Assembly (NCBI RefSeq): GCF_000975115.1
Contig: NZ_BBRE01000003.1
Coordinates: forward strand, 248,001-312,000
Length of the DNA: 64,000 nt
Direction: 5' to 3'
DNA from: Demequina oxidasica
GTDB lineage: Bacteria; Actinomycetota; Actinomycetes; Actinomycetales; Demequinaceae
Made by a program: the position numbers and the translations under genes. Below the pieces are notes generated by a model that ran no database searches, had not been told where the DNA came from, and worked only from the letters and a program-made list of their open reading frames with translations. This document shows, one piece after another, positions 1 through 64,000 of this stretch (position 1 is its first letter; the number at the start of each line of letters is the position of its first letter).

Positions 1-960
1 GACCTCGCGCCCATCGGCCCGGATGAGACTCCCAAGCAGAGCTTTGAGAATTCGGTCGCACTCGCGCAGACAGCCGAGCGCAAGGGGTACACGCGCGTCT
101 GGTACGCCGAGCACCACAACATGCCGGTCATCGCCTCCTCTGCGACCAGCGTGCTGATCGCCCACATCGCGGCGCACACGTCGACTATCCGCCTGGGTGC
201 CGGTGGGGTGATGCTGCCCAACCACTCGCCGCTCACCATCGCGGAGCAGTTCGGCACGCTCGAGTCGCTCCACCCAGGACGGATCGACTTGGGACTCGGC
301 CGCGCCCCCGGTGGCGACCGCGCCATCTTCAACGCTCTGCGGCGCGACCCCGGCGCATCGGAGCAGTTCCCGCAAGACGTGCTCGAACTTCAGGCATACC
401 TCGGAGCCGAGTCGCGCGTTGCATCGGTCAGCGCGTACCCCGGCAAGGACACCAACGTGCCGCTGTACATCCTGGGGTCGTCACTGTTCGGCGCCCAACT
501 CGCCGCAGCACTTGGCCTGCCGTACGCGTTCGCCTCCCACTTCGCGCCCGACGCACTTCACGAGGCGGTCGCGCTGTACCGCCGCGACTTCAAGCCTTCC
601 GAGCAGCTCGATCACCCTTACGTCATCGCTGGCGCGAATGTCTTCGCGGCAGACACGACGGCCGATGCCGAGGCGCAGTTCGAGGCGGCGCGTCGCCGTC
701 GCGTACGTGGCATGATCGCGCGCAACCAGGCGGGCATCGAGTACACCGATGCTCAGATCGACGAGTTCCTCACGACCCCGGCGGGCGCCAACATCGCGAA
801 CATGATGCGGATGACCGCCGTGGGCACCTCGGACGAGGTCGCCGACTGGTTAAGCGAGTTCGCGCTGACCGCGCAGGCGGATGAACTCATCGTCGCGCAC
901 GGGGCACTGGACGTGGCGGACCGGCTTCGTTCCGTGGAGCTCGCTGCTCCTGCCATCTGA
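1..960 (+). CDS. LLM-class flavin-dependent oxidoreductase (5' end outside window)
   Basis: Member of the bacterial-luciferase-like (LLM) superfamily: a cytosolic TIM-barrel enzyme that normally uses reduced FMN. The substrate cannot be read from the sequence. The frame is open from the first base and already matches the family N-terminus, so probably only about ten residues lie upstream; 319 residues are visible. Seen: YAEHHN at visible residues 35-40, then the glycine-rich LGAGGVMLPNHSP stretch and GRIDLGLGRAPGGD, all typical of the luciferase-like barrel. The ATG at 121 is internal and is not the start. It converges with the MocR-type gene on the other strand, about 90 bases away. The family call is firm, the function open. 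Confidence 0.9.
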   Translation, partial: DLAPIGPDETPKQSFENSVALAQTAERKGYTRVWYAEHHNMPVIASSATSVLIAHIAAHTSTIRLGAGGVMLPNHSPLTIAEQFGTLESLHPGRIDLGLGRAPGGDRAIFNALRRDPGASEQFPQDVLELQAYLGAESRVASVSAYPGKDTNVPLYILGSSLFGAQLAAALGLPYAFASHFAPDALHEAVALYRRDFKPSEQLDHPYVIAGANVFAADTTADAEAQFEAARRRRVRGMIARNQAGIEYTDAQIDEFLTTPAGANIANMMRMTAVGTSDEVADWLSEFALTAQADELIVAHGALDVADRLRSVELAAPAI

Positions 961-1050
961 CCAGCGCACACTTTGGGACCGCTAGGAAAAATCAGCTGCA
1001 GATTTCGTACGTTGAGGGACCGCTACGAGGTGGTGCTGCCGAGACCCCTC

Positions 1051-2451
1051 CTAGGCGACCTTATCGGCGAGCACCTTGATGCCCAGGCGCATGTCCTCAG
1101 CGGGCAAGTAGAACGGTAGTCGGAAGTGATCGGCTCCCGCACCCGGGATTACCTCGAATGCCGAACCCGGTGCGACCGGAACACCCGCCGCGGCGGAGCG
1201 TTGCGCGAATCGCTCCGCGCCTCCATCGGGAAGGCGGATCCACAGGCTTGGTCCTCCCACAGGCGCGGTGTACTCCCAGTCGACGTTGGCCTGCCCAATC
1301 ACATCCATGGCCACCGCCAAGGACTCCCGCAACTCACCCATGCGCCACTGGAGCGTGTCGTCGTAGTGGTCGCTGAGAAGCTTGGCACCAATGCGCTGGA
1401 GCATGGCCGGCCCTCCTAGATCCATCGCAGCACGGCGGTGGCGCAGTTGTGCGGCAAGCGTCGCGTTGGTGTGCAGCCAGCCAATGCGCAGCCCGCCCCA
1501 GAACACCTTGGAAAGGCCGCCGATAGTAATCACGGACTTCCCGCCGGGAAAGGTCGCCATAGGGCTGCGCTTCACTCCGTCAAGGGAAATGTCGCCGATG
1601 ATGCGGTCGTCAATGATGGTGGTGTCCGTGGCCGCCGCAGCGGCGACGAGCCGTGCCGCGTCTTCATCGGACATCGCCGTGCCGGTCGGGTTGTGGAACG
1701 TCGTGACGTAAGCCGCGTCGGGACGAGCCGCCTTGAAGAGTTTTGCGGCGGCGGACACATCCAGGCCGTCACGAGTCATGGGCAGGGCCATAGGACGAGC
1801 ACCCGCGGCTGCCACCGCATCGAAGACTCCGGGGTATGTCACGGACTCGAGCGCTACTGCCCCGCCGTCGCTGGCGACACCGGTCACTGCGAGCCACACC
1901 GCCTGTTGGCCGCCAGCGGTGATCACGATCTCGTCTGACTGCGCCCTGATGCCGCTGGCCCGCAGGTGCTCCACGATCGCGCGCGTCAGGTCGATGTCGC
2001 CCAGCGCCGCATAACCATTGCCGACCACCGCCTGCCCACCCAAGAATTCTGAGGGGCTGTTGAGGGCATGGTGAACGATCGGTGCCGGTGGGGGCGAGGC
2101 GGTGTTGAACGCCACCAGTGGCGGCTGCTGGCCCACCAGGATCTGCGCGAACCGATCCTGCGGAGACAGGGCCATCACGCCGCGCGAAAGCGAACCCAGG
2201 CGCGGCGCCGCGCCCGGCGTCACCTCGAGCCACTCCTGGTCACGAAGTTGCTGGTAGGCAGCAGTCACGGTGTTGCGCGAGAGGTGGAGGCGCTGAGCTA
2301 AGGCACGCTCGGACGGCAGCCGACTCCCGTGCTCAAGCGACCCGGATTCGGCTAGCGAGACAATCGCGTCCGCGAGCTGCTGATAGAGCGGCCCGGTGCC
2401 GGACTGCCAGTGGTCGAGGACGTCGGCGAGCTGGTCGGCAGTGGTACGCAT
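1051..2451 (-). CDS. MocR-type (GntR/aminotransferase) transcriptional regulator
   Basis: A 466-residue MocR/GabR-type regulator: an N-terminal GntR winged helix-turn-helix (about residues 1-75, including LSRNTVTAAYQQLRD) fused to a fold-type I aminotransferase-like domain that binds PLP. The PLP lysine lies in GGLSKVFWGG. Known members sense PLP or an amino-compound adduct and control vitamin B6, GABA or taurine genes, often from a divergent promoter. I chose the ATG at 2451 (MRTTADQLADVL) because the winged-helix domain begins there; an upstream in-frame ATG at 2487 would add 12 residues that overlap the putative operator. Two ACTGGCCCC-like repeats sit just upstream, and related ones precede the PLP decarboxylase at 5271, which suggests its target. 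Confidence 0.9.
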   Translation of the reverse strand: MRTTADQLADVLDHWQSGTGPLYQQLADAIVSLAESGSLEHGSRLPSERALAQRLHLSRNTVTAAYQQLRDQEWLEVTPGAAPRLGSLSRGVMALSPQDRFAQILVGQQPPLVAFNTASPPPAPIVHHALNSPSEFLGGQAVVGNGYAALGDIDLTRAIVEHLRASGIRAQSDEIVITAGGQQAVWLAVTGVASDGGAVALESVTYPGVFDAVAAAGARPMALPMTRDGLDVSAAAKLFKAARPDAAYVTTFHNPTGTAMSDEDAARLVAAAAATDTTIIDDRIIGDISLDGVKRSPMATFPGGKSVITIGGLSKVFWGGLRIGWLHTNATLAAQLRHRRAAMDLGGPAMLQRIGAKLLSDHYDDTLQWRMGELRESLAVAMDVIGQANVDWEYTAPVGGPSLWIRLPDGGAERFAQRSAAAGVPVAPGSAFEVIPGAGADHFRLPFYLPAEDMRLGIKVLADKVA

Positions 2452-2469
2452 GAAGCAAGTGTCCCGCAA

Positions 2470-2512
2470 ACTGGCCCCAATAAACAAGTGCCAAAGCGTT
2501 CTCTCTGGCCCC
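2470..2512. promoter_or_regulatory. Putative MocR operator: direct repeats before the regulator
   Basis: ACTGGCCCC at 2470-2478 and TCTGGCCCC at 2504-2512 form direct repeats 34 bases apart, immediately upstream of the regulator's ATG. The first continues into AATAA. The same core occurs at 5192-5252. B. subtilis GabR, a MocR family member, binds direct repeats spaced by about three helical turns, so autoregulation is plausible. Binding is inferred, not shown. Confidence 0.5.
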
Positions 2513-2567
2513 GAAAATCAGGAGCCAATCCATCCACGATGTGCGAGCCAGCTAACGCACGCCCAGA

Positions 2568-2610
2568 TGCAACGGTGCCCCGTCCGTAGTCCGGACGGGG
2601 CACCGTTGCA
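2568..2610 (-). terminator. Strong hairpin after the surface-protein gene
   Basis: A perfect 19-bp inverted repeat (2568-2586 with 2592-2610, loop TAGTC) starts six bases past the stop codon of the minus-strand surface-protein gene. There is no clear U-run after it, so it may act as a transcript-end or RNA-stabilising hairpin rather than a classic intrinsic terminator. It separates this gene from the MocR regulator downstream. Confidence 0.7.
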
Positions 2611-2616
2611 CTTACG

Positions 2617-4929
2617 TTACTTGTCCGCGAATCGGCGCCCAGCGCCCAATAGCGCCGCTCCAACAATGAGCATGAGCACAACGAGGGAGATGGATGACGT
2701 GGCGCCGAAACCCGTCTGAGACAACGTCTCGCTCTTGGTGCTCGTCGGCACCGCCTTGGCGGCAGTATCGCCCTCTGGTGCCTCAGCAACGACCGCAGAC
2801 TCGCCAGCCGCAGTAACAGGCGTCACAACGGCGGGAATGCCCGTCGTGGCCGTGTCGACAGGGGCAGCGTCTCCACCTGTCACGACAGCGACCACTCCGT
2901 CGTCCTCTCCCTCCGTCACCGCTATTGCGGCCACAGTGACCGCCTGCCAGCCCACGATGAGGTTGTCCGCGCCGTACAGTGCAATGCGGTGAGCGCCGCC
3001 GGCAAGGGCCGTCGGAATCTGACCCGCGAAGACGCCGACGCCAAGCACGAGCGGCTCCGAGAAGGCGACGACGTGGACACCCTCGGGCGAACCCTCGATG
3101 CCGGCGCAGTCTGCATCACCAATGGTGAACATGTCCCCCACGGCGACCTCATCTGTCGGGTTGCCGTCGGCGTCGCACACAGTGATGATTCCTTCAGTCT
3201 CCGCCGTAAGATCCGCCTCGATTGGTGCAAATGGCGTAAGCACGGGGTTCGCGAACACCGGAGCCGCGGGCAACTCGAGAGTGCCCGTGTAGTGGGACCC
3301 CGTCGTCGGGTGGTGGTCTGTGTAGACGAAACCGAGCGGGGGGAGAGCATCAAGCGTGACACTTCCAGCCGCCTCGTCGGCTGCCGTGGCTTCCATCAGA
3401 AACGAACTAGGTCGGGTCGGATCATTGGTCTGATCCCAGTCGAAGTTCCATGACGTCACCATCTCCGGGTGCGAGCCGGAAACGTTCATGTCGAACGACT
3501 CCGCTCCCAGCACATAGGCGATGGTGAGCGGGAATGAAACGAAGTCGCCCTCATCAACGCGGCCGTTCGAGTTGTAGTCCACGACAATCTTCGGGGCACC
3601 CCAGGTCACAGCAATCGGGGCAGGCGTCTCGCATGCCACGTTCGATTCCAACCGCTTCGTTGTGACTGGCGCATCGACACTCGACCACGCAAATCCTGGC
3701 GCGACAGTGCCAGTGATGATCACACCAGACTGCTGACCCTCCCAATACGGCTCGACGGTCCACACGACGCCCTCCGTGTCGTCAGGTGCCACACCATAGA
3801 TGTTCGCCACACCGCACGGGTCCACAATGGCCGAGTCGGGTGCAGCCTCGGGCCCGGGTATCGTCTGCCTCCCGGTCGCGGTCGGGGTGGTCGGGAGCGT
3901 GATGGTGGTCGACCCAATGTTTTTAGAGGAATCATCGTTGTCTTCATACCGGTACGTGAGTTGCAACCCGCTGCGCGACATGGAGTTGGCGTCAGCCTCG
4001 GCCGCGGTGGCTGCGAACTGCGCAACCATGTGGAAGTTCCCCGCTGTCGCGGTGTAGCCCTGGGAGCCGCCCTGCGTGACCCAGTTCCAGTTCAGCGCCA
4101 TGTAGAAGTCGTTCGAGTTACCCGTGAACGGCAACGTGAGAGGGAAGGAGACCAACTCGCCATCGTCGATGAGCCCGTTGCTGTTGGTGTCGTCTACGTC
4201 AGCCAGGAACGGGGTTCCCCATTCGACATCGAACGGCTGAACACACGGGACATCCGTTCCCGCGGCCTCCCAACGGGTCTTCCCCGTCAACACATAGCCA
4301 AATGCGGCAGATGCAAGGGCCACTGCCCCGCTCGTGCCCCAGTTAACGCCGGACTGGACAGGTGGAAGAACCCAACGATCTGCGGCTGTGCCGCAGGGGT
4401 CAAGGAAGGAGGGAGCCAACGGCTCAACACTGATCAGGCGCGGCGCTCCGGCGAACGTGGTCCCCGGAATGCCGAAAGCCCCGGCGGCGTAGCCCGCCTC
4501 GTCGCCACTCGCTTCCCAGGACGCGGTCCAATCTGCTGCACCCGCCGAGATACTCACGCTGTTGTTAACCTGATCCGCGGCTGTGGCAGTGACGAGGTAA
4601 CCCACGCCATAAGTGCTACTGCCATCGCCGTAGGACACATTCGTGGAGCCCTCTGGGGTTTGGAACCTAGCCTGCAGCGACCAGGGACCACCGTCATTCC
4701 AGGTTAACCGAGTACTGAGTTCAAAAAACAGCAAATCTCCCTCGTCGATCGCGCCGATGATGCCACCATCGGTAAGAAATATGGGAGCGTCCCAGGAGGA
4801 CGTGAATTCGGCATCTACCCCTACTAAGGGGGCTGCCTGGGCGGGTGCTACTGCCAGGGTTCCGACCATCACGGCGGACAACGCTGCCCCTGCCGCAACC
4901 CGAGTCTTACTCATCAATACACGCTTCAC
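2617..4929 (-). CDS. Sortase-anchored surface protein with three repeat units
   Basis: A 770-residue secreted, wall-anchored protein of unknown role. I chose the GTG at 4929 because AAAGG lies 8 bases before it and it yields MKRVLMSK then a hydrophobic stretch ending APAQA-AP, a good signal peptide; the ATG at 4914 is a close alternative. The mature part has three long units, each opening with W-x-x-P and a calcium-loop-like segment: GAIDEGDLLFF, TNSNGLIDDGELVSFPL and DYNSNGRVDEGDFVSFPL. Near the C-terminus, LSQTG is followed by a membrane helix and GRRFADK, a variant LPXTG sorting signal of the kind class E-like actinobacterial sortases use. No sortase gene is in the window. It lies between a MocR regulator and the gene that regulator probably controls, which suggests an insertion. 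Confidence 0.85.
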   Translation of the reverse strand: MKRVLMSKTRVAAGAALSAVMVGTLAVAPAQAAPLVGVDAEFTSSWDAPIFLTDGGIIGAIDEGDLLFFELSTRLTWNDGGPWSLQARFQTPEGSTNVSYGDGSSTYGVGYLVTATAADQVNNSVSISAGAADWTASWEASGDEAGYAAGAFGIPGTTFAGAPRLISVEPLAPSFLDPCGTAADRWVLPPVQSGVNWGTSGAVALASAAFGYVLTGKTRWEAAGTDVPCVQPFDVEWGTPFLADVDDTNSNGLIDDGELVSFPLTLPFTGNSNDFYMALNWNWVTQGGSQGYTATAGNFHMVAQFAATAAEADANSMSRSGLQLTYRYEDNDDSSKNIGSTTITLPTTPTATGRQTIPGPEAAPDSAIVDPCGVANIYGVAPDDTEGVVWTVEPYWEGQQSGVIITGTVAPGFAWSSVDAPVTTKRLESNVACETPAPIAVTWGAPKIVVDYNSNGRVDEGDFVSFPLTIAYVLGAESFDMNVSGSHPEMVTSWNFDWDQTNDPTRPSSFLMEATAADEAAGSVTLDALPPLGFVYTDHHPTTGSHYTGTLELPAAPVFANPVLTPFAPIEADLTAETEGIITVCDADGNPTDEVAVGDMFTIGDADCAGIEGSPEGVHVVAFSEPLVLGVGVFAGQIPTALAGGAHRIALYGADNLIVGWQAVTVAAIAVTEGEDDGVVAVVTGGDAAPVDTATTGIPAVVTPVTAAGESAVVAEAPEGDTAAKAVPTSTKSETLSQTGFGATSSISLVVLMLIVGAALLGAGRRFADK

Positions 4930-5191
4930 TACAGCTACCTTTCTAGGGGTGCCACGCCGTCCCTCAACAGCGAAAACGTGACGCAATGTGCCAGCAATGG
5001 CATCGCGTGACCTTAGCACCAATACGCCCACAATCCGAGATCCTGCGAGGATTGCATTCCGGACCCAAAGTAGGCACAGAATCTCCTGCTAACTCACCAA
5101 TTTGCTGCCCAGTCCAGAATGTCTCAAATGCGGCTTTGCCGAGTCTCACCCGGCAGTCTCGAGGCGCCCGCATGGGGCCACTCGGCCAAGA

Positions 5192-5252
5192 ACTGGCCCC
5201 AAATAATAGGCTCCAGTTCCAGCCCGACTGGCACCTGTATCTCGGGGCCAGT
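5192..5252. promoter_or_regulatory. Putative MocR operator upstream of the PLP decarboxylase
   Basis: ACTGGCCCC (5192-5200) and ACTGGCACC (5227-5235) are direct repeats 35 bases apart, followed by the inverted copy GGGGCCAGT (5244-5252), all within 80 bases of the decarboxylase ATG. The surrounding AAATAA also matches the region before the MocR gene. The rest of the 340-base gap (4930-5270) shows no gene. Confidence 0.5.
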
Positions 5253-5270
5253 CGGGCGTAGTCTCGAGGC

Positions 5271-6746
5271 ATGAGCATCGACACCACGCACCCGGCCGGC
5301 CGCCCCTCGACCCAGCCCACCGAGGCGGATCTAGCGATCGCCCTGGACCGGGTCCACACCAACCCCGTCTCCCGAGGTCGCACTCGTCAGCGCCTCGCCC
5401 TCATCACCGAGGCCGCGCGCCGCTCTGGAAGTTACGTTGCCAACGCGCCGTACCGCGCCGTCGCCCCGGCCGATGCGCTGGCCGGCTTGGACGCTTTCCG
5501 TCGCCCCTTGCAGGACTCCCCCATCGAGCCGCGTGAGGTACTCGCCGAGTTGGACACCTTTGGCTCCCCCGCCACGGTCGTCAGCACTCACGGTCGCTAC
5601 TTTGGCTTCGTCAACGGTGGCATCGACCCCACGGCTCAGGCCGCCTCAATCCTTGCGGGCACGTGGGACCAGAACGCCGCGATGCCCGTCCAGTCTCCCG
5701 TGGCCGCCACTCTGGACGATGTGGCCGGCGCATGGGTGGTTGACGCACTCGGCCTACCCTCCAGCGCCGTGGCGTCATTCTGCGGAGGAGCTACCGTGGC
5801 GAACCTGACGGCGATCATCGCCGCCCGCGACGCGCTCTACGCAAAGCAGGGCTGGGACGTCGCTCGAGACGGTCTTGTCGGCGCCCCGGCCCTGCGCATC
5901 ATCCTGGGAGCGGAGGCACACGCAAGTGTCTACAAGTCGCTACGCCTCGCGGGCTTCGGCACGGCTCAGATTGAGCACGTCCCTACCGACGAGACCGGGG
6001 CGGTCCGGGCCGATGCCTTCCCTCACGACACCAGCGACGACACCCTTGTCATTCTCCAGGCGGGCAACGTCAACACCGGCGCGTCGGATCCGTTCGTGGA
6101 CATCATTCCCGGCGTGCGCAAGCGCGGCGGCTGGGTCCACGTCGACGGCGCCTTTGGCCTGTGGGCGGCAGCCTCGCCCAAGCTCCGCCACCTCGTAGAA
6201 GGTAGCGAGTTGGCTGACTCGTGGACAACTGACGCCCACAAGTGGCTCAACGTTGGCTATGACTCGGGCATCGTCATCGTGCGCGACGTCGACGCCCTGG
6301 TGCGTGCAATGTCGATCGACGCCGCCTACCTGGCAACCGAGGGTGCTCCCCCCTCGATGAACCGCGGCATCCAAATCTCGCAGCGCGCCCGCGGCATCGA
6401 AACCTGGGCCATGCTCGCAAGCCACGGCAAGGAGGGCCTCGCGGACCTCATCGAACGCACCTGCGAACTCGCCACACGCTTTGCCAACAACTTGGCCGAC
6501 GGCGGCGTGGAGATCCTCTGCACCCCCGTCCTCAACCAGGTGCTGGTCTCCTTTGGCGACGACGTCACCACCAACAAGGTCATTGACGCGGTTCAACTCG
6601 AGGGCACCATGTGGGCGGGCGCCAGCGAGTGGCACGGCCGGCGGGCAATGCGCCTATCCGTCTCAGATGCAGCTACCACTACGGATGACGTAGATGCTAG
6701 TGCGATCGCACTCTTGCGGGCCTGGGGGGCAGTGACGCTACGTTAG
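5271..6746 (+). CDS. PLP-dependent group II decarboxylase family protein
   Basis: A 491-residue fold-type I PLP enzyme of the pyridoxal-dependent decarboxylase family (glutamate, aspartate or aromatic amino-acid decarboxylase type). Seen: FCGGATVANLTAI (cofactor phosphate region), HVDGAFGLWAA with the pyridine-binding aspartate, and TTDAHKWLNVGYDSG with the PLP lysine at residue 324. The length is normal. The substrate cannot be assigned; some actinobacterial relatives are annotated as aminotransferases. ATG 5271 fits the family start. The APH-type kinase starts four bases after its stop, so the two are probably co-transcribed. Repeats upstream link it to the MocR regulator at 1051-2451, once likely its divergent neighbour. 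Confidence 0.88.
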   Translation: MSIDTTHPAGRPSTQPTEADLAIALDRVHTNPVSRGRTRQRLALITEAARRSGSYVANAPYRAVAPADALAGLDAFRRPLQDSPIEPREVLAELDTFGSPATVVSTHGRYFGFVNGGIDPTAQAASILAGTWDQNAAMPVQSPVAATLDDVAGAWVVDALGLPSSAVASFCGGATVANLTAIIAARDALYAKQGWDVARDGLVGAPALRIILGAEAHASVYKSLRLAGFGTAQIEHVPTDETGAVRADAFPHDTSDDTLVILQAGNVNTGASDPFVDIIPGVRKRGGWVHVDGAFGLWAAASPKLRHLVEGSELADSWTTDAHKWLNVGYDSGIVIVRDVDALVRAMSIDAAYLATEGAPPSMNRGIQISQRARGIETWAMLASHGKEGLADLIERTCELATRFANNLADGGVEILCTPVLNQVLVSFGDDVTTNKVIDAVQLEGTMWAGASEWHGRRAMRLSVSDAATTTDDVDASAIALLRAWGAVTLR

Positions 6747-6750
6747 GAGG

Positions 6751-7665
6751 GTGAATGAGTTCGTTCCGACGCCCCCTCCCGAGGTCAGGATCGATAGCGC
6801 GCTCGTGACGACCCTTTTACAGGAGCAACACCCGGACCTCGCGGATCTGGCGTTGGGTGACCGCCACGAGGGGTGGGACAACGTCACGTGGCGGCTAGGG
6901 GATGACCTCGCCGTGCGTATGCCACGCCGCGCCATCGCCTCCACGCTGGTCGCGACCGAACTGGCCTGGTTGCCGCGAGTGGGCCGGGACTGGCCGTTCC
7001 GGGCACCGCTCGCGGTGCGCATCGGAGACCCCTCGGACCGGTATCCGTGGCACTGGTCAGTGGTGCCGTGGATCGATGGCCACCTTGCCTTTGACGAGCC
7101 CCTCAGCGCCCTGGGTGCCCACGACCTGGGGCTCGCCCTCGCCGCCCTCCATCAGCCGGCTCCCGCCGATGCTCCCATCAACCCGTTCCGCTCCAGCCCA
7201 CTGTCTGAACGCCTTGACAGGGCACGAGCGCGCATCGATGCCCTCGCAAGCCAACAGGCCACTCATCCCGCTCCCAACGGCGCGGTGCTCGACGTTGACG
7301 CCGCAGAAGCCCTCATCCGTCGCGGTGTACGGGGAACCCGACCGGAACGGGTCTGTGCGCACCTGGACCTTCACGGGGAGAATGTCATTACCGCCAGCGG
7401 CCGACTCTCCGGGATCATCGACTGGGGCGACGCAGGGGCGGGCGACCGCGCTACGGACCTCGGCCAGGCCTATGTCCTGTTGGGACCAACGCTGTGGCGG
7501 GTCATGTTGGAGGCGTACGGCGGCGTCAACCGAGCCACCCGTGAGCGCGCCAAAGCCGAGGCGGTCGCGTATGCCGTCACTCTCGCGACCATGACGGACG
7601 GCCCCTACGCCGCCTGCGGCTGGGACGCCCTGGTATCCCTAGGGGTAGCGGTCCCCGCGGCCTAA
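6751..7665 (+). CDS. APH-family phosphotransferase
   Basis: A 304-residue small-molecule kinase of the aminoglycoside phosphotransferase/choline kinase-like fold. The catalytic loop AHLDLHGENVI (H204, D206, N211) and the metal-binding IIDWGDAGAGD (D224) are intact, and the N-terminal GWDNVTWRLGDDLAVRMPRR fits the nucleotide-binding lobe. Many chromosomal members act on housekeeping metabolites rather than drugs, so resistance should not be assumed. The GTG start at 6751 directly abuts GGAGG, an unusually short spacing; a downstream GTG in SALVTT is an alternative. It follows the decarboxylase by four bases, so its substrate may be an amino compound related to that enzyme (inference). Confidence 0.88.
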   Translation: MNEFVPTPPPEVRIDSALVTTLLQEQHPDLADLALGDRHEGWDNVTWRLGDDLAVRMPRRAIASTLVATELAWLPRVGRDWPFRAPLAVRIGDPSDRYPWHWSVVPWIDGHLAFDEPLSALGAHDLGLALAALHQPAPADAPINPFRSSPLSERLDRARARIDALASQQATHPAPNGAVLDVDAAEALIRRGVRGTRPERVCAHLDLHGENVITASGRLSGIIDWGDAGAGDRATDLGQAYVLLGPTLWRVMLEAYGGVNRATRERAKAEAVAYAVTLATMTDGPYAACGWDALVSLGVAVPAA

Positions 7666-7757
7666 GCCGCCCCCGCGCCGCCCAATGCGGCTCCGACCTC
7701 CTCGCGGACGGCATCGGCTCCCTGAGTCCCTGGCCCTGCGGCACTAGGATGATGCGC

Positions 7758-9056
7758 ATGAGCACCACGAACGACCGCGTCTATGTCGCGCGCCTGGCGG
7801 GCACAACTGTGTTCGACCCCATCGGCGACTCCGTGGGCCGCGTGCGCGATGTAGTGATGCTGGTGCGTCGCAGCGGCGCGCCCACCGCCGTGGGCCTCGT
7901 GGTCGAGGTGCCAGGCCGCCGCCGAGTGTTCATGCCCCTGACCCGCGTCACCTCGATTGCCGCTGGCCAGGTGATTTGCACGGGCGTGATCAACCTGCGC
8001 CGCTTCCAGGCACGCGGCTCCGAGACCCTCGCCATCGCGGAACTCTTTGAGCGCAGCGTCAAGCTCAAGGAAGACAAGTCCACCGCGCACATCGAGGACA
8101 TTGCGATCGAGCGGGATCACACGCGCACGTGGCGAGTCACCAAGTTGTATGTGCGCAGCGCCGAGCGCCGCAAGGGCGTGCTGGGCTTCTCGCGCAAGGG
8201 CGAGACTTTCGTGGTCGACGCCGATGCCGTGACTGGCCTGGCAATTCGTGACAAGTTGCAGGGCGCGGCCCTGGTGATTCAGACCTTCGCGAACCACAAG
8301 CCAGCCGACCTCGCCGCCGCACTGATGGAGATGTCGCCCCAGCGCTCCGCGGAGATCGCAGCTGCGCTGGACAACGAGCGGCTCGCCGACGTGCTCGAGG
8401 AACTTCCAGAAGAAGACCAGATCCAATTGCTGTCCACCCTGCGGTCCGAGCGTGCCGCGGATGTGCTGGAAGCCATGGATCCCGACGACGCGGCCGACCT
8501 ACTAGGCGATCTGCCCGCGAGCGAGGCCGAGGCACTGCTGCAGCTGATGCAGCCCGAGGACGCCAACTCGGTGCGCCAGTTACTCGACTACGACGACGAC
8601 TCCGCCGGTGGTCTCATGACCACGGAGCCCGTGATCGTAGGCCCGGAGACCACCGTCGCCACCGCCCTTGCGATGGTGCGCCGCCAGGAGATGCCACCCG
8701 CGCTCGCGTCCATGGTGTTCGTGGTGCGGCCTCCGGTGGAGACTCCCACCGGCCGGTACATCGGCCTGGTACACATCCAGCGCCTGCTGCGCGAGCCGCC
8801 GCATGAATCTATTGGCGGTTTTGTCGACCCGGCCATCTCGGCCCTCGCAGTCACCGATACCCTCGCGGAGATCTCCCGCCTCATGGCGGCCTACGACATC
8901 CTCGCGCTGCCCGTAGTGGACGACGACAACCGCCTACTGGGCGCGATCTCGATCGACGACGTGCTCGACCATCTACTCCCGGCCGACTGGCGCGAGCAGA
9001 CCGAACTCGACGTGAGCGAAGAGATTCAGACCACCAAGGGAGGCTCCGATGGCTGA
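7758..9056 (+). CDS. Soluble MgtE-like protein: PRC-barrel, MgtE N-domain and CBS pair, no channel
   Basis: A 432-residue protein that resembles the cytosolic half of the Mg2+ channel MgtE. PRC-barrel-like segments come first (about 1-160), then the alpha-helical MgtE N domain (about 175-280, repeats such as ERLADVLEELPEEDQ and AADLLGDLPASEAE), then two CBS domains (about 283-415). There is no transmembrane segment, so it cannot itself be a channel. ATG 7758 has AGGA eight bases upstream; ATGs at 7749 and 7752 are alternatives. The next gene, a DUF1003 membrane protein, overlaps it by eight bases, and mrp follows. A Mg2+- or nucleotide-sensing role with the DUF1003 protein is inference. Confidence 0.9.
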   Translation: MSTTNDRVYVARLAGTTVFDPIGDSVGRVRDVVMLVRRSGAPTAVGLVVEVPGRRRVFMPLTRVTSIAAGQVICTGVINLRRFQARGSETLAIAELFERSVKLKEDKSTAHIEDIAIERDHTRTWRVTKLYVRSAERRKGVLGFSRKGETFVVDADAVTGLAIRDKLQGAALVIQTFANHKPADLAAALMEMSPQRSAEIAAALDNERLADVLEELPEEDQIQLLSTLRSERAADVLEAMDPDDAADLLGDLPASEAEALLQLMQPEDANSVRQLLDYDDDSAGGLMTTEPVIVGPETTVATALAMVRRQEMPPALASMVFVVRPPVETPTGRYIGLVHIQRLLREPPHESIGGFVDPAISALAVTDTLAEISRLMAAYDILALPVVDDDNRLLGAISIDDVLDHLLPADWREQTELDVSEEIQTTKGGSDG

Positions 9057-9591
9057 ACGCCTCGACCGCCCCAAGTCCGACCAGCACCGCTTCACGTGGC
9101 GACGCGGCCCCAAGGGCTCGGACCGCTTTGGCGCCTTCTCCGAGGGCATCGCGAGATTCCTCGGCACGCCCCGTTTCTTGCTCTACCTCACGGTGTTCTG
9201 CATCGCGTGGATCGCGTGGAACATCTGGGCGCCCGCTGACATGCGCTTCGACTCAGCTGCGCGCGGCTTCACCGCGCTGACGCTGATGCTGTCCCTTCAG
9301 GCCTCATATGCCGCGCCCCTGATCCTGCTTGCGCAGAACCGCCAGGACGACCGCGACAAGGTGGGAGCCGAGCAGGACCGTCAGCGCGCCGAGCGCTCGC
9401 TCGCTGACACGGAGTATTTGGCCCGCGAGGTCGCGGCACTGCGTCACGCGGTATCCGACACCGCCACGCGTGACTTCGTTCGCTCGGAGCTGCGCGCCCT
9501 GCTCGAGGAGCTGCGCTCAGACGACGAGGCCGGTCACGACGACCGCCCCCGCGAACGCTCATCCTCAAAGTCGGAGCGTCCCAAGAAGTAG
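9049..9591 (+). CDS. DUF1003 membrane protein
   Basis: A 180-residue DUF1003 protein. A basic N-terminus is followed by GAFSEGIARFLGTPRFL and two membrane helices (about residues 43-58 and 75-95), the second running into LQASYAAPLILLAQNRQDDR, the family signature. The C-terminal half is charged and probably coiled coil (AEQDRQRAERSLADTEYL). The family has no assigned biochemical role. ATG 9049 lies inside the end of the MgtE-like gene, behind GGAGG, so translation is likely coupled and the two products probably work together. Confidence 0.9.
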   Translation: MAERLDRPKSDQHRFTWRRGPKGSDRFGAFSEGIARFLGTPRFLLYLTVFCIAWIAWNIWAPADMRFDSAARGFTALTLMLSLQASYAAPLILLAQNRQDDRDKVGAEQDRQRAERSLADTEYLAREVAALRHAVSDTATRDFVRSELRALLEELRSDDEAGHDDRPRERSSSKSERPKK

Positions 9592-9630
9592 TCGTTTCAT
9601 TCGGCCAGGGCTACCGCCTACGATGGACAC

Positions 9631-10752
9631 ATGCCTACGGTTGAACTAATTCAGACTGCCCTGTCCAAGGTCATTGACCCGGAGATCCGCCGTCCCATTA
9701 CGGAAATCGGCATGGTGCGCTCCGTCGATTTATCGGACGATGGCGTGGCCACCGTTGGCATTGATCTCACCACCGAGGGCTGCCCGATGAAGGCCCGCAT
9801 TACCGACGACGTCAGCAAGGCTGCGAGCTCCGTTGCAGGCGTGACTGACGTCAAGATCGAGCTGGGCGTCATGAGCGAGGAGCAGCGCCTCGGCCTGCGC
9901 TCGATGCTCCGCGGCGGCAAGCCTGAGCCGGTCATCCAATTCACGCAGCCCGGCAACATGACGCGCATCTACGCCGTCGCCTCGGGCAAGGGCGGTGTGG
10001 GCAAGTCCACCGTGACCGCCAACCTCGCGGCTGCCATGGCGGCCGACGGCCTCAAGGTGGGCGTGCTTGACGCGGACATCTTCGGCTTCTCGATCCCCGG
10101 CATGCTGGGCGTCGAGGGTCAGCCCACGCGCATCGACGACATGTTGCTGCCCCCCATCGCGAACGAGGTCAAGGCCGTGTCGATTGGCATGTTCGTGCCC
10201 TCCGGCCAGCCGGTCGTCTGGCGCGGACCCATGCTGCACCGCGCGATCGAGCAGTTCCTCGCGGATGTCTACTGGGGCGACCTGGACGTGTTGCTGCTGG
10301 ACCTCCCCCCTGGCACGGGCGACATCGCCATCTCCGTCGCACAGCTGCTTCCGCACGCCGAGCTCCTCGTGGTCACCACCCCGCAGTCGGCCGCAGCGGA
10401 CGTCGCCGAGCGCGCAGGATCGATCGCCACGCAGACGTCACAGAACGTGGTGGGCGTTATCGAGAACATGGCCTGGCTCGAACAGCCCGATGGATCGCGT
10501 CTGGAGATCTTTGGCTCGGGTGGCGGCCAGATCGTATCCGACCGCCTCACCAAGGTGCTCGGTACCTCAGTGCCGCTCATGGGCCAGATCCCGCTTGATA
10601 TTCAAGCGCGAGAAGCCGGCGACGACGGCACCCCAGTCGTCCTCGCTCACCCGGAGTCCCCCGCGGCGGTCGAGTTGCGCAAGATCTCGCGCATGCTCGC
10701 CAGCCGTCAGCGCGGCCTCGCGGGTCGCTCGCTGGGCGTCACACCCAAGTAG
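9631..10752 (+). CDS. mrp: Mrp/NBP35-family P-loop ATPase (Fe-S carrier type)
   Basis: A 373-residue Mrp/ApbC protein, a cytosolic ATPase thought to carry or transfer Fe-S clusters. An N-terminal MIP18/DUF59 domain (about 1-95, with ITEIGMVRSVDL) precedes a deviant Walker A motif GKGGVGKST at residues 119-127 and the DLPPGTGD switch. The CxxC usually present after the ENMSYF region is absent: the segment reads ENMAWLEQPDGSRLEIFG. Actinobacterial Mrp proteins often lack it, so cluster binding may differ. ATG 9631 matches the family start. It follows the DUF1003 gene by 39 bases, likely in one transcript. Confidence 0.93.
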   Translation: MPTVELIQTALSKVIDPEIRRPITEIGMVRSVDLSDDGVATVGIDLTTEGCPMKARITDDVSKAASSVAGVTDVKIELGVMSEEQRLGLRSMLRGGKPEPVIQFTQPGNMTRIYAVASGKGGVGKSTVTANLAAAMAADGLKVGVLDADIFGFSIPGMLGVEGQPTRIDDMLLPPIANEVKAVSIGMFVPSGQPVVWRGPMLHRAIEQFLADVYWGDLDVLLLDLPPGTGDIAISVAQLLPHAELLVVTTPQSAAADVAERAGSIATQTSQNVVGVIENMAWLEQPDGSRLEIFGSGGGQIVSDRLTKVLGTSVPLMGQIPLDIQAREAGDDGTPVVLAHPESPAAVELRKISRMLASRQRGLAGRSLGVTPK

Positions 10753-10758
10753 TCGGAA

Positions 10759-10776
10759 GCGCGGCCCTGGCCGCGC
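10759..10776. terminator. Hairpin between convergent genes
   Basis: GCGCGGCC and GGCCGCGC form a compact GC stem in the 30-base gap between the convergent mrp and the minus-strand membrane-protein gene. It lacks a T-run, so bidirectional termination is only likely. Confidence 0.45.
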
Positions 10777-10782
10777 CGTCAA

Positions 10783-11343
10783 TCAGTCGAGGTCGATGCG
10801 GCCTGAGGGCTTGGCGCCCCAGCCGACGATGATCGCGGCCACCAGGCCGGCCAGCACTCCTCCGGCAGAGATAGCCGGGGTGGCCAGCGCTATAAGCAAC
10901 GCGTCGTTGAAGCCGGGGCCCGAGGCGCCGATCTGCTCGAGAGCGGAAATCGAGCCCGATGCCGCGCCGGTGACCGCCATAATGTGCACGCCGAGCGCGG
11001 TGGCCACGAACGCCACGATCTGAGTGAGCAGCCCCTTGGCCTCGGACAGGTAACGAACAGTGAAGCCCACCGCAGCGGCCATGAGCGCTCCGAGCAGGAT
11101 CATTGCGAAGGCACCAGGCTTGTTCGGCACCAGCACTGACAGCAGAAGGCCCAGCACGAATGCGACCACCAGCGCGGCGGTCAACACCCCCATGCGGTTG
11201 CGGCGCAACGACTCCAGAAACGACATTCCGACCTCACCCGCGCGGGCTGTTCGGGACGGCTTTGCGGGGGAGGCCGATGCGACGGGTTCACCCGGCTTGG
11301 TAGGCACGGTGGGCTGTGGCTCGGGGCTGGGCGTGGTGGCCAT
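10783..11343 (-). CDS. Hypothetical four-helix membrane protein
   Basis: A 186-residue protein of no family I recognise. A 45-residue proline- and alanine-rich, cytosolic-looking N-terminus (SPEPQPTVPTKPGEP) precedes four hydrophobic segments, near residues 52-70, 78-96, 105-124 and 155-176. A short conserved-looking patch, SFLESLRRNRMG, lies before the first helix. It is transcribed alone on the minus strand, convergent with mrp and divergent from galK, with about 100 bases to the galK start. No function is assigned. Confidence 0.75.
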   Translation of the reverse strand: MATTPSPEPQPTVPTKPGEPVASASPAKPSRTARAGEVGMSFLESLRRNRMGVLTAALVVAFVLGLLLSVLVPNKPGAFAMILLGALMAAAVGFTVRYLSEAKGLLTQIVAFVATALGVHIMAVTGAASGSISALEQIGASGPGFNDALLIALATPAISAGGVLAGLVAAIIVGWGAKPSGRIDLD

Positions 11344-11447
11344 GGGCTACTCCTTAGTCGAACGCTGTCGTCTGTTCCCGTTCATCATCGCACGCTGCCA
11401 CTGACACTCACCTCCCACGACAGCGAGGACACTGGCAGAATTCAACT

Positions 11448-12677
11448 ATGGCGCAGAACCCGGAGGATCTAGCCCCGCTGTGGCGCATACCGTGGACCAC
11501 GGAACACGGCGAAGCGCGCGCCCGCGAACTCTTCCACCACACGTTCGGCGCTGCCCCCACCACGTTCCAGTCAGCACCTGGCCGGGTCACACTCATCGGC
11601 GACCACACGGACTACGCAGGCGGCCTTTGCCTGACCACAGTTCTGGACCATCAGACATTTGTCGCGGCCCGGGCGAGGGACGATGCGCGGGTGCGAGTCG
11701 TTTCCGCGCAAGGCGGCTTGGTCGAGGGGCCCGACCACGTGTGGGAGGGAGATCTCACCGCACTCACCCACGCGAATGGACTAGGTTGGGCGCGTCACGT
11801 CGTGGGCGTGCTGTGGGCGCTCATGGAGCGGGGGTTTGCCTCACGGGGCATGGACATCGCGATCGACAGCTGTGTGCCCATCGGTGCTGGGCTGGGGTCC
11901 TCAGCCTCCCTACAGTGTGCGGTCGCGCTCGCGGTGAACGACTGCTGGGAATTGCTGCTCGACTCCCCCGAGGGCCGCTCGGAGCTAGCGGAGGCCGCCA
12001 TCGACGCGGAGACGCGCTTTGTCCAAGTCCCCACCGGCGGGCTCGACCACTACAGCATCATGCAGTGCGAACGCGGCCAAGCGGTTCTGCTGGACTTCGC
12101 GACCCGGCCTCCCGTTCTCACGCAGCTGCCACTGTACTTTCCCGAGTACGGACTATGCCTACTGGTGATTGATACGTCCGAGCGCCGGGACCTTAGGGAC
12201 GCTCACTACGCGAAGCGCCGAGCGTCCTGCGAGGCTGCTGCGAGGCAACTGGGCGCCCCGTCGTTGCGAGACGTCTTCGAGTCACCACAGTGGCTGCGCC
12301 GCGTCAACCAACTCCGGGATCCCGTCGTGCGAGCACGGGCGCGCCACGTAGTAACCGAGCTGCACAGGGTACGTCTCATCACAGACGAGCTCGCCGGGAC
12401 TGGCCCTGCACATGAGAGATTCGTGAATGCGGGCAAGGCGATGTACCGCTCCCACGCGTCGTTGGACGTCGACTTTAAGGTGAGCACCGACGCGCTCAAC
12501 CTCGCGGTCGACTCGGCTTTTCGCGTGGGCGCTCTGGGGGCGCGGCTAGTGGGAGCAGGTTTTGGCGGGTCGGCAATTGCGTTGGTGCGAAGGACGCAAG
12601 TGGAGACCACCGCGCGCCTGATTAACGCCGCCTTTGCTGATCGCACTCTGGCACGCCCCGCGTTCCTGACGGTTTAG
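11448..12677 (+). CDS. galK: Galactokinase
   Basis: A 409-residue GHMP-family kinase that phosphorylates galactose at C1 with ATP, the entry step of the Leloir pathway in the cytosol. The galactokinase signature GRVTLIGDHTDYAGG spans residues 45-59 (the usual Asn is Thr, and Asp replaces Glu), the ATP loop PIGAGLGSSAS is around 144-154, and a C-terminal GARLVGAGFGGSAIALV motif is present. GalT and galE are not in the window, although galU lies 48 kb away. ATG 11448 fits the family start. It converges with xthA, 13 bases apart. Confidence 0.92.
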   Translation: MAQNPEDLAPLWRIPWTTEHGEARARELFHHTFGAAPTTFQSAPGRVTLIGDHTDYAGGLCLTTVLDHQTFVAARARDDARVRVVSAQGGLVEGPDHVWEGDLTALTHANGLGWARHVVGVLWALMERGFASRGMDIAIDSCVPIGAGLGSSASLQCAVALAVNDCWELLLDSPEGRSELAEAAIDAETRFVQVPTGGLDHYSIMQCERGQAVLLDFATRPPVLTQLPLYFPEYGLCLLVIDTSERRDLRDAHYAKRRASCEAAARQLGAPSLRDVFESPQWLRRVNQLRDPVVRARARHVVTELHRVRLITDELAGTGPAHERFVNAGKAMYRSHASLDVDFKVSTDALNLAVDSAFRVGALGARLVGAGFGGSAIALVRRTQVETTARLINAAFADRTLARPAFLTV

Positions 12678-12690
12678 GTCGGGTTTGGGC

Positions 12691-13494
12691 CTATCCCAGG
12701 TCGTAGTCGACCACGAGCGGCGCGTGGTCGGTCCAGCGCGCATCCCAGGACGCCTGCCGATCAACCCGGGCGGCCGTTACGGCTGCAGCGAGAATAGGCG
12801 TCGCGAGTTGGTAGTCGATCCGCCATCCGGCATTGTTGTCGAACGCCTGCCCACGCATTGACCACCACGTGTATTCGCCCTCGGCGTCGCCCACCACCTG
12901 GCGGTGAGTATCGACCCAGCCAGCGGCGAACCACTTGTCCAGGTAGGCGCGCTCCTCGGGCAGGAAACCGGCAGCCTTGAGATTTCCCTTCCAGTTCTTG
13001 ATGTCGTTGTTGGTGTGCGCGATGTTGATGTCGCCCATCACCACCACACGCTCGTACTCGTCGGCAAGTTCGGCGAGGCGCGCGGTCATCGACTCCAGGA
13101 ACTCGTACTTGTCGTCCATCTTTGGTGTGCCTGCCGTGCCGGAGTGCACGTAGGTGGAAACCACGCGTACCGGACCCGCCGGGCTCTGCACCGTGGCCTC
13201 AACCCAGCGCCCGGTGTGGGTAGCCTCAGAATGGATCGCACCGGCGACACCGAGTCCGTAGACCACGTCAGTCAACTCGGTACGCGACAAGATGGCGACA
13301 CCGGAGCGGCCCTTCTGCTCCGAGGCTTGGTGCTCCACATGCCAGCTATCCGGGAACGCAGCGGTGACCACCTCATCGGGTGCCCGCACTTCCTGCAGGC
13401 AGATGACGTCGGCTTCAACGCCGTCCATCCACTCGGTCATGCCCTTCTTAAGGGCGGCGCGGACTCCATTGACATTGACGGAAACTATTCGCAT
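12691..13494 (-). CDS. xthA: Exodeoxyribonuclease III
   Basis: A 267-residue ExoIII/AP-endonuclease family enzyme that cleaves at abasic sites and degrades 3' ends in base-excision repair. Seen: RIVSVNVNGVRAALKKG at the start, CLQEVRAPDE with the metal-binding Glu, GDINIAHTNNDIKNW, WRIDYQLATP and the C-terminal DHAPLVVDYDL with the catalytic Asp-His. The length is normal. It sits nine bases after the acyltransferase stop on the same strand, so read-through is likely, though the functions are unrelated. Confidence 0.95.
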   Translation of the reverse strand: MRIVSVNVNGVRAALKKGMTEWMDGVEADVICLQEVRAPDEVVTAAFPDSWHVEHQASEQKGRSGVAILSRTELTDVVYGLGVAGAIHSEATHTGRWVEATVQSPAGPVRVVSTYVHSGTAGTPKMDDKYEFLESMTARLAELADEYERVVVMGDINIAHTNNDIKNWKGNLKAAGFLPEERAYLDKWFAAGWVDTHRQVVGDAEGEYTWWSMRGQAFDNNAGWRIDYQLATPILAAAVTAARVDRQASWDARWTDHAPLVVDYDLG

Positions 13495-13503
13495 GAACCG
13501 AGC

Positions 13504-14628
13504 CTAACGGGACGTGGCGTGCTCCCTCGACGGCGGTCGGGCATTCCCATTCCCGCCACCGGTCGTGGTGCCTGGCGTGTCCTCGGAAACCGTACGTGGA
13601 GCGAAGATTCGGTCGCCAATCTTCATGAGGGGTCGCTGGATCAATCGGTCGCGTACAAGTTCGATCGCGGTCGCCGCCGCGTAGACAACCAGCGTGAACC
13701 CGATCGCGTGCCACCACAACGTTGAGGGGTCCGCGGCTGCGCGCTCGGTGCCCACCCAGCTCTCCCAGATCAGCGGTCGCAGGATCGCGTTGTCGTGGAT
13801 GAGGTAGACGCCAAAAGTCGCCGCGGCGATGGTGTTGATAGCAGGCGAGAAGCGCGGCCGCATCTTGGTCACGGCCACCAGTCCACAGATCGCAGACAAC
13901 GCCACGAAGGGGGCGTATTGTGAGCGCATCAACTCAGGATCGAAGCCAAGCCCAGGATTGGTCGCGGCCACGTCGCTGGCAAGCAGCGTCGTCACCGGCA
14001 CCAACGCGGCGAAGGCGGCGGCCGATGCTGCCCACCATTTAGCGGGCCCGCTCACCCGGTACTTGGCGACATACGCGGCCACCAGGTACAGCGCGACAAA
14101 CCACGTCATGCTGTTGGCACCGAACTTGACATCGGGAATCACTGAGAGCACGCTCCACGCAATCAGGACTACTGCGACCAGCGTGAGGTGCTGACGCTGC
14201 GACATAGCCTTCACCAGCAGGTTAATAAAGGGCGAGAAGATCATCAGCATCACGTAGACCGTGACGAACCAATAGAACTCTGTCGCAACAGGGAAGAGCG
14301 CGCGCCACGTGGTCTCGGTGTCGACGCGGTCCGGGATCCAGATCAGCGCGACAATGAGGATCATCCACGAGGTTGACCACACCTGAATCAGGATTGAACG
14401 GAGCCCGCGCCACCGGAAGGTGGACTGCGCCATGAAGTACGCGCCGATCAGCACAAAGGCGTCGACTCCCCACTTGCCCATGGTGGAGTAGCCAGTCAGG
14501 AAGCGCTCGGCGTCGCTGGGATCTGCCGAGCCGAGCACGCCGCCGTGCACTCCGTAGTGGTACGACACGATCGCCAGCATCGCGAGGATGCGGTAAACCT
14601 CGATCACCGAGTTGCGTTGTCTAGCCAT
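13504..14628 (-). CDS. Acyltransferase-3 family membrane protein
   Basis: A 374-residue integral membrane acyltransferase of the OafA/NodX-like family, with about ten hydrophobic helices. The family O-acylates extracytoplasmic sugars, so a wall or surface glycan is the likely acceptor (inference). Seen: RNSVIEVYRILAMLAIVSYH with the conserved active-site histidine region, and VLIGAYFMAQS. I chose ATG 14628 because the helix start matches relatives; ATG 14640 and an upstream in-frame start are possible. It is followed after nine bases by xthA. A GTCAC/GTAAC pair lies about 80 bases upstream. A second family member is at 17167. Confidence 0.88.
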   Translation of the reverse strand: MARQRNSVIEVYRILAMLAIVSYHYGVHGGVLGSADPSDAERFLTGYSTMGKWGVDAFVLIGAYFMAQSTFRWRGLRSILIQVWSTSWMILIVALIWIPDRVDTETTWRALFPVATEFYWFVTVYVMLMIFSPFINLLVKAMSQRQHLTLVAVVLIAWSVLSVIPDVKFGANSMTWFVALYLVAAYVAKYRVSGPAKWWAASAAAFAALVPVTTLLASDVAATNPGLGFDPELMRSQYAPFVALSAICGLVAVTKMRPRFSPAINTIAAATFGVYLIHDNAILRPLIWESWVGTERAAADPSTLWWHAIGFTLVVYAAATAIELVRDRLIQRPLMKIGDRIFAPRTVSEDTPGTTTGGGNGNARPPSREHATSR

Positions 14629-14705
14629 GGCCTGACCCATTCCGACGCCGGGGGCGCCAGGTAGTGGGCGCCACGCTGCGCAAGGATTGGTTGAGCGTCT
14701 CAAAT

Positions 14706-14721
14706 GTCACAAAGAGGTAAC
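14706..14721. promoter_or_regulatory. GTCAC/GTAAC direct-repeat pair
   Basis: GTCAC (14706-14710) and GTAAC (14717-14721) are direct repeats with an 11-base period upstream of the acyltransferase gene. They resemble GTNAC-type boxes used by MtrA-like actinobacterial response regulators. This rests on pattern resemblance only. Confidence 0.25.
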
Positions 14722-14757
14722 GCCTGAGGCGCCCAGCTTACTCCCGAGCGTCAGGAT

Positions 14758-15648
14758 TCAGCTGGCGCGTTCGGCGCTTTCCACCACGTTGCTCAGCAGC
14801 ATCGCTCGTGTCATCGGACCCACTCCCCCAGGATTGGGCGAGTACCAGGAGGACTTGGCCACGGCATCGGCCGCAATGTCGCCGGCCACCTTGGACTTGC
14901 CCGTCTCCGGGTCGGTGACGCGCGAGACGCCTACGTCGATCAGCACCACGCCATCCTTGACCATGTCCGCGTCTATGAGGTTGTGGACGCCAGCGGCGGC
15001 GACGATCACGTCGGCGTTGCGGGTGTGGTTGGCGAGGTCGCCGGTCCCGGTGTGGCACAGCGTGACGGTCGCGTTCACGGCCTTACGGGTCAGCAGCAAA
15101 CCGATGCTGCGGCCCACGGTCGTGCCTCGACCGACCACGGTCACGTTCTTGCCATTGAGCGAAATGCCGTGGCGTTCGATGAGCTCGATGATGCCCTTGG
15201 GTGTGCAGGGCAGCGAACTCGTGACGTCCTCCGCGGTGCGCAGGACTAAGCGCCCCAAATTGGTGGGGTGCAGGCCGTCCGCGTCCTTGTCCGCATCTAT
15301 TAACTCGAGGACGCGATTGGTGTCGATGCCCGCCGGGAGTGGGAGCTGGACGATGTATCCAGTGCAGTCGGGGTTCTCGTTGAGGCGCGTGACTGCGGCC
15401 TCGATGTCCTCCTGCGTCGCGGTCTCCGGCAGGTCCTCACGGATGGACGTAATGCCCACCTCGGCGCAGTCCTTGTGCTTGCCGTTGACGTACCAGGTGG
15501 AACCCGGGTCTTCACCCACGAGCAGTGTCCCAAGGCCCGGGTTGATGCCCCGGGCCTTGAGAACGCTGACGCGTTCGGTGAGTTCCGACTTGATGGCAGA
15601 CGCGGTGGCCTTGCCATCGAGGACCTGTGATGAATTCTGTGCGGTCAT
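14758..15648 (-). CDS. folD: Bifunctional methylene-THF dehydrogenase/cyclohydrolase
   Basis: A 296-residue FolD, which interconverts 5,10-methylene-THF, methenyl-THF and 10-formyl-THF with NADP in the cytosol. Seen: the substrate and NADP motifs GYIVQLPLP, the [16 protein letters not shown] loop around the dinucleotide site, and the C-terminal [13 protein letters not shown]. The length is normal. It starts 23 bases after glyA on the same strand, so both are expected in one transcript under the ZTP riboswitch upstream of glyA. Together the pair makes and balances the one-carbon units used by PurN and PurH, encoded 30 kb away. Confidence 0.96.
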
Positions 15649-15671
15649 GTCAGACTCCCGTTTCGCTGCTA

Positions 15672-16964
15672 CTACTGCTGGAGCCCGTCGTAGAGGGGGA
15701 ATCCGTCGGTGAGCGTGAGGACGCGTGCACGCAGTGCAGCGGTGTCCGCGCCGCCCTTCAGGGCAGTAGCGATGACGTCGGCGACCTCGGTGAACTCCTC
15801 GGCGCCAAAGCCGCGCGAAGCCAGCGCAGCGGTGCCGATGCGCACCCCGGAGGTGACCATCGGCGGGCGGGGGTCGAACGGAACCGCGTTGCGGTTAACG
15901 GTGATGCCACACTCGTGGAGGAGGTCCTCGGCCTGCTGACCGTCGAGCTGCGAGTTGCGTAGGTCGGCCAGCACCAGGTGGACGTCAGTGCCGCCAGAGA
16001 CGACGTTGACGCCGGCCTCGATGGCATCGGGAGAAACCAGGCGCTCTGCGATGATGTTTGCACCCTCGAGGACGCGCTCCTGGCGCTCCTTGAATTCCGC
16101 ACCGGCGGCCGCCTTGAGCGCGACTGCCTTGGCGGCAATTACGTGCATGAGCGGGCCACCCTGCTGACCAGGGAAGACTGCGGAGTTGAGCTTCTTGGCG
16201 AGCTCCATGTCGCGCGACACGATCAAGCCCGAGCGGGGGCCGCCCAGGGTCTTGTGCACCGTCGTCGAGACGACATCGGAGTGCGGGACTGGGCTGGGGT
16301 GCAGACCCGCGGCGACCAGGCCGGCAAAGTGAGCCATATCGGTCCACAGCTTGGCGCCGACCTCGTCGGCAATAGCGCGGAAGGCCGCGAAGTCCATGTG
16401 GCGGGGGTACGCGGACCAGCCGGCGATGATGACATCGGGACGCTCGGCGAGCGCCTGCTCACGGACACGGTCCATGTCCACCAGGTGAGTGTCTTCCTCG
16501 ACGCCATACGCGGCAACCTCGTAGAGCTTGCCGGAGAAGTTGAGCTTCATGCCGTGTGTGAGGTGGCCGCCATGGGGAAGCGAGAGGCCCATGATCTTGT
16601 CACCAGGCTTGATCAGCGCGTGCAGGACGGCCGCATTGGCGGTCGCGCCCGAGTGGGGCTGGACGTTGGCGTACTCGGCGCCAAAGAGAGACTTGGCGCG
16701 CTCGATGGCGAGGTTCTCAGCCTTGTCGACCTCTTCGCAGCCACCGTAGTAGCGACGGCCCGGGTAGCCCTCAGCGTACTTGTTGGTCAGGACCGAGCCC
16801 TGAGCCTGCAGCACGGAGCGCGGCACAAAGTTCTCGGAGGCAATCATCTCGAGCGTGCCCTGCTGACGGGCGAGTTCGCTGTCCAGGATGGCGGCGATGT
16901 CGGGGTCGTAGTCCTGCAGCGTCGCGTTCATGACTGCTGCGGTTGCGCTGGAATCGGTGCTCAT
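15672..16964 (-). CDS. glyA: Serine hydroxymethyltransferase
   Basis: A 430-residue PLP enzyme that converts serine and THF to glycine and 5,10-methylene-THF. Seen: [13 protein letters not shown] at the N-terminus, [10 protein letters not shown], and the PLP lysine K238 in [16 protein letters not shown] 16964 ([10 protein letters not shown]) is chosen because AAGGA precedes it by seven bases and the family N-terminus begins shortly after. The longer open frame upstream overlaps the riboswitch and is not coding. It is the first gene of glyA-folD, with a ZTP riboswitch about 55 bases upstream. Confidence 0.96.
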
Positions 16965-17021
16965 TGGCGTTCCTTGAGGTCGTGGCGGGCAGGCCGCCGG
17001 CTTGTCAGTTCTCCGGTGACC

Positions 17022-17104
17022 ATGGCCCAGGCGGACGACCATCAGTCTTTTCCAGTGCCGCTTCCTCGTGGTAACCCACTGCGCCAGTCGCGACGTGGGC
17101 CAGT
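17022..17104 (-). ncRNA. ZTP (pfl) riboswitch controlling glyA-folD
   Basis: On the minus strand, between glyA and the divergent acyltransferase, I read the hallmarks of the pfl/ZTP aptamer in order: a CGCGACUGGCG segment, a short GUGGGUUACCACG hairpin, GAGGAAGCGGC, a variable linker and the signature CCGCCUGGGC at the 3' end. This class senses ZMP/ZTP, which build up when 10-formyl-THF runs short, and turns on folate genes such as glyA and folD. After the aptamer, a GGCGG/CCGCC hairpin ends about 20 bases before the glyA ATG, so control is probably at translation or by RBS occlusion (inference). Confidence 0.85.
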
Positions 17105-17166
17105 CTAGCAAGGTCATAGGGCGTGGGCGATCGGTGCTGGCGTCGCCCGCTGTTAACCTGCGACGT

Positions 17167-18264
17167 ATGGCGGAAACGAGCATGGCGGCCCCCTCAACGC
17201 CGGACGACAAGCGACCCACCGTCTCGCGCCTCTACGCGCTCGACGGCCTCCGCTTCTTCGCGGCGCTCGCGGTGCTGGCCTTCCACTTCACTGCGCGCTC
17301 CAATAATGCCTGGGGGCAGCCAGTAGAGGCCAAATTTCCCCACCTGTCATTGGTGACCGCGCTGGGTGCGTTTGGGGTCGACATTTTCTTTGTCATCAGC
17401 GGCTTTGTCATTCTGATGACTGCGTGGAACGCGAGCATTCCCAAGTTCGCTGCGAGCCGCGTCTCGCGGCTGTTCCCCGCCTACTGGGCCTGCGTCGCAT
17501 TGAGTTCAATCCTGCTCATCGCGATCTGGCCGGTGAAATCAGTGTCGTTTACCCAATCAGCCACAAACTTCTCCATGGTGCAGGCCGCCTTCGGAATTGG
17601 AGACGTCGACGGCGTGTATTGGACGCTGTGGGCCGAGCTTCGTTTCTACATTCTCATCGGGATCTTCGTCGCGATTGGGATTACTACTCGTAGGGTGCTC
17701 GCCCTGTGCTTCGTCTGGCCGATCCTGAGTGGCATCGCGCTCACCACAAATTCAGCGCTGCTCAGCGAAGTGCTGGTGGCCGAGTGGGCGCCCCTGTTCA
17801 GCGCGGGCATGGCACTCTTCGTCATCAAGCGTGAGCCACGGAACCTCGCGGCTTGGTTGGTGTTCCTCTTCACGACCCTGCTCGCCGCGGGCTATTCGGG
17901 TCAGGTCACCCTTGACCGGATCATCAACGACCTTACGAATCGTGACTTCCCACCGTACGTGGGCTGGGTCGTAGTAGTCGTTTCCATTGGCCTCGTCGCC
18001 CTGCTCACCTTGACGCGGTTCTCACAGTGGGGTGGCAAGAAGTTCCTGGTGCTTGGGGCGTTGACGTACCCGCTCTACTTGCTCCACGAGTACTGGGGCT
18101 GGTGGATCATCAGCCTTCTCGAGGACAAACTTCCTGCCTATGCTGTGCTCGCCCTCGCCACGGCCTTCTGCATCGCTTTGGCGTGGGCTGTCTACTACTT
18201 CGTGGAACGTAACACCGTCAACAGAATGCGGCGCCGCCTCGAGAGGGATCTGGTCAAGCTCTAG
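17167..18264 (+). CDS. Acyltransferase-3 family membrane protein
   Basis: A 365-residue membrane acyltransferase of the OafA-like family with about ten helices. Seen: [20 protein letters not shown] with the conserved RxxAxxxVxxxH histidine element, [13 protein letters not shown], and a C-terminal [12 protein letters not shown] motif. It probably modifies an exported glycan; the acceptor is unknown. I chose ATG 17167, and ATG 17182 is possible. Its stop overlaps the stop of the convergent SpoIID-SLH gene through a shared CTAG. It lies between the riboswitch-controlled glyA and the SLH cluster. Confidence 0.88.
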
Positions 18265-20192
18265 TACTTCGCGGTAAAGGACCAGAGCCACGGCGACTTT
18301 CCGCCCACCAGATTGCTGCGAATACTCTCTGGCCCGCTGATCGTCGCCGTCTTGCCCGATGACGACGTCGCTGTCACGATCCTCGCCGCGGCATCGGAGC
18401 CGCCAGCGGTCCGCGAGGTGACCTTGATGGACACGACGTCGGACAAGCCAAAGACGCTCCGCGCCTTCGCCTGAGTCAACGTGTAGGTCCACGAGTCATT
18501 GGGGTTGGTGGACTTCAAGGACCAGCTGTCGTCGACGGACTTGAGGTACCCCGGCTGTGAGGACCAAATGTCCTCCGAGTTCTCGGTTTGGCCGCCTGAG
18601 GACGAGAAATAATAGGTCCTGGCAATTGAGCTCCCGTACATCAGCACCTTGCCCTTGGACCCCGCAGAGCTGTTCGTCGCGTCGACTGCCTTGACCCATT
18701 CCTTGCCGTAGTACGCATTAGTACCTTCGTTTTCCTTGCGCCACCCTGTGAAGTTCTGGCTGCGAGTGTCGTCATACAGATTGCAGTTGCACGTACTGCT
18801 GTAGGAATTGACAGCATTTAGCGCGTAGCCGCGTGCGGCGATGGCCTGCGCCTGCAGCGCCTCCGCGCCGCCGTTGTATCCCCATGACGAGGGCATCTCC
18901 GCGATGCCGTAGAGATACTCAGTGTTGAGCTTGAGTTGGTTGGCGACGATGATACGCGAATAGGCCGAGCGGCTATCCGGAACTGAGATCAGAAGCTTGC
19001 CGTGGCGGTATTGACCGTTGGCCTGGCTAGTTCCGCCCTCTCTATCCAGGAGTTCCACGTAAGGGTCCTCCGTCGAAGTGGACTGGTAATAGGAGGTGGC
19101 TTCCCACTGTAGGGAAACATCCTTGGTGGCCGTCGCCTTGGTTCCGTTCTCGCGCGTAACGATGACCTTGGTGCCGTCGCGCGTGACCATGAGGTCCTCG
19201 TTGTTCTTGCCTGTCCACGTGGTACTCAGCTCTGCTGCGCCGTCCTTCCAGTTGTAGAAGCGCATGCGCCATTGTCCGTCGTCAGTCGAGTCGCTTCCGG
19301 GAGAACGGACAACGACGTTGACACTGTTGCGGTTGTCGGAGCCGGACCCGAATACCTCGACCCGGATGTCCATGTTCGCGTCGTCAGTCTTGACCGTTGT
19401 ACCGGTGTAGTAGTGCTGCAGAATCTGAGTTTCAGACGAGCCGTCCTTGGCCATACCGTATGCGCCGTATTGCGACATACCGACACCGTGCCCGTACCCG
19501 GCTCCGCTCACCGTAAAGGTGGAGGGAACCTCGATAGGAGGGTTGTCGAGTGGATGTCCGTCGAGTCGGTAGAGAAAGGCCGCGATTGCTTCTCGGGCAG
19601 TGTCCCCCTGTGGCGCAAAAGAGCCGTTGCTATACCCGGTGGTGATCCCGGCCGTGTAGAGCCAGATGATCTCCTTGAAGAATTGTGAAGTGGTCGGCAC
19701 GTCGCTGAACGGCGAGTAGCCCGGCACCGTCACCGACGGCCACCCTTCGTACCGGTAAAGGAACGCAGCAATCGCTTCGCGTGAGATGGATTCGTATGGG
19801 CGAAAGGACCCGTCCGCGTACCCGGTGGTGATCTGCTTCTTCGACACCCACACGATCTCCTTGTAGAACTGATCGGTGGTCTTGACATCACTAAACGGCG
19901 ACGAGCTTGGCATCGACGAGATCTTTGGGCTACCGGCCATGCGATATAGGAACGCAGAAAATGCGCCGCGACTGACCGATTCCTTGGGGCGGAAGGTTCC
20001 ATCGGCATATCCGGTGGTGATCCCCTCGCCGGCGAGCCACGTGATCTGGCTGTAGAACTGGTGGCTCTTGGGTACGTCCGGGAAGCTCGGCGTAGCCGCT
20101 GTAGCAGAAGCCGACAGCGGGACACTCACTAACAGGGCCAGCAAGGTGGCCGATACAGCACTCCACAGTCGTCCACGAGTACGAGGAGTCAT
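18261..20192 (-). CDS. Secreted SpoIID/LytB-domain protein with three SLH repeats
   Basis: A 643-residue exported protein. Signal peptide 1-33 (cut near ATAA-TP), three S-layer-homology repeats at about 36-88, 97-155 and 161-215 (each of the form F-x-DV ... F-x-x-I-x-W ... GITTGY-x-G-x-F-P ... AAFLYR), then a SpoIID/LytB domain with GYGHGVGMSQYGAYGMA near 230-246. SpoIID relatives are peptidoglycan lytic transglycosylases or enhancers of wall hydrolases. The SLH part should hold it at the wall. I chose ATG 20192, preceded by AAGGTGG. It is divergent from the CAP-SLH gene, with a 257-base shared promoter region. Typical SLH TRAE is replaced here by (S/T)REA. Confidence 0.9.
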   Translation of the reverse strand: MTPRTRGRLWSAVSATLLALLVSVPLSASATAATPSFPDVPKSHQFYSQITWLAGEGITTGYADGTFRPKESVSRGAFSAFLYRMAGSPKISSMPSSSPFSDVKTTDQFYKEIVWVSKKQITTGYADGSFRPYESISREAIAAFLYRYEGWPSVTVPGYSPFSDVPTTSQFFKEIIWLYTAGITTGYSNGSFAPQGDTAREAIAAFLYRLDGHPLDNPPIEVPSTFTVSGAGYGHGVGMSQYGAYGMAKDGSSETQILQHYYTGTTVKTDDANMDIRVEVFGSGSDNRNSVNVVVRSPGSDSTDDGQWRMRFYNWKDGAAELSTTWTGKNNEDLMVTRDGTKVIVTRENGTKATATKDVSLQWEATSYYQSTSTEDPYVELLDREGGTSQANGQYRHGKLLISVPDSRSAYSRIIVANQLKLNTEYLYGIAEMPSSWGYNGGAEALQAQAIAARGYALNAVNSYSSTCNCNLYDDTRSQNFTGWRKENEGTNAYYGKEWVKAVDATNSSAGSKGKVLMYGSSIARTYYFSSSGGQTENSEDIWSSQPGYLKSVDDSWSLKSTNPNDSWTYTLTQAKARSVFGLSDVVSIKVTSRTAGGSDAAARIVTATSSSGKTATISGPESIRSNLVGGKSPWLWSFTAKY

Positions 20193-20245
20193 CGCTACAT
20201 CCACCTTCGGATCGTCTAACAATCAATGCCTAACGGAGTGACCAG

Positions 20246-20261
20246 TGTGACACATGTGACA
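20246..20261. promoter_or_regulatory. TGTGACA direct repeat in the divergent SLH promoter region
   Basis: TGTGACA occurs at 20246-20252 and 20255-20261, a nine-base period, between two divergent wall-protein genes. It could be a site for a wall-stress regulator such as an MtrA-like factor. This is speculative. Otherwise the 20193-20449 gap shows no gene. Confidence 0.25.
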
Positions 20262-20449
20262 ACGTAGTCAAGGGGCTTGAGACCTTCGAAGGGACGCACT
20301 CTACGTCGCTCGAGGTAACCCTGGAGGTACGGGGCGCATGAGGAATAGGTCACACACGCTTGAAGTGGCCCTGGGGTGCTCGAACAATGGGGCACTAAGT
20401 ACCAACGACAATTCGGACACTGCTTGGGCGAAACCTGTACGGAGGAAAA

Positions 20450-21493
20450 GTGGCACACAAAAAGAGCGACCGCGTGCGAATAGCGGGCTTGGTGCTGGTG
20501 GCCACCGTGGCAGGAGCATTGGCCATGCCCGGTGCCGCGCAGGCAGCCTCAAGTTCAACCCAGGTTGGCTCGGACTACATCCTCGACGCGACGAATAGCT
20601 ACCGGGGCAGCAACGGCCGCGGTGACCTCACACGCGACGGCAGCATCGACTACGTCGCGCAGCGCTGGGCGCAGAAGATGCTCGCAAGCGATACCCTCGC
20701 ACACAACCCCAGCTACGGTGACCAAATGCCTCAGCAAGGACTAGGCGCCTGGGGAGAGAATGTGGCCTACGCATGTGGGTACGGCGGCGTGAAGGCAAAC
20801 TCGGCGACCATCATGAGTAGTTGGAAGAAGTCAGATGGTCACCGGAAGAATATGCTGAACGGCTCCTACACTCACATCGGCATCGGTTTCGCGTATGACG
20901 GCCGCTCCGACTGTGCGTTTGCCGTACAGGACTTCGGCAAGTACAGCAGTACCTTCACGGATGTGCCCCGTAGCCACCAGTTTTCCTTTGAGATCGAGTG
21001 GCTGGTGGATCGGGAGATCACGACCGGCTATTCAAACGGTCACTTTCAGCCACAGAGTTCTGTCACGCGTGAGGCATTCGCAGCATTCCTCTACCGAATC
21101 GAGGGCGCCCCCAGTTACTCGCCGCCATCCAAGAGCCCGTTCAGGGATGTCTCGCCCGGCGACAAGTTCTATAAAGAGATCACCTGGTTGGCCGACGAGG
21201 GCATCACTACTGGATACGCGGACGGTAGTTTCAAACCGGATGAGCACATCTCACGACAGGCAATCGCGGCATTCCTCTACCGTGCCGCTGGCAAGGTCGC
21301 GACCACTGATCCCACTTCGGCACCGTTCCGGGACGTCGGCCGCAGCGACCAATTCGCCACTGAAATTCAGTGGCTTGACCGCAGCGGTATCACGACCGGC
21401 TTCTCCGACGGCACCTTCCGTCCATACGACGACGTCTCACGCGTGGCCACCGCGGCATTCCTCTACCGTGGTCGAACGATTATCGGACGGTAG
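20450..21493 (+). CDS. Secreted CAP-domain protein with three SLH repeats
   Basis: A 347-residue exported protein. Signal peptide about 1-32 (ends GAAQA-AS), CAP/SCP domain about 37-165 with GENVAYACGYG and DGHRKNMLNGSYTHIGIGFAYD, then three SLH repeats at about 167-220, 227-280 and 286-345. Bacterial CAP proteins are found at cell surfaces; their chemistry is mostly unknown. GTG 20450 is chosen because GGAGG lies four bases upstream and the signal peptide starts there. The domain order is the reverse of the divergent SpoIID protein, where SLH comes first. It is first of three tandem SLH genes. Confidence 0.92.
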   Translation: MAHKKSDRVRIAGLVLVATVAGALAMPGAAQAASSSTQVGSDYILDATNSYRGSNGRGDLTRDGSIDYVAQRWAQKMLASDTLAHNPSYGDQMPQQGLGAWGENVAYACGYGGVKANSATIMSSWKKSDGHRKNMLNGSYTHIGIGFAYDGRSDCAFAVQDFGKYSSTFTDVPRSHQFSFEIEWLVDREITTGYSNGHFQPQSSVTREAFAAFLYRIEGAPSYSPPSKSPFRDVSPGDKFYKEITWLADEGITTGYADGSFKPDEHISRQAIAAFLYRAAGKVATTDPTSAPFRDVGRSDQFATEIQWLDRSGITTGFSDGTFRPYDDVSRVATAAFLYRGRTIIGR

Positions 21494-21531
21494 ATAGCGG
21501 CCCGCATCGCACAATAAGACTGGGGAAGATC

Positions 21532-22368
21532 ATGACTGTGTCATCGTCACGAGTTCGCTTTCAGCCACCACGTTTGGCTCGTGCCCTCACCTGGGCCCTG
21601 GCGCTGGCGACGATCGCCGTGGCCCTGAGTCCATCGCTCGCGCACGCGAAATCGGAGTTTAACGACGTCGATCAGTCGTCCAAGTTCTACGCCGAGATCA
21701 CTTGGCTCGCAGATCAGGGCATCTCCACCGGCTACTCCGACGGAACCTTCCTCCCCTACGACGCAATCACTCGTGACGCCATGGCCGCATTCATGTATCG
21801 CCTCGCGGACAAGCCAGCCTTTGATCCGCTAAAGCGCTCCCCGTTCACGGATATCACCACGCGTTCCAAATTCTTCAAGGAGATCAACTGGTTGTCGTCG
21901 ACCGGAGTCACTACGGGGTACGCGGACGGCGGCTATGGTCCCTACAAGTCGGTGACTCGCGATGCGATGGCAGCATTCATGTATCGCCTCGCAGGCAAGC
22001 CATCCTTTGATCCACCTGCCCGTTCACCGTTCGTGGATGTCGCCCCCACCTCCAAGTTCTACAAGGAGATCACGTGGCTCGCGAGCACCGGCATTAGTAC
22101 CGGCTGGTCCGACAACACGTACCGCCCGTCACTGGCGATTGCTCGCGATGCAATGGCTGCCTTCATGTACCGCTTTGATCGCGAGGTCGGCGTAGCAGGT
22201 TCATGGGAACCGTCAAACCCGGGCGACAGCAAGAACTGCAGCGACTTCTCACATTGGCGCGATGCGCAAGAGTGGTACGAGCGCTATTACCCGTACCACG
22301 GAGACATCGGTGGTCTAGACGGAGATGGCGACGGCATCGTCTGTGTTTCCCTACCTGGGCACCCTTAA
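21532..22368 (+). CDS. Secreted SLH protein with C-terminal excalibur calcium-binding domain
   Basis: A 278-residue exported protein. Signal peptide about 1-36 (ends LAHA-KS), three SLH repeats at about 39-92, 98-152 and 158-215 (each with SKF-(Y/F)-x-EI-x-W), then an excalibur domain at about 228-278 with KNCSDFSHWRDAQEWY and the calcium loop DGDGDGIVC. Excalibur domains are EF-hand-like and occur on secreted bacterial proteins. The repeats use TRDAMAAFMYR instead of REAFAAFLYR, so they have drifted from the neighbours. It starts 38 bases after the CAP-SLH gene and is probably co-transcribed. Confidence 0.9.
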   Translation: MTVSSSRVRFQPPRLARALTWALALATIAVALSPSLAHAKSEFNDVDQSSKFYAEITWLADQGISTGYSDGTFLPYDAITRDAMAAFMYRLADKPAFDPLKRSPFTDITTRSKFFKEINWLSSTGVTTGYADGGYGPYKSVTRDAMAAFMYRLAGKPSFDPPARSPFVDVAPTSKFYKEITWLASTGISTGWSDNTYRPSLAIARDAMAAFMYRFDREVGVAGSWEPSNPGDSKNCSDFSHWRDAQEWYERYYPYHGDIGGLDGDGDGIVCVSLPGHP

Positions 22369-22390
22369 GTTCCTCGCCGCTGGCACTGCC

Positions 22391-22426
22391 AACGCGCGCA
22401 ACACGCGCAACACGCGCAACGCGCGC
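22391..22426. repeat. Four tandem 9-bp units
   Basis: Units AACGCGCGC, AACACGCGC, AACACGCGC and AACGCGCGC follow one another just after the excalibur-SLH gene. The rest of the 340-base gap to 22709 holds no gene I can support; it probably carries the promoter of the next SLH gene. Confidence 0.8.
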
Positions 22427-22709
22427 TAGGGCGGTAGCCATCACCTAAGGGGGCCGCGCACTAGTTTTCAGCGCGCCCTCCACGTGTGCCTAAACTCCGC
22501 GACGGGTGCGCCATTGAACTGCCCCCTGCCGTGAATCCGTCCATTTTGTCGCGCTTGTCCGGTTATGTGGACTACCTACAGTGCAACCGTTAGCGAAATG
22601 AGTGACGTTAACATTGACCCAAGGGATAGACCCACATTATTTGTTGCTTCCCTCTGATAGCGTTCTGTCAGCATTGCCCCAAAGTGGGGCGATGGAATTG
22701 AAGGGAATC

Positions 22710-23873
22710 ATGAGCAATATCAACCTGTCGCTGAGGACTAAGCGAGTGCACACCGTCGTCGCGCTCGCCACAGTCTTCGCACTCGCCATCATCGCTGCTC
22801 TCGGAAGTGCGCCGTCAGCCTCTGCCGCAACGTCAGACGCCCAGTTCAAGGACGTACCGCTCGACGCAAAGTTCTACACGGAAATCGCATGGCTCGCGGA
22901 CCAGCAGGTCACCACCGGCTACTCAGATGGTGGGTTCCACCCCTCACAGTCCGTCACTCGCGAAGCATTCGCGGCGTTCCTGTACCGCCTCGCGGGCAAG
23001 CCTTCCGTGTCACTTCCGTCCCGTTCGCCGTTCAAGGACGTCAGCAAGTCGGATCAGTTCTACAAGGAAATCGTGTGGCTGTCGAAGGAGGGCATCTCCA
23101 CCGGTTACTCCAATGGCACCTTCAAGCCCGGTGACAAGATCACCCGTGAGGCGATCGCCGCATTCCTCTACCGCTTCAACGGAACGCCTTCGTTCAAGGC
23201 CCCGAGCAAGTCCCCCTTCAAGGACATGAAGACCAGCTCGAAGTTCTACAAGGAGGTGACCTGGCTCGCCAAGAGCGGCATGACCACCGGCTACTCCGAT
23301 GGCACCTTCCGCCCCAAGATCAACGTATCGCGCGAGGCAATCGCAGCGTTCCTGTACCGCGGCGACACCATCCTCGACCGCGACGGCACCTACAAGGTGG
23401 GCTCCGACATCAAGGCAGGCACCTACACCGCGGTGACGGCGGGCGATAAGTGGGGTTTTGACTACTGCACCTACCAGCGCCGAAGCACGAGTGGTACGGA
23501 ATTCGACGGGATCCTCGGTATCGATGGAGTCACCCACGGTCGCATCATCGTCACGATTCTCCCCACCGACAAGTACTTCAAGATCTCGGGTTGCTCAGGT
23601 TTGACGTCACTGCGCAAAATTTCACCTGATGCGACATCCATGGGTGACGGAATGCACGCCGTTGGATATCACATGAAGGCCGGAACATACGAGGCGCCCG
23701 GAGCAAAGGGCTCCGACCTCTGCTATTGGTCCAAGACGTCGGCGTTCACCGCCGAGTACCGCACCATCATCGACAACGAGGCCATCGAGGGCAAGCCCGC
23801 ACGGGTGAAGGTCTCCGCTGGACAGGGCTTTGAGTCCTACCAGTGCGGCACCTGGAAGCGTGTGGGCAACTAG
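22710..23873 (+). CDS. Secreted SLH protein with duplicated C-terminal domain
   Basis: A 387-residue exported protein. Signal peptide about 1-38 (ends PSASA-AT), three SLH repeats at about 43-95, 102-155 and 161-217, then two copies of a domain seen in other actinobacterial surface proteins, about 225-297 and 300-385: each has G-x-(Y/H)-x-V/A-G-x-x-(I/M)-KAGTY followed by a (D/L)-x-CY/CT element and a late Cys. Four cysteines could form disulfides. Its function is unknown. I chose ATG 22710 behind GAAGGG; ATG 22692 is possible. A strong terminator follows at 23890, ending the SLH run. Confidence 0.88.
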   Translation: MSNINLSLRTKRVHTVVALATVFALAIIAALGSAPSASAATSDAQFKDVPLDAKFYTEIAWLADQQVTTGYSDGGFHPSQSVTREAFAAFLYRLAGKPSVSLPSRSPFKDVSKSDQFYKEIVWLSKEGISTGYSNGTFKPGDKITREAIAAFLYRFNGTPSFKAPSKSPFKDMKTSSKFYKEVTWLAKSGMTTGYSDGTFRPKINVSREAIAAFLYRGDTILDRDGTYKVGSDIKAGTYTAVTAGDKWGFDYCTYQRRSTSGTEFDGILGIDGVTHGRIIVTILPTDKYFKISGCSGLTSLRKISPDATSMGDGMHAVGYHMKAGTYEAPGAKGSDLCYWSKTSAFTAEYRTIIDNEAIEGKPARVKVSAGQGFESYQCGTWKRVGN

Positions 23874-23889
23874 CCAACCGCTATGAGAA

Positions 23890-23932
23890 GAGGGGTGTCC
23901 GCGCGAAAGCGCGGGCGCCCCTCCTTCTTTTT
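23890..23932 (+). terminator. Rho-independent terminator after the SLH genes
   Basis: A 15-bp GC-rich stem with a GAAA loop (arms 23890-23904 and 23909-23923, two mismatches) is followed by CTTCTTTTT. It is a classic intrinsic terminator, 16 bases after the stop codon, in the gap before the convergent membrane-protein gene. Confidence 0.93.
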
Positions 23933-23973
23933 GCGTGCCGTCGAAGCCGACCGACAAGAGTCAAGAACGCAGC

Positions 23974-24822
23974 TCACTTGCCAGGCCCGCGTGTGGTTTG
24001 CGGCGGCGGCGCGTCGTCGTGAGTGGCACGGCGCAGATTCTTATTCACAGCATCGTCGATGGTATTAGGCAAGCTGATGCCGCGGTCACCACCTATGGCA
24101 TCGCGGAAGCGATCCCATCGCTGCTGGTACTGCTCCGAGAACCGGCTGTTCGCACGGGCCAACTTACGTTCTCCATAGAAACGACGGGCCCAGAAGGAGG
24201 TCGGCTTGGCAAGCCGAATCGCGCCCACGATGCCGATAAAGGGCACCAGGAAGCCGACGAGCCCAAAGAGCAGCTTGCCCTTGAGGAGGGTAATGATCAC
24301 GTACGTGACGTGAATAATAAGACCCGCGACGAATACCCATCTGGACTCGTCCGCAGCCTTGCCCAGATCCCCTGGTGACACCTGAATGAGCAAAGCAGCC
24401 GCTAGGACCCCCGCCACTAGGATCGCATCAATGGATTTACGCCCCTCGTTGCTCCAGTAGACGTCGTCCAGGTGTAGCCATAGCGCGAACTCATCGAGCG
24501 CGAGCGCCGCACCCGCACCAAACAGGGCCGCAAGGACCTCTGCCCAGGGATGCTCGGGCGCGTACCGAAACTGCAACGTCCCGGTCACTAAGACGAGCAG
24601 GATTCCCCACACTTGGTGGTGGATGTGCACGCCGCCAATGTGGATATCGGAAAGCAACCCACCTTTTTCATCCGTAGCCTTGTCTTCCGCCGGCCTATTC
24701 TGATCACCACGAATCTTGCGAGTAATCGCGCGCGTGACAGCAAACGTGACAATGAAACCGATCAGCAGCCACAGCGCGGGTGCTCGCCCGGTATCGAGGA
24801 TGTTGTCCGTGTACCAGTTCAT
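23974..24822 (-). CDS. Conserved actinobacterial integral membrane protein
   Basis: A 282-residue membrane protein with about six hydrophobic segments and a charged C-terminal tail of about 70 residues. Conserved-looking stretches are IGGVHIHHQVWGILL (two adjacent His), LDEFALWLHLDDVYW and EGRKSIDA; the His and Asp cluster could bind metal, but no function is known to me. It lies 27 bases downstream of the GNAT gene on the same strand and may share its transcript. It converges with the last SLH gene across a strong terminator. Confidence 0.8.
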   Translation of the reverse strand: MNWYTDNILDTGRAPALWLLIGFIVTFAVTRAITRKIRGDQNRPAEDKATDEKGGLLSDIHIGGVHIHHQVWGILLVLVTGTLQFRYAPEHPWAEVLAALFGAGAALALDEFALWLHLDDVYWSNEGRKSIDAILVAGVLAAALLIQVSPGDLGKAADESRWVFVAGLIIHVTYVIITLLKGKLLFGLVGFLVPFIGIVGAIRLAKPTSFWARRFYGERKLARANSRFSEQYQQRWDRFRDAIGGDRGISLPNTIDDAVNKNLRRATHDDAPPPQTTRGPGK

Positions 24823-24849
24823 GGCGCCGTCCGCCCCGCGCGTTCTGGA

Positions 24850-25380
24850 CTAGTTGTCGCCGCGCACCGCGGAGTCATCAAACTCGTCGATGACCATGCC
24901 CGATTCGAGCACCTTGCGCAGGTAAGCGTAGGTAAGGTCTCCGGCGACCTGGTCGAACTGGTGCTCGTAGCCCGCCTTGTTGTAGAGCGCGATGTTGTGC
25001 TTGGAGTTCTGGCCAGTGAAAACCCATACCTCGGCGGTGTTCTCAGGTAAGTAACCGAGAACCGCGAACAGGAGTTGCGTACCGATGCCCTTGCCCTGCT
25101 GGTCGGGGGCGACGGCGAGGCGGCCGATGGTCGCCTTTTGGTCCTCAATGCCCACGCGGATCGAACCCACCATGCGGTGACCCTCCCATGCGCCAAGCGT
25201 GACAACGTCATCCTCGGCGAGGTCTACCTCGAGTTCCTCGAGCGACTGGGTGAGTGCGGGGATGTTCGGATCGTTGAAAATCTGCGCTTCGGAGACGAAA
25301 GCGGCGCGGCGCAACGTCAGCAGTTCTCCCGAATCGGAGGCGCCCACAACATCGATTCTCAGCTGGCTCTTCTCGCTCAT
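24850..25380 (-). CDS. GNAT-family N-acetyltransferase
   Basis: A 176-residue GNAT acetyltransferase. The acetyl-CoA loop is visible as RLAVAPDQQGKGIGTQLL, with IALYNKAGYEH in the C-terminal motif B region. The acceptor is unknown. I chose ATG 25380 (MSEKSQLRIDV); an in-frame start 14 residues upstream lacks family support. It is divergent from the TagF-like gene by 175 bases, a likely promoter region. The membrane protein gene follows it. Confidence 0.88.
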   Translation of the reverse strand: MSEKSQLRIDVVGASDSGELLTLRRAAFVSEAQIFNDPNIPALTQSLEELEVDLAEDDVVTLGAWEGHRMVGSIRVGIEDQKATIGRLAVAPDQQGKGIGTQLLFAVLGYLPENTAEVWVFTGQNSKHNIALYNKAGYEHQFDQVAGDLTYAYLRKVLESGMVIDEFDDSAVRGDN

Positions 25381-25555
25381 GACTCCATCGTGGCACGCGT
25401 TGGGACGCGCGAGGCCCACCACACGGGTTTCGATGCGAATTCGTAGCGTCTGCGGCAGCCACGCCAGCGGGGACGCGCAGGCGCTACAGGTTAGGGTTAA
25501 CGCCAGGACTTCCCGTCAGCACCCACTCAGCCGTTAAGGACATTCCACCACGACG

Positions 25556-26770
25556 ATGCTTAGCACACTCCGTAGACAAGCCGGCCGCACCATTCGCCGC
25601 CTCGGCCTCCTGCCCGGCGGCATCCCCGATGGCCTCGGCGAGGACGCAAAACTCGGTGACTACGTCATCGAATCCGGCGCAGTGGTGTTCTTCCCGGACA
25701 CAGTTGAGAACCTCTACCAAATCCGCCAGTGGTACGGCGCTCTGCAGGAACTTGACGGCGAGATGGGCGTGACCATCGTCACGCAAGACAGCCGCACGGC
25801 GCGAGCCATTCGCAGCGAGATCGACCTTCCCGTGCTCATCGTGGCCCTCAATCGCACCTACTCCGCGCTCATCCGACGCTCGCGGGCGCGCATCGCGATC
25901 TACGTGGGACATTCGAACAACAACGCGGTGGGGTTACGTTCCACCCACGTCGCGCACATCTTTCTGGCACACGGCGACAGTGACAAGTCGGTGTCCGTGT
26001 CCAATCAAGTCAAGGGCTTTGACTTCGCCTTTGTGGCAGGCCAGGCCGCGGTGGATCGCTATGCTTCCTCGGTCCTGTTCCTCGACGCCGAGTCGCACCT
26101 ACGCATCGTGGGTCGTCCTCAGCTGCCGGAGCCATCTGCACGTGAAGTCGCTGCCGGCGCCACCGTCCTGTACGCGCCCACCTGGGAGGGGTCGCAAGAC
26201 GTCAACGCGTATTCATCTGTAAAGTCCCACGGCATGGCACTCGTACAGTCGCTAGCGGCTGATCCTGACCTCAGCATCGTCTACCGCCCCCACCCACGCA
26301 CTGGCGCCTCTGACAAGTCCTTCCGCGAAGCCGATATTGCGATCCGCGCTTACATGGAAACACTCGGAGAGCGCGGGCGCGTCGATTCCAGCAGGGACCC
26401 AGGCGTGGCTTTTGAGTCCGCAGATGTCTTGATCTCCGACATCTCCGCGATGTGCGTCGACTGGCTCTCACAGCGCAGGCCGCTCCTCATCACCGTCCCC
26501 GAGGAACGCGAGGCTGTACCGACATCGCCTTCCAGATTAGTTCGGGTATGTCCGCGCGTGACGGTGGAGGACGCCCCGAGTGCCGCGGCGCTCGTCCGCG
26601 GCGCTATCGCCGACGCGTCGACCCCGGAGGTCCTCGACCAGATGGCACAGTATTATTTAGACGGCAAGACGGGTCCCGATGCTATGGCCGCATTCGTTCG
26701 CGAGTGCAAGAACATCGCTCGCCTTCGCGACGAACAGGCCAAAGGACCCGAGGGAACAGACGATGAGTGA
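25556..26770 (+). CDS. CDP-glycerol:glycerophosphate transferase family (TagB/TagF-like)
   Basis: A 404-residue cytosolic-face transferase of the family that adds or polymerises glycerol- or ribitol-phosphate from CDP-alcohols in wall polymer synthesis. Seen: IFLAHGDSDKS (the HGxxxK-like element), LYAPTWEG (YAPTWR type), YRPHPRTG and DVLISDISAMCVDWLSQRRP, the C-terminal motif of TagF enzymes. It heads a run of four plus-strand genes with overlapping ends (CDP-alcohol transferase, GT2, TagD). It is shorter than the TagF polymerases of Bacillus, so it could be a primase or single-unit transferase. The exact polymer is inference. Confidence 0.85.
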   Translation: MLSTLRRQAGRTIRRLGLLPGGIPDGLGEDAKLGDYVIESGAVVFFPDTVENLYQIRQWYGALQELDGEMGVTIVTQDSRTARAIRSEIDLPVLIVALNRTYSALIRRSRARIAIYVGHSNNNAVGLRSTHVAHIFLAHGDSDKSVSVSNQVKGFDFAFVAGQAAVDRYASSVLFLDAESHLRIVGRPQLPEPSAREVAAGATVLYAPTWEGSQDVNAYSSVKSHGMALVQSLAADPDLSIVYRPHPRTGASDKSFREADIAIRAYMETLGERGRVDSSRDPGVAFESADVLISDISAMCVDWLSQRRPLLITVPEEREAVPTSPSRLVRVCPRVTVEDAPSAAALVRGAIADASTPEVLDQMAQYYLDGKTGPDAMAAFVRECKNIARLRDEQAKGPEGTDDE

Positions 26771-27569
26771 TGCCCCGCGCCCCGAGCGCCCCACCATCGA
26801 GCAGATCCGAGAAGTCTGCCAGCCAGACTCGATCCGCAAGCGCAAGAACGCGGAACACTGGACTGGGGATGTCTTCACCCGCAGCATCTCCCCCTACCTC
26901 ACGCGTACTTTTGTGCACGCGGGAATCTCTGCCAACGGCGTCACTGTCGGGATGATCCTGTGCGGGTGGGCTGCCGCCGCCGCGTTCTTCATTCCAGGGA
27001 TCGCGGGCCCCATCCTCGCCGCGGTGCTCGCCATGTTGCAGATGTTGCTGGATGCCTCGGACGGCGAGGTGGCGCGCTGGACCCGCAAGATGGGGCCACG
27101 TGGGATCTTCCTCGACCGCTTCGCTCACACGACCACCGAGTCGCTCATCCCCATCGCGATCGGACTGCGCCTGACGATCGAATCCTCGGACAATAACTGG
27201 GCGTGGGCCTTCGTTGGAGCCGTGCTCGGCGTGCTGGTTCTGGTCAACAAGTCGCTCAACGAGGCCTCCCGCATGTCGCGCGTCGAGTCGGGTCTGGATC
27301 TTCCCAAGAAGACCGACGGCACGTCAGCACCGCGAGTGGGCTGGGTGGCTACCGCGCGCCGCGCCGCCAACTTCGTGCCCATTCACCGCGCTTACCACTC
27401 GGTGGAGCAGACTCTCGTGGTTCTCGCGATCGCCATCGTTGGTCTGGCTGCCGGATTCAACGGCGTCGCGGTAGCGCTGATACTTCTGGCAGTCGCCGCG
27501 CCGTTGGTGATCGCAGGCCATATGGTCGCGATCCTCACTTCGTCGATGCTGAGGAACCCTCACACGTGA
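26763..27569 (+). CDS. CDP-alcohol phosphatidyltransferase family membrane protein
   Basis: A 268-residue integral membrane protein. The CDP-alcohol signature is present as DASDGEVAR, then eight residues, GIFLDRFAH. The fourth Asp, the likely catalytic base in structures of the family, is His here; some family branches show this, so a changed acceptor or mechanism is possible. Several helices follow. ATG 26763 overlaps the previous gene by eight bases. The GT2 gene overlaps its stop by four bases (GTGA), so all are translationally coupled. It probably attaches a phospho-alcohol to a lipid or carrier in the polymer pathway (inference). Confidence 0.87.
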   Translation: MSDAPRPERPTIEQIREVCQPDSIRKRKNAEHWTGDVFTRSISPYLTRTFVHAGISANGVTVGMILCGWAAAAAFFIPGIAGPILAAVLAMLQMLLDASDGEVARWTRKMGPRGIFLDRFAHTTTESLIPIAIGLRLTIESSDNNWAWAFVGAVLGVLVLVNKSLNEASRMSRVESGLDLPKKTDGTSAPRVGWVATARRAANFVPIHRAYHSVEQTLVVLAIAIVGLAAGFNGVAVALILLAVAAPLVIAGHMVAILTSSMLRNPHT

Positions 27570-28429
27570 GCGTGACATGGTCCGCTGTGGTGCTGTCGCA
27601 AGGCGACCGTCCCACCGAGCTCAATGCCGCAGTGGACAGCCTCCTCGCGCAACAGGATGTCTCGCTCGAAGTGATCGTGGTAGGCAACGGATGGGACCCC
27701 ATCGGTTTGCCCGATGCCGTACGCACCGTCTATTTGAAAAAGAACGTAGGTATTCCCAAGGGGCGAAATAAGGGCGTCAACAAGGCGAATGGTAAGTATT
27801 TCTACTTTCTCGATGACGACGCGATGTTGCCTGAGACCGACACGGTCGCCCGCATTGAGCAGATGTTCGATGAGAACCCTCAACTTGGAGTTATTCAGAC
27901 GCGAATCGCCTCGCCCCAGGGCGTGAGCGCGAAGCGCTGGGTGCCACGTATGCGGGACAAGGACCCGATGCACTCTTCCGAGGTGTTCTCGGTTCTCGAG
28001 GGCTCCGTGGCAGTGCGTAAAAAGGCGCTGAAGAACGCTCGCGGCTGGGCGTCTCGCTTCTTTTACGCCCACGAGGGCATAGAGCTGGCGTGGCGAGTGT
28101 GGGACGCCAACTACACGGTCGAGTACCGAGCCGACTTGGTCGCGCACCACCCGCTAATCGATCCCGCGCGCCACGACGACCAGTTGCGCCTCAACGCCCG
28201 CAACCGCGTGTGGCTCGCCAAACGCAATTTGCCGTGTCCGGTCGCCATCGTGTACATCTTCAACTGGTCAGCCGTGTCTGTAGCACGCAACGCTCGCCAC
28301 CCTTCATCGGCTTGGGCCTGGGTGAGGGGCGCCTGGGAAGGCGTCACGACCGACGGCGGTAGGCGTCGTCCGATCAGCTGGAGCACGGTGGGGCGTATGA
28401 CCAAGCGCGGGCGCCCTCCGATTATTTAG
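27566..28429 (+). CDS. GT2-family glycosyltransferase
   Basis: A 287-residue family 2 glycosyltransferase (GT-A fold). Seen: SAVVLSQGDRPTEL at the start, NVGIPKGRNKGVNKANGKYFYFLDDDA with the DxD-type metal site, and HEGIELAWRVWDANYT, resembling the catalytic ED/EL region. No membrane segment, so it acts on a cytosolic-face lipid-linked acceptor. I chose GTG 27566, which overlaps the upstream stop; the longer open frame upstream is not coding. The length is normal. It sits between the CDP-alcohol transferase and TagD. Confidence 0.88.
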   Translation: MSVTWSAVVLSQGDRPTELNAAVDSLLAQQDVSLEVIVVGNGWDPIGLPDAVRTVYLKKNVGIPKGRNKGVNKANGKYFYFLDDDAMLPETDTVARIEQMFDENPQLGVIQTRIASPQGVSAKRWVPRMRDKDPMHSSEVFSVLEGSVAVRKKALKNARGWASRFFYAHEGIELAWRVWDANYTVEYRADLVAHHPLIDPARHDDQLRLNARNRVWLAKRNLPCPVAIVYIFNWSAVSVARNARHPSSAWAWVRGAWEGVTTDGGRRRPISWSTVGRMTKRGRPPII

Positions 28430-28483
28430 TACCGATGTAGCGTTATAAGAAGACCGCCCCCTGGGGGAACACAAGGAGTAAGC

Positions 28484-28888
28484 ATGAGCACCAAGGTCAT
28501 CACTTTCGGCACCTATGACGTCTTCCATGTTGGCCACGTCAACATCCTGACGCGCGCTCACGACCTGGGCGATCACCTCACCGTGGGTGTCTCAACCGAC
28601 GCCATGAATTTCTCCAAGAAGGGCCGGTATCCGGTCTACCGCCAGGAGCACCGACTCGAGATTGTCGCGAGCATGGCTTGCGTGGACGAGGTCTTCATCG
28701 AGGAGTCGCTCGACCTCAAGCGTCAGTACCTGATCGATCACAAGGCAGACATCCTGGTGATGGGTAACGACTGGGAGGGACGCTTCGATGAGTTCAAGGA
28801 CATTTGCGAGGTCAAGTACCTTCCGCGTACGGACGACATCTCGACTACTGACATCATTCAGGACATTCGTAGTCGCATTGACGACTGA
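28484..28888 (+). CDS. tagD: Glycerol-3-phosphate cytidylyltransferase
   Basis: A 134-residue TagD-type nucleotidyltransferase that makes CDP-glycerol from CTP and glycerol 3-phosphate, the donor for TagB/TagF enzymes. Seen: TFGTYDVFHVGHVNIL with the HxGH CTP site, GVSTDAMNFSKKGR and the C-terminal ISTTDIIQ motif. The length matches B. subtilis TagD. AAGGAG precedes the ATG by five bases. It supplies the donor for the cluster starting at 25556 and possibly for the GT2-TagF fusion at 40228. Confidence 0.93.
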   Translation: MSTKVITFGTYDVFHVGHVNILTRAHDLGDHLTVGVSTDAMNFSKKGRYPVYRQEHRLEIVASMACVDEVFIEESLDLKRQYLIDHKADILVMGNDWEGRFDEFKDICEVKYLPRTDDISTTDIIQDIRSRIDD

Positions 28889-28924
28889 CGCGGATCACCT
28901 CGCCCGCACGGTTAGGCTTTGCCC

Positions 28925-29776
28925 ATGAGTGAACCCACCGCTTTCGTTCTTAGCCTGTCCTGCCCCGACAGGCCCGGCATCGTCCACGCCGTCACAGGGA
29001 TGTTGGCCCGTCACGGTGGCAACATCACGGAGTCACAGCAGTTCGGCGACGCGGACACGGGACTGTTTTTCATGAGGGTCGAGGTCGCGTGCGCCGTCGC
29101 TGAGGCTGACCTAGAAGCCGCCGTGGCAAAGCTCGCCGATGAGTTTCAGATGACGTGGAAGCTCGACATCGCGGGGCGCAAAATGCGCACCGTGGTGATG
29201 GTCTCTAAATCCGAGCACTGCGCAAACGATCTACTATTTCGCGAACGCGCCGGGACGCTCCCTGTGGAGATCGTCGCGATCGTCGGCAATCACCCCAACC
29301 TTCGCGAACTGGCCGAGTTCTACGGCAAGCCATTCCACCACGTGCCAGTCACTCCTGAGACAAAGTCAGACGCCGAGCAGCAGGTGCTCGCTCTGGTCGA
29401 CGACCTCGACGCCGAACTAGTGGTGCTCGCGCGCTATATGCAGATCCTTTCCGAGCCGATGGCTGACGCCTTGCGAGGTCGTGCGATCAACATCCACCAT
29501 TCGTTCCTGCCGTCCTTCAAGGGAGCTCGCCCCTACTTCCAGGCTCATGACCGCGGCGTGAAACTCATCGGCGCCACGGCCCACTACGTCACCGCAGATC
29601 TGGACGAGGGACCCATCATTGAGCAAGACGTGGACCGCGTTGATCACAGCTATACGCCAGAGACCTTGACCGCCATCGGCGCCGACGTCGAGCGTCGCGC
29701 ATTGGCACGTGCGGTGCGCTGGCACGCGGAGCACCGAGTGCTACTTGACGGCCACCGCACGATCGTCTTTAAGTAG
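28925..29776 (+). CDS. purU: Formyltetrahydrofolate deformylase
   Basis: A 283-residue PurU that hydrolyses 10-formyl-THF to formate and THF, balancing one-carbon pools. N-terminal ACT domain (about 5-80, CPDRPGIVHAVTG) and a C-terminal formyltransferase-like domain with INIHHSFLPSFKGARPY (catalytic Asn-His) and DLDEGPIIEQDV (Asp). The length is normal. ATG 28925 is chosen over a TTG six bases upstream. It follows tagD by 36 bases and ends against the convergent nagA, with a small hairpin between. Confidence 0.95.
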   Translation: MSEPTAFVLSLSCPDRPGIVHAVTGMLARHGGNITESQQFGDADTGLFFMRVEVACAVAEADLEAAVAKLADEFQMTWKLDIAGRKMRTVVMVSKSEHCANDLLFRERAGTLPVEIVAIVGNHPNLRELAEFYGKPFHHVPVTPETKSDAEQQVLALVDDLDAELVVLARYMQILSEPMADALRGRAINIHHSFLPSFKGARPYFQAHDRGVKLIGATAHYVTADLDEGPIIEQDVDRVDHSYTPETLTAIGADVERRALARAVRWHAEHRVLLDGHRTIVFK

Positions 29777-29795
29777 CGTCGTTTTCGCAAAAACG
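29776..29795. terminator. Small hairpin between purU and nagA
   Basis: GCGT-C-GTTTT and AAAAACGC form a short stem in the 19-base gap between the convergent purU and nagA stops. It is possibly bidirectional, and weak. Confidence 0.35.
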
Positions 29796-30671
29796 CTAAA
29801 GGCCAAGCACGCGTGCTGGGGTGGAGGACGCGGCCGCCTCTGCGTCGTCTCGCGACACACCTGCCTCAACACACACGTCGACAGCGCGATCCATCGTGAG
29901 CGTCGAGCCTGCGAGGGTATGCGTATCTGCTACGTACGCGCGCCCGTCCTCCGTCACATCAACCTGCAACGTTCCCAAGGGGTAACGACCGGGTGCCGAT
30001 GCGGCGGCGGCCATCGCGTCCGTCACTAGTACTATTCGGCCGGGGGCCGCACGGAAGATTGTGGCGATGAGGCTGGGGTCCACGTGGATACCATCAGCGA
30101 TGAGCTCTATCGCGACGCGGTCATCCGCTAGTGCCGCGCCTACCGGTCCGACCTCGCGGCCCACGATTCCTCTCATCGCATTGAACCCGTGGGTGACCAG
30201 GGTGGCTCCCCTGTCAAAAGCCTCACGGGCCGTCGCGGCATCGGCTTCAGTGTGCCCAACGGCCACCACCACGCCCGCCTCGACGCATTGCGAGATCGCG
30301 TCCAAGGCGCCGTCGAGCTCGGGTGCGATGGTGATCTGCCGAATGATGCCGTCCCCCGCCTGCAACAGTTCCGCGATCGCGTCGCGTGTAGGCAGGCGCA
30401 GTGACGCGAGGTCGTGCGCACCCTTGCGTGCCGGAGCGATAAAGGGTCCCTCGAGGTGGACGCCAAGAATGGACTCGTCGCGCACCATCGCCTGACGCAC
30501 GATGTCCATCGCTGCGATAGTGCGCTCGGAAGACTCGGACACCAGTGAGGCCACCAGGCGCCCCGTGCCGTGGGCGCGGTGAGCTGCCAACGCGGCGAGG
30601 GTGCCATCGACATCGGCACCAAACGCGTGCCCGCCACCACCATGGCAGTGAATATCGACGTAGTTACCCAT
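29796..30671 (-). CDS. nagA: N-acetylglucosamine-6-phosphate deacetylase, minimal barrel form
   Basis: A 291-residue NagA that deacetylates GlcNAc-6-P to GlcN-6-P. Active-site motifs are present: DIHCHGGGG (HxH), GVHLEGPFI, VGHTEADA, THGFNAM, ELIADGIHV and VTDAM with the catalytic Asp. It is about 90 residues shorter than usual: it begins right at the first barrel strand (MGNYVDIHCH) and stops at TPARVLGL, so both segments that normally form the small beta-sandwich are missing. ATG 30671 has AGG eight bases upstream; GTG 30677 is possible. No frameshift or missing bases are visible, so it looks like a real short form. Last gene of the amino-sugar operon, nine bases after nagB. Confidence 0.9.
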   Translation of the reverse strand: MGNYVDIHCHGGGGHAFGADVDGTLAALAAHRAHGTGRLVASLVSESSERTIAAMDIVRQAMVRDESILGVHLEGPFIAPARKGAHDLASLRLPTRDAIAELLQAGDGIIRQITIAPELDGALDAISQCVEAGVVVAVGHTEADAATAREAFDRGATLVTHGFNAMRGIVGREVGPVGAALADDRVAIELIADGIHVDPSLIATIFRAAPGRIVLVTDAMAAAASAPGRYPLGTLQVDVTEDGRAYVADTHTLAGSTLTMDRAVDVCVEAGVSRDDAEAAASSTPARVLGL

Positions 30672-30680
30672 GCCCACAGC

Positions 30681-31463
30681 CTAAAGCTGCTGCCAGTCGG
30701 GCGAGTTGCTCTGTGCCCACCGGTAATAGGCGTCGTGCTTGAGCTTGCTCGCCGCGGCCTCGTCTACCACCACGGTGACGTGCGCGTGGAGCTGGATCGC
30801 GGACCCTGGCATCGAAGCCGTCAGCGGGCCCTCGACCGCGGCAGCCAGAGCATCGGCCTTACCCGCGCCAAAGGCGAGCAGCACCAGATGGCGGGCACGC
30901 AGGATAGTGCCCAGACCCTGCGTGACACAGTGGATTGGCACCTCGTCAAGACTGGAAAAGAATCGCGTGTTGTCCAGGCGAGTCTGCTCGGTGAGCGTCT
31001 TGACGCGAGTCAGTGACGCGAAGCTGGAACCGGGCTCATTGAAGCCTAGGTGACCGGTCGTGCCGATCCCCAGCAGTTGGAGATCCACACCGCCGTGGTC
31101 GACCATGGAACGCTCGTAGCGCTCCCCCGCCGTCTGGATGCCGTCGATCGAACCGTCCGGAACGTGGACGCGCGTGGGTACCAGACCCAGCGGCTGCGTC
31201 ACCTCGCGGTCAATCACGGAGTGGTAGCTTTCCGGGTGGTCCACCGGGATCCCCACATACTCGTCCAGCGCGAACGCAGACATGCGCGAGAAGTCGGTGC
31301 CCGCGGCCGCACGCTCACGTAACGCCGCGTAGACGGGCAGCGGAGTGGAACCAGTCGCCACACCCAAGGTGAAGTCCGGGTTGGCGGTGACTCGTGCCGC
31401 GATGTGGTCGGCAACTAGCGCCCCACCCTCGGCGGGCGAACTGACAATGCGAACTTCAGCCAC
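30681..31463 (-). CDS. nagB: Glucosamine-6-phosphate deaminase
   Basis: A 260-residue NagB that converts GlcN-6-P to fructose-6-P and ammonia, feeding glycolysis. Seen: LGVATGSTPLPVYAAL, AFALDEYVGIPVDHPESYH with the catalytic Asp, and GIGTTGHLGFNEPGSSF. The usual GxDGH Asp is Thr in that last motif. The GTG start at 31463 overlaps the ROK kinase stop by eight bases. The nagA RBS lies against its own stop, so kinase, NagB and NagA are tightly coupled. Confidence 0.94.
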   Translation of the reverse strand: MAEVRIVSSPAEGGALVADHIAARVTANPDFTLGVATGSTPLPVYAALRERAAAGTDFSRMSAFALDEYVGIPVDHPESYHSVIDREVTQPLGLVPTRVHVPDGSIDGIQTAGERYERSMVDHGGVDLQLLGIGTTGHLGFNEPGSSFASLTRVKTLTEQTRLDNTRFFSSLDEVPIHCVTQGLGTILRARHLVLLAFGAGKADALAAAVEGPLTASMPGSAIQLHAHVTVVVDEAAASKLKHDAYYRWAQSNSPDWQQL

Positions 31464-32349
31464 GGCCGGCCCCCATCATTGCCGCACCCACGGCAGCCAA
31501 GGGCTCCGAGGAGTCAAGCGCCTGCACGCGATCTGACAGAGATAGCGAGTTCAGGAACGCGCTGCGCTCCTGCCATTCATTGAGAACGGCCAGCGTTCCC
31601 TCCATCAGCGGCTCGCCCCACTTGGTGAGGCCACCTCCAAGAATTACCTCGTCGACGTCGAGCGTCAACACCAGTACACGTACCGCGGAGGCGATGCCGT
31701 AGAAGAGTCGATCCCGAATCACCTCTGCCGCGGGGTCGCCCAAGGTCGCCGCACGCAGTACTTCTTCGGCGGTGGTGTTACCACCCCACTGACGAACAAT
31801 GCCGCTTCCCGATGCGTAGGTTTCGATGGCGCCGGGCGTACCGTCTGCGTCCAGCGGTCCCGAGGGATCAATGGCGATGTGCCCGATCTCCCCTGCCGCG
31901 CCACGACGGCCGCGCCACACCTTGCCGTTGAGAACGATGCCGGCGGCCAGGCCGGTGCCAAGATTCAAGAAGGCCATAGACCGGTTGCCGTTGCCAGTGA
32001 GGATCCAGGCGCCGACCGCGGCCGCGTTCACGTCATTGTCTACGACGGGGGTGATTCCCCAGGCATCGCCGAGTGTCGTTGCGACGTCAAGTCGCTCAAC
32101 ACCCAGGTTGTAGGCATGAGTCACGACGCCATCCACGACGGCACCGGGAACGCCGATGCCCACGGACTCGACGTCGGAGATGCCGATCCCAGCCTCAGCG
32201 CACACATGCGCCACGGCTTCCAATGTTGCGGCAACGACGGCGTCGTTTCCCTGTCCTGAAGGCACGCGGTGCCGCTGGGACACCGTCCCGGCGGCATCCG
32301 TCAAGACCACATCAGTCTTGGTGCCACCTATGTCTACTCCCACATGCAC
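31456..32349 (-). CDS. ROK-family sugar kinase (probable GlcNAc/amino-sugar kinase)
   Basis: A 297-residue ROK kinase. The phosphate loop GVDIGGTKTDVVLTD is at the N-terminus, with VESVGIGVPGAV, DNDVNAAAVG and GEIGHIAIDPSGP following. The ROK zinc motif CxCGxxGCxE is replaced by DADGTPGAIETYASG, with no cysteines, so the fold must be held without the usual zinc. Context (hexosaminidase, NagB, NagA) suggests it phosphorylates GlcNAc (inference). I chose GTG 32349, two bases after the hexosaminidase stop, because it puts the phosphate loop at the usual place; no ATG is available. Confidence 0.88.
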   Translation of the reverse strand: MHVGVDIGGTKTDVVLTDAAGTVSQRHRVPSGQGNDAVVAATLEAVAHVCAEAGIGISDVESVGIGVPGAVVDGVVTHAYNLGVERLDVATTLGDAWGITPVVDNDVNAAAVGAWILTGNGNRSMAFLNLGTGLAAGIVLNGKVWRGRRGAAGEIGHIAIDPSGPLDADGTPGAIETYASGSGIVRQWGGNTTAEEVLRAATLGDPAAEVIRDRLFYGIASAVRVLVLTLDVDEVILGGGLTKWGEPLMEGTLAVLNEWQERSAFLNSLSLSDRVQALDSSEPLAAVGAAMMGAGRG

Positions 32350-32351
32350 GG

Positions 32352-33794
32352 CTACTGTCCGATCAAGTCGAGGAGCGCGTCGCCTACCAGGCGTGACGCT
32401 CCGAAGGTTGCAATGTCTGCGTACGCGAGCGACTCGTCGGGCCAACCCATATCCACCACAATCACGTCACCGCGCTCCCGCAGTGCGTCGATCGCGTCAC
32501 GGATCCACTCGTGACGGTGGTTGTCCTTGCCCACCACGATGGGTAGCGCGCCCTCGGGCACGCGATCTACCAGCGTCGCGGCATTCATTGAACTTACGAC
32601 GGCCGATGCCTCGACGCGCCCGGTTGCGAACGGCCCCCAAGGTGCGGGGCCCACTGCAATGTTGAAGGCGGGCTGAAGCTGGAGCCAAGCTACGGGGCGA
32701 GGGTCGGCAATCAATTCGCGTGCAGCATCACTCACCGCGAACGCGCCCGCCACGACCTTGTTCGTCAAGCCCGGAACCTTGCCGAGGTTCAGATCTGCGG
32801 GCGGCTGCAGTTCAGCGCGCCGGGAGGCGAGCGTCGAACCGAGAGATTCCACCCGACGAGCGGCGTCCGCGAGGCGGCCGCTCGCAAGTTCGCCAGCGGC
32901 CACTGCGTCATCAATTGCCGCGACGATCTCGCCCATCTGGTCGTCCGTGTTCTTGGTACCGATGCACAGCAGGTCGCACCCGCCGTCAATGGCGAGCACG
33001 GCCGCGCGCGCAATGCCCACCTCGCCGCTGGCGCCCTTCATGTCAAGCGCATCGGACACGATGACGCCGTCAAAGCCCATCTCGTCGCGAAGCAGGCCCT
33101 GGAGTATCGGCTTAGAGAACGTCGCCGGCACGGAGGGGTCGAGCGAGGGCACCATGATATGCGAGGACATGATGGTATCGATGCCAGCCGCGATCGTGGC
33201 GGCGAACGGAGGAAGCTCGCGCGCGCGCAGCGTGGCGGGGTCGGCATCGATGCTCGGCAGGTCCACGTGTGAATCCTGTGCCGTGTCGCCGTGGCCGGGG
33301 AAGTGTTTGGCATTGGCCGCGACACCGGTGGACTGTACACCGCGAGTCCAGGCGGCGCCGTGCACGCCTACCTGCTCGGGGTCAGTGCCAAAGCTCCGCA
33401 CCCCAATGACCGGGTTGTTCGGGTTGGAGTTGACGTCCACGTCGGGCGCCAACGTGAGCGAGACGCCTACGCGACGCAACTCCCAGCCCACCTGTTCGCC
33501 CACGCGGTAGGAGATATCAGCATCGGCGAGCCTGCCAAGCACCGCGTTGCCGGGAAACGGCGAACCGGAGTGCTGGTAGAGACGTGAGACGTCGCCCCCC
33601 TCCTCGTCGATCGAGACAACCGCGTGCGGGTTAGCTTCGTAGATGGCGTCGGTAAGGGCGCGAAGCTGTTCCGGGTTGTCGACATTGTCGACGAACAGGC
33701 AGACACCCCCCATTCCCTCACGCAGGCGACGCGCCACCCACTCGGGAAGTTCGAGTCCCACAAAGCCAGGCATGAGGGTGCGCAGCGCGCTCAT
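32352..33794 (-). CDS. GH3 beta-N-acetylhexosaminidase (NagZ-like)
   Basis: A 480-residue glycoside hydrolase family 3 enzyme with no signal peptide, so cytosolic. Seen: VVSIDEEGGDVSRL, the NagZ-type KHFPGHGDTAQDSHVDLP loop with the His-Asp dyad, and GVIVSDALDMKGA with the catalytic Asp nucleophile. It has a C-terminal extension beyond the single barrel of E. coli NagZ (341 aa). It probably cleaves imported GlcNAc-containing disaccharides or muropeptide sugars. Its ATG overlaps the permease stop (ATGA). Confidence 0.92.
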   Translation of the reverse strand: MSALRTLMPGFVGLELPEWVARRLREGMGGVCLFVDNVDNPEQLRALTDAIYEANPHAVVSIDEEGGDVSRLYQHSGSPFPGNAVLGRLADADISYRVGEQVGWELRRVGVSLTLAPDVDVNSNPNNPVIGVRSFGTDPEQVGVHGAAWTRGVQSTGVAANAKHFPGHGDTAQDSHVDLPSIDADPATLRARELPPFAATIAAGIDTIMSSHIMVPSLDPSVPATFSKPILQGLLRDEMGFDGVIVSDALDMKGASGEVGIARAAVLAIDGGCDLLCIGTKNTDDQMGEIVAAIDDAVAAGELASGRLADAARRVESLGSTLASRRAELQPPADLNLGKVPGLTNKVVAGAFAVSDAARELIADPRPVAWLQLQPAFNIAVGPAPWGPFATGRVEASAVVSSMNAATLVDRVPEGALPIVVGKDNHRHEWIRDAIDALRERGDVIVVDMGWPDESLAYADIATFGASRLVGDALLDLIGQ

Positions 33795-34624
33795 CCCTTA
33801 ACCGCCCCGCTGACGAGACCCGAGGTCATGCGGCCCTGAACGATGAGGAAGAACACGATGACTGGCACGGCGACCAACGTGGATGCAGCCATGACTTCGC
33901 CCCAGTCAGTCGCTCGAGTGGCCGAGGCTTGCACAAATCCGCGCAGCCAGAGCGGCAGGGTCTGCGCGTCCTCCGCGGGAAGCAGAATCAGCGCGACCGT
34001 GAACTCGTTCCATGCCTGCAGGAACGCGTACACGCCCGATGCGACAAGGCCCGGGGCCAGGAGTGGGAACGTGATCTTCATGAAGGCTTGGAAGCGGCTG
34101 AGCCCGTCCACCATGGCGGCCTCTTCGAGGTCCGCCGGAACACCGGCGACAAAGCCGCGCAGCATCCAGATGGTGAACGGCACCACTGCGGCGATGTAGA
34201 TGATCGAGACACCAATCACGCTGTTCAGGAGACCAAGTGAGCTCATCATCTTGTATTGAGCGAGGAACAACGCCTCGGCGGGGAGCATCTGAATGAGAAG
34301 CACCGCGACGATGAAGGTCTTGCGCCCACGGAACTTAAATCGTGAGATGGCGAGCGCCGCGAGGAACGCAAACAGGATGCAGAAGAACACCACAATCAGC
34401 GTGATGGCGACTGACATGCCGAGGGCCCTAAAGAAGGTGCCGTCGTCCATCGCGGACGTGAAGTTGCGCCATGAGCCACCGAACGGCAGGAACGTCGGGG
34501 TGAAGCGCTCCAACACGGTGGTGGGCAGGAATGCCGAATTCAGCATCCAGTAGACGGGGAAGATCCAGACGAGCGAGATGACTATCGCGAGTACGGATAG
34601 TCCAACGCGGGACTTGCGCTTCAT
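33791..34624 (-). CDS. Carbohydrate ABC transporter permease (MalG type)
   Basis: A 277-residue permease with six membrane helices. The EAA loop is present as EEAAMVDGLSRFQAFMKITFPLLAPG, shown here only by its key parts EEAAMVDG and ITFPLLAPG. ATG 34624 has GGAGG upstream and shares its A with the partner permease's TGA stop. It forms a heteromer with the next permease to import a sugar bound by the lipoprotein encoded at 35792. No ATPase gene lies in the operon, so a shared MsiK-like ATPase elsewhere is expected. Confidence 0.92.
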   Translation of the reverse strand: MKRKSRVGLSVLAIVISLVWIFPVYWMLNSAFLPTTVLERFTPTFLPFGGSWRNFTSAMDDGTFFRALGMSVAITLIVVFFCILFAFLAALAISRFKFRGRKTFIVAVLLIQMLPAEALFLAQYKMMSSLGLLNSVIGVSIIYIAAVVPFTIWMLRGFVAGVPADLEEAAMVDGLSRFQAFMKITFPLLAPGLVASGVYAFLQAWNEFTVALILLPAEDAQTLPLWLRGFVQASATRATDWGEVMAASTLVAVPVIVFFLIVQGRMTSGLVSGAVKG

Positions 34625-35592
34625 CAGTCTTCCTCCTTCATAAGCTTGCGGACGTACCACCAGGAGATGGAGATAGTCAGGATGAGCACGATCACGGATG
34701 CGGCAGCGGCGGAGGCGAAGTCGTTCGAGCCGGTACCGACCTTGTAGATATAGGTACCCAGCAGGTCAAACTTGGAACCGCTGGCGCCCGCGTCCTGCAG
34801 AATCTTGATCTGCGCGAACACGCGCAGGTCCCAGATCACCTGAAGCAACATCACGATGGCGATGACCGGCTTGATCATGGGCAGGATGATGAGGCGCAAG
34901 CGCTGGCTGTTGGAGGCTCCATCCAGGGCGGATGCCTCGAGGACTTCATCAGAAACCTGCGTGAGGCCCGCGAAGATGGAGAACGCGACGAAAGGCACGG
35001 ACATCCAGGTGACGATGATGCCCGCCATCAAGAAGAACGTCCACGGGCTGGCGAACCAGTCGAACCGGTACATGTCGACGCCCGGAATCTTGTCCAGCAA
35101 ATAGTTCACCACACCGCGGCGGGTGTCGAAGAGCCAGGTCCACACCGTCATTGAGGCGACGATCGGCATCGCCCAGGCGAGCAGCATCGAGATCTGGAGA
35201 ATGAGGCGGACGGCCTTGTTGACCGCGTTCATGAGTAGAGCAAAGGCGAGACCCAGCACCAGCGTCAGTCCCGCGACAACGAAGCAGAAGACGAGCGAAC
35301 GGCCCACGACCTGCCAGAACTCGGCGTCCGAGAGCAGGTCGATGTAGTTCTGGAGGCCAATAAACTCTGCGGCTGCACCGAACTGCTGTGCGAGTCCGTA
35401 TGACTGGGTTGACGTGACGAGCTGCCACGCGGTCGGATAGCCGGTTCCGACGAGGAGGATGCCGATCGAAGCTGCGATCAACCAGTACGGGGCGCGGCGA
35501 GCGCGGCGCTTGGCCTTGCTAGCGTGCTCGGCAGCCTTGATCGACTCTTCCGACTGGGCCTGGCGCTTGGGGGAGGTCACGGGTGAACTCAT
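34624..35592 (-). CDS. Carbohydrate ABC transporter permease (MalF type)
   Basis: A 322-residue permease, basic N-terminal region then six membrane helices. The EAA loop is seen as EASALDGASNSQRLRLIILP. ATG 35592 has GAGGAGG upstream. It pairs with the MalG-type permease. A 199-base spacer with four hairpins separates it from the binding-protein gene upstream, which probably lowers permease expression relative to the binding protein. Confidence 0.93.
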   Translation of the reverse strand: MSSPVTSPKRQAQSEESIKAAEHASKAKRRARRAPYWLIAASIGILLVGTGYPTAWQLVTSTQSYGLAQQFGAAAEFIGLQNYIDLLSDAEFWQVVGRSLVFCFVVAGLTLVLGLAFALLMNAVNKAVRLILQISMLLAWAMPIVASMTVWTWLFDTRRGVVNYLLDKIPGVDMYRFDWFASPWTFFLMAGIIVTWMSVPFVAFSIFAGLTQVSDEVLEASALDGASNSQRLRLIILPMIKPVIAIVMLLQVIWDLRVFAQIKILQDAGASGSKFDLLGTYIYKVGTGSNDFASAAAASVIVLILTISISWWYVRKLMKEED

Positions 35593-35661
35593 GGCGTTCT
35601 CCTCCTCTCTTTGGGGTCGTTTAAATACAGCGTATGGGGATTCAAAGTTTGGGGTGGGGCC

Positions 35662-35787
35662 GGGTCACCGCTGGGGGAGCGGCGACCCGACCCGGGCGCG
35701 AGACGTATCTCGCGCGGGTGGTGAGCCGCGAGCGACTCACACCCAGGTGGGGCCCCGGCCCGTCAAGAACGGGGCCCCGGTGTGTGG
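35662..35787 (-). repeat. Four consecutive hairpins in the spacer between binding-protein and permease genes
   Basis: Between 35593 and 35791 I see four stem-loops in a row: 35662-35688 (GGGTC-x-CCGCT with AGCGG-x-GACCC), 35696-35715 (GCGCGAGA, loop CGTA, TCTCGCGC), 35721-35740 (GTGAG-x-CGC with GCG-x-CTCAC) and about 35737-35787 (two GGGGCCCC arms flanked by CACAC/GTGTG). No gene is in this region. It probably stabilises or attenuates the mRNA. Confidence 0.75.
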
Positions 35788-35791
35788 CTGA

Positions 35792-37156
35792 TTAGCCGTT
35801 GAGCATCGGGGTGATCTGAGCGTCGTACTCGGTCGCGAGGGCTGCGATGTCGCCGCCTGCGTTGACCTTGCCGAAGAACTCCTCGAGGAGGCTGCTGCCC
35901 TCGACTGCTGCCCAGCCCGGCGCGGCCGGGGTGAGCTTGGAGCCGGAAGCTGCCTCGATGTTGACCTTTGCGAACTGGTCGTCACCAAGTGCCGAGGTGA
36001 AGTCCAGGTTTGCCGGGCCAAGACCCGCACCAGCAAGCATCGTCTGGTAGTCGTCGGAGAAGATGATGCTCATGAGCTGCTTGGCCGCATCCTGGTTCTC
36101 GGATGCAGCGGAGACACCGATGTTCGAGCCACCAGCGAATACGGGGGCGATGCCACCGTCAACGCCAGGAAGAGCGAACGTACCGAAGGTGTCGTCGTCC
36201 CAGGTCAGGACGGGGGTGGTGCCGTCGTCGCCAACTACAACGTCACCGTTGTCGTCTTCCGACGTGAGGCCTACCGACCAGTGGGCCCAGTTCGGAGCCA
36301 TGATCGTTGCAGCCTCGGGCTTGCCCGTCGACTCGTTGTTGTTGATGTTGACCCAAGGAGTCGAGTCAAACTCGCCAACCGGGGCGTTAGAGGAGGAGGT
36401 GTAGAGGTCCTGAAGCATCTTCAGGCCCTTCTGGGTGTTCGGGTCGGACAGGGTGGAGACCCACTGGCCGTCCTCCTGCTTGGCAAGGTCGCCACCGTTC
36501 GCGAAGATCCACGAGATGCCGTTGCGCCAGTCGGATCCACCGAGGTAGAAGCCCGACATGTCGTCCGTCTTCAGCTTGGCGGCGTTGTCGTTGAACTCCT
36601 GCAGCGTGGTGGGCTGCGCCACGCCTGCTGCGTCGTAGATGTCCTTGCGGAAGATGATGGAACGCGAGCCGAAGTAGTACGGCATTGCGAAGTTCTTGTC
36701 ATCCTTCTTACCGACCTCGACGAAGGACTGAAGCAGGCTGTCGCCGCCCAGTTCGTCGTACATGTCGGTGAGGTCGCTGAACGCGCCAACTGCAGTGAAG
36801 GTGGGTGACCAGGTGTTACCGATCTCCGTCACGTCGGGGGTGTTGGCCGAGTCGGGAAGCGCGGTGGTCAGCTTCGCGAGTGCGTCGCCCCATCCCTGCT
36901 CCTCGATGGTCAACGTGCCACCGTTCTCTTCTGCATAGGTGTCCTTGAGGTACTGACGCAGGTCCTCGTTGGTGTCGCCACCCATGAGCCACAGAGTGAT
37001 GTCTGCGGACTCGGCGGTCATTGCCTCGTCCGTAGCACCGGTCGATGCCTCGGTGGTGGGCGCGGTGGTCTCTTCGTCACTGGAGGTTGAGCAGCCAGCG
37101 AGCACGAGTGCGGTAGCGGCCGTTGCTGCGGCTGCTCCGATCATCGTCTTCTTCAT
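35792..37156 (-). CDS. Sugar ABC transporter substrate-binding lipoprotein
   Basis: A 454-residue family 1 solute-binding protein. Lipoprotein signal with the lipobox LVLAGC (Cys about residue 22) followed by an acidic Ser/Thr linker, so it is anchored outside the membrane. Tryptophans and acidic residues are common in the body, as in oligosaccharide binders. Second gene of the amino-sugar operon, 66 bases after the ROK repressor. The ligand is probably a GlcNAc-containing disaccharide such as chitobiose or GlcNAc-MurNAc products (inference from the GH3, NagA and NagB neighbours). Confidence 0.92.
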   Translation of the reverse strand: MKKTMIGAAAATAATALVLAGCSTSSDEETTAPTTEASTGATDEAMTAESADITLWLMGGDTNEDLRQYLKDTYAEENGGTLTIEEQGWGDALAKLTTALPDSANTPDVTEIGNTWSPTFTAVGAFSDLTDMYDELGGDSLLQSFVEVGKKDDKNFAMPYYFGSRSIIFRKDIYDAAGVAQPTTLQEFNDNAAKLKTDDMSGFYLGGSDWRNGISWIFANGGDLAKQEDGQWVSTLSDPNTQKGLKMLQDLYTSSSNAPVGEFDSTPWVNINNNESTGKPEAATIMAPNWAHWSVGLTSEDDNGDVVVGDDGTTPVLTWDDDTFGTFALPGVDGGIAPVFAGGSNIGVSAASENQDAAKQLMSIIFSDDYQTMLAGAGLGPANLDFTSALGDDQFAKVNIEAASGSKLTPAAPGWAAVEGSSLLEEFFGKVNAGGDIAALATEYDAQITPMLNG

Positions 37157-37222
37157 AGCAGTGTCCTTTTCTCTTTGCTGCCGTGACCGCCATGGCCACG
37201 TCGTTGTGGTGATTTTTGGGGT

Positions 37223-38446
37223 TTAGTAGACCCCGAGTTGGCCGGTGAGGACCATGACTACTGCTCCGAGCACGATGATGTCGCGTCCGAGGGTTGTCAT
37301 TCGGACCGAAAGATCGCCGACAAACTCGGCCATCGTGCGGTCTCGGAGGGTGTCGGCGGCTGCTGCAATGAGCGGGCCGTCGATCAGTTCGGAGGGGCCG
37401 CTGAGCACGACTTCCCCCAAATTCAGGGCGCCCACAATGGGCGCGGTGGCGATGCCGAGGCGTTCGCCGGCCTCGCGCAGAATTGATTCGCGCTCGGCTT
37501 CAGTGGTCGCGTTCGCGAGGCGGGCCTCGATGCGCGGGATTGCAAGCCAAGTTTCGAGGCATCCGGACTTGCCGCACACGCAGATGTCGCCGCCGTCGGT
37601 GCCGACCATGACGTGGCCGATCTCGCCGGCTGCCGAGCCGGATCCGTAGACCTGCTGTCCGCCCACGATGAGGCCTGAGCCCACACCGCGTCCTGCACGC
37701 ACGAGCATCATGTCCGCTCCGCCGCCACCAAACGTGCGCTCGGCGAGCGCCGCGATGTTCGCATCGTTCGCTACTTGCACGGGGAGTTGTGCGCGCATCG
37801 ACAGGATCTGCTGGAGAGGGAGGTCCTTCCAGCCGAGGTTGGGTGCGCTGAGGACGGTGCCGGTGGCATCGACGATTCCGGGGCTACCAACGCCTACGCC
37901 GAGGATGGGTGCGGTGGCCGCGGCGACGAGTCGTTCAAGGATGAGGGCCGTCGCCTCGACGGCCTCTGAACCGGTCACGCCGGTCACGTCGAGCTCCTCA
38001 CGGTGCAGGACCGTGCCATCGAGGTTCGTGACGGCGCCACGGAAACGGGAGTTGAACGAGAGGTCGAGGCCCACCACCACAAAGCCGTTGCGGTTGATGT
38101 CGAGCATCGTGGCCGGCTTGCCTGGACGTGAGTCCGTGCGGACTCCGAGTTCGATCACGAGGTTCTCGTTGATGAGGTCGCCGATCAGGTCGGAGATCGT
38201 CACCCGGGTAAGCCCCACCTCCCTGGCGAGGTCAGCGCGGCTGAGGCCCTCGGCGCGAAAGAGCGCTTGAAGCACAAGTGCGCGGTTGTGGCTGCGAGCG
38301 TGCTCCGGAAGGACGCGCGCACCAGCCTGCACTGCGCCGGCCCAGGCCGTGCTGCGTGCGGGGTTCGCGATGCCAAACTCACCGGTGTTGGCCGCCGTTG
38401 TGGCGCTCACACCGGAAGTGCGTCGCTGCGCTTCCTCGGTTGTCAT
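37223..38446 (-). CDS. ROK-family transcriptional regulator (NagC/XylR type)
   Basis: A 407-residue ROK repressor: N-terminal winged helix-turn-helix (about 50-105, GLSRADLAREVGLTRVTISD) and a ROK sugar-binding domain with the zinc motif CVCGKSGCLE intact. First gene of the operon running to nagA at 29796. ATG 38446 lies inside one arm of an 11-bp inverted repeat at 38446-38474, so it very likely represses its own operon, relieved by an amino sugar or its phosphate (inference). Confidence 0.92.
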   Translation of the reverse strand: MTTEEAQRRTSGVSATTAANTGEFGIANPARSTAWAGAVQAGARVLPEHARSHNRALVLQALFRAEGLSRADLAREVGLTRVTISDLIGDLINENLVIELGVRTDSRPGKPATMLDINRNGFVVVGLDLSFNSRFRGAVTNLDGTVLHREELDVTGVTGSEAVEATALILERLVAAATAPILGVGVGSPGIVDATGTVLSAPNLGWKDLPLQQILSMRAQLPVQVANDANIAALAERTFGGGGADMMLVRAGRGVGSGLIVGGQQVYGSGSAAGEIGHVMVGTDGGDICVCGKSGCLETWLAIPRIEARLANATTEAERESILREAGERLGIATAPIVGALNLGEVVLSGPSELIDGPLIAAAADTLRDRTMAEFVGDLSVRMTTLGRDIIVLGAVVMVLTGQLGVY

Positions 38447-38474
38447 GTTTGTTAGTAAAGGTCACTAACAAACA
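38446..38474. promoter_or_regulatory. Putative ROK operator (11-bp inverted repeat)
   Basis: Arms TGTTTGTTAGT (38446-38456) and ACTAACAAACA (38464-38474) are perfect inverted repeats with a seven-base spacer AAAGGTC. One arm ends in the ATG of the ROK regulator. The TTTGTTAGT form and AT-rich content stand out in this GC-rich DNA and match operators of ROK/XylR-like repressors. Confidence 0.75.
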
Positions 38475-38506
38475 AAAAGCAAGCCCAAAACCGAAATCTC
38501 GAAAAC

Positions 38507-38524
38507 TGTTACCGGGCCGTAACA
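38507..38524. promoter_or_regulatory. TGTTAC inverted repeat upstream of the pyruvyltransferase gene
   Basis: TGTTAC (38507-38512) and GTAACA (38519-38524) are inverted around CGGGCC, in the 230-base divergent region between the ROK regulator and the pyruvyltransferase gene. A regulatory site is possible. Confidence 0.3.
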
Positions 38525-38676
38525 CGATGCCTGCGCGACACCCCGACCCGAGGCCCGAGTGCTCACGATCGCCAAGGCGCCCAGCGAGCGCGAGAGATTC
38601 TTGGTAGTTAATGAGCGCACGCGATAACCTTGGGACGCGCACTCGCGCTCTCTCCCAGACCCTCTGAAGGGCAAGT

Positions 38677-40200
38677 ATGAACGTCGTTGTTGTCGGTGAC
38701 ATTGGTTGGCAGTTTCTCTATCACCTAGGCGATGAAGCCATGACTGAGGCTGCCATTGACATGCTGCGCGATCGCCAGGTCGATCAGATCACGCTAGTAG
38801 CCGGCCAACCGGCCGTGTCGGAAGCGTTCTACGGGCTCCCCTGCGTGACGCGGGTTGGATTCAAATCCGGCTGGAGTCGAAGGGGAAATGCAGGGCACCT
38901 TCGCAAGGTAGCGACGCAGCTCGCGGACGCTACCTACGATGAGAAGTCGATCTTTGCAGCCATCCGCGATTGCGATGTTGTGCTCATCGCCGGTGGCGGG
39001 AACATGAACTCGCGGGACTATCACCTGCTGTATGAGCGCGTCGCCGCCAAGCGTATCGCTGAACACTTTGGGAAGCCGCTCTATGTCTCCAGTCAGACAG
39101 TCGGCCCGATGCTTCTTCCCGAGGATCGCGACCTCGTTGTCGAGATTGCTGATTATGCGAATGCCTTCGGATGCAGAGAGGCCACGACCACGGCGCTCAT
39201 GCGGCGCCACGTGGCACGTCCCGATCGAGTTCATCACACGCTTGACGACGCCTCCGTCCTGACCTCGGACAGCAAGGCGCGAGAGGTCGTACAGGAGCTC
39301 GCGGGTGATAAGCGATTCGTGGTGGCCTCGTTCACTAATCACCACGGTTCGATCTGGGCGAACCGCGACTCGTACTACTCCGACATTGCAGCAGCTTGCG
39401 CCGCAATAGCCTCGGACAACGACGTCGAGGTGCTCCTCGCTCCTCACGCTGGCTCGCTAGACCCCGCCCAAACATCGCGGGACCAGGAGAGCAATGAGAT
39501 CATCGCCAAACTTGCTGACTCGCCGAGGGTTCGGGCAACCCGCATGATCACGGCACGCGAGGACGTCGCCTTGATTGAGGCCGCTGTGCTGTCGCTGTCG
39601 ACCCGCTACCACCCCACCATTTTCGGACCGTCTGCCGCGACGCCCACCATTGGGATTGCGCCTTCGTACTACTCGTCAATTCGCATGCGCGGTTCGATGC
39701 GCAACGTGGGCCTCGAGCGTTTCGTGTTGCCCACCAGTTCGATGCATCTTTTGCGCGATGCTGCTCGGGAAGCGATCGGCAAGGACGAATCGCTAGCGCG
39801 GTTCCTGGAGTCCGCTCGCGAGCGCGCGCTTGGATTCCAGCATGCCTGGTGGGACGGGCTCACGGACGCAATGCGCACTGGTAGCGACGTGAATTTCACT
39901 GCAACACTGGAGGCGGAAGCGTATGTTCCGGCCGGGAGCTGGTCAGCGGAGAACGAGATCATCATTCCGGTGTTTGACAACTACGCAAAGACTGTCGATC
40001 TGAGCAAGGAACTGGCGGGCTTCCTCAAGGATGCGCGAGAGAGTAAGAAGCAACTCACAGCCTCCGTGGAAGCGACCCAAGAGAAGCTGACGAAGGCCGA
40101 GTCCGACCTCGAGCAATCCCGGGCGACCGTCAGCCGTTACAAGAATCGCAAGGTCGTCAGGCTTGCCGACAAACTCGGACGGATGTTGCCTGGCCGGTAG
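38677..40200 (+). CDS. Polysaccharide pyruvyltransferase family protein
   Basis: A 507-residue protein with a polysaccharide pyruvyltransferase (CsaB/PssM-like) domain at about 1-350: VVGDIGWQFLYHLGDEAM at the start, DVVLIAGGGNMNSRD, and LSTRYHPTIFGPSAATPTIG near 305-325 with the conserved HxxI/F-GPSA-type segment. A predicted coiled coil (about 440-500, LTKAESDLEQSRATVSRYK) follows and is unusual in CsaB. Such enzymes put pyruvate ketals on wall glycans, the ligands of SLH domains. Four SLH genes lie 15-20 kb away. The link is inference. It converges with the GT2-TagF gene. Confidence 0.85.
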   Translation: MNVVVVGDIGWQFLYHLGDEAMTEAAIDMLRDRQVDQITLVAGQPAVSEAFYGLPCVTRVGFKSGWSRRGNAGHLRKVATQLADATYDEKSIFAAIRDCDVVLIAGGGNMNSRDYHLLYERVAAKRIAEHFGKPLYVSSQTVGPMLLPEDRDLVVEIADYANAFGCREATTTALMRRHVARPDRVHHTLDDASVLTSDSKAREVVQELAGDKRFVVASFTNHHGSIWANRDSYYSDIAAACAAIASDNDVEVLLAPHAGSLDPAQTSRDQESNEIIAKLADSPRVRATRMITAREDVALIEAAVLSLSTRYHPTIFGPSAATPTIGIAPSYYSSIRMRGSMRNVGLERFVLPTSSMHLLRDAAREAIGKDESLARFLESARERALGFQHAWWDGLTDAMRTGSDVNFTATLEAEAYVPAGSWSAENEIIIPVFDNYAKTVDLSKELAGFLKDARESKKQLTASVEATQEKLTKAESDLEQSRATVSRYKNRKVVRLADKLGRMLPGR

Positions 40201-40206
40201 TGGATG

Positions 40207-40236
40207 GTCGCTTGACTTCGCGTGAAGTTAAGCGAC
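40207..40236. terminator. Bidirectional hairpin between convergent polymer genes
   Basis: GTCGCTT-G-ACTTC and GAAGT-T-AAGCGAC form a 13-bp stem with a GCGT loop in the 27-base gap, overlapping the minus-gene stop. It is probably a shared transcript end. Confidence 0.6.
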
Positions 40237-42435
40237 TCGGTCCATCTGCCACGTGGCGAGCGAAGGTACATTACTTCGCTCGATCTTTCTCGCGGGTGCG
40301 CCCTCAATCACGCGCGCCACAATATCCCTCGCGGCGTGGCCAGTGTCGAACTCACAGAACAACTCCTGGAAACGGTTGAGGCGTGCTGCGCTTTCCGGGC
40401 TCTCGTACTCACGTGAACTCAACGCGGCAGCCAACTCACTCGCGGTGCGTGCCACGATCCCGGGGGAATCCACCGTGATGTCGAAGTAGGTCCCTCGTTG
40501 GATCCTGTACTGTTCCCAGTCATATGCGAACACAATGATGGGCCTGTTGAGGTTGGCGAAGTCAAACATCGCACTTGAGTAATCGGTGATCATGACGTCA
40601 GCTGCGAGGTACAAGTCCTCTACCGCATCGTAGGAAGTGACATCCAACATGGAGGCATGCAGCTCTGCGCCACGCTCCCGTCCCGCCAGATAGTGGCCAC
40701 GCATGAGGAGAACGTCGCCGTCGTCTAGGGCTTCAGCGATGAGGTCAAAGTCTGCTGCCGGGATAAGATCTCTGTCCCGTTCACGGAACGTGGGCACATA
40801 GAGAATGACACGGGCATCGGAACCGACTCCGACGCGCTCTCTTGCGGCCTGCACGGCCGAATCGTCCGCGTTGACCAGGACGTCATTGCGAGGGTAGCCA
40901 TACTCGAGTGTTTCGCAGTTGACGGGGTAACTGTGCTTCCAAACCTCCGCGCTGTAGGAGTTTGACACCAGCGAGTAGTCCCAGTTTTGGCACCTCCCCA
41001 GCAGTCCGTTTACCCAGCGGCGGTCTTGTCCTACTTCCTCAACTCCCATTCGCTTGAGCGGGGTGCCGTGGTGAAGTTGGGTGAACACCTGTCGAGGACG
41101 CTTCTTCCAGAAGCCCGGAAGGTTGACGTCGAGGAAGAAGTACTTGGCCGTCGCGAGTACTCGGTAATATTTGTGGCTGCCCTTGACCACGTACTCCCAA
41201 CCAGAGGGCACTCCCGGGGTATCTGCGGCGCCGACGCTCCACACAATTCTCATACCGGGATGGGTCCGACGAATCTCGCGATCAATAGCCAAGCAATTCA
41301 GCCGAGGCGCACGGCCCCACAGATTCTCCATCACGACCATGCCGCTGTTGACTCGGGCAAAACGTCGGTAGAAGTCGTAGGAGCGGCGGTTATGGTAGTT
41401 CGCTCGCAAAAACTTCACCACTGATCTCGCGCCGTTGCGCAGAGCGGTCTTGGTGGCGATCAGCGCCTCTGACGCCCGCATGCGCAAGGCGAAGGGCTCA
41501 TACGAGAGCGACCAGAAACGCCGCATCAACTTCCACTTATCGCCCTGAGTCGGCAATACGTAGCTGGCGGGAGCATGCTGACGAACGCTGCGGCGCGCAT
41601 TGGTGTAAAAATCGCGACGCATGTTGGCCGGAATTCGATGACGCTTTGTCGTCGCGAGAGTGATGATGTTGCGTAGGGCACGCGTAAACACCTCCACGCG
41701 CATCTTCTCCTCGATGCCGAGTCCATCCATGACGTCCATCAACCTGTCGAACTGGTCGACAATCTGAACGTGCCTAGCATCGGTGCTGCGGAGAATGGAA
41801 CCAGACCAGCGTTGGCGATAGCGATAAATGGGTTCGTCGAGTCCAACAATCGAGTTCGCCGCCGCAAGGATCGGATAGGACCACGGGATGTCCTCGTAGT
41901 ACCCCACTGGAAATTCGACGCCAAGCTCATCAAGGAACTCTCGGCGGTAAACCTTATTCCAGGCAACGTTGAGGACGTCGAGGATCGAAGTGTGGTCAGC
42001 AGCAACAAAGGGCCCCTCGAACTGCAACGGCGAGCGCTGAACTCCCTCGACCGCGGATCCATTCGGGTACAGCCGCTCGTATCCGAACACCACAACATCC
42101 GCTGCGTACTCATTGAGCGTAAGACGAAGACGCTCAAGCGCGCCTTCCTTGAGGTAGTCGTCGCCGTCAAGGAACACAATGTATTCGCCCTGCGCCTCAC
42201 GCATCCCCAGGTTGCGAGCACGGCCCAGGCCCACGTTGCTGTCGGGACGCTCGACGCGTACCGATGCGTACTCCGCTGCTAGTTGGTCCGCCAGAACTGA
42301 TGTTCCATCCGTGGAACGGTCGTCGACAACAATCACTTCCACAGACTCATACTGTGCGACAGACATGACTGCTTGGCGTAGGTAACCCTGAACGTTGTAC
42401 GCGGGAATGACTACTGAGAACTGAGGGGCGTGCAT
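40228..42435 (-). CDS. Fusion of GT2 glycosyltransferase and CDP-glycerol glycerophosphotransferase
   Basis: A 735-residue two-domain enzyme. N-terminal GT2 domain (about 1-240): FSVVIPAYNVQGYL, VIVVDDRSTDG, GEYIVFLDGDDYL and YYEDIPWSYPI. C-terminal TagF-like domain (about 340-710): QLHHGTPLKRMG, GYPRNDVL, LYVPTFRERD, MRGHYL and the MITDYSSAMFDFA signature. This pairing suits a polymer with alternating sugar and glycerol- (or other alditol-) phosphate units. I chose ATG 42435, behind GGAAGAAG. CDP-glycerol could come from TagD at 28484. It faces the pyruvyltransferase-family gene, so both may build one wall polymer. Confidence 0.92.
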   Translation of the reverse strand: MHAPQFSVVIPAYNVQGYLRQAVMSVAQYESVEVIVVDDRSTDGTSVLADQLAAEYASVRVERPDSNVGLGRARNLGMREAQGEYIVFLDGDDYLKEGALERLRLTLNEYAADVVVFGYERLYPNGSAVEGVQRSPLQFEGPFVAADHTSILDVLNVAWNKVYRREFLDELGVEFPVGYYEDIPWSYPILAAANSIVGLDEPIYRYRQRWSGSILRSTDARHVQIVDQFDRLMDVMDGLGIEEKMRVEVFTRALRNIITLATTKRHRIPANMRRDFYTNARRSVRQHAPASYVLPTQGDKWKLMRRFWSLSYEPFALRMRASEALIATKTALRNGARSVVKFLRANYHNRRSYDFYRRFARVNSGMVVMENLWGRAPRLNCLAIDREIRRTHPGMRIVWSVGAADTPGVPSGWEYVVKGSHKYYRVLATAKYFFLDVNLPGFWKKRPRQVFTQLHHGTPLKRMGVEEVGQDRRWVNGLLGRCQNWDYSLVSNSYSAEVWKHSYPVNCETLEYGYPRNDVLVNADDSAVQAARERVGVGSDARVILYVPTFRERDRDLIPAADFDLIAEALDDGDVLLMRGHYLAGRERGAELHASMLDVTSYDAVEDLYLAADVMITDYSSAMFDFANLNRPIIVFAYDWEQYRIQRGTYFDITVDSPGIVARTASELAAALSSREYESPESAARLNRFQELFCEFDTGHAARDIVARVIEGAPARKIERSNVPSLATWQMDRVA

Positions 42436-42495
42436 CGACACTTCTTCCGTTTCATTGTCGCAATCGCTCAACAACCGTGGCGAGCTAGGAGAAAA

Positions 42496-44711
<2,216 letters not shown>

Positions 44712-44889
44712 GCGAAAGCGCTCCTCTAATAAAGGGAATTGTCCTGCCCTCTAGGGTAGTCCACGCTCACGGGTCCCGGGGTCGGTGCAAAACAGCCTGG
44801 CATTCCGACGCGCCAACGCGAACTCAAGCTCACCACGTGCCACTATTCATGAAGGGCAGATGCCCGCCAGTTACTACATGGAGGTCACT

Positions 44890-45732
44890 ATGGCCGAAGA
44901 GCCTACGCAGCCCAACGCTGCTGATATAGACGAAGTTCTTGTTGAAGAGGAAATGATCGAAGACATTTGGGTCGAGGACAATTCCGCTCCTAGCCTCATG
45001 GCGCGACTCGGAGCTGAGATTGCGGGTACCTTCATCCTGGTCGTGATGGGTGTTGGCACCGCGCTGTTCCTTTCCGTTGGCAACAACGGAACGCTGACCG
45101 CGGGACTCGCGTTCGGTGCAGCTGTGGTGATTGGCGCCACGGCGTTCGGTCACATCTCGGGTGCACACTTCAACTCCGCCATCACCGTGGGCGTCTGGCT
45201 CTCGGGCCGGTTCCCCGGCCGCGACGTCGCGCCATACATCCTCGCGCAGCTCGTTGGCGCCTCGCTCGCCGGTGGCGCTTTGTACATCATTACGCTCGCC
45301 AACCCGCAGATCGTCGATTCTGCGAGCGCACAGACCGTTCTCGCCTCTGGTGCGAACATGTTTGGCGAAGGAACCGCCGGCGGTTGGGGCGTAGGAGCCG
45401 CAATTCTGGTCGAGGTCATCGCCACCGCAATTCTGGTGCTGGCTGTCCTCGCCGCCACCTCGGTCCGCGGCGTGCGTTCGCTCGCGCCGTTCATCATCGG
45501 TCTCACCCTGGCGTTCGTACTCGTGCTCGCCATCCCGGTGACCAACGGTTCGGTTAACCCCGCCAGGTCGACGGGTATTGCGCTGTTCGCCGGCGCTGAC
45601 GCTCTCAGCCAGCTCTGGGTGTTCTGGGTCGCGCCACTGGTCGGTGCGGCGATCATCGGCCTGCTCTACCGCGCGTTTGGCCGCGAGGACGAGATCGAAG
45701 AAGTCGAAACCATCGACTTCGTCACCGACTAG
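44890..45732 (+). CDS. MIP-family aquaporin/glycerol channel with altered first NPA
   Basis: A 280-residue major intrinsic protein with six membrane helices. The first half-helix motif reads SGAHFNSAIT, NSA instead of NPA; the second is canonical, GSVNPARS. An acidic N-terminal tail of about 40 residues (EVLVEEEMIEDIWVED) is unusual. Water or small solutes are likely cargo; the change could alter selectivity. I chose ATG 44890, behind GGAGG; the longer upstream frame lacks support. A strong terminator follows. Confidence 0.9.
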   Translation: MAEEPTQPNAADIDEVLVEEEMIEDIWVEDNSAPSLMARLGAEIAGTFILVVMGVGTALFLSVGNNGTLTAGLAFGAAVVIGATAFGHISGAHFNSAITVGVWLSGRFPGRDVAPYILAQLVGASLAGGALYIITLANPQIVDSASAQTVLASGANMFGEGTAGGWGVGAAILVEVIATAILVLAVLAATSVRGVRSLAPFIIGLTLAFVLVLAIPVTNGSVNPARSTGIALFAGADALSQLWVFWVAPLVGAAIIGLLYRAFGREDEIEEVETIDFVTD

Positions 45733-45749
45733 GTTCTTCGGTACAACGA

Positions 45750-45785
45750 ATCGGGGCCCGTCCATTGCGGGGGGGCCCCGATTTT
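45750..45785. terminator. Intrinsic terminator after the aquaporin gene
   Basis: AATCGGGGCCC pairs with GGGCCCCGATT across a GC-rich loop, followed by TTC. It lies 18 bases past the aquaporin stop in a convergent gap, so it may also serve the minus-strand DUF3017 gene. Confidence 0.8.
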
Positions 45786-45831
45786 CGTTTGACGAGTACG
45801 TACCGGCCGATGCCGCGGCTGGCTGTGCTTG

Positions 45832-46221
45832 CTACTCCAGCGGGGTAGCGAATGCCAAGAACAGCAACACGCCACCGAGTATCGCGAGCGTCGCCACGTC
45901 AACGGCGCGACGGCGGATGGCGAACGCCATCTTGGCCGGCATCACGATGCGTGCGATCGCCCCGCCAAGGGCCAAAGTCGCGAACAGCACCAGTGCCAAT
46001 TGCACGCTTACGAGCCATGCCACCGCGACAATCACGAAACACGCCGCCAACGCGCCCACCGCGAGCCGCAACGGCACTAGCCGCAACTTGGGAAGAATCA
46101 CGAGCTTGCGCACAGCGGCTCGGGGGACACCGTTGCCGGAACCTACGCTTCCGTGCGCAGCGTCGCCAGAGTCCGCGGCTTCAGCCGAAGCCGGCTCGGG
46201 TGCTGCTGCTTTGGGGGTCAC
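45832..46221 (-). CDS. DUF3017 membrane protein
   Basis: A 129-residue small membrane protein of the actinobacterial DUF3017 family. A disordered Ala/Glu-rich N-terminus is followed by three hydrophobic segments, with RRRAVDVATLAILGGVLLF, the family's last helix. No known function. It starts (GTG 46221) 17 bases after purH, the usual position for this family next to purH or folD, so it is probably co-transcribed. Confidence 0.8.
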   Translation of the reverse strand: MTPKAAAPEPASAEAADSGDAAHGSVGSGNGVPRAAVRKLVILPKLRLVPLRLAVGALAACFVIVAVAWLVSVQLALVLFATLALGGAIARIVMPAKMAFAIRRRAVDVATLAILGGVLLFLAFATPLE

Positions 46222-46238
46222 GGAGGTCTCGGCAGTTC

Positions 46239-47798
46239 CTAGTGGAAGAAGTGCCTAGTACCGGTGTGGTACAGGGTGATCCCTGCATCCTGAGCGGCCT
46301 GGATGACCTCCGAGTCGCGCACCGACCCGCCGGGCGAGACCACGGCGCGAACGCCGGCGTCGATCAGCACCTGGAGGCCGTCTGCGAACGGGAAGAAGGC
46401 GTCGGAAGCCGCCACCGAACCAGCGGCCCGCTCGGCGCCAGCACGCTGCACGGCGAGTCCGCACGAGTCCACGCGGTTCACCTGCCCCATGCCGATTCCC
46501 ACCGCGGCGCCGTCCTTGGCCAGCAGGATCGCGTTCGACTTCACCGAGCGGCACGCGCGCCACGCGAAGTTCAGGTCCGCGAGCAGGGCGTCATCCGCAG
46601 GCGAGCCCGCGACCAGCTGCCAGTGCGACGTGTCGTCGCCGGGGGCATCGATGCGGTCCGCGACCTGCACCAGCAGACCGCCGGTGATGCGGCGCATCTC
46701 CGTGGCCATGGGCGCGGGGTCGATCTGAAGAATTCGCAAGTTCTTCTTGCGGCTGAGAACCTCGACCGCCTCGTCGTCAAAGCCTGGGGCCACGACCACC
46801 TCGGTGAAGATCTCAGCGATCTGCGTGGCCGCCTCGGAGGTGATGTGACGGTTGGCCGCAATCACGCCGCCAAAGGCGGAAATGGGGTCCGTCGAGTGGG
46901 CGCGAGCGTGCGCCTGGGCGATCGACTCCCCCACCGCGATGCCGCACGGGTTCGCGTGCTTGATCACTGCGACGGCGGGAAGGCGCTGGTCGTACGCGGC
47001 CCTGACCGCGGCATCGGCGTCGAGGTAGTTGTTAAACGACATCTCCTTACCGTGCAGCTGACGCGCGTTAGCGATGCCGCCGGAGACCACCGGGTCCGTG
47101 TAGACCGCCGCGGGCTGGTGCGGATTCTCGCCGTAACGCAGCGATGCCTTGCGCTCGAACGACGCGCCCATCCACTCCGGGAAGCCGTCACCGTCGTGGC
47201 TGGGGGCAACCACATTGCTCATCCACGAGGCGACATTGAGATCGTAGTCCGCTGTGTGACGGAAGGCCGCCGCCGCGAGCTGCTGGCGCTCCTCGAGCGT
47301 GAAGCCACCGTCGGCCACGGCTCCCACCACGTCGCGGTACGAGGCAGGGTCAACGACCACTGCCACCGAGGGGTGGTTCTTAGCTGCGGCGCGGACCATC
47401 GAAGGTCCGCCGATGTCGATCTGCTCCACGGTGTCGTTTTGGCTCGCGCCGGAGGCGACGGTCTCCGCGAACGGGTACAGGTTCACCACGACGAGGTCGA
47501 ACGCCTCGATTCCGAGTTCCTCGAGCTGCTCGACGTGGTCAGGCAGGCGACGGTCCGCGAGGATGCCGGCGTGAATGCGCGGGTGCAGCGTCTTGACGCG
47601 ACCGTCGAGGCACTCGGGGAACCCGGTGACCTCCTCGACGCCGGTGACGGCGACCCCAGCATCGGCGATCCGAGCGGCAGTGGAACCGGTGGAGACCAAC
47701 TCGACCCCGGCATCGGCAAGCCCGCGAGCCAGCTCCTCCAGTCCAGTCTTGTCATAGACGGAGATCAGTGCGCGGCGCACAGGTTGGCGGTTCGACAT
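46239..47798 (-). CDS. purH: Bifunctional AICAR formyltransferase/IMP cyclohydrolase
   Basis: A 519-residue PurH for the last two steps of IMP synthesis, consuming 10-formyl-THF. N-terminal MGS-like cyclohydrolase domain ([32 protein letters not shown]) and a C-terminal transformylase with [26 protein letters not shown] and [10 protein letters not shown]. Normal length. Its ATG directly follows the purN stop (TAGATG). The cyclohydrolase substrate is ZMP's product branch, so it ties to the ZTP riboswitch at glyA. Confidence 0.97.
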
Positions 47799-48461
47799 CT
47801 AGCTACCTTCCTCGGTGTGGCCCACCCTTACGGTGCGCCCCTGAACTGTCCATCCCTCACGTGCCATCCGGCCCACCGTCGTCACGACCAGGTCGCGCTC
47901 AATGTCCTTGATGCGCGCGTGCAGGGATTCCTCGGTGTCATTGTCCCAGACATCGAGCGCCGCCTGAGCGACTATTGGGCCCGTATCCACACCCGCGTCG
48001 ACGATGATCACGGTGCAGCCGGTGACCTTGGCGCCACCCTCGAGGGCGTCCTTCACGCCGTGCGCGCCCGGGTATGCCGGTAACAGCGCAGGGTGGGTGT
48101 TGACGATGCGTCCGCCAAACTGAGACAGTGACGCCCCACCCAGGATCTTCATGAACCCCGCGCACACCACCAAATCTGGGGAGAACGATGCAATGGTCCG
48201 GGCCACCGCATCGTCCCAAGTAGCGCGGTCGGGAAAGTCTTTGAGGGACACCACGGCGGTGGGGATGCCCGCGGCGCGCGCGATTTCCAGTCCGGTGGCG
48301 CCGGCGCGGTCGGCAATCACGCCCGCGATTCGTGCGCCGTAGCCTGCGTCACGGCTCGCCTGCTCGATGGCCTCCATGATGGATCCCGTCCCTGAGATCA
48401 GCACCACAAGGGACTGGGACGATGCGCGGGCGGGGCTGGGCGGCGGGGTCCGGTTTGTCAC
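47799..48461 (-). CDS. purN: Phosphoribosylglycinamide formyltransferase
   Basis: A 220-residue PurN that formylates GAR with 10-formyl-THF. Seen: LVVLISGTGSIMEAI at the phosphate-binding loop, RIVNTHPALLPAYPGAHG with the catalytic Asn and His, and DAGVDTGPIV with the Asp. The loop's usual Asn (SGxGSN) is Ile here, a change at a residue that contacts the GAR phosphate in E. coli. I chose GTG 48461; the RBS is poor, and an upstream in-frame ATG would add eleven residues. It abuts purH. Confidence 0.92.
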   Translation of the reverse strand: MTNRTPPPSPARASSQSLVVLISGTGSIMEAIEQASRDAGYGARIAGVIADRAGATGLEIARAAGIPTAVVSLKDFPDRATWDDAVARTIASFSPDLVVCAGFMKILGGASLSQFGGRIVNTHPALLPAYPGAHGVKDALEGGAKVTGCTVIIVDAGVDTGPIVAQAALDVWDNDTEESLHARIKDIERDLVVTTVGRMAREGWTVQGRTVRVGHTEEGS

Positions 48462-48511
48462 AGGGCGAGCATATCGGCATGCTAGAGGCCACACCTAGTA
48501 CAAGGAGTCGC

Positions 48512-48976
48512 GTGACCGACGACAAGCAGCCACCCTCGGGCGGCTCAGCGGAACCAAAGGACGTGGCACCGACCGAGACGTCGCCCACGGAGTTGACGCC
48601 GCGCGCCCGCCTCTACACCCGATTGTTCATGGGGTCGCTGGTCGTGACGCTGCTGCTGTACTTCATGTCGATCCCGTTCATTTACTTCGCGTGGGTCTCC
48701 GCGCCCGCGACCATCGTGTTCGCGATCCTGGCGCTAGTGGCCTCACGAGCCCAGAAGAAGATCACCGGATTGCGGCTGGGGCTGTCGATGGGAATAGTGC
48801 TCGCCGGGCTGTCGATGGTGCTCGCGCTTGGCGTGTGGATTTTCCAAGACGCAATCATCGCGCAGCGCGACTGTGTGGCGCGCGCGCTCACGAATACCGC
48901 GCAGAAGCAGTGTGACGTCGCCTACGAGGAGGCCTACCAGGCTGAGCTCGAGAAGTTCGGGCTCACTCTTCCGTAA
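48512..48976 (+). CDS. Hypothetical three-helix membrane protein
   Basis: A 154-residue protein with an acidic, disordered N-terminus (about 40 residues), three membrane helices and a C-terminal exposed helix carrying two cysteines (RDCVARALTN, QKQCDVAYEE). I do not recognise the family. GTG 48512 has AAGGAG four bases upstream; ATG 48479 without an RBS is the alternative. It is divergent from purN and its end overlaps the DUF6350 gene by 14 bases, so it interrupts the usual DUF6350-purN order on the opposite strand. Confidence 0.75.
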   Translation: MTDDKQPPSGGSAEPKDVAPTETSPTELTPRARLYTRLFMGSLVVTLLLYFMSIPFIYFAWVSAPATIVFAILALVASRAQKKITGLRLGLSMGIVLAGLSMVLALGVWIFQDAIIAQRDCVARALTNTAQKQCDVAYEEAYQAELEKFGLTLP

Positions 48977-50342
48977 CTGCTGCGTCGGGGGCCGTTGTTT
49001 TCGCGAAGGCACTCACTGGTTTCTTTGCCGGGTTCTTTGCGTTGACCGCGCTTTTGGTTCTGATGGTGCTGGAAACCGGCTTGTCGGAAGCGGCGGTCTT
49101 GGAAGCATCGGCCGTCTTGGGAGCATCGGCCGGCGTGGGCTTCTTGCCTTGCCCCACGCGCGGCACCACCACGCGCCGGATCAGGAGTTCGAGTCCACCC
49201 ACCAAGGCGAATCCTGCCGCGACTAGCCCTGCGCTCACGAGTGCTACGGGCAGCCACGACACTCCCGCCTCGCTCATGCGACCGGGGCCCAGCGAGCCGG
49301 TGGCGATGATGCCAAGTCCGGCGACCGAGGCGCCCACGACGACGACCGCGACCACGGAGGCCTTCACGTCCGCCCAGTGCAGATCCAGGCGGCGGCGCAT
49401 GGCGAAACGGGCGATGGCGGCCACCGCGATCAGGACGACGGGCGCCCACACCAAGATGCCGCCCGATGCTGACGGCAGGGCTCCCAAGAGCGGCACCTCA
49501 GGCAGGGCCCCGACTTCCAGGGTTTGTGGCGAATAGAGGCTGTTCTCGCCCACGATGAAGCCCTGGCCGGTGAGCCAAGCGAGCATCCACACCACCATGA
49601 CGGGAACGTAAAGAGTCTCGGTCGCGGCGAGCAAGGCACCGCCCACGGCATCGAGACCCAAGGAGGAGGAAGAATCCGCGATGACCTCCCTGCCCTGGAA
49701 AGCGAAGGCTGCACCGGAAAGAGCGGCAACGAACATCATCAGCGCCAGCGTGCCCGCGCCAAGGCGCACTCCAGTGCGGACCCAGAGCGGGAGGCGGTCG
49801 AGCCAGCCGAACTCAGCGCCGTGGGCGCGCCAGATGCCCCACGCGACAGACGGCGCCGCCATGAGAACCGCGACGATCGTTGCGGTGGTGACGGCGGTGA
49901 CCGCATCGGCCGAACGGGCGTACATGATGGAAGTAACGATCGCGACGGTGCCTGCGTAAGAACCGACCGCAATGGCCCAACTCCCCCACGACCGCGTCGC
50001 AAACCGGCGAGCGATCGCGACCAGCATCGCCATGGAGATCAGTGTCAGGCCCAGTGGCGCGATGGAAAAGGTCGCTTGCTGTGTCACGAGGGGGACGCCG
50101 TGTGCGAGAAGCCAGAAGTGCGTTCCGAGACTCGTCGCCCCTGCCCAGTCCACGTTGGTGGAACTGTCAGCGGTGGGCGCCGATGCTGCAATGGTCAGCG
50201 CGGGCGCGATCACCATGAGCAGCGACAACAACGCGGCCTGAGAGCCCACCAGGATTCCACCGAACCACTCGGGAACCCCCGTCAGCGACTCGCGTACGCG
50301 TTTGCGCGCACTGCTGAGGTCACTAGTGAGGGATCGGGCCAT
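48963..50342 (-). CDS. DUF6350 (PerM-like) multi-pass membrane protein
   Basis: A 459-residue membrane protein with about eight to ten helices and a Lys/Ala-rich cytosolic tail (about 390-459, KTADASKTAASDKP). It matches the actinobacterial DUF6350 family, some members of which are called PerM-like cell-division proteins, found beside sucD and purN as here. The function is not established. I chose ATG 50342 (MARSLTSDLSS), since the helices follow; upstream in-frame starts read as non-coding. Between it and the HNH gene (50343-50644) I see only a divergent promoter region. Confidence 0.85.
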   Translation of the reverse strand: MARSLTSDLSSARKRVRESLTGVPEWFGGILVGSQAALLSLLMVIAPALTIAASAPTADSSTNVDWAGATSLGTHFWLLAHGVPLVTQQATFSIAPLGLTLISMAMLVAIARRFATRSWGSWAIAVGSYAGTVAIVTSIMYARSADAVTAVTTATIVAVLMAAPSVAWGIWRAHGAEFGWLDRLPLWVRTGVRLGAGTLALMMFVAALSGAAFAFQGREVIADSSSSLGLDAVGGALLAATETLYVPVMVVWMLAWLTGQGFIVGENSLYSPQTLEVGALPEVPLLGALPSASGGILVWAPVVLIAVAAIARFAMRRRLDLHWADVKASVVAVVVVGASVAGLGIIATGSLGPGRMSEAGVSWLPVALVSAGLVAAGFALVGGLELLIRRVVVPRVGQGKKPTPADAPKTADASKTAASDKPVSSTIRTKSAVNAKNPAKKPVSAFAKTTAPDAAVTEE

Positions 50343-50644
50343 GGGTCTATGGTCGCCCTTTGCCCGCCGGAAACGACGGAACGGCTCGCGCCAACTGGGG
50401 GTTCTACCTTTTGGCGTGCAGACGTGTAATCGGTTCATAGTCCCCGGGTCACCCTCGGGCGAACTCGACATTGGGCCACCACGGGAGCGGCGGTTGACCA
50501 ACTATTGCCCGAGGTCACGCTTGACAGCCGAGCGCAGTGGGGAGCTCTGGCGACGGTGGTTCACAGTCGGTGGCTGCTGGCGCCTGATCCACAGATTCCT
50601 GTGAGGGCGAGTTGGCTGTCAGTCCCTTTTGGTTGAATTGTCCT

Positions 50645-52282
50645 ATGAGCACGACCGCCGGCATTGAAGCCGATCTTGACACCCCCACCAGGGGCGATGT
50701 TGCCCCTGCGCTTGTTGGCGCGTCGGCAGAGGACGTGGTTTCGCGGGTGCGTGCTGGTGTGGTGTCGGGTTCGGGATGGCAGGGAATCGACGTGGATGCG
50801 TTGCCGCGTCCTGATCTTCTCGCCTCGCATCGTGACTTGGCGCGAATGGGTCGTGAGATTGCCGCAATGTTGGCATATTCGAGTGCGGCGATCGCGCGAC
50901 GCTCCACAGCCGAGGACGGGCAAGAGGGGCTCGCGAAGCGTGAGGGGTATCGCACTGCGGAAGAGCTGATAGCGAGCATCTCGGGCGGGTCGACCGGTGA
51001 GGCGCACCGGCTCATCGAGGTCGGTCACATGTTGGCCGCCGACGAGCGCGATGCACGCGCAGGTGAGGGTCTTGGTGGTGAGGATCCTGGCGGTGAGAGT
51101 CTTGGTGGTGAGGGTCTTGGTGGTGAGAGTTTTGGCGGGGATGCCGAGGCCGGGCGAGGCTCTGCGCAGCAGCCTGAAGGGTGTCTTGGCTCCAACGTGG
51201 TGGCGTTGTCGCCTCGGTTCGCGGTCGTCAGTGATCGGGTGCGAGCGGGCAAACTCAGCATTGATGTGGCGAACATGATCAAGCGGATGCTGACCCGTAT
51301 ATGGGACCGTCGCGACGACCTGGGTGTGGAACTCAGTGACATTGAGCGGGTCGAGCGCATGCTGGTGGAACGCTCGCACGGGTTGTCGTCGAACAAATGT
51401 GGGCGTCTCGTGCGTCAATTGGAAGCCCAAATGGATGCCGGACGTCATGCGTTGACTGAGGAACTGCAACGCCAGGAACGCTCTGTGACGATGTATGAGG
51501 ACTCTGAAGGAATGTTCATCCTGCGCGCACGCCTTGACGCGGAGACTGCGGCACCGGTGCGGGCAGTTATTGATGCGCTCGTGGGAAGTGCACTGCATCA
51601 ACGACGCAACAACCAGGCCGGATGCAGTGAAGGACTGGGCCCTGATGGACGACCAGTGTGCGAGGACGACCGTTCGGTGACGCAAATGCGAGCCGACGCT
51701 CTCGCGTCCCTTGCACGCCACTGCCTGGGCTGCACGTCGAAGGACCTGCCGTTCGCGTCCACCACCGTCGTGGTGCGCATGACGTTGACCGACCTGCAAG
51801 ACGGCTCCGGGGTGGCCGAGATCGACGGTGGAGGCCAGCCCGTCAGTAGCTCCGCAGCTCGCCGCATGGCAGCCAACGGCGGGGTCATCCCCGTCGTCCT
51901 CGGTACCGACAGCGAAGTCCTCGATCTGGGCCGCGAATCACGACCCTTCAACTATCGACAACGCATCGCACTGATAGAACGTGATGGAGGCTGCGCGTTC
52001 TGTGGAGCACCACCGGCCTATACGGAAGCTCACCACATCAAATGGTGGGCCAGAGACCAAGGCAGAACCGACTTAGAAAACGGTGTGCTCTTGTGCTCGG
52101 TCTGTCACCATCGAATCCACCGCGACAACTGGGAAATCGACGTTCGAGACAACCAAGTGTGGTTCACCCCACCCTCAGCCGTCGACCCTCGACGCAGACC
52201 CAAGCTAGGCGGCCGAGCAAGATTCGGTCCACCCAAAATTGGTCCACTCAAGCGGGACCAGACTAGATCCGAGGCTGCGTAA
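50645..52282 (+). CDS. DUF222/13E12-family HNH endonuclease
   Basis: A 545-residue actinobacterial DUF222 protein with a C-terminal HNH nuclease: CAFCGAPPAYTEAHHIKWW, LENGVLLCSVCHHRIHRDNW (two Cys pairs and the HH/N core). DUF222 occupies about 35-370. Residues about 140-164 are five pentapeptides GE(G/S/D)xG, encoded by five 15-bp repeats at 51062-51136. The family is abundant and often present in several copies per genome; its biological role is unclear. ATG 50645 fits the family. It lies between sucD and DUF6350, which are normally neighbours, so it looks inserted. No RBS stands out. Confidence 0.92.
   Translation: MSTTAGIEADLDTPTRGDVAPALVGASAEDVVSRVRAGVVSGSGWQGIDVDALPRPDLLASHRDLARMGREIAAMLAYSSAAIARRSTAEDGQEGLAKREGYRTAEELIASISGGSTGEAHRLIEVGHMLAADERDARAGEGLGGEDPGGESLGGEGLGGESFGGDAEAGRGSAQQPEGCLGSNVVALSPRFAVVSDRVRAGKLSIDVANMIKRMLTRIWDRRDDLGVELSDIERVERMLVERSHGLSSNKCGRLVRQLEAQMDAGRHALTEELQRQERSVTMYEDSEGMFILRARLDAETAAPVRAVIDALVGSALHQRRNNQAGCSEGLGPDGRPVCEDDRSVTQMRADALASLARHCLGCTSKDLPFASTTVVVRMTLTDLQDGSGVAEIDGGGQPVSSSAARRMAANGGVIPVVLGTDSEVLDLGRESRPFNYRQRIALIERDGGCAFCGAPPAYTEAHHIKWWARDQGRTDLENGVLLCSVCHHRIHRDNWEIDVRDNQVWFTPPSAVDPRRRPKLGGRARFGPPKIGPLKRDQTRSEAA
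51062..51136 (+). repeat. Five 15-bp in-frame tandem repeats within the HNH gene
   Basis: Units of the form GGTGAGGGTCTTGGT repeat at 51062, 51077, 51092, 51107 and 51122, two of them identical. They code for GEGLG-type pentapeptides, so the copy number can change without a frameshift. Confidence 0.92.
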
Positions 52283-52448
52283 CTATGCGCCGTTCCATCC
52301 TCGACTGGTGAGCGACCACCATGAGGGTCGCAACACCGGAACGTGGAGACGTGTGAACGCCGGAACGGAGAGGCGGAGCGATAGCAGGGCCCGGGAACAC
52401 GGGCGTTGAGAAAACCTGCGATTCATCCCCCTCCGCGGGCCAATACAA

Positions 52449-52494
52449 AACGGCCCGTGTCAACCGAGGGGTGTCCTCGGCGGCACGAGCCGTT
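52449..52494 (-). terminator. Terminator of sucC-sucD
   Basis: A long stem (AACGGC...CGTG...CCGAGG with CCTCGG...CACG...GCCGTT) lies 36 bases past the sucD stop and is followed on the minus strand by TTTTG. The 247-base gap 52283-52529 otherwise holds no gene. Confidence 0.85.
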
Positions 52495-52529
52495 CTGCGT
52501 AATGAGACTCGGTGATGCGGAAGCGCTCT

Positions 52530-53420
52530 TTAGCCGTTAAGGATTGCGCGCATCAGGTCAGCCGTCTCGGTAGGCGTCTTGCCCACCTTCACGCCGGCGG
52601 CCTCGAGGGCCTCCTTCTTGGCCTGAGCGGTACCCGCGGAGCCCGACACGATGGCGCCAGCGTGGCCCATGGTCTTGCCCTCGGGAGCCTCGAAGCCGGC
52701 CACGTAGCCCACGACGGGCTTGGTGACGTGATCCTTGATGTACGCGGCTGCGCGCTCCTCGGCGTCGCCACCGATCTCGCCAATCATGACGATCGCCTCG
52801 GTCTCAGGATCCTCCTGGAAGGCCTTAAGGCAGTCGATGTGCGTGGTGCCGATGACCGGGTCTCCACCGATTCCGACCGCGGTGGTGAAGCCGATGTCGC
52901 GGAGTTCAAACATCATCTGGTAGGTCAGCGTGCCGGACTTGGACACGAGGCCGATCTTGCCGGCACCCGTGATGTTCGCCGGCGTGATGCCCACGTTCGA
53001 CTGGCCGGGTGTGATGAGTCCGGGGCAGTTGGGCCCGATGAGCTGCGTGCCCTTCTCGGTGGCGTAGGTGAAGAACTCGGCGGAGTCCTTGACTGGCACA
53101 CCCTCCGTGATAATCACGGCGAGCGGCATGCCCGCGTCCACCGCCTCGACCACTGCGGCCTTGGTGAATGCCGGGGGGACGAACAGCACCGAGACGTTGG
53201 CGCCGGTGGCGGCCATAGCATCGGCGACCGTGCCGTAGACCTCAACCGAGACCGTCTCACCGTTGACGTCGAAGTCGACGGAGGTGCCGGCCTTGCGGGG
53301 GTTCACGCCACCCACGATCTTGGTGCCCGAGGCGAGCATACGAGCCGTGTGCTTCTGGCCCTCGGCGCCCGTCATGCCCTGGACGATGACCTTGGAGTCG
53401 GAGTTAATGAAGATTGACAT
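52530..53420 (-). CDS. sucD: Succinate-CoA ligase alpha subunit
   Basis: A 296-residue alpha subunit of succinyl-CoA synthetase (TCA cycle, substrate-level phosphorylation). Seen: [20 protein letters not shown] (CoA site), [12 protein letters not shown] and the phospho-His region [14 protein letters not shown]. Its ATG follows sucC by 13 bases; the two form one operon ending at the hairpin at 52449. Confidence 0.97.
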
Positions 53421-53433
53421 TGCTAGACGTCCT

Positions 53434-54600
53434 TTACGCGTTGGCCAGCTCGGCGGCCCTGGCCGCTGCGCCGTCCATGGTCTCGATGATGGTCACGAGC
53501 GGGTGGTTGGCTGCGGCGAGAATCTCGCGGCCTTCCTCCACCGAGTTGCCGTCGAGGCGGACCACGAGGGGCTTAGTGGCGCTGTCGCCCAGCGTCTCGA
53601 GCGCGCCCACGATTCCGTTGGCCACCTCGATGCAACTAGTGATGCCGCCGAACACGTTGACGAAGACGCTCTTGACCTGCGGGTCGTTCAGGATGACATC
53701 CAGGCCATTGGCCATGACAGTGGCTGATGCGCCGCCGCCGATGTCCAGGAAGTTTGCGGGCTTCACGTTGCCGTGGTTCTCGCCTGCGTAGGCGACCACG
53801 TCGAGCGTTGACATGACCAGGCCGGCGCCGTTGCCGATGATGCCAACCGAGCCGTCGAGCTTCACGTAGTTGAGGTTTAGCGCCTTGGCCTTGGCCTCGA
53901 GGGGATCAGCAGCGTCCTTGTCCTCGAGAGCGGCGTGGCCCTCCTGGCGGAAGGCGGCGTTCTCGTCGATGGTGACCTTGCCGTCAAGGGCGATGATCTT
54001 GCCATCCGCAGTCTTGACGAGGGGGTTGACCTCGACCAGCGTCGCGTCCTCCTCCTTGTAGACCGTCCAGAGCTTCTCGATCGCATCGGCGACAGGGCCG
54101 GCGAGGTCAGCGGGGAAGTTTGCCTCGGCGACGATCTCCGCAGCCTTGGCCGCGTCGATGCCAACGATGGGGTCGACAGCCACGCGGGCGAGAGCCTCGG
54201 GACGCTCGACGGCAAGCTGCTCAATCTCCACGCCACCCTCGACGGAGCACATCGCGAGGTAGCGGCGCTCGGACCGGTCCAACAGCACGGAGAAGTAGAA
54301 CTCCTGCTCAATCTGGGCACCCTGCGCGATCATCACACGGTGTACGGTGTGGCCCTTGATGTCCATTCCCAGGATCGCCTCGGCGTGCTGCTCAGCCTCC
54401 TCCGGAGACTTGGCAAGCTTGACGCCGCCGGCCTTGCCGCGGCCTCCAACCTTGACCTGAGCCTTGACGACGACAACGCCGCCGCCCAGCTTCTCTGCCG
54501 CGGCGCGCGCCTCGGCGGGGGTTGTGGCAACGATGCCGCCAAGCACGGGTACGCCGTGCTTCTCGAACATGTCACGTGCCTGGTACTCGTACAGGTCCAT
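53434..54600 (-). CDS. sucC: Succinate-CoA ligase beta subunit
   Basis: A 388-residue beta subunit: ATP-grasp domain with [19 protein letters not shown] at the start and [20 protein letters not shown] in the nucleotide site, plus a C-terminal [11 protein letters not shown] region binding CoA. Normal length. I chose ATG 54600, with AAGGA upstream; an upstream in-frame start lacks support. First gene of sucC-sucD. Confidence 0.97.
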
Positions 54601-54804
54601 GTGAGTCCTTATCGCTGGCGCGCGCAAGGGTAGAGCGGGCGCAATTAACGGTGGTGTTCCCACCTTAACGCGCACTCATGTGCGCAGAGTCACGTTCGGC
54701 TCACGCGACGCTGAGAACACCAGTAAGGACAACTCACCGCTGCCCTCAAGCGGCAACCCTCCAGCGCTCACCGCCACCACCGCACGGCCACGTCCGCTCA
54801 ACTG

Positions 54805-54884
54805 CGTCCGCACCCTAGATCGCGCACTGGTGAGGCGCGGCACGCACGACCGGACTTCGAAGAGACCGATTTAGGGTGCGGACG
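54805..54884. repeat. 13-bp perfect inverted repeat upstream of the L,D-transpeptidase gene
   Basis: CGTCCGCACCCTA (54805-54817) and TAGGGTGCGGACG (54872-54884) are perfect inverses, 54 bases apart, in the 339-base gap between sucC and the transpeptidase gene. The second arm is part of a longer repeat also found after that gene. Confidence 0.8.
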
Positions 54885-54900
54885 TTTTCAGAGCGGCGAG
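54856..54900 (+). repeat. Upstream copy of a repeat flanking the L,D-transpeptidase gene
   Basis: About 45 bases with the core AGGGTGCGGACGT, flanked by CGAAG and GCGGCGAG, match 55847-55889 with gaps. It lies 40 bases before the transpeptidase start and could be promoter DNA. Confidence 0.55.
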
Positions 54901-54939
54901 GGGGCGCGACGGGTATCGTCGCCATATGAGGGAGAATCC

Positions 54940-55809
54940 GTGAGCGGGCGGGCGTGGTGGGTCCTTGGCGCCTGCATCGCGATGCTTGCCGCGGGCGCGA
55001 GCGTGGTAGCAATCGTCGCGACGCCTCCGAACCCAGACCACGCCCCCGCGCTGCAGGCACAGGTGCGGTTGCACGCGGAGGCGCACCCTACGTTCAGCGC
55101 GATCACTGCCCCGGCGATAGCCGCGCCTCCTACCGAGATCAGCATGCCGAAAGTGGACGGCATCGGTCCCGGTGACCTAGTTGCCACGATCGCCGGCGAG
55201 ACCATAGGCATCTACGACAACCCGGGCGACGCTACTCCGCGCGAGAACTGGAGTCGGCTCAGCTACTACAGCAACCCGCGTACGTTCATGGGGCTTACAA
55301 CCAAAGACGTGGACGGCACCCAGTGGATCCTCGCCCAGCTTCCCGAGTACCCCAACAACACGGAGGGGTGGATTCGCGCCGATGAGGTCACGATCGCCTC
55401 CACGGACATGCGCGTCAACGTGTATCTGGACGAGCGCGAAGTAGATCTGCTGCGTGACGACAAAGTCCAGATGACGTCGACCGCAGTGGTCGGAACGGCC
55501 GCGACTCCCACTCCCCTGGGGACGTACTTCATCAGCGATCCGGTCGACCTGACCGCGAGCCCGAACGGCATCTACGGCGCCCACGCGCTCGGGCTGTCCG
55601 CCTACTCCGAGACGCTCGAGACGTTCAAGGGCGCGCTTCCACAGATCGCGCTACACGGCACTAGTTCCGCCAAGTACTTTGGCCAGGCCGCCTCCAACGG
55701 ATGCGTGCGACTGCCGGACGAAGCAATCCGCGCACTTGCCGCTGAGGCCGCACTCGGCACCCCCGTCGTCATCCATCAGAGCAGGAACTCCGCAACGTCT
55801 GCGCCCTAA
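54940..55809 (+). CDS. Exported L,D-transpeptidase (YkuD family)
   Basis: A 289-residue protein with an N-terminal membrane or signal segment (WWVLGACIAMLAAGASVVAI, about 5-25), an SH3-like middle region, and a C-terminal YkuD domain with IALHGTSS and SNGCVRLPDEA, carrying the catalytic His and Cys. Such enzymes make 3-3 peptidoglycan cross-links or anchor proteins outside the membrane. GTG 54940 is behind GGGAG. It stands alone between sucC and ldh and is bracketed by a repeated segment. Confidence 0.93.
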   Translation: MSGRAWWVLGACIAMLAAGASVVAIVATPPNPDHAPALQAQVRLHAEAHPTFSAITAPAIAAPPTEISMPKVDGIGPGDLVATIAGETIGIYDNPGDATPRENWSRLSYYSNPRTFMGLTTKDVDGTQWILAQLPEYPNNTEGWIRADEVTIASTDMRVNVYLDEREVDLLRDDKVQMTSTAVVGTAATPTPLGTYFISDPVDLTASPNGIYGAHALGLSAYSETLETFKGALPQIALHGTSSAKYFGQAASNGCVRLPDEAIRALAAEAALGTPVVIHQSRNSATSAP

Positions 55810-55846
55810 AATCCACGCCGACCGCCACCCGTACGCGTGGGACGGC

Positions 55847-55889
55847 TCCGAAGGACCCGTTGTAAGGTGCGGACGTAGCGGGCAGCGAG
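55847..55889 (+). repeat. Downstream copy of the repeat flanking the L,D-transpeptidase gene
   Basis: Aligns with 54856-54900: CCGAAGGACCCGTTGTAAGG, then TGCGGACGT and GCAGCGAG. Together the two copies bracket the transpeptidase gene like the edges of a duplicated or inserted unit. Confidence 0.55.
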
Positions 55890-55899
55890 CCACTATCGA

Positions 55900-56856
55900 C
55901 TAGTTGACGCCAAATTTCTCAGCAGTCTCAAGGATAGAGCGTGCCGACGCGGCAAGCGCCTCGGTCTCCTGCGGGTCCAGCGGCACCGGCACGGAGTGCT
56001 TGATGCCGGAGCGACCCACGACGGTGGGGAGCGACATGCACACCTCACCCACGCCCGGGAAGTCGATGAGCGTGGAGACGGGCAGTACCCGGTTCTGGTC
56101 GCCCAGAATTGCCTCGACGATGCGCGCGCCAGCAATACCGATGGCATAGTTTGTCGCGCCCTTGCCCTCGATGATCTGGTAGGCGGACTGCACTACGTCG
56201 TGATGGATGCGATCGCGAACATCTCGCGTCATGACCGGGCGCCCGGAGTCATCGTGCCAATCGCTCAGTGGCACGCCGCCGATGGTCGCGGAAGACCACA
56301 GCGGGACCTCGGAGTCGCCATGCTCTCCGGCGATGTATGCGTGGACGTTGCTCACAGCGACCTGGCACTCCTTGGCCACCTGGTGACGCAGACGCGAACT
56401 GTCCAGCACTGTGCCCGAGCCAAACATCTTCGCGGGGCTGACCCCGGACTTCTTGATGGCCGCATAGGTCACGACGTCGACGGGGTTGGTCACCAGTAGG
56501 TAAACCGCGTTCGGGGCCACCTCGAGCAACGGGGGTAGCACCTTGTCCATCAGAGAGATGGTGGCTCCCGCCAAGTCCATACGACTCTGTCCAGGCTGTT
56601 GCTTGGCACCTGCGGTGACGACGACAACGTCCGCGTCCGCGCACACCCCCACCTCCGAAGAGCCCAACACTGTTGCCTCGGGCATGAACTGAATACCCTG
56701 CGCGAGGTCGAGTGCCTCAGCCTCAACCTTGGCGGTGTTGATGTCGTACAGCGCCACGGTGCGCGCAAATCCGCGCATGAGTCCGGCGTAGGCGAGGGTG
56801 GAACCCACCGCGCCCGCGCCAACAATCGCTACCTTCGACGTCTTGGCCTCGTACAT
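55900..56856 (-). CDS. ldh: L-lactate dehydrogenase
   Basis: A 318-residue NAD-dependent L-lactate dehydrogenase reducing pyruvate in fermentation. Seen: KVAIVGAGAVGSTLAYAGL, AGAKQQPGQSRMDL (substrate loop with Gln, which favours lactate over malate), VTNPVDVVTYAA, DSSRLRHQVAKE and YIAGEHGDSEVP with the catalytic His. Normal length, monocistronic on the minus strand. Suggests a facultatively fermentative lifestyle (inference). Confidence 0.95.
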   Translation of the reverse strand: MYEAKTSKVAIVGAGAVGSTLAYAGLMRGFARTVALYDINTAKVEAEALDLAQGIQFMPEATVLGSSEVGVCADADVVVVTAGAKQQPGQSRMDLAGATISLMDKVLPPLLEVAPNAVYLLVTNPVDVVTYAAIKKSGVSPAKMFGSGTVLDSSRLRHQVAKECQVAVSNVHAYIAGEHGDSEVPLWSSATIGGVPLSDWHDDSGRPVMTRDVRDRIHHDVVQSAYQIIEGKGATNYAIGIAGARIVEAILGDQNRVLPVSTLIDFPGVGEVCMSLPTVVGRSGIKHSVPVPLDPQETEALAASARSILETAEKFGVN

Positions 56857-56949
56857 TGGTTGCCTCCAGGGGACACGGCTAGTGCAGACAGCCTAGCGAC
56901 GATGGGACGCTCGGGGGCGTCATGACTTCGAGTTTGCCGTTGGCTGCGG

Positions 56950-58038
56950 TTACGCGCTGGCCTGGCGACGCTTTGCGAGAATCGCGTCGAGCGCACCGAC
57001 CGTAGCGGCTTCGTCCGCACGCTGGGGTGCGAGCGGCGAGCTGTTCGCGGTAGATCCCGCGGGTGCGGCAACGTGGGCGGTAGCACGCGTCGCAGGGTCG
57101 CCCGCAGTGCGCTTCGCTGTGCGTGCGTCGATAGCCCGCTCCGCGTTGCGAGCCGACGCCGCGAGGTCTTCGTCAGTGATGGGCCTGGCTACGGCACGGC
57201 GCACCGAGGCCTTCAGCGTGTAGGCGGGCGCCGGAACACCGCTGGGAGACCAGCTCTCGCTGGTGCGGATAGGCTCCTCAACATCGCCGATGACGTGGCT
57301 AGGTAGCTCAGGTGCGGGAACCGGGGCTGGAGCGGCGAGCGGGGCAAGATCCTCGGTGGTGACCACGCGAATAGCCTGCGTCTCAACATCGGACGGCTGG
57401 GAGTCGTGTCCCTCGGAACGTTCACGGGCGACGCGGCGCAGGGCCTGCGTGGCCGTAGCGGCGGCCTCGACCTCACGGGCGATCAGGCGAACATTGTGGT
57501 CTGCCTTGCGCTGTGCCGCCGCGGTACGCGCCCCGGCAACCACCACTCCAAAAACGCTCGCGGTCAAGACAGCGGCGATGAGCGCCGGAAACCCGGTCGT
57601 AGCGACGAGCACCCAGCCGATGGTCGCCAGCACTGCGGCGACTCCCGCAACGACGCTACGGCGGCGGGCGCGCTGTGCGCGCTCTGCGAGCACCACGGCG
57701 CGGTCCGAGCGCAACGACAGGCGTTCGCGCTGAGCTGCGGTGGCAGCACGGTCAAGCGGTCCGGACGGGCGGGACATCTGCTCGTCTCCGAGCGCTGAAA
57801 TCGAGGCCCTCGCGGCACCAGTCACCAACAGTGGCACCTCACCCGAGTCGGTGGACGGACGAGCCGCGGCCCGCTCGGCACGCTGAGCGGTGGACTTCAC
57901 CACGCGCATCTCCGCGGAGTACCTATCCTCGGTGCGGACGAGTGCATAGTCGGATCGTTCTTTGATGCGCTGCGGAAGCACATATGCGAGAACCATGCCT
58001 ACGGCGATGATTACGAGCAATCCGGCTGGGGTGGTCAT
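56950..58038 (-). CDS. Membrane protein of the GlpR/SepX type (cell division)
   Basis: A 362-residue protein with an N-terminal membrane helix (MTTPAGLLVIIAVGMVLAYVLP, partly shown), a basic Arg/Ala-rich region, a central pair of helices (about 125-165) and a long disordered, Ala-rich C-terminus. Its place in the galU-moeA-rimJ block is that of Corynebacterium GlpR and Streptomyces SepX, membrane partners in division and polar growth. Sequence similarity to these could not be checked, so the name rests on position and layout. It follows rimJ by 52 bases on the same strand. Confidence 0.7.
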   Translation of the reverse strand: MTTPAGLLVIIAVGMVLAYVLPQRIKERSDYALVRTEDRYSAEMRVVKSTAQRAERAAARPSTDSGEVPLLVTGAARASISALGDEQMSRPSGPLDRAATAAQRERLSLRSDRAVVLAERAQRARRRSVVAGVAAVLATIGWVLVATTGFPALIAAVLTASVFGVVVAGARTAAAQRKADHNVRLIAREVEAAATATQALRRVARERSEGHDSQPSDVETQAIRVVTTEDLAPLAAPAPVPAPELPSHVIGDVEEPIRTSESWSPSGVPAPAYTLKASVRRAVARPITDEDLAASARNAERAIDARTAKRTAGDPATRATAHVAAPAGSTANSSPLAPQRADEAATVGALDAILAKRRQASA

Positions 58039-58090
58039 GAGACGACGGTACGGGCGACCGGGCTCAAGGTACCGGAGCGTTATCGGCGTG

Positions 58091-58669
58091 TCAGAATGAT
58101 GGGTCCCAGAAGGGGCCCTCGCGCAGCTCCTCGGAGGTCAGCGCAAAGACGGCATGGTCGCGCCACGCGCCATCAATATAAAGGTACTTTTCGCGCAAAC
58201 CCTCCGAGCGGAAGCCCAACTTCTGTACTACTCGTTGGCTGGCCGAGTTCTCTGGACGCAAGGCGATCTCCAGCCGGTGGAGACCCTCGTCAAACGCATA
58301 ATCGCTGATCATCGCCACCGCGCGCGGGACGATTCCGCGACCGGCTTGTTCCTCTGCAATCCAGTAGCCAATGGACCCGCCACACTGCGCTCCCCACTCG
58401 ATCGCGTGGACGGAGACCCGACCTACGAGTGCACCCTGCCACTCAATAACCATCGAGAACGCGGTCCGGTTCTTCCAGCGCCGCCTCTCGCGCCGCACGT
58501 ACGCGGGAAAGCTGGCAGACACTGGGGGGCGTCCGGGGGGAATGTTCGCCTCCCAGGGCCGCAACCACGCGAGGTTCTCGCGGCGCACTGCCATCCACTC
58601 CGCCTCGTCGCTGCGCCGCAACGGGCGCAGCGTCAAGGCCCCGCGTTTAAGGATCACCTCGCGAGCCAC
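58091..58669 (-). CDS. RimJ/RimL-family N-acetyltransferase
   Basis: A 192-residue GNAT enzyme of the RimJ/RimL kind, probably acetylating a protein N-terminus. Seen: LTLRPLRRSDEAEWMAVR, GSIGYWIAEEQAGRGI in the acetyl-CoA loop and NSASQRVVQKLGF in motif B. It is the third gene of galU-glp-rimJ-glpR; the same order holds in Mycobacterium (Rv0993-Rv0996). Nine bases separate it from moeA/glp. Confidence 0.9.
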   Translation of the reverse strand: MAREVILKRGALTLRPLRRSDEAEWMAVRRENLAWLRPWEANIPPGRPPVSASFPAYVRRERRRWKNRTAFSMVIEWQGALVGRVSVHAIEWGAQCGGSIGYWIAEEQAGRGIVPRAVAMISDYAFDEGLHRLEIALRPENSASQRVVQKLGFRSEGLREKYLYIDGAWRDHAVFALTSEELREGPFWDPSF

Positions 58670-58678
58670 GGTCCCTCT

Positions 58679-59926
58679 CTAGTCCCACAAGGTGCAACGA
58701 AGCGAGTCGCCACGTGTGACGTGGGCAACCTCCGAGTCGACCCAGGCCAAAGCATCGGACGCTACGACGTTGGTCAGCGAAATCTCCCCGGGGATGCCCA
58801 CCGGGGTGGCGAAGTGCTGGCCCGAGCCCGTGGTCTCGATCGTGACGGGCACCGGCTGTACTTGCCCCTCGAGGGACCGCCAGGAGGCGATCGAGCGTGC
58901 GTGGATGGTGGGCCGGTCTACTTCGGTGCGGCCGCTCATGACACGGAGCGCAGGGCGGACGTATGCCTCGAAAGCGACGAGCGCGGCCGTGGGACTGCCC
59001 GGAAGCGCAAGAACCGGAATGGGGTGCTCACCGTCGGCGCTCACCAGACCGTAGCCGTGCCGCTTGCCTGGCCACAGCCCCACTTCTCCTACGCGGACGT
59101 CCCCCAGATCCTGCAGCACCGCGGCAACCGTGTCATTGCGCGCCTCGGACAGCCCCCCGGTGATCAGCACCACGTCCGCGCGCACAAGTTGATCCTCAAT
59201 CGTCGCCCTCACGCTGCCACGATCGTCCGCCACCACTCCCACCCGGTAGGCATTGGCGCCGGCCTCACGCACGAGCGCGCTCAGCATGTAGGCGTTAGAT
59301 TCAGGCACACGAGACCCGGGCCTGCCGGCGCCGGGCTCCTCTAATTCGGAGCCCACGGAGATCACGACGACTCGCGGCACCGGGCTGACGGTGAGACGCG
59401 CATTTCCGAGTGCCGCCGCGAGCGCGATGCGCCGGGCATCCAACCTCGAGCCCTGGGCGATGGCCAATGCGCCGGCCGCTGCCTCGTCACCAGCCGTGCG
59501 GATATTCGCCTGCGTGTGGGTGGGCGCCATGATTCGCACGCGAGCGACCCCGCCGTCCGTCGCCGCCACGGGGACCACGGCATCGGCTCCGATGGGGAGG
59601 GGTGCACCCGAACTAATTCGGGCCGCCGCACCGCGAATGTGGCGGCGTGGGGCGCGCGCGTCAAATGACACATCATGAGACACCGTGAGCGAGATAGGGT
59701 TCTCGTCACTTGCCTCGGCAACATCCGCGGCCTGCACTGCGTACCCGTCACACATCGCGACATCAGTGGCCGGCAGCGCGTGCCGGGCGACCACGTCGCC
59801 CACCAGGGTCGCTCCCGTCGCGTCCGCTACAAGCACGTCTAACGGGGGCAACGGCCGCAACCCCGCAATCACCTCCGCCCGATGCTGAACGAGGGTGCGC
59901 GACTGCGCGGCGCTACTGAAACTCAT
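58679..59926 (-). CDS. MoeA/gephyrin-like protein (Glp type)
   Basis: A 415-residue MoeA-fold protein. In molybdenum cofactor synthesis MoeA inserts Mo, but here the catalytic TGGVSVGxxD segment reads ITGGLSEARNDTV and the usual GNPVS is LPGSPTAAL, so the enzyme activity is doubtful. It sits in the conserved position of corynebacterial Glp, a gephyrin-like protein that binds FtsZ with its receptor GlpR. No other moa/moe genes are in the window. Its ATG directly follows the galU stop (TAAATG). Glp-type is my preferred reading; a molybdotransferase is the alternative. Confidence 0.85.
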   Translation of the reverse strand: MSFSSAAQSRTLVQHRAEVIAGLRPLPPLDVLVADATGATLVGDVVARHALPATDVAMCDGYAVQAADVAEASDENPISLTVSHDVSFDARAPRRHIRGAAARISSGAPLPIGADAVVPVAATDGGVARVRIMAPTHTQANIRTAGDEAAAGALAIAQGSRLDARRIALAAALGNARLTVSPVPRVVVISVGSELEEPGAGRPGSRVPESNAYMLSALVREAGANAYRVGVVADDRGSVRATIEDQLVRADVVLITGGLSEARNDTVAAVLQDLGDVRVGEVGLWPGKRHGYGLVSADGEHPIPVLALPGSPTAALVAFEAYVRPALRVMSGRTEVDRPTIHARSIASWRSLEGQVQPVPVTIETTGSGQHFATPVGIPGEISLTNVVASDALAWVDSEVAHVTRGDSLRCTLWD

Positions 59927-60865
59927 TTACGCATTGTCGCGCGTGGACACGAAGCCCTGCAACCAAGCGGTGAAGTCGGGCCCGAGGTCCGGGCGCTTGG
60001 CCGCGAGCTGCACCACGGCCTTGAGATATTCCAGCTTGTCGCCCGTGTCATAACGGTGGCCGCGGAAGACTACGCCATACACCCCCCCGCCGTCTTCGGC
60101 CGGCATTGACGCCAGGGTGGAAATCGCGTCAGTGAGCTGGATCTCCCCGCCCCGGCCGGGGGGCGTGCTCTTCAGAACCTCAAACACCGCGGGGTTAAAC
60201 ACGTAGCGGCCAATCACGGCCAGATTCGAGTATTCCTCGCCCGGGGCCGGCTTCTCGTTGAGACGGGAGATGCGGTGGATCTCCAAACCCTCAGGAACGT
60301 CCCCTTCCCCCGGGAGGTCCGCGGCGTCCACGGCGATGGGGTCGACCGAGCCGTACATCTGAATCATGTGAGCGGGCACCTCGAGCAGCAGGATGACCGA
60401 GCCGCCCGTGCGCTCCTGGATGCGGCACATCGCGTCCAACGTGTAGTCGTCGGCGTCGAGGAAATCGTCGCCCAACAGGACAGCGAACGGCTCGCCGGCG
60501 ACCCACTCTTCGGCACGCCCTACAGCGTGGCCGAGCCCCTTGGGCTCACCCTGGTTCACAAATGCGATCTCTCCTTTGGAGGAGGCCTCGCGTACGGCGT
60601 CGAGCCGGGCCTGATCACCCTTGCGCTCCAGCGCGGCTTCTAGCTCTGGGGCAGGAGCAAAATGGCGCTCCATGGCCTCCTTGCCGGGATTGGTAATGAG
60701 GCACACGTGGTCGAGTCCCGCCGCGAGCGCCTCATCGACCACATATTGGATCGCGGGCTTGTCCACCACCGGGATCATCTCTTTGGGAATCGCCTTTGAG
60801 GCTGGTAGAAAGCGGGTTCCCAGTCCAGCGGCGGGAACGACGGCCTTACGAACATGAGAGGTCAT
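59927..60865 (-). CDS. galU: UTP-glucose-1-phosphate uridylyltransferase
   Basis: A 312-residue GalU that makes UDP-glucose for wall and surface glycans. Seen: VVPAAGLGTRFLPASKAIPK (nucleotide loop), MIPVVDKPAIQYVVDEAL, and LGDDFLDADDY with the metal site. Normal length. First gene of galU-glp-rimJ-glpR, divergent from the 5-FTHF cyclo-ligase gene. Confidence 0.97.
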   Translation of the reverse strand: MTSHVRKAVVPAAGLGTRFLPASKAIPKEMIPVVDKPAIQYVVDEALAAGLDHVCLITNPGKEAMERHFAPAPELEAALERKGDQARLDAVREASSKGEIAFVNQGEPKGLGHAVGRAEEWVAGEPFAVLLGDDFLDADDYTLDAMCRIQERTGGSVILLLEVPAHMIQMYGSVDPIAVDAADLPGEGDVPEGLEIHRISRLNEKPAPGEEYSNLAVIGRYVFNPAVFEVLKSTPPGRGGEIQLTDAISTLASMPAEDGGGVYGVVFRGHRYDTGDKLEYLKAVVQLAAKRPDLGPDFTAWLQGFVSTRDNA

Positions 60866-60944
60866 GGCACGAGACTATCGGGTGACCTTGGTCACATCGG
60901 CCTGGCGAAACATTCTGTTTACCAAATTTTGGCACAATGGAATC

Positions 60945-61571
60945 ATGACACAGCAGTCCATGACCCCCCAGCGCGCAGTCGAACCGGCCGACTCTAAAGC
61001 CCTTTTGCGCTCCAGCATCCGCAAGGGGCGTGCCGACCGCAGCGAACGACGGCTCAAGGAGCACGCGGAGGCTCTCCGCGACCACGTTCTGGCTCTCCCC
61101 TCCGTCGGCAAGGCTAAGTGCGTTTCTGTCTACGCCTCGCGCAAGTTTGAGCCAGGCACTCTGCCGCTGATCGAGGCCTTGCACCAGCGCGGCGTCAAGG
61201 TGCTGATTCCCATGCTCGGCGACGGCCTCAAGCGTGGGTGGGGTGTCTACCAGGGCGCTGATGACCTGATCGAGCGCGCACCAGGCCGTCCCCCCGAGCC
61301 TTCCGGCGAGTTCCTGGGCCAGGAAGCCCTCCACGAGGCAGAGGTGGTTGTTGTGCCTGCGCTGGCCGTCGACGCCACCGGCAACCGACTGGGCCAGGGC
61401 GGCGGCTGGTACGACCGCGCACTGTGCGACGCTGCGCCAAACGCCCCCATCGTGGCGCTCACCTTTGCCGGTGAATTGCGCGACGAAGCTCACGCGCTTC
61501 CCCATGAGGAACACGACATCATGGTGCACGCTGTGATCACCCCGCAAGGAGTGACCCGACTCCCGGCGTAA
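60945..61571 (+). CDS. 5-formyltetrahydrofolate cyclo-ligase
   Basis: A 208-residue MTHFS that turns 5-formyl-THF plus ATP into 5,10-methenyl-THF, recovering folate. Seen: ADSKALLRSSIRKGR at the N-terminus, KFEPGTLPLIEAL and the family motif GQGGGWYDRAL. I chose ATG 60945; ATG 60960 (MTPQRA) is possible, and neither has a strong RBS. It precedes the zinc-ribbon gene by nine bases, the usual actinobacterial pair, divergent from galU. Confidence 0.93.
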   Translation: MTQQSMTPQRAVEPADSKALLRSSIRKGRADRSERRLKEHAEALRDHVLALPSVGKAKCVSVYASRKFEPGTLPLIEALHQRGVKVLIPMLGDGLKRGWGVYQGADDLIERAPGRPPEPSGEFLGQEALHEAEVVVVPALAVDATGNRLGQGGGWYDRALCDAAPNAPIVALTFAGELRDEAHALPHEEHDIMVHAVITPQGVTRLPA

Positions 61572-61580
61572 GATACGTGC

Positions 61581-61802
61581 ATGCCTACGTACACCTACGC
61601 ATGTTCCGCATGCCAGCACCGCTTCGATGAGGTGCAGTCGATTCACGATGACGCACTCGTCGCATGCCCCGAATGTGGTGGCGCGTTGCGCAAGGTTTTC
61701 GGCACCGTGGGAGTGACCTTCAAGGGCTCTGGCTTCTATCGCACCGACTCGCGTGAAGCCAAGAAATCGGCACCGAGCAATTCTGGTAGCAGCTCTTCCT
61801 AA
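61581..61802 (+). CDS. FmdB-family zinc-ribbon protein
   Basis: A 73-residue FmdB-type regulator-like protein: MPTYTYACSACQHRFDE and CPECGGALRKVFG give two CxxC pairs for zinc, with a Ser-rich tail. The role of the family is unknown. It is coupled to the cyclo-ligase gene; the same pair occurs in Mycobacterium beside galU. Between 61803 and 61930 I see no further gene. Confidence 0.93.
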   Translation: MPTYTYACSACQHRFDEVQSIHDDALVACPECGGALRKVFGTVGVTFKGSGFYRTDSREAKKSAPSNSGSSSS

Positions 61803-61930
61803 CCCGCTAGGCGCGCCCAGACCCCTGACAGGCGAGCAGCGCTATTGCGCGCGCCTCCAGAGCCCGTAATGGACCGATTTCGCACGCCATGAGCGCTCGC
61901 TGCGCCCCATTGATGCACGACGACCCGGCC

Positions 61931-64000
61931 TCACCAGTGAGGCGGCTTGTCCCGCTTGATCTCCTCGTCCCGCGAGGACCCGCCGTGCGAGCCACCCCAG
62001 GCCTCGTCTACGTCCTCCCACGCACGCGTGGGAATCAGTGGCCGGTCTGCGCCGCGGTGACGTGCCTTGACGTCGGGCTCGGGAGCCTTCGGTTTAGGCG
62101 CCGCAACCTCGTCCTCCGTCTCGGCGGAGGCGTGCTCGACGGACTCGCCGGTAGCATCCTCGGCGTCGGCCATCGTGTTGTCCGCCTCACCGCCGTCAGT
62201 GTCACTCGCGTCCCTGCTCGCGTCGGTGCCGACAGTGGAAACGTCAGCGGCGCTAGTTTCCATTGACACGACCGGAGCGGCGAGCTTAGGCACGCCGAAA
62301 CCCATGCTGAAGCTGGGCAGCGGCGTGGGGCCAGAGTCGGGGGCGAGTTCCGGCACCACGATCTCCTCGTCGGAGCCATCGTCCGCTAGGTCGTCTGAGA
62401 GCTCCTCGGCGTCAGCACTCTGGTCGTCGACAGCGTCATCGCCATCAACGGCGTCATGTTGCTGCCCCACTACATTCTCTTCATCAACCCGCTCCACCTC
62501 GGCGGTGTCAGCCACCTTGGCAAACTGCGGAGCATCTGCAGGGCGCTCGGCATCCACGGCCACAGCCTCGGAACCAACAGATTCGGGTACAGCAGGCTCG
62601 CCGCCGATCTGCTCGTCGATGAGGGCGGAAATCCCTAGCGTCTGGGGATGAGGGTCATCGCCTGTGCCAGCCACAGCATCGGCCGCGTCGTGGGAGCCAA
62701 AGCCGGAGTCCTCCACGCGCAGGTCAGCGATGGCAAAGTCGTTGCCGTCCTCGCGGGCGGCATCCAGTGCGTCGTGCTCCGGGGGAAGCTCGACTCGCTC
62801 AACCTCAATGTCGAGAGCGGGCTGGGTCACCTCACGTACGGTGCCCGCGCCCACCGTGGGGATCGCGGCAGTGCCGATGGCAGCGGTGCCGCCCGGACCA
62901 TCCTCGGGGCGGGACTCACCGAGCGCGTCGAGCACCTGCTCGATCGCGGAATCCGGATCCATAAACACGTCGAGTGTCCACAGGGAGACGACCTTCCAAC
63001 CCAGGGCCTCGAGGGTCGAGTACTGCCAGCGCATGCGGTCGCGCAGACTGGCGGCGCCCACGGCTGCCGCCTCATCAGTGACGACGGCGACCTGGTAGGT
63101 CCGGTCATGACGACCACCCACCACCATCGCGATGGTGTCGGAGCCCACGCCGTAGCGCAGCCGTACCGCCAGACCGTGCCTACGAAGACGACCCGCGATG
63201 TCCGCGAGCAACCAGTCACTAGGACCGGGGTCGGGGCGCTCCGGAGTCACTACAGGCAAGTCAACCGAGGACATCAGGTCCCGGAGGTCGTCGATCCCGT
63301 GGCCCTCCTGCGCCCGGCTCGCCGCACCAGAAAGTTGAGTCGGATTGAGCGCCGTGAACACGCTCACGCGCTCCGTCGACACCACGAGGGCCTGCACCAG
63401 CGCCTGCCTGCCCCACGTCTCCGAAAGAGCACCGAGCTTGGCAGGGGCCACGCCCCGTGCATCGGCGGCGTAGCCGAGCGAGACGACCACCTCGTCCGCC
63501 ACCACGCCCGCGGAGTCCCCAAGGTTCATGACGTGCACCACGTTAGCGAGCCGGGCATCGCGCTCGCGCAAGGCGTCAACGATGCGTGAGCCGTGGAGGT
63601 CGTTGCCGGCCACCACCGCTAGCGCGCGGCGCGGCAGGGAGGCACGCACTCGCGCGACGTGGTCGACGACGGCCGTCACCTCGGCTCGGGTGGACTCCAC
63701 CTCGACGGCGCCCGCCACCGGGGCACCCACCGCGTCGAGCACAGTCACGGCCAGCCCGCCACGTTCCTCGGCCGCGGGCAGCGCCGACAGCGAGCGTCCA
63801 TAGGCGGCGCTCGCAAGCACCGCGGTCACCCGGGGGTCACGAGGCTGAGGAACGGCATGCATGACAATGTGAGGCAGGAGCCGGGCTAGCGCTGCCACGC
63901 CGGACCGGGTCGCAGTCTGCGCGTCTCCGAGCACCACTACCTGACGTGCGCGGGCCAGGGTCGACACGAGTTCGGCCAGGGCGAGCGATTCCCCTGCCAC
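61931..64000 (-). CDS. C-terminal part of a large helicase-like protein with endonuclease-like domain (start outside window)
   Basis: The minus-strand frame is open to the window edge, so the N-terminus (probably an SF1/AAA helicase core of the DUF4011 or similar type) is missing; 689 residues are visible. LSETWGRQALVQALVVST and SVFTALNPTQLSG resemble the C-terminal part of such helicases, and DWLLADIAGRLRRHGLAVRL ... MRWQYSTLEALGWKVVSLWT fits an MTES_1575/Vsr-like endonuclease module (about 255-345). After that comes a very acidic, low-complexity region of about 250 residues and a basic end, RDEEIKRDKPPHW. The GTG at the edge is not taken as the start. The family call is moderate. Confidence 0.7.
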   Translation of the reverse strand: MAGESLALAELVSTLARARQVVVLGDAQTATRSGVAALARLLPHIVMHAVPQPRDPRVTAVLASAAYGRSLSALPAAEERGGLAVTVLDAVGAPVAGAVEVESTRAEVTAVVDHVARVRASLPRRALAVVAGNDLHGSRIVDALRERDARLANVVHVMNLGDSAGVVADEVVVSLGYAADARGVAPAKLGALSETWGRQALVQALVVSTERVSVFTALNPTQLSGAASRAQEGHGIDDLRDLMSSVDLPVVTPERPDPGPSDWLLADIAGRLRRHGLAVRLRYGVGSDTIAMVVGGRHDRTYQVAVVTDEAAAVGAASLRDRMRWQYSTLEALGWKVVSLWTLDVFMDPDSAIEQVLDALGESRPEDGPGGTAAIGTAAIPTVGAGTVREVTQPALDIEVERVELPPEHDALDAAREDGNDFAIADLRVEDSGFGSHDAADAVAGTGDDPHPQTLGISALIDEQIGGEPAVPESVGSEAVAVDAERPADAPQFAKVADTAEVERVDEENVVGQQHDAVDGDDAVDDQSADAEELSDDLADDGSDEEIVVPELAPDSGPTPLPSFSMGFGVPKLAAPVVSMETSAADVSTVGTDASRDASDTDGGEADNTMADAEDATGESVEHASAETEDEVAAPKPKAPEPDVKARHRGADRPLIPTRAWEDVDEAWGGSHGGSSRDEEIKRDKPPHW

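Follow-up and report, generated by a model that had tools for sequence, protein, structure and literature searches.

Four adjoining genes are found at positions 18261–23873 of the window (the whole 64,000 nucleotide stretch of Demequina oxidasica DNA that was analysed), and each encodes a protein consisting of three SLH repeats joined to a different partner. The PF00395 scores in gene order are 112.7, 115.3, 98.5 and 120.4 bits (cut-off 20.8), with three stretches in each of the four proteins, and all four N-termini display apparent Sec signal peptides as judged by eye. The SpoIID gene is on the minus strand and is divergent from the other three, which are on the plus strand; thus the cassette is not a single operon.

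The minus strand gene (18261..20222) encodes an SLH-SLH-SLH-SpoIID/LytB protein of 653 aa, or a shorter one if translation starts, as is likely, at the later ATG at 20192. Its SLH triplet is situated at 19563..20087, as placed by PF00395 and alignment, and its SpoIID/LytB domain at 18351..18941 (residues 428–624); the scores pass the cut-offs of both PF08486 (48.6 bits) and TIGR02669 (156.7 bits), the latter defining the domain limits. SpoIID domains are of a type that cuts the glycan strands of peptidoglycan. Nine further genomes of the genus also have relatives that combine SLH and SpoIID. The CAP-SLH-SLH-SLH protein (347 aa, 20450..21493) has GGAGGA upstream of a GTG start, a CAP domain at 20582..20935 (residues 45–162; PF00188, 58.3 bits, cut-off passed) and a triplet at 20945..21469 (PF00395 and alignment). 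The following gene (21532..22368), read from Pfam matches as SLH-SLH-SLH-excalibur-like, encodes 278 aa with a triplet at 21655..22176 (PF00395 and alignment) and an excalibur-like motif at 22231..22344 (residues 234–271) that, with 20.1 bits on PF05901, stays below the Pfam threshold of 22. The last gene (22602..23873, the ATG at 22710 being the more likely start) carries a triplet at 22836..23360, for which an AlphaFold2 model extending to 23381 was made, and a C-terminal part with two Rv1352/Rv1906c stretches (23385..23870; NF053833, 117.3 bits, cut-off 25). A pattern match to a terminator-like hairpin is found 3′ of the cassette at 23890..23923 on the plus strand.

An earlier note on this DNA had described four adjacent SLH-triplet proteins with different partners, and small errors aside this description holds. 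The SpoIID and CAP partners are as it named them, its duplicated domain consists of the two Rv1352/Rv1906c stretches, and its excalibur assignment is sub-threshold. It had the SLH part trailing in one protein, which is correct for the CAP protein only, and leading in one, where in fact it leads in three. Elsewhere in the genome two further proteins carry SLH triplets by a custom profile and PF00395 by Pfam, thus the four proteins of the cassette are not the full set of the genome.

Fold and conserved residues of the SLH triplets

One of the four triplets, that of the Rv1352/Rv1906c protein, was modelled with AlphaFold2 (pLDDT 96.2, pTM 0.90). The model matches 3pyw with Z 23.5 and 6bt4, the Bacillus anthracis Sap protein with a pyruvylated ligand, with Z 22.3; over the structures of Sap (3PYW, 6BT4) and Paenibacillus alvei SpaA (6CWx, 7SVx) the values range from 18.1 to 23.5, and the three-repeat trimer fold is common to all. 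The modelled triplet is thus confidently predicted to be an SLH trimer, the fold on which the earlier note had made its proposal depend.

In the solved complexes of Sap and SpaA, Arg43 and Gly29 grip the pyruvate and Trp13 stacks on the sugar. Gly29 and Arg43 are both present in all 12 window repeats and in all 219 repeats of a 73-triplet alignment (69 of the 104 locus triplets listed plus the four window triplets), and Arg at 43 and Ala at 45 are common to the 12 window repeats; conservation of Gly29, Arg43 and Ala45 is partly selected, since the search patterns span positions 28–36 and 43–52 in at least one repeat per locus. A smaller alignment consisted of 18 of 37 locus triplets and the four window triplets. 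Positions 13 and 14 lie outside both search patterns. Trp13 is found in none of the 12 window repeats and in none of the 219, at a position that aligns gap-free to the Trp of Sap, and in the window repeats a Phe14 adjoins this position.

The TRAE motif of Sap and SpaA is absent from all 12 window repeats, which show (S/T/A)RxA instead. The earlier note had read (S/T)R(E/D)A throughout; seven of the 12 repeats have it, and the other five are SRGA, AREA, SRQA, SRVA and ARDA. It had also taken the motif as a sign that the ligand mode may be altered, and as a mark of another ligand by itself the motif was rejected, being usual in actinobacteria. Passages of PMC6081394 describe TVEE and TRAQ variants in SpaA itself and a last Glu of TRAE that makes no contact with the ligand. 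The argument from TRAE is therefore weak, as the motif is usual in the phylum, the repeats retain the critical Arg, and the Glu that ends TRAE is off the ligand. A separate reason to suspect a changed sugar comes from the absence of Trp13 in all 12 window repeats.

The repeats of 18 Demequina cassette proteins group by their position in the triplet, with 8 label changes as compared with 25.8 in shuffles, which indicates that the triplet mostly spread as one unit. The partner domains differ from genome to genome, and SLH proteins encoded elsewhere, in relatives or in the same genome, bear amidase, NlpC/P60, GH25 and VanY domains. These findings agree with the mix-and-match arrangement proposed earlier, and it is plausible that all four proteins are held to one shared ligand. 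SLH relatives are also found in 26 viral contigs.

Pyruvyltransferase genes and their association with SLH genes

A polysaccharide pyruvyltransferase gene (PF04230, 91 bits, cut-off 25.3) is located at 38677..40200 on the plus strand, 15 kb from the SLH cassette, and is a candidate maker of the SLH ligand. It is one of three PF04230 genes in the genome. On the minus strand next to it, a gene at 40228..42474 encodes a fusion of GT2 and a CDP-glycerol glycerophosphotransferase (PF04464) of the teichoic acid type; in the five related loci taken, the pyruvyltransferase gene adjoins a convergent GT2-TagF-type gene each time. The wall polymer neighbourhood also includes, both on the plus strand, a CDP-glycerol glycerophosphotransferase-like gene at 25556..26770 (PF04464, 33.7 bits) and a cytidylyltransferase-like gene at 28484..28888 (PF01467), for which "TagD-like" is our own label. 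A teichoic acid as the general ligand was considered. Among 34 SLH-bearing relatives only 10 have PF04464, thus the polymer may be something other than a teichoic acid.

PF04230 is a broad family. On the CsaB equivalog model TIGR03609 the window enzyme gives 44.8 bits against a cut-off of 213.1, and the eleven PF04230 enzymes scanned give 24–77 bits, far under it. All five scanned enzymes that adjoin SLH genes elsewhere are fused to GT2, a fusion the window enzyme does not have.

Genomes with at least three SLH matches usually carry PF04230. In a sample of 347 genomes of the order, it is found in 59 of the 62 with at least three SLH matches as compared with 222 of 347 overall, and outside the family of Demequina in 45 of 45. 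In a phylum sample of 396 genomes the counts are 41/45 with at least three matches (four genomes thus having no PF04230), 7/40 with one or two and 127/396 overall. Within the family the association is weaker, PF04230 being present in 22 of 27 genomes with at least three matches and in 10 of the 20 that remain (p = 0.03; the Fisher tests on co-occurrence ignore phylogeny). Genome lists and sites were transcribed by hand into scripts, and the totals of 76, 222, 85 and 127 match the tallies. The five family genomes with at least three matches and no PF04230 are G006, G015, G022, G023 and G028. A profile built from 16 pyruvyltransferases, searched against every one of the seven SLH-bearing genomes of the family that have no PF04230, gave only fragments of 37–86 residues (best E-value = 0.003) and nothing in two of the seven. 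One of the five, G022 (D. sediminis), shows repeats of the Phe14 type with no pyruvyltransferase found by this profile, which breaks, and so weakens, a clean rule that Phe14 means that a pyruvyltransferase is present.

The two gene families are also physically linked. Among the matches listed, 19 of 34 genomes have PF04230 within 10 kb of an SLH site, against a simulated mean of 0.5, counting same-contig pairs only and simulating one linear genome without contigs; these 34 are the genomes with an SLH site listed out of 49 non-family genomes having both families, the other 15 being outside the sample. An NlpC/P60 control is near SLH sites in 3 of the 34, and two of the three are SLH-NlpC/P60 fusions. 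In six genomes of Brachybacterium the SLH gene is followed in operon-like fashion by the pyruvyltransferase gene, with a spacing of 31–80 bp or an overlap of 25 bp. Of the 78 named SLH loci, only 6 have a pyruvyltransferase within the retrieved flanks. Among the papers listed by our searches, none reports an SLH–pyruvyltransferase link in Actinobacteria in its title or the first part of its abstract.

A proposed docking role for the cassette and competing readings

The gene anatomy, the trimer fold of the one model, the conserved residues and the co-occurrence and linkage of SLH and pyruvyltransferase genes lead us to favor, with a probability of about two in three, a set of wall tools that attach to a pyruvylated glycopolymer with a sugar unlike that of Bacillus. 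The four proteins would be secreted, and each would dock non-covalently on the wall through its one SLH trimer, bringing along its own SpoIID domain, CAP domain, excalibur-like motif or pair of Rv1352/Rv1906c domains. What the dock recognizes is most likely a pyruvate ketal on the polymer, made by a PF04230 enzyme of the same genome, perhaps that at 38677..40200, which has a teichoic-acid-type transferase gene as its partner. For gripping the pyruvate, the triplets would use Arg43 and Gly29, the residues that do so in Bacillus and Paenibacillus. As Trp13 is replaced and Phe14 adjoins it, the sugar that bears the pyruvate is probably not ManNAc, or is held otherwise, and Phe14 may take part in the binding.

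It is unlikely that the triplets instead bind a non-pyruvylated ligand, such as peptidoglycan or another anionic polymer, with the gene link reflecting shared surface-polymer regions. The missing Trp13 and the five family genomes without PF04230 would fit such a ligand, and passages of PMC5817068 mention direct binding of SLH to peptidoglycan, which they term controversial. However, the co-occurrence of 45/45 in the order outside the family and 41/45 in the phylum, the direct adjacency of SLH and pyruvyltransferase genes, the count of 3 of 34 in the NlpC/P60 control and the retention of Arg43 and Gly29 all argue against it. Doubtful too is a division of Demequina SLH domains into two readers, a Phe14 type for the pyruvylated glycan and a type without Phe14, mostly with Q/N at 45, that would have a different ligand. 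In G006, G015 and G028, none of which has PF04230, the triplets read have no Phe14 and mostly show RxQ, and PF04230 is present in every one of the nine genomes whose cassette is of the Phe14/REA type; the repeats compared are a subset for each genome, taken mostly at its best SLH site. Against two readers are G022, as described above, and six genomes that have the enzyme and whose read triplets are without Phe14. CAP is joined to both SLH types. That the cassette is a strict S-layer system, its proteins building a lattice, is highly improbable: SLH domains typically serve to anchor S-layer proteins (described in parts of PMC6081394), but the proteins here have 278–653 aa, with SLH joined to enzyme-like or small domains and no large unassigned body.

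Docking on a pyruvylated polymer would resemble the CsaB-dependent display of Bacillus and Paenibacillus, where SLH proteins likewise co-occur with, and are often near, a PF04230 enzyme; a review makes the general point that pyruvate and a CsaB orthologue are found in bacteria rich in SLH proteins. The differences are that the actinobacterial enzymes scanned score far below the CsaB cut-off and, where they adjoin SLH genes, carry GT2, and that the triplets of Sap and SpaA are borne on an S-layer body whereas those of the window, from the Actinomycetota, are borne on wall-enzyme-like domains. The CWB2 triplets of Clostridioides difficile, as passages of PMC5817068 and PMC6081394 present them, similarly give a set of surface proteins a shared three-part anchor, but of another domain family and with another ligand.

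Pyruvylated wall polymers are known in Nocardiopsis, Brevibacterium and Promicromonospora, with no function known according to the parts of PMC6801904 that treat them. These genera belong to the same phylum as Demequina, in which the window enzyme is near teichoic-type genes. We consider it an even chance that an actinobacterial SLH reader, with Phe14 in place of Trp13 and Gly29 and Arg43 kept, docks peptidoglycan-remodelling enzymes on such a polymer, the pyruvyltransferase gene often adjoining and there fused to GT. If true, the orphan pyruvylated wall polymers of the phylum would thereby gain a function. The co-occurrence and adjacency of the genes turn that function into a concrete, testable role, in which the pyruvylated polymer would be the docking site for SLH-borne wall enzymes.

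Cassette genes and their partner domains

Gene and domain scans of the 2.62 Mb Demequina oxidasica genome show four adjacent genes with SLH (PF00395) triplets at 18261–23873. The triplets are joined to SpoIID (18261–20222, minus strand), CAP (20450–21493, plus), an excalibur-like motif (21532–22368, plus) and Rv1352/Rv1906c domains (22602–23873, plus). Apart from corrections, this is the set described in the earlier note, whose idea of a cassette is sound and the finding real. The first two genes are divergent, with 227 bp between them, and genes two to four share one direction and end in a terminator-like hairpin, a consensus match (two seen vs 4.2 in shuffles). The 18000–24100 stretch yielded no promoter matching the sigma-70 consensus. 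The G+C is 0.59–0.60 at 18001–24000 and 0.61–0.69 in the rest of the window (2-kb steps), except for 0.58 at 40001–42000, in a GT2-TagF gene. Two acyltransferase-3 membrane proteins (13504–14703 and 17068–18264) lie on either side of folD/glyA-like genes adjoining the cassette, an arrangement also present in genome G003; these proteins could be candidates for acylating wall polymers.

The SpoIID-SLH protein occurs in nine other genomes of the genus. Seven carry it together with a divergent CAP-SLH gene, and in three of these (G025, G029, G041) a purU-like gene lies between the two. Among the loci compared, SLH-excalibur is found elsewhere in the genus in G003 and G011, and SLH-Rv1352 in G029. 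The cassette thus has a SpoIID/CAP core, to which the excalibur and Rv1352 proteins are variable additions. At locus L088 of D. litorisediminis (G011), many genes, including SpoIID-SLH, are broken over frames, likely by sequencing error since the assembly is rated 50% complete.

The D. oxidasica genome also codes an SLH-SH3-VanY (carboxypeptidase domain) protein with an SLH triplet (L013:610-2427) and, at L015, a protein in which SLH is combined with 3-keto-disaccharide hydrolase and carbohydrate-binding domains. In other genomes, seven scanned SLH proteins that adjoin a pyruvyltransferase (PF04230) gene carry Amidase_2 (three), NlpC/P60 (two), GH25 (one) or GmrSD_C plus excalibur (one). SLH-PG_binding-NlpC/P60 proteins adjoin such a gene in two Brachybacterium genomes (L235:5473-7197, L240:7081-8859). 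SLH relatives are also coded by 26 IMG/VR contigs (L201–L226), with best segments 26–54% identical.

Fold and repeat history of the triplets

Structure prediction gives a trimer fold like that of Sap (B. anthracis) and SpaA (P. alvei). One of the four cassette triplets, that of the fourth protein, was modelled from a 73-row alignment of actinobacterial triplets in which it is the top row (mean pLDDT 96.2, pTM 0.90). Foldseek ranks 1–15 are all Sap and SpaA SLH structures. The VIA-align Z is 23.5 for 3pyw and 22.3 for 6bt4 (both Sap) and 18.1–19.6 for SpaA, followed by an S-layer cytochrome at 9.1, with all further rows at 2.8 or less.

The repeat phylogeny, proposed in the earlier note, shows grouping by triplet position: 8 changes vs a shuffled mean of 25.8 (54 repeats from 18 Demequina proteins, 53 columns, many forks left open). 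The triplet was thus copied mainly as one unit. The exception is the excalibur protein of the window, in which repeats one and three pair together.

Pyruvyltransferase genes and SLH genes

In the order sample (347 genomes; 76 with an SLH match, 222 with PF04230), 59 of 62 genomes with at least three SLH matches have PF04230 (Fisher p 5e-10, phylogeny ignored). Without Demequinaceae the count is 45/45 (p 1e-10, likewise). The phylum sample, which overlaps in G000 (D. oxidasica) and G047 among SLH-bearing genomes plus some without SLH, gives 41/45 (p 2e-18), vs 7/40 with one or two matches and 127/396 overall. Within Demequinaceae (47 genomes) the association is weaker, 22/27 vs 10/20 of the others; no PF04230 was found in five family genomes with at least three SLH matches.

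Of the 34 genomes for which an SLH site is listed, 19 have PF04230 within 10 kb of it and 12 within 2.5 kb (random placement means 0.5 and 0.14). The control family NlpC/P60 lies within 10 kb of PF04230 in 3/34, two being SLH fusions. In six Brachybacterium genomes (G089, G056, G300, G169, G073, G262) the SLH gene is directly upstream of PF04230 on the same strand, with a 31–80 bp gap or 25 bp overlap, taking starts as first possible codons. However, of the 78 named SLH loci, only 6 contain PF04230 in the fetched flanks. A GT2 glycosyltransferase domain is fused to all five SLH-neighbouring pyruvyltransferases scanned (L232, L233, L234, L235, L244). D. oxidasica has three PF04230 genes; the one in the window (38677–40200) adjoins a convergent GT2-TagF-type fusion gene, a layout seen in 5/5 related loci taken.

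The ligand site

According to PMC6081394, the SpaA ligand site consists of Trp13, Gly29 and Arg43, each from a different repeat, and the final Glu of TRAE makes no ligand contact. The earlier argument for a different ligand mode, from the change in TRAE, was based on the wrong residue. All 12 window repeats keep Gly29 and Arg43; unlike SpaA they lack Trp13, having K or Q there, followed by Phe14 (12/12). In a gap-free alignment the Sap Trp falls opposite K.

The survey of 73 triplets (219 repeats; four triplets from the window and 69 from loci in Demequina, Arthrobacter, Rothia, Kocuria, Brachybacterium and other genera) shows no Trp13. Position 14 is Phe in 187, His in 22 and Tyr in 8. Gly29 and Arg43 are each present in 219/219 and Ala45 in 211/219, all three being partly selected by the search patterns. 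Other actinobacterial triplets deviate; some of those in family f4 (L067, L246) retain W, have letters resembling TRAE, or show neither.

Nine Demequina genomes (G006, G008, G010, G015, G019, G020, G028, G035, G036), three of which lack PF04230, carry a second SLH subtype (e.g. L025, L034, L044) that lacks Phe14 and in most cases has RRQ, RAQ or RRN for REA. CAP domains are joined to this subtype too (L024, L025, L026), so that one tool appears on two dock types.

With Gly29 and Arg43 kept and Trp13 gone, the surveyed triplets thus retain the half of the site that concerns pyruvate and have an altered sugar half. The predicted ligand is, with a probability of roughly two in three, a pyruvylated wall glycopolymer in which the sugar, or the way of holding it, is unlike that in Bacillus.
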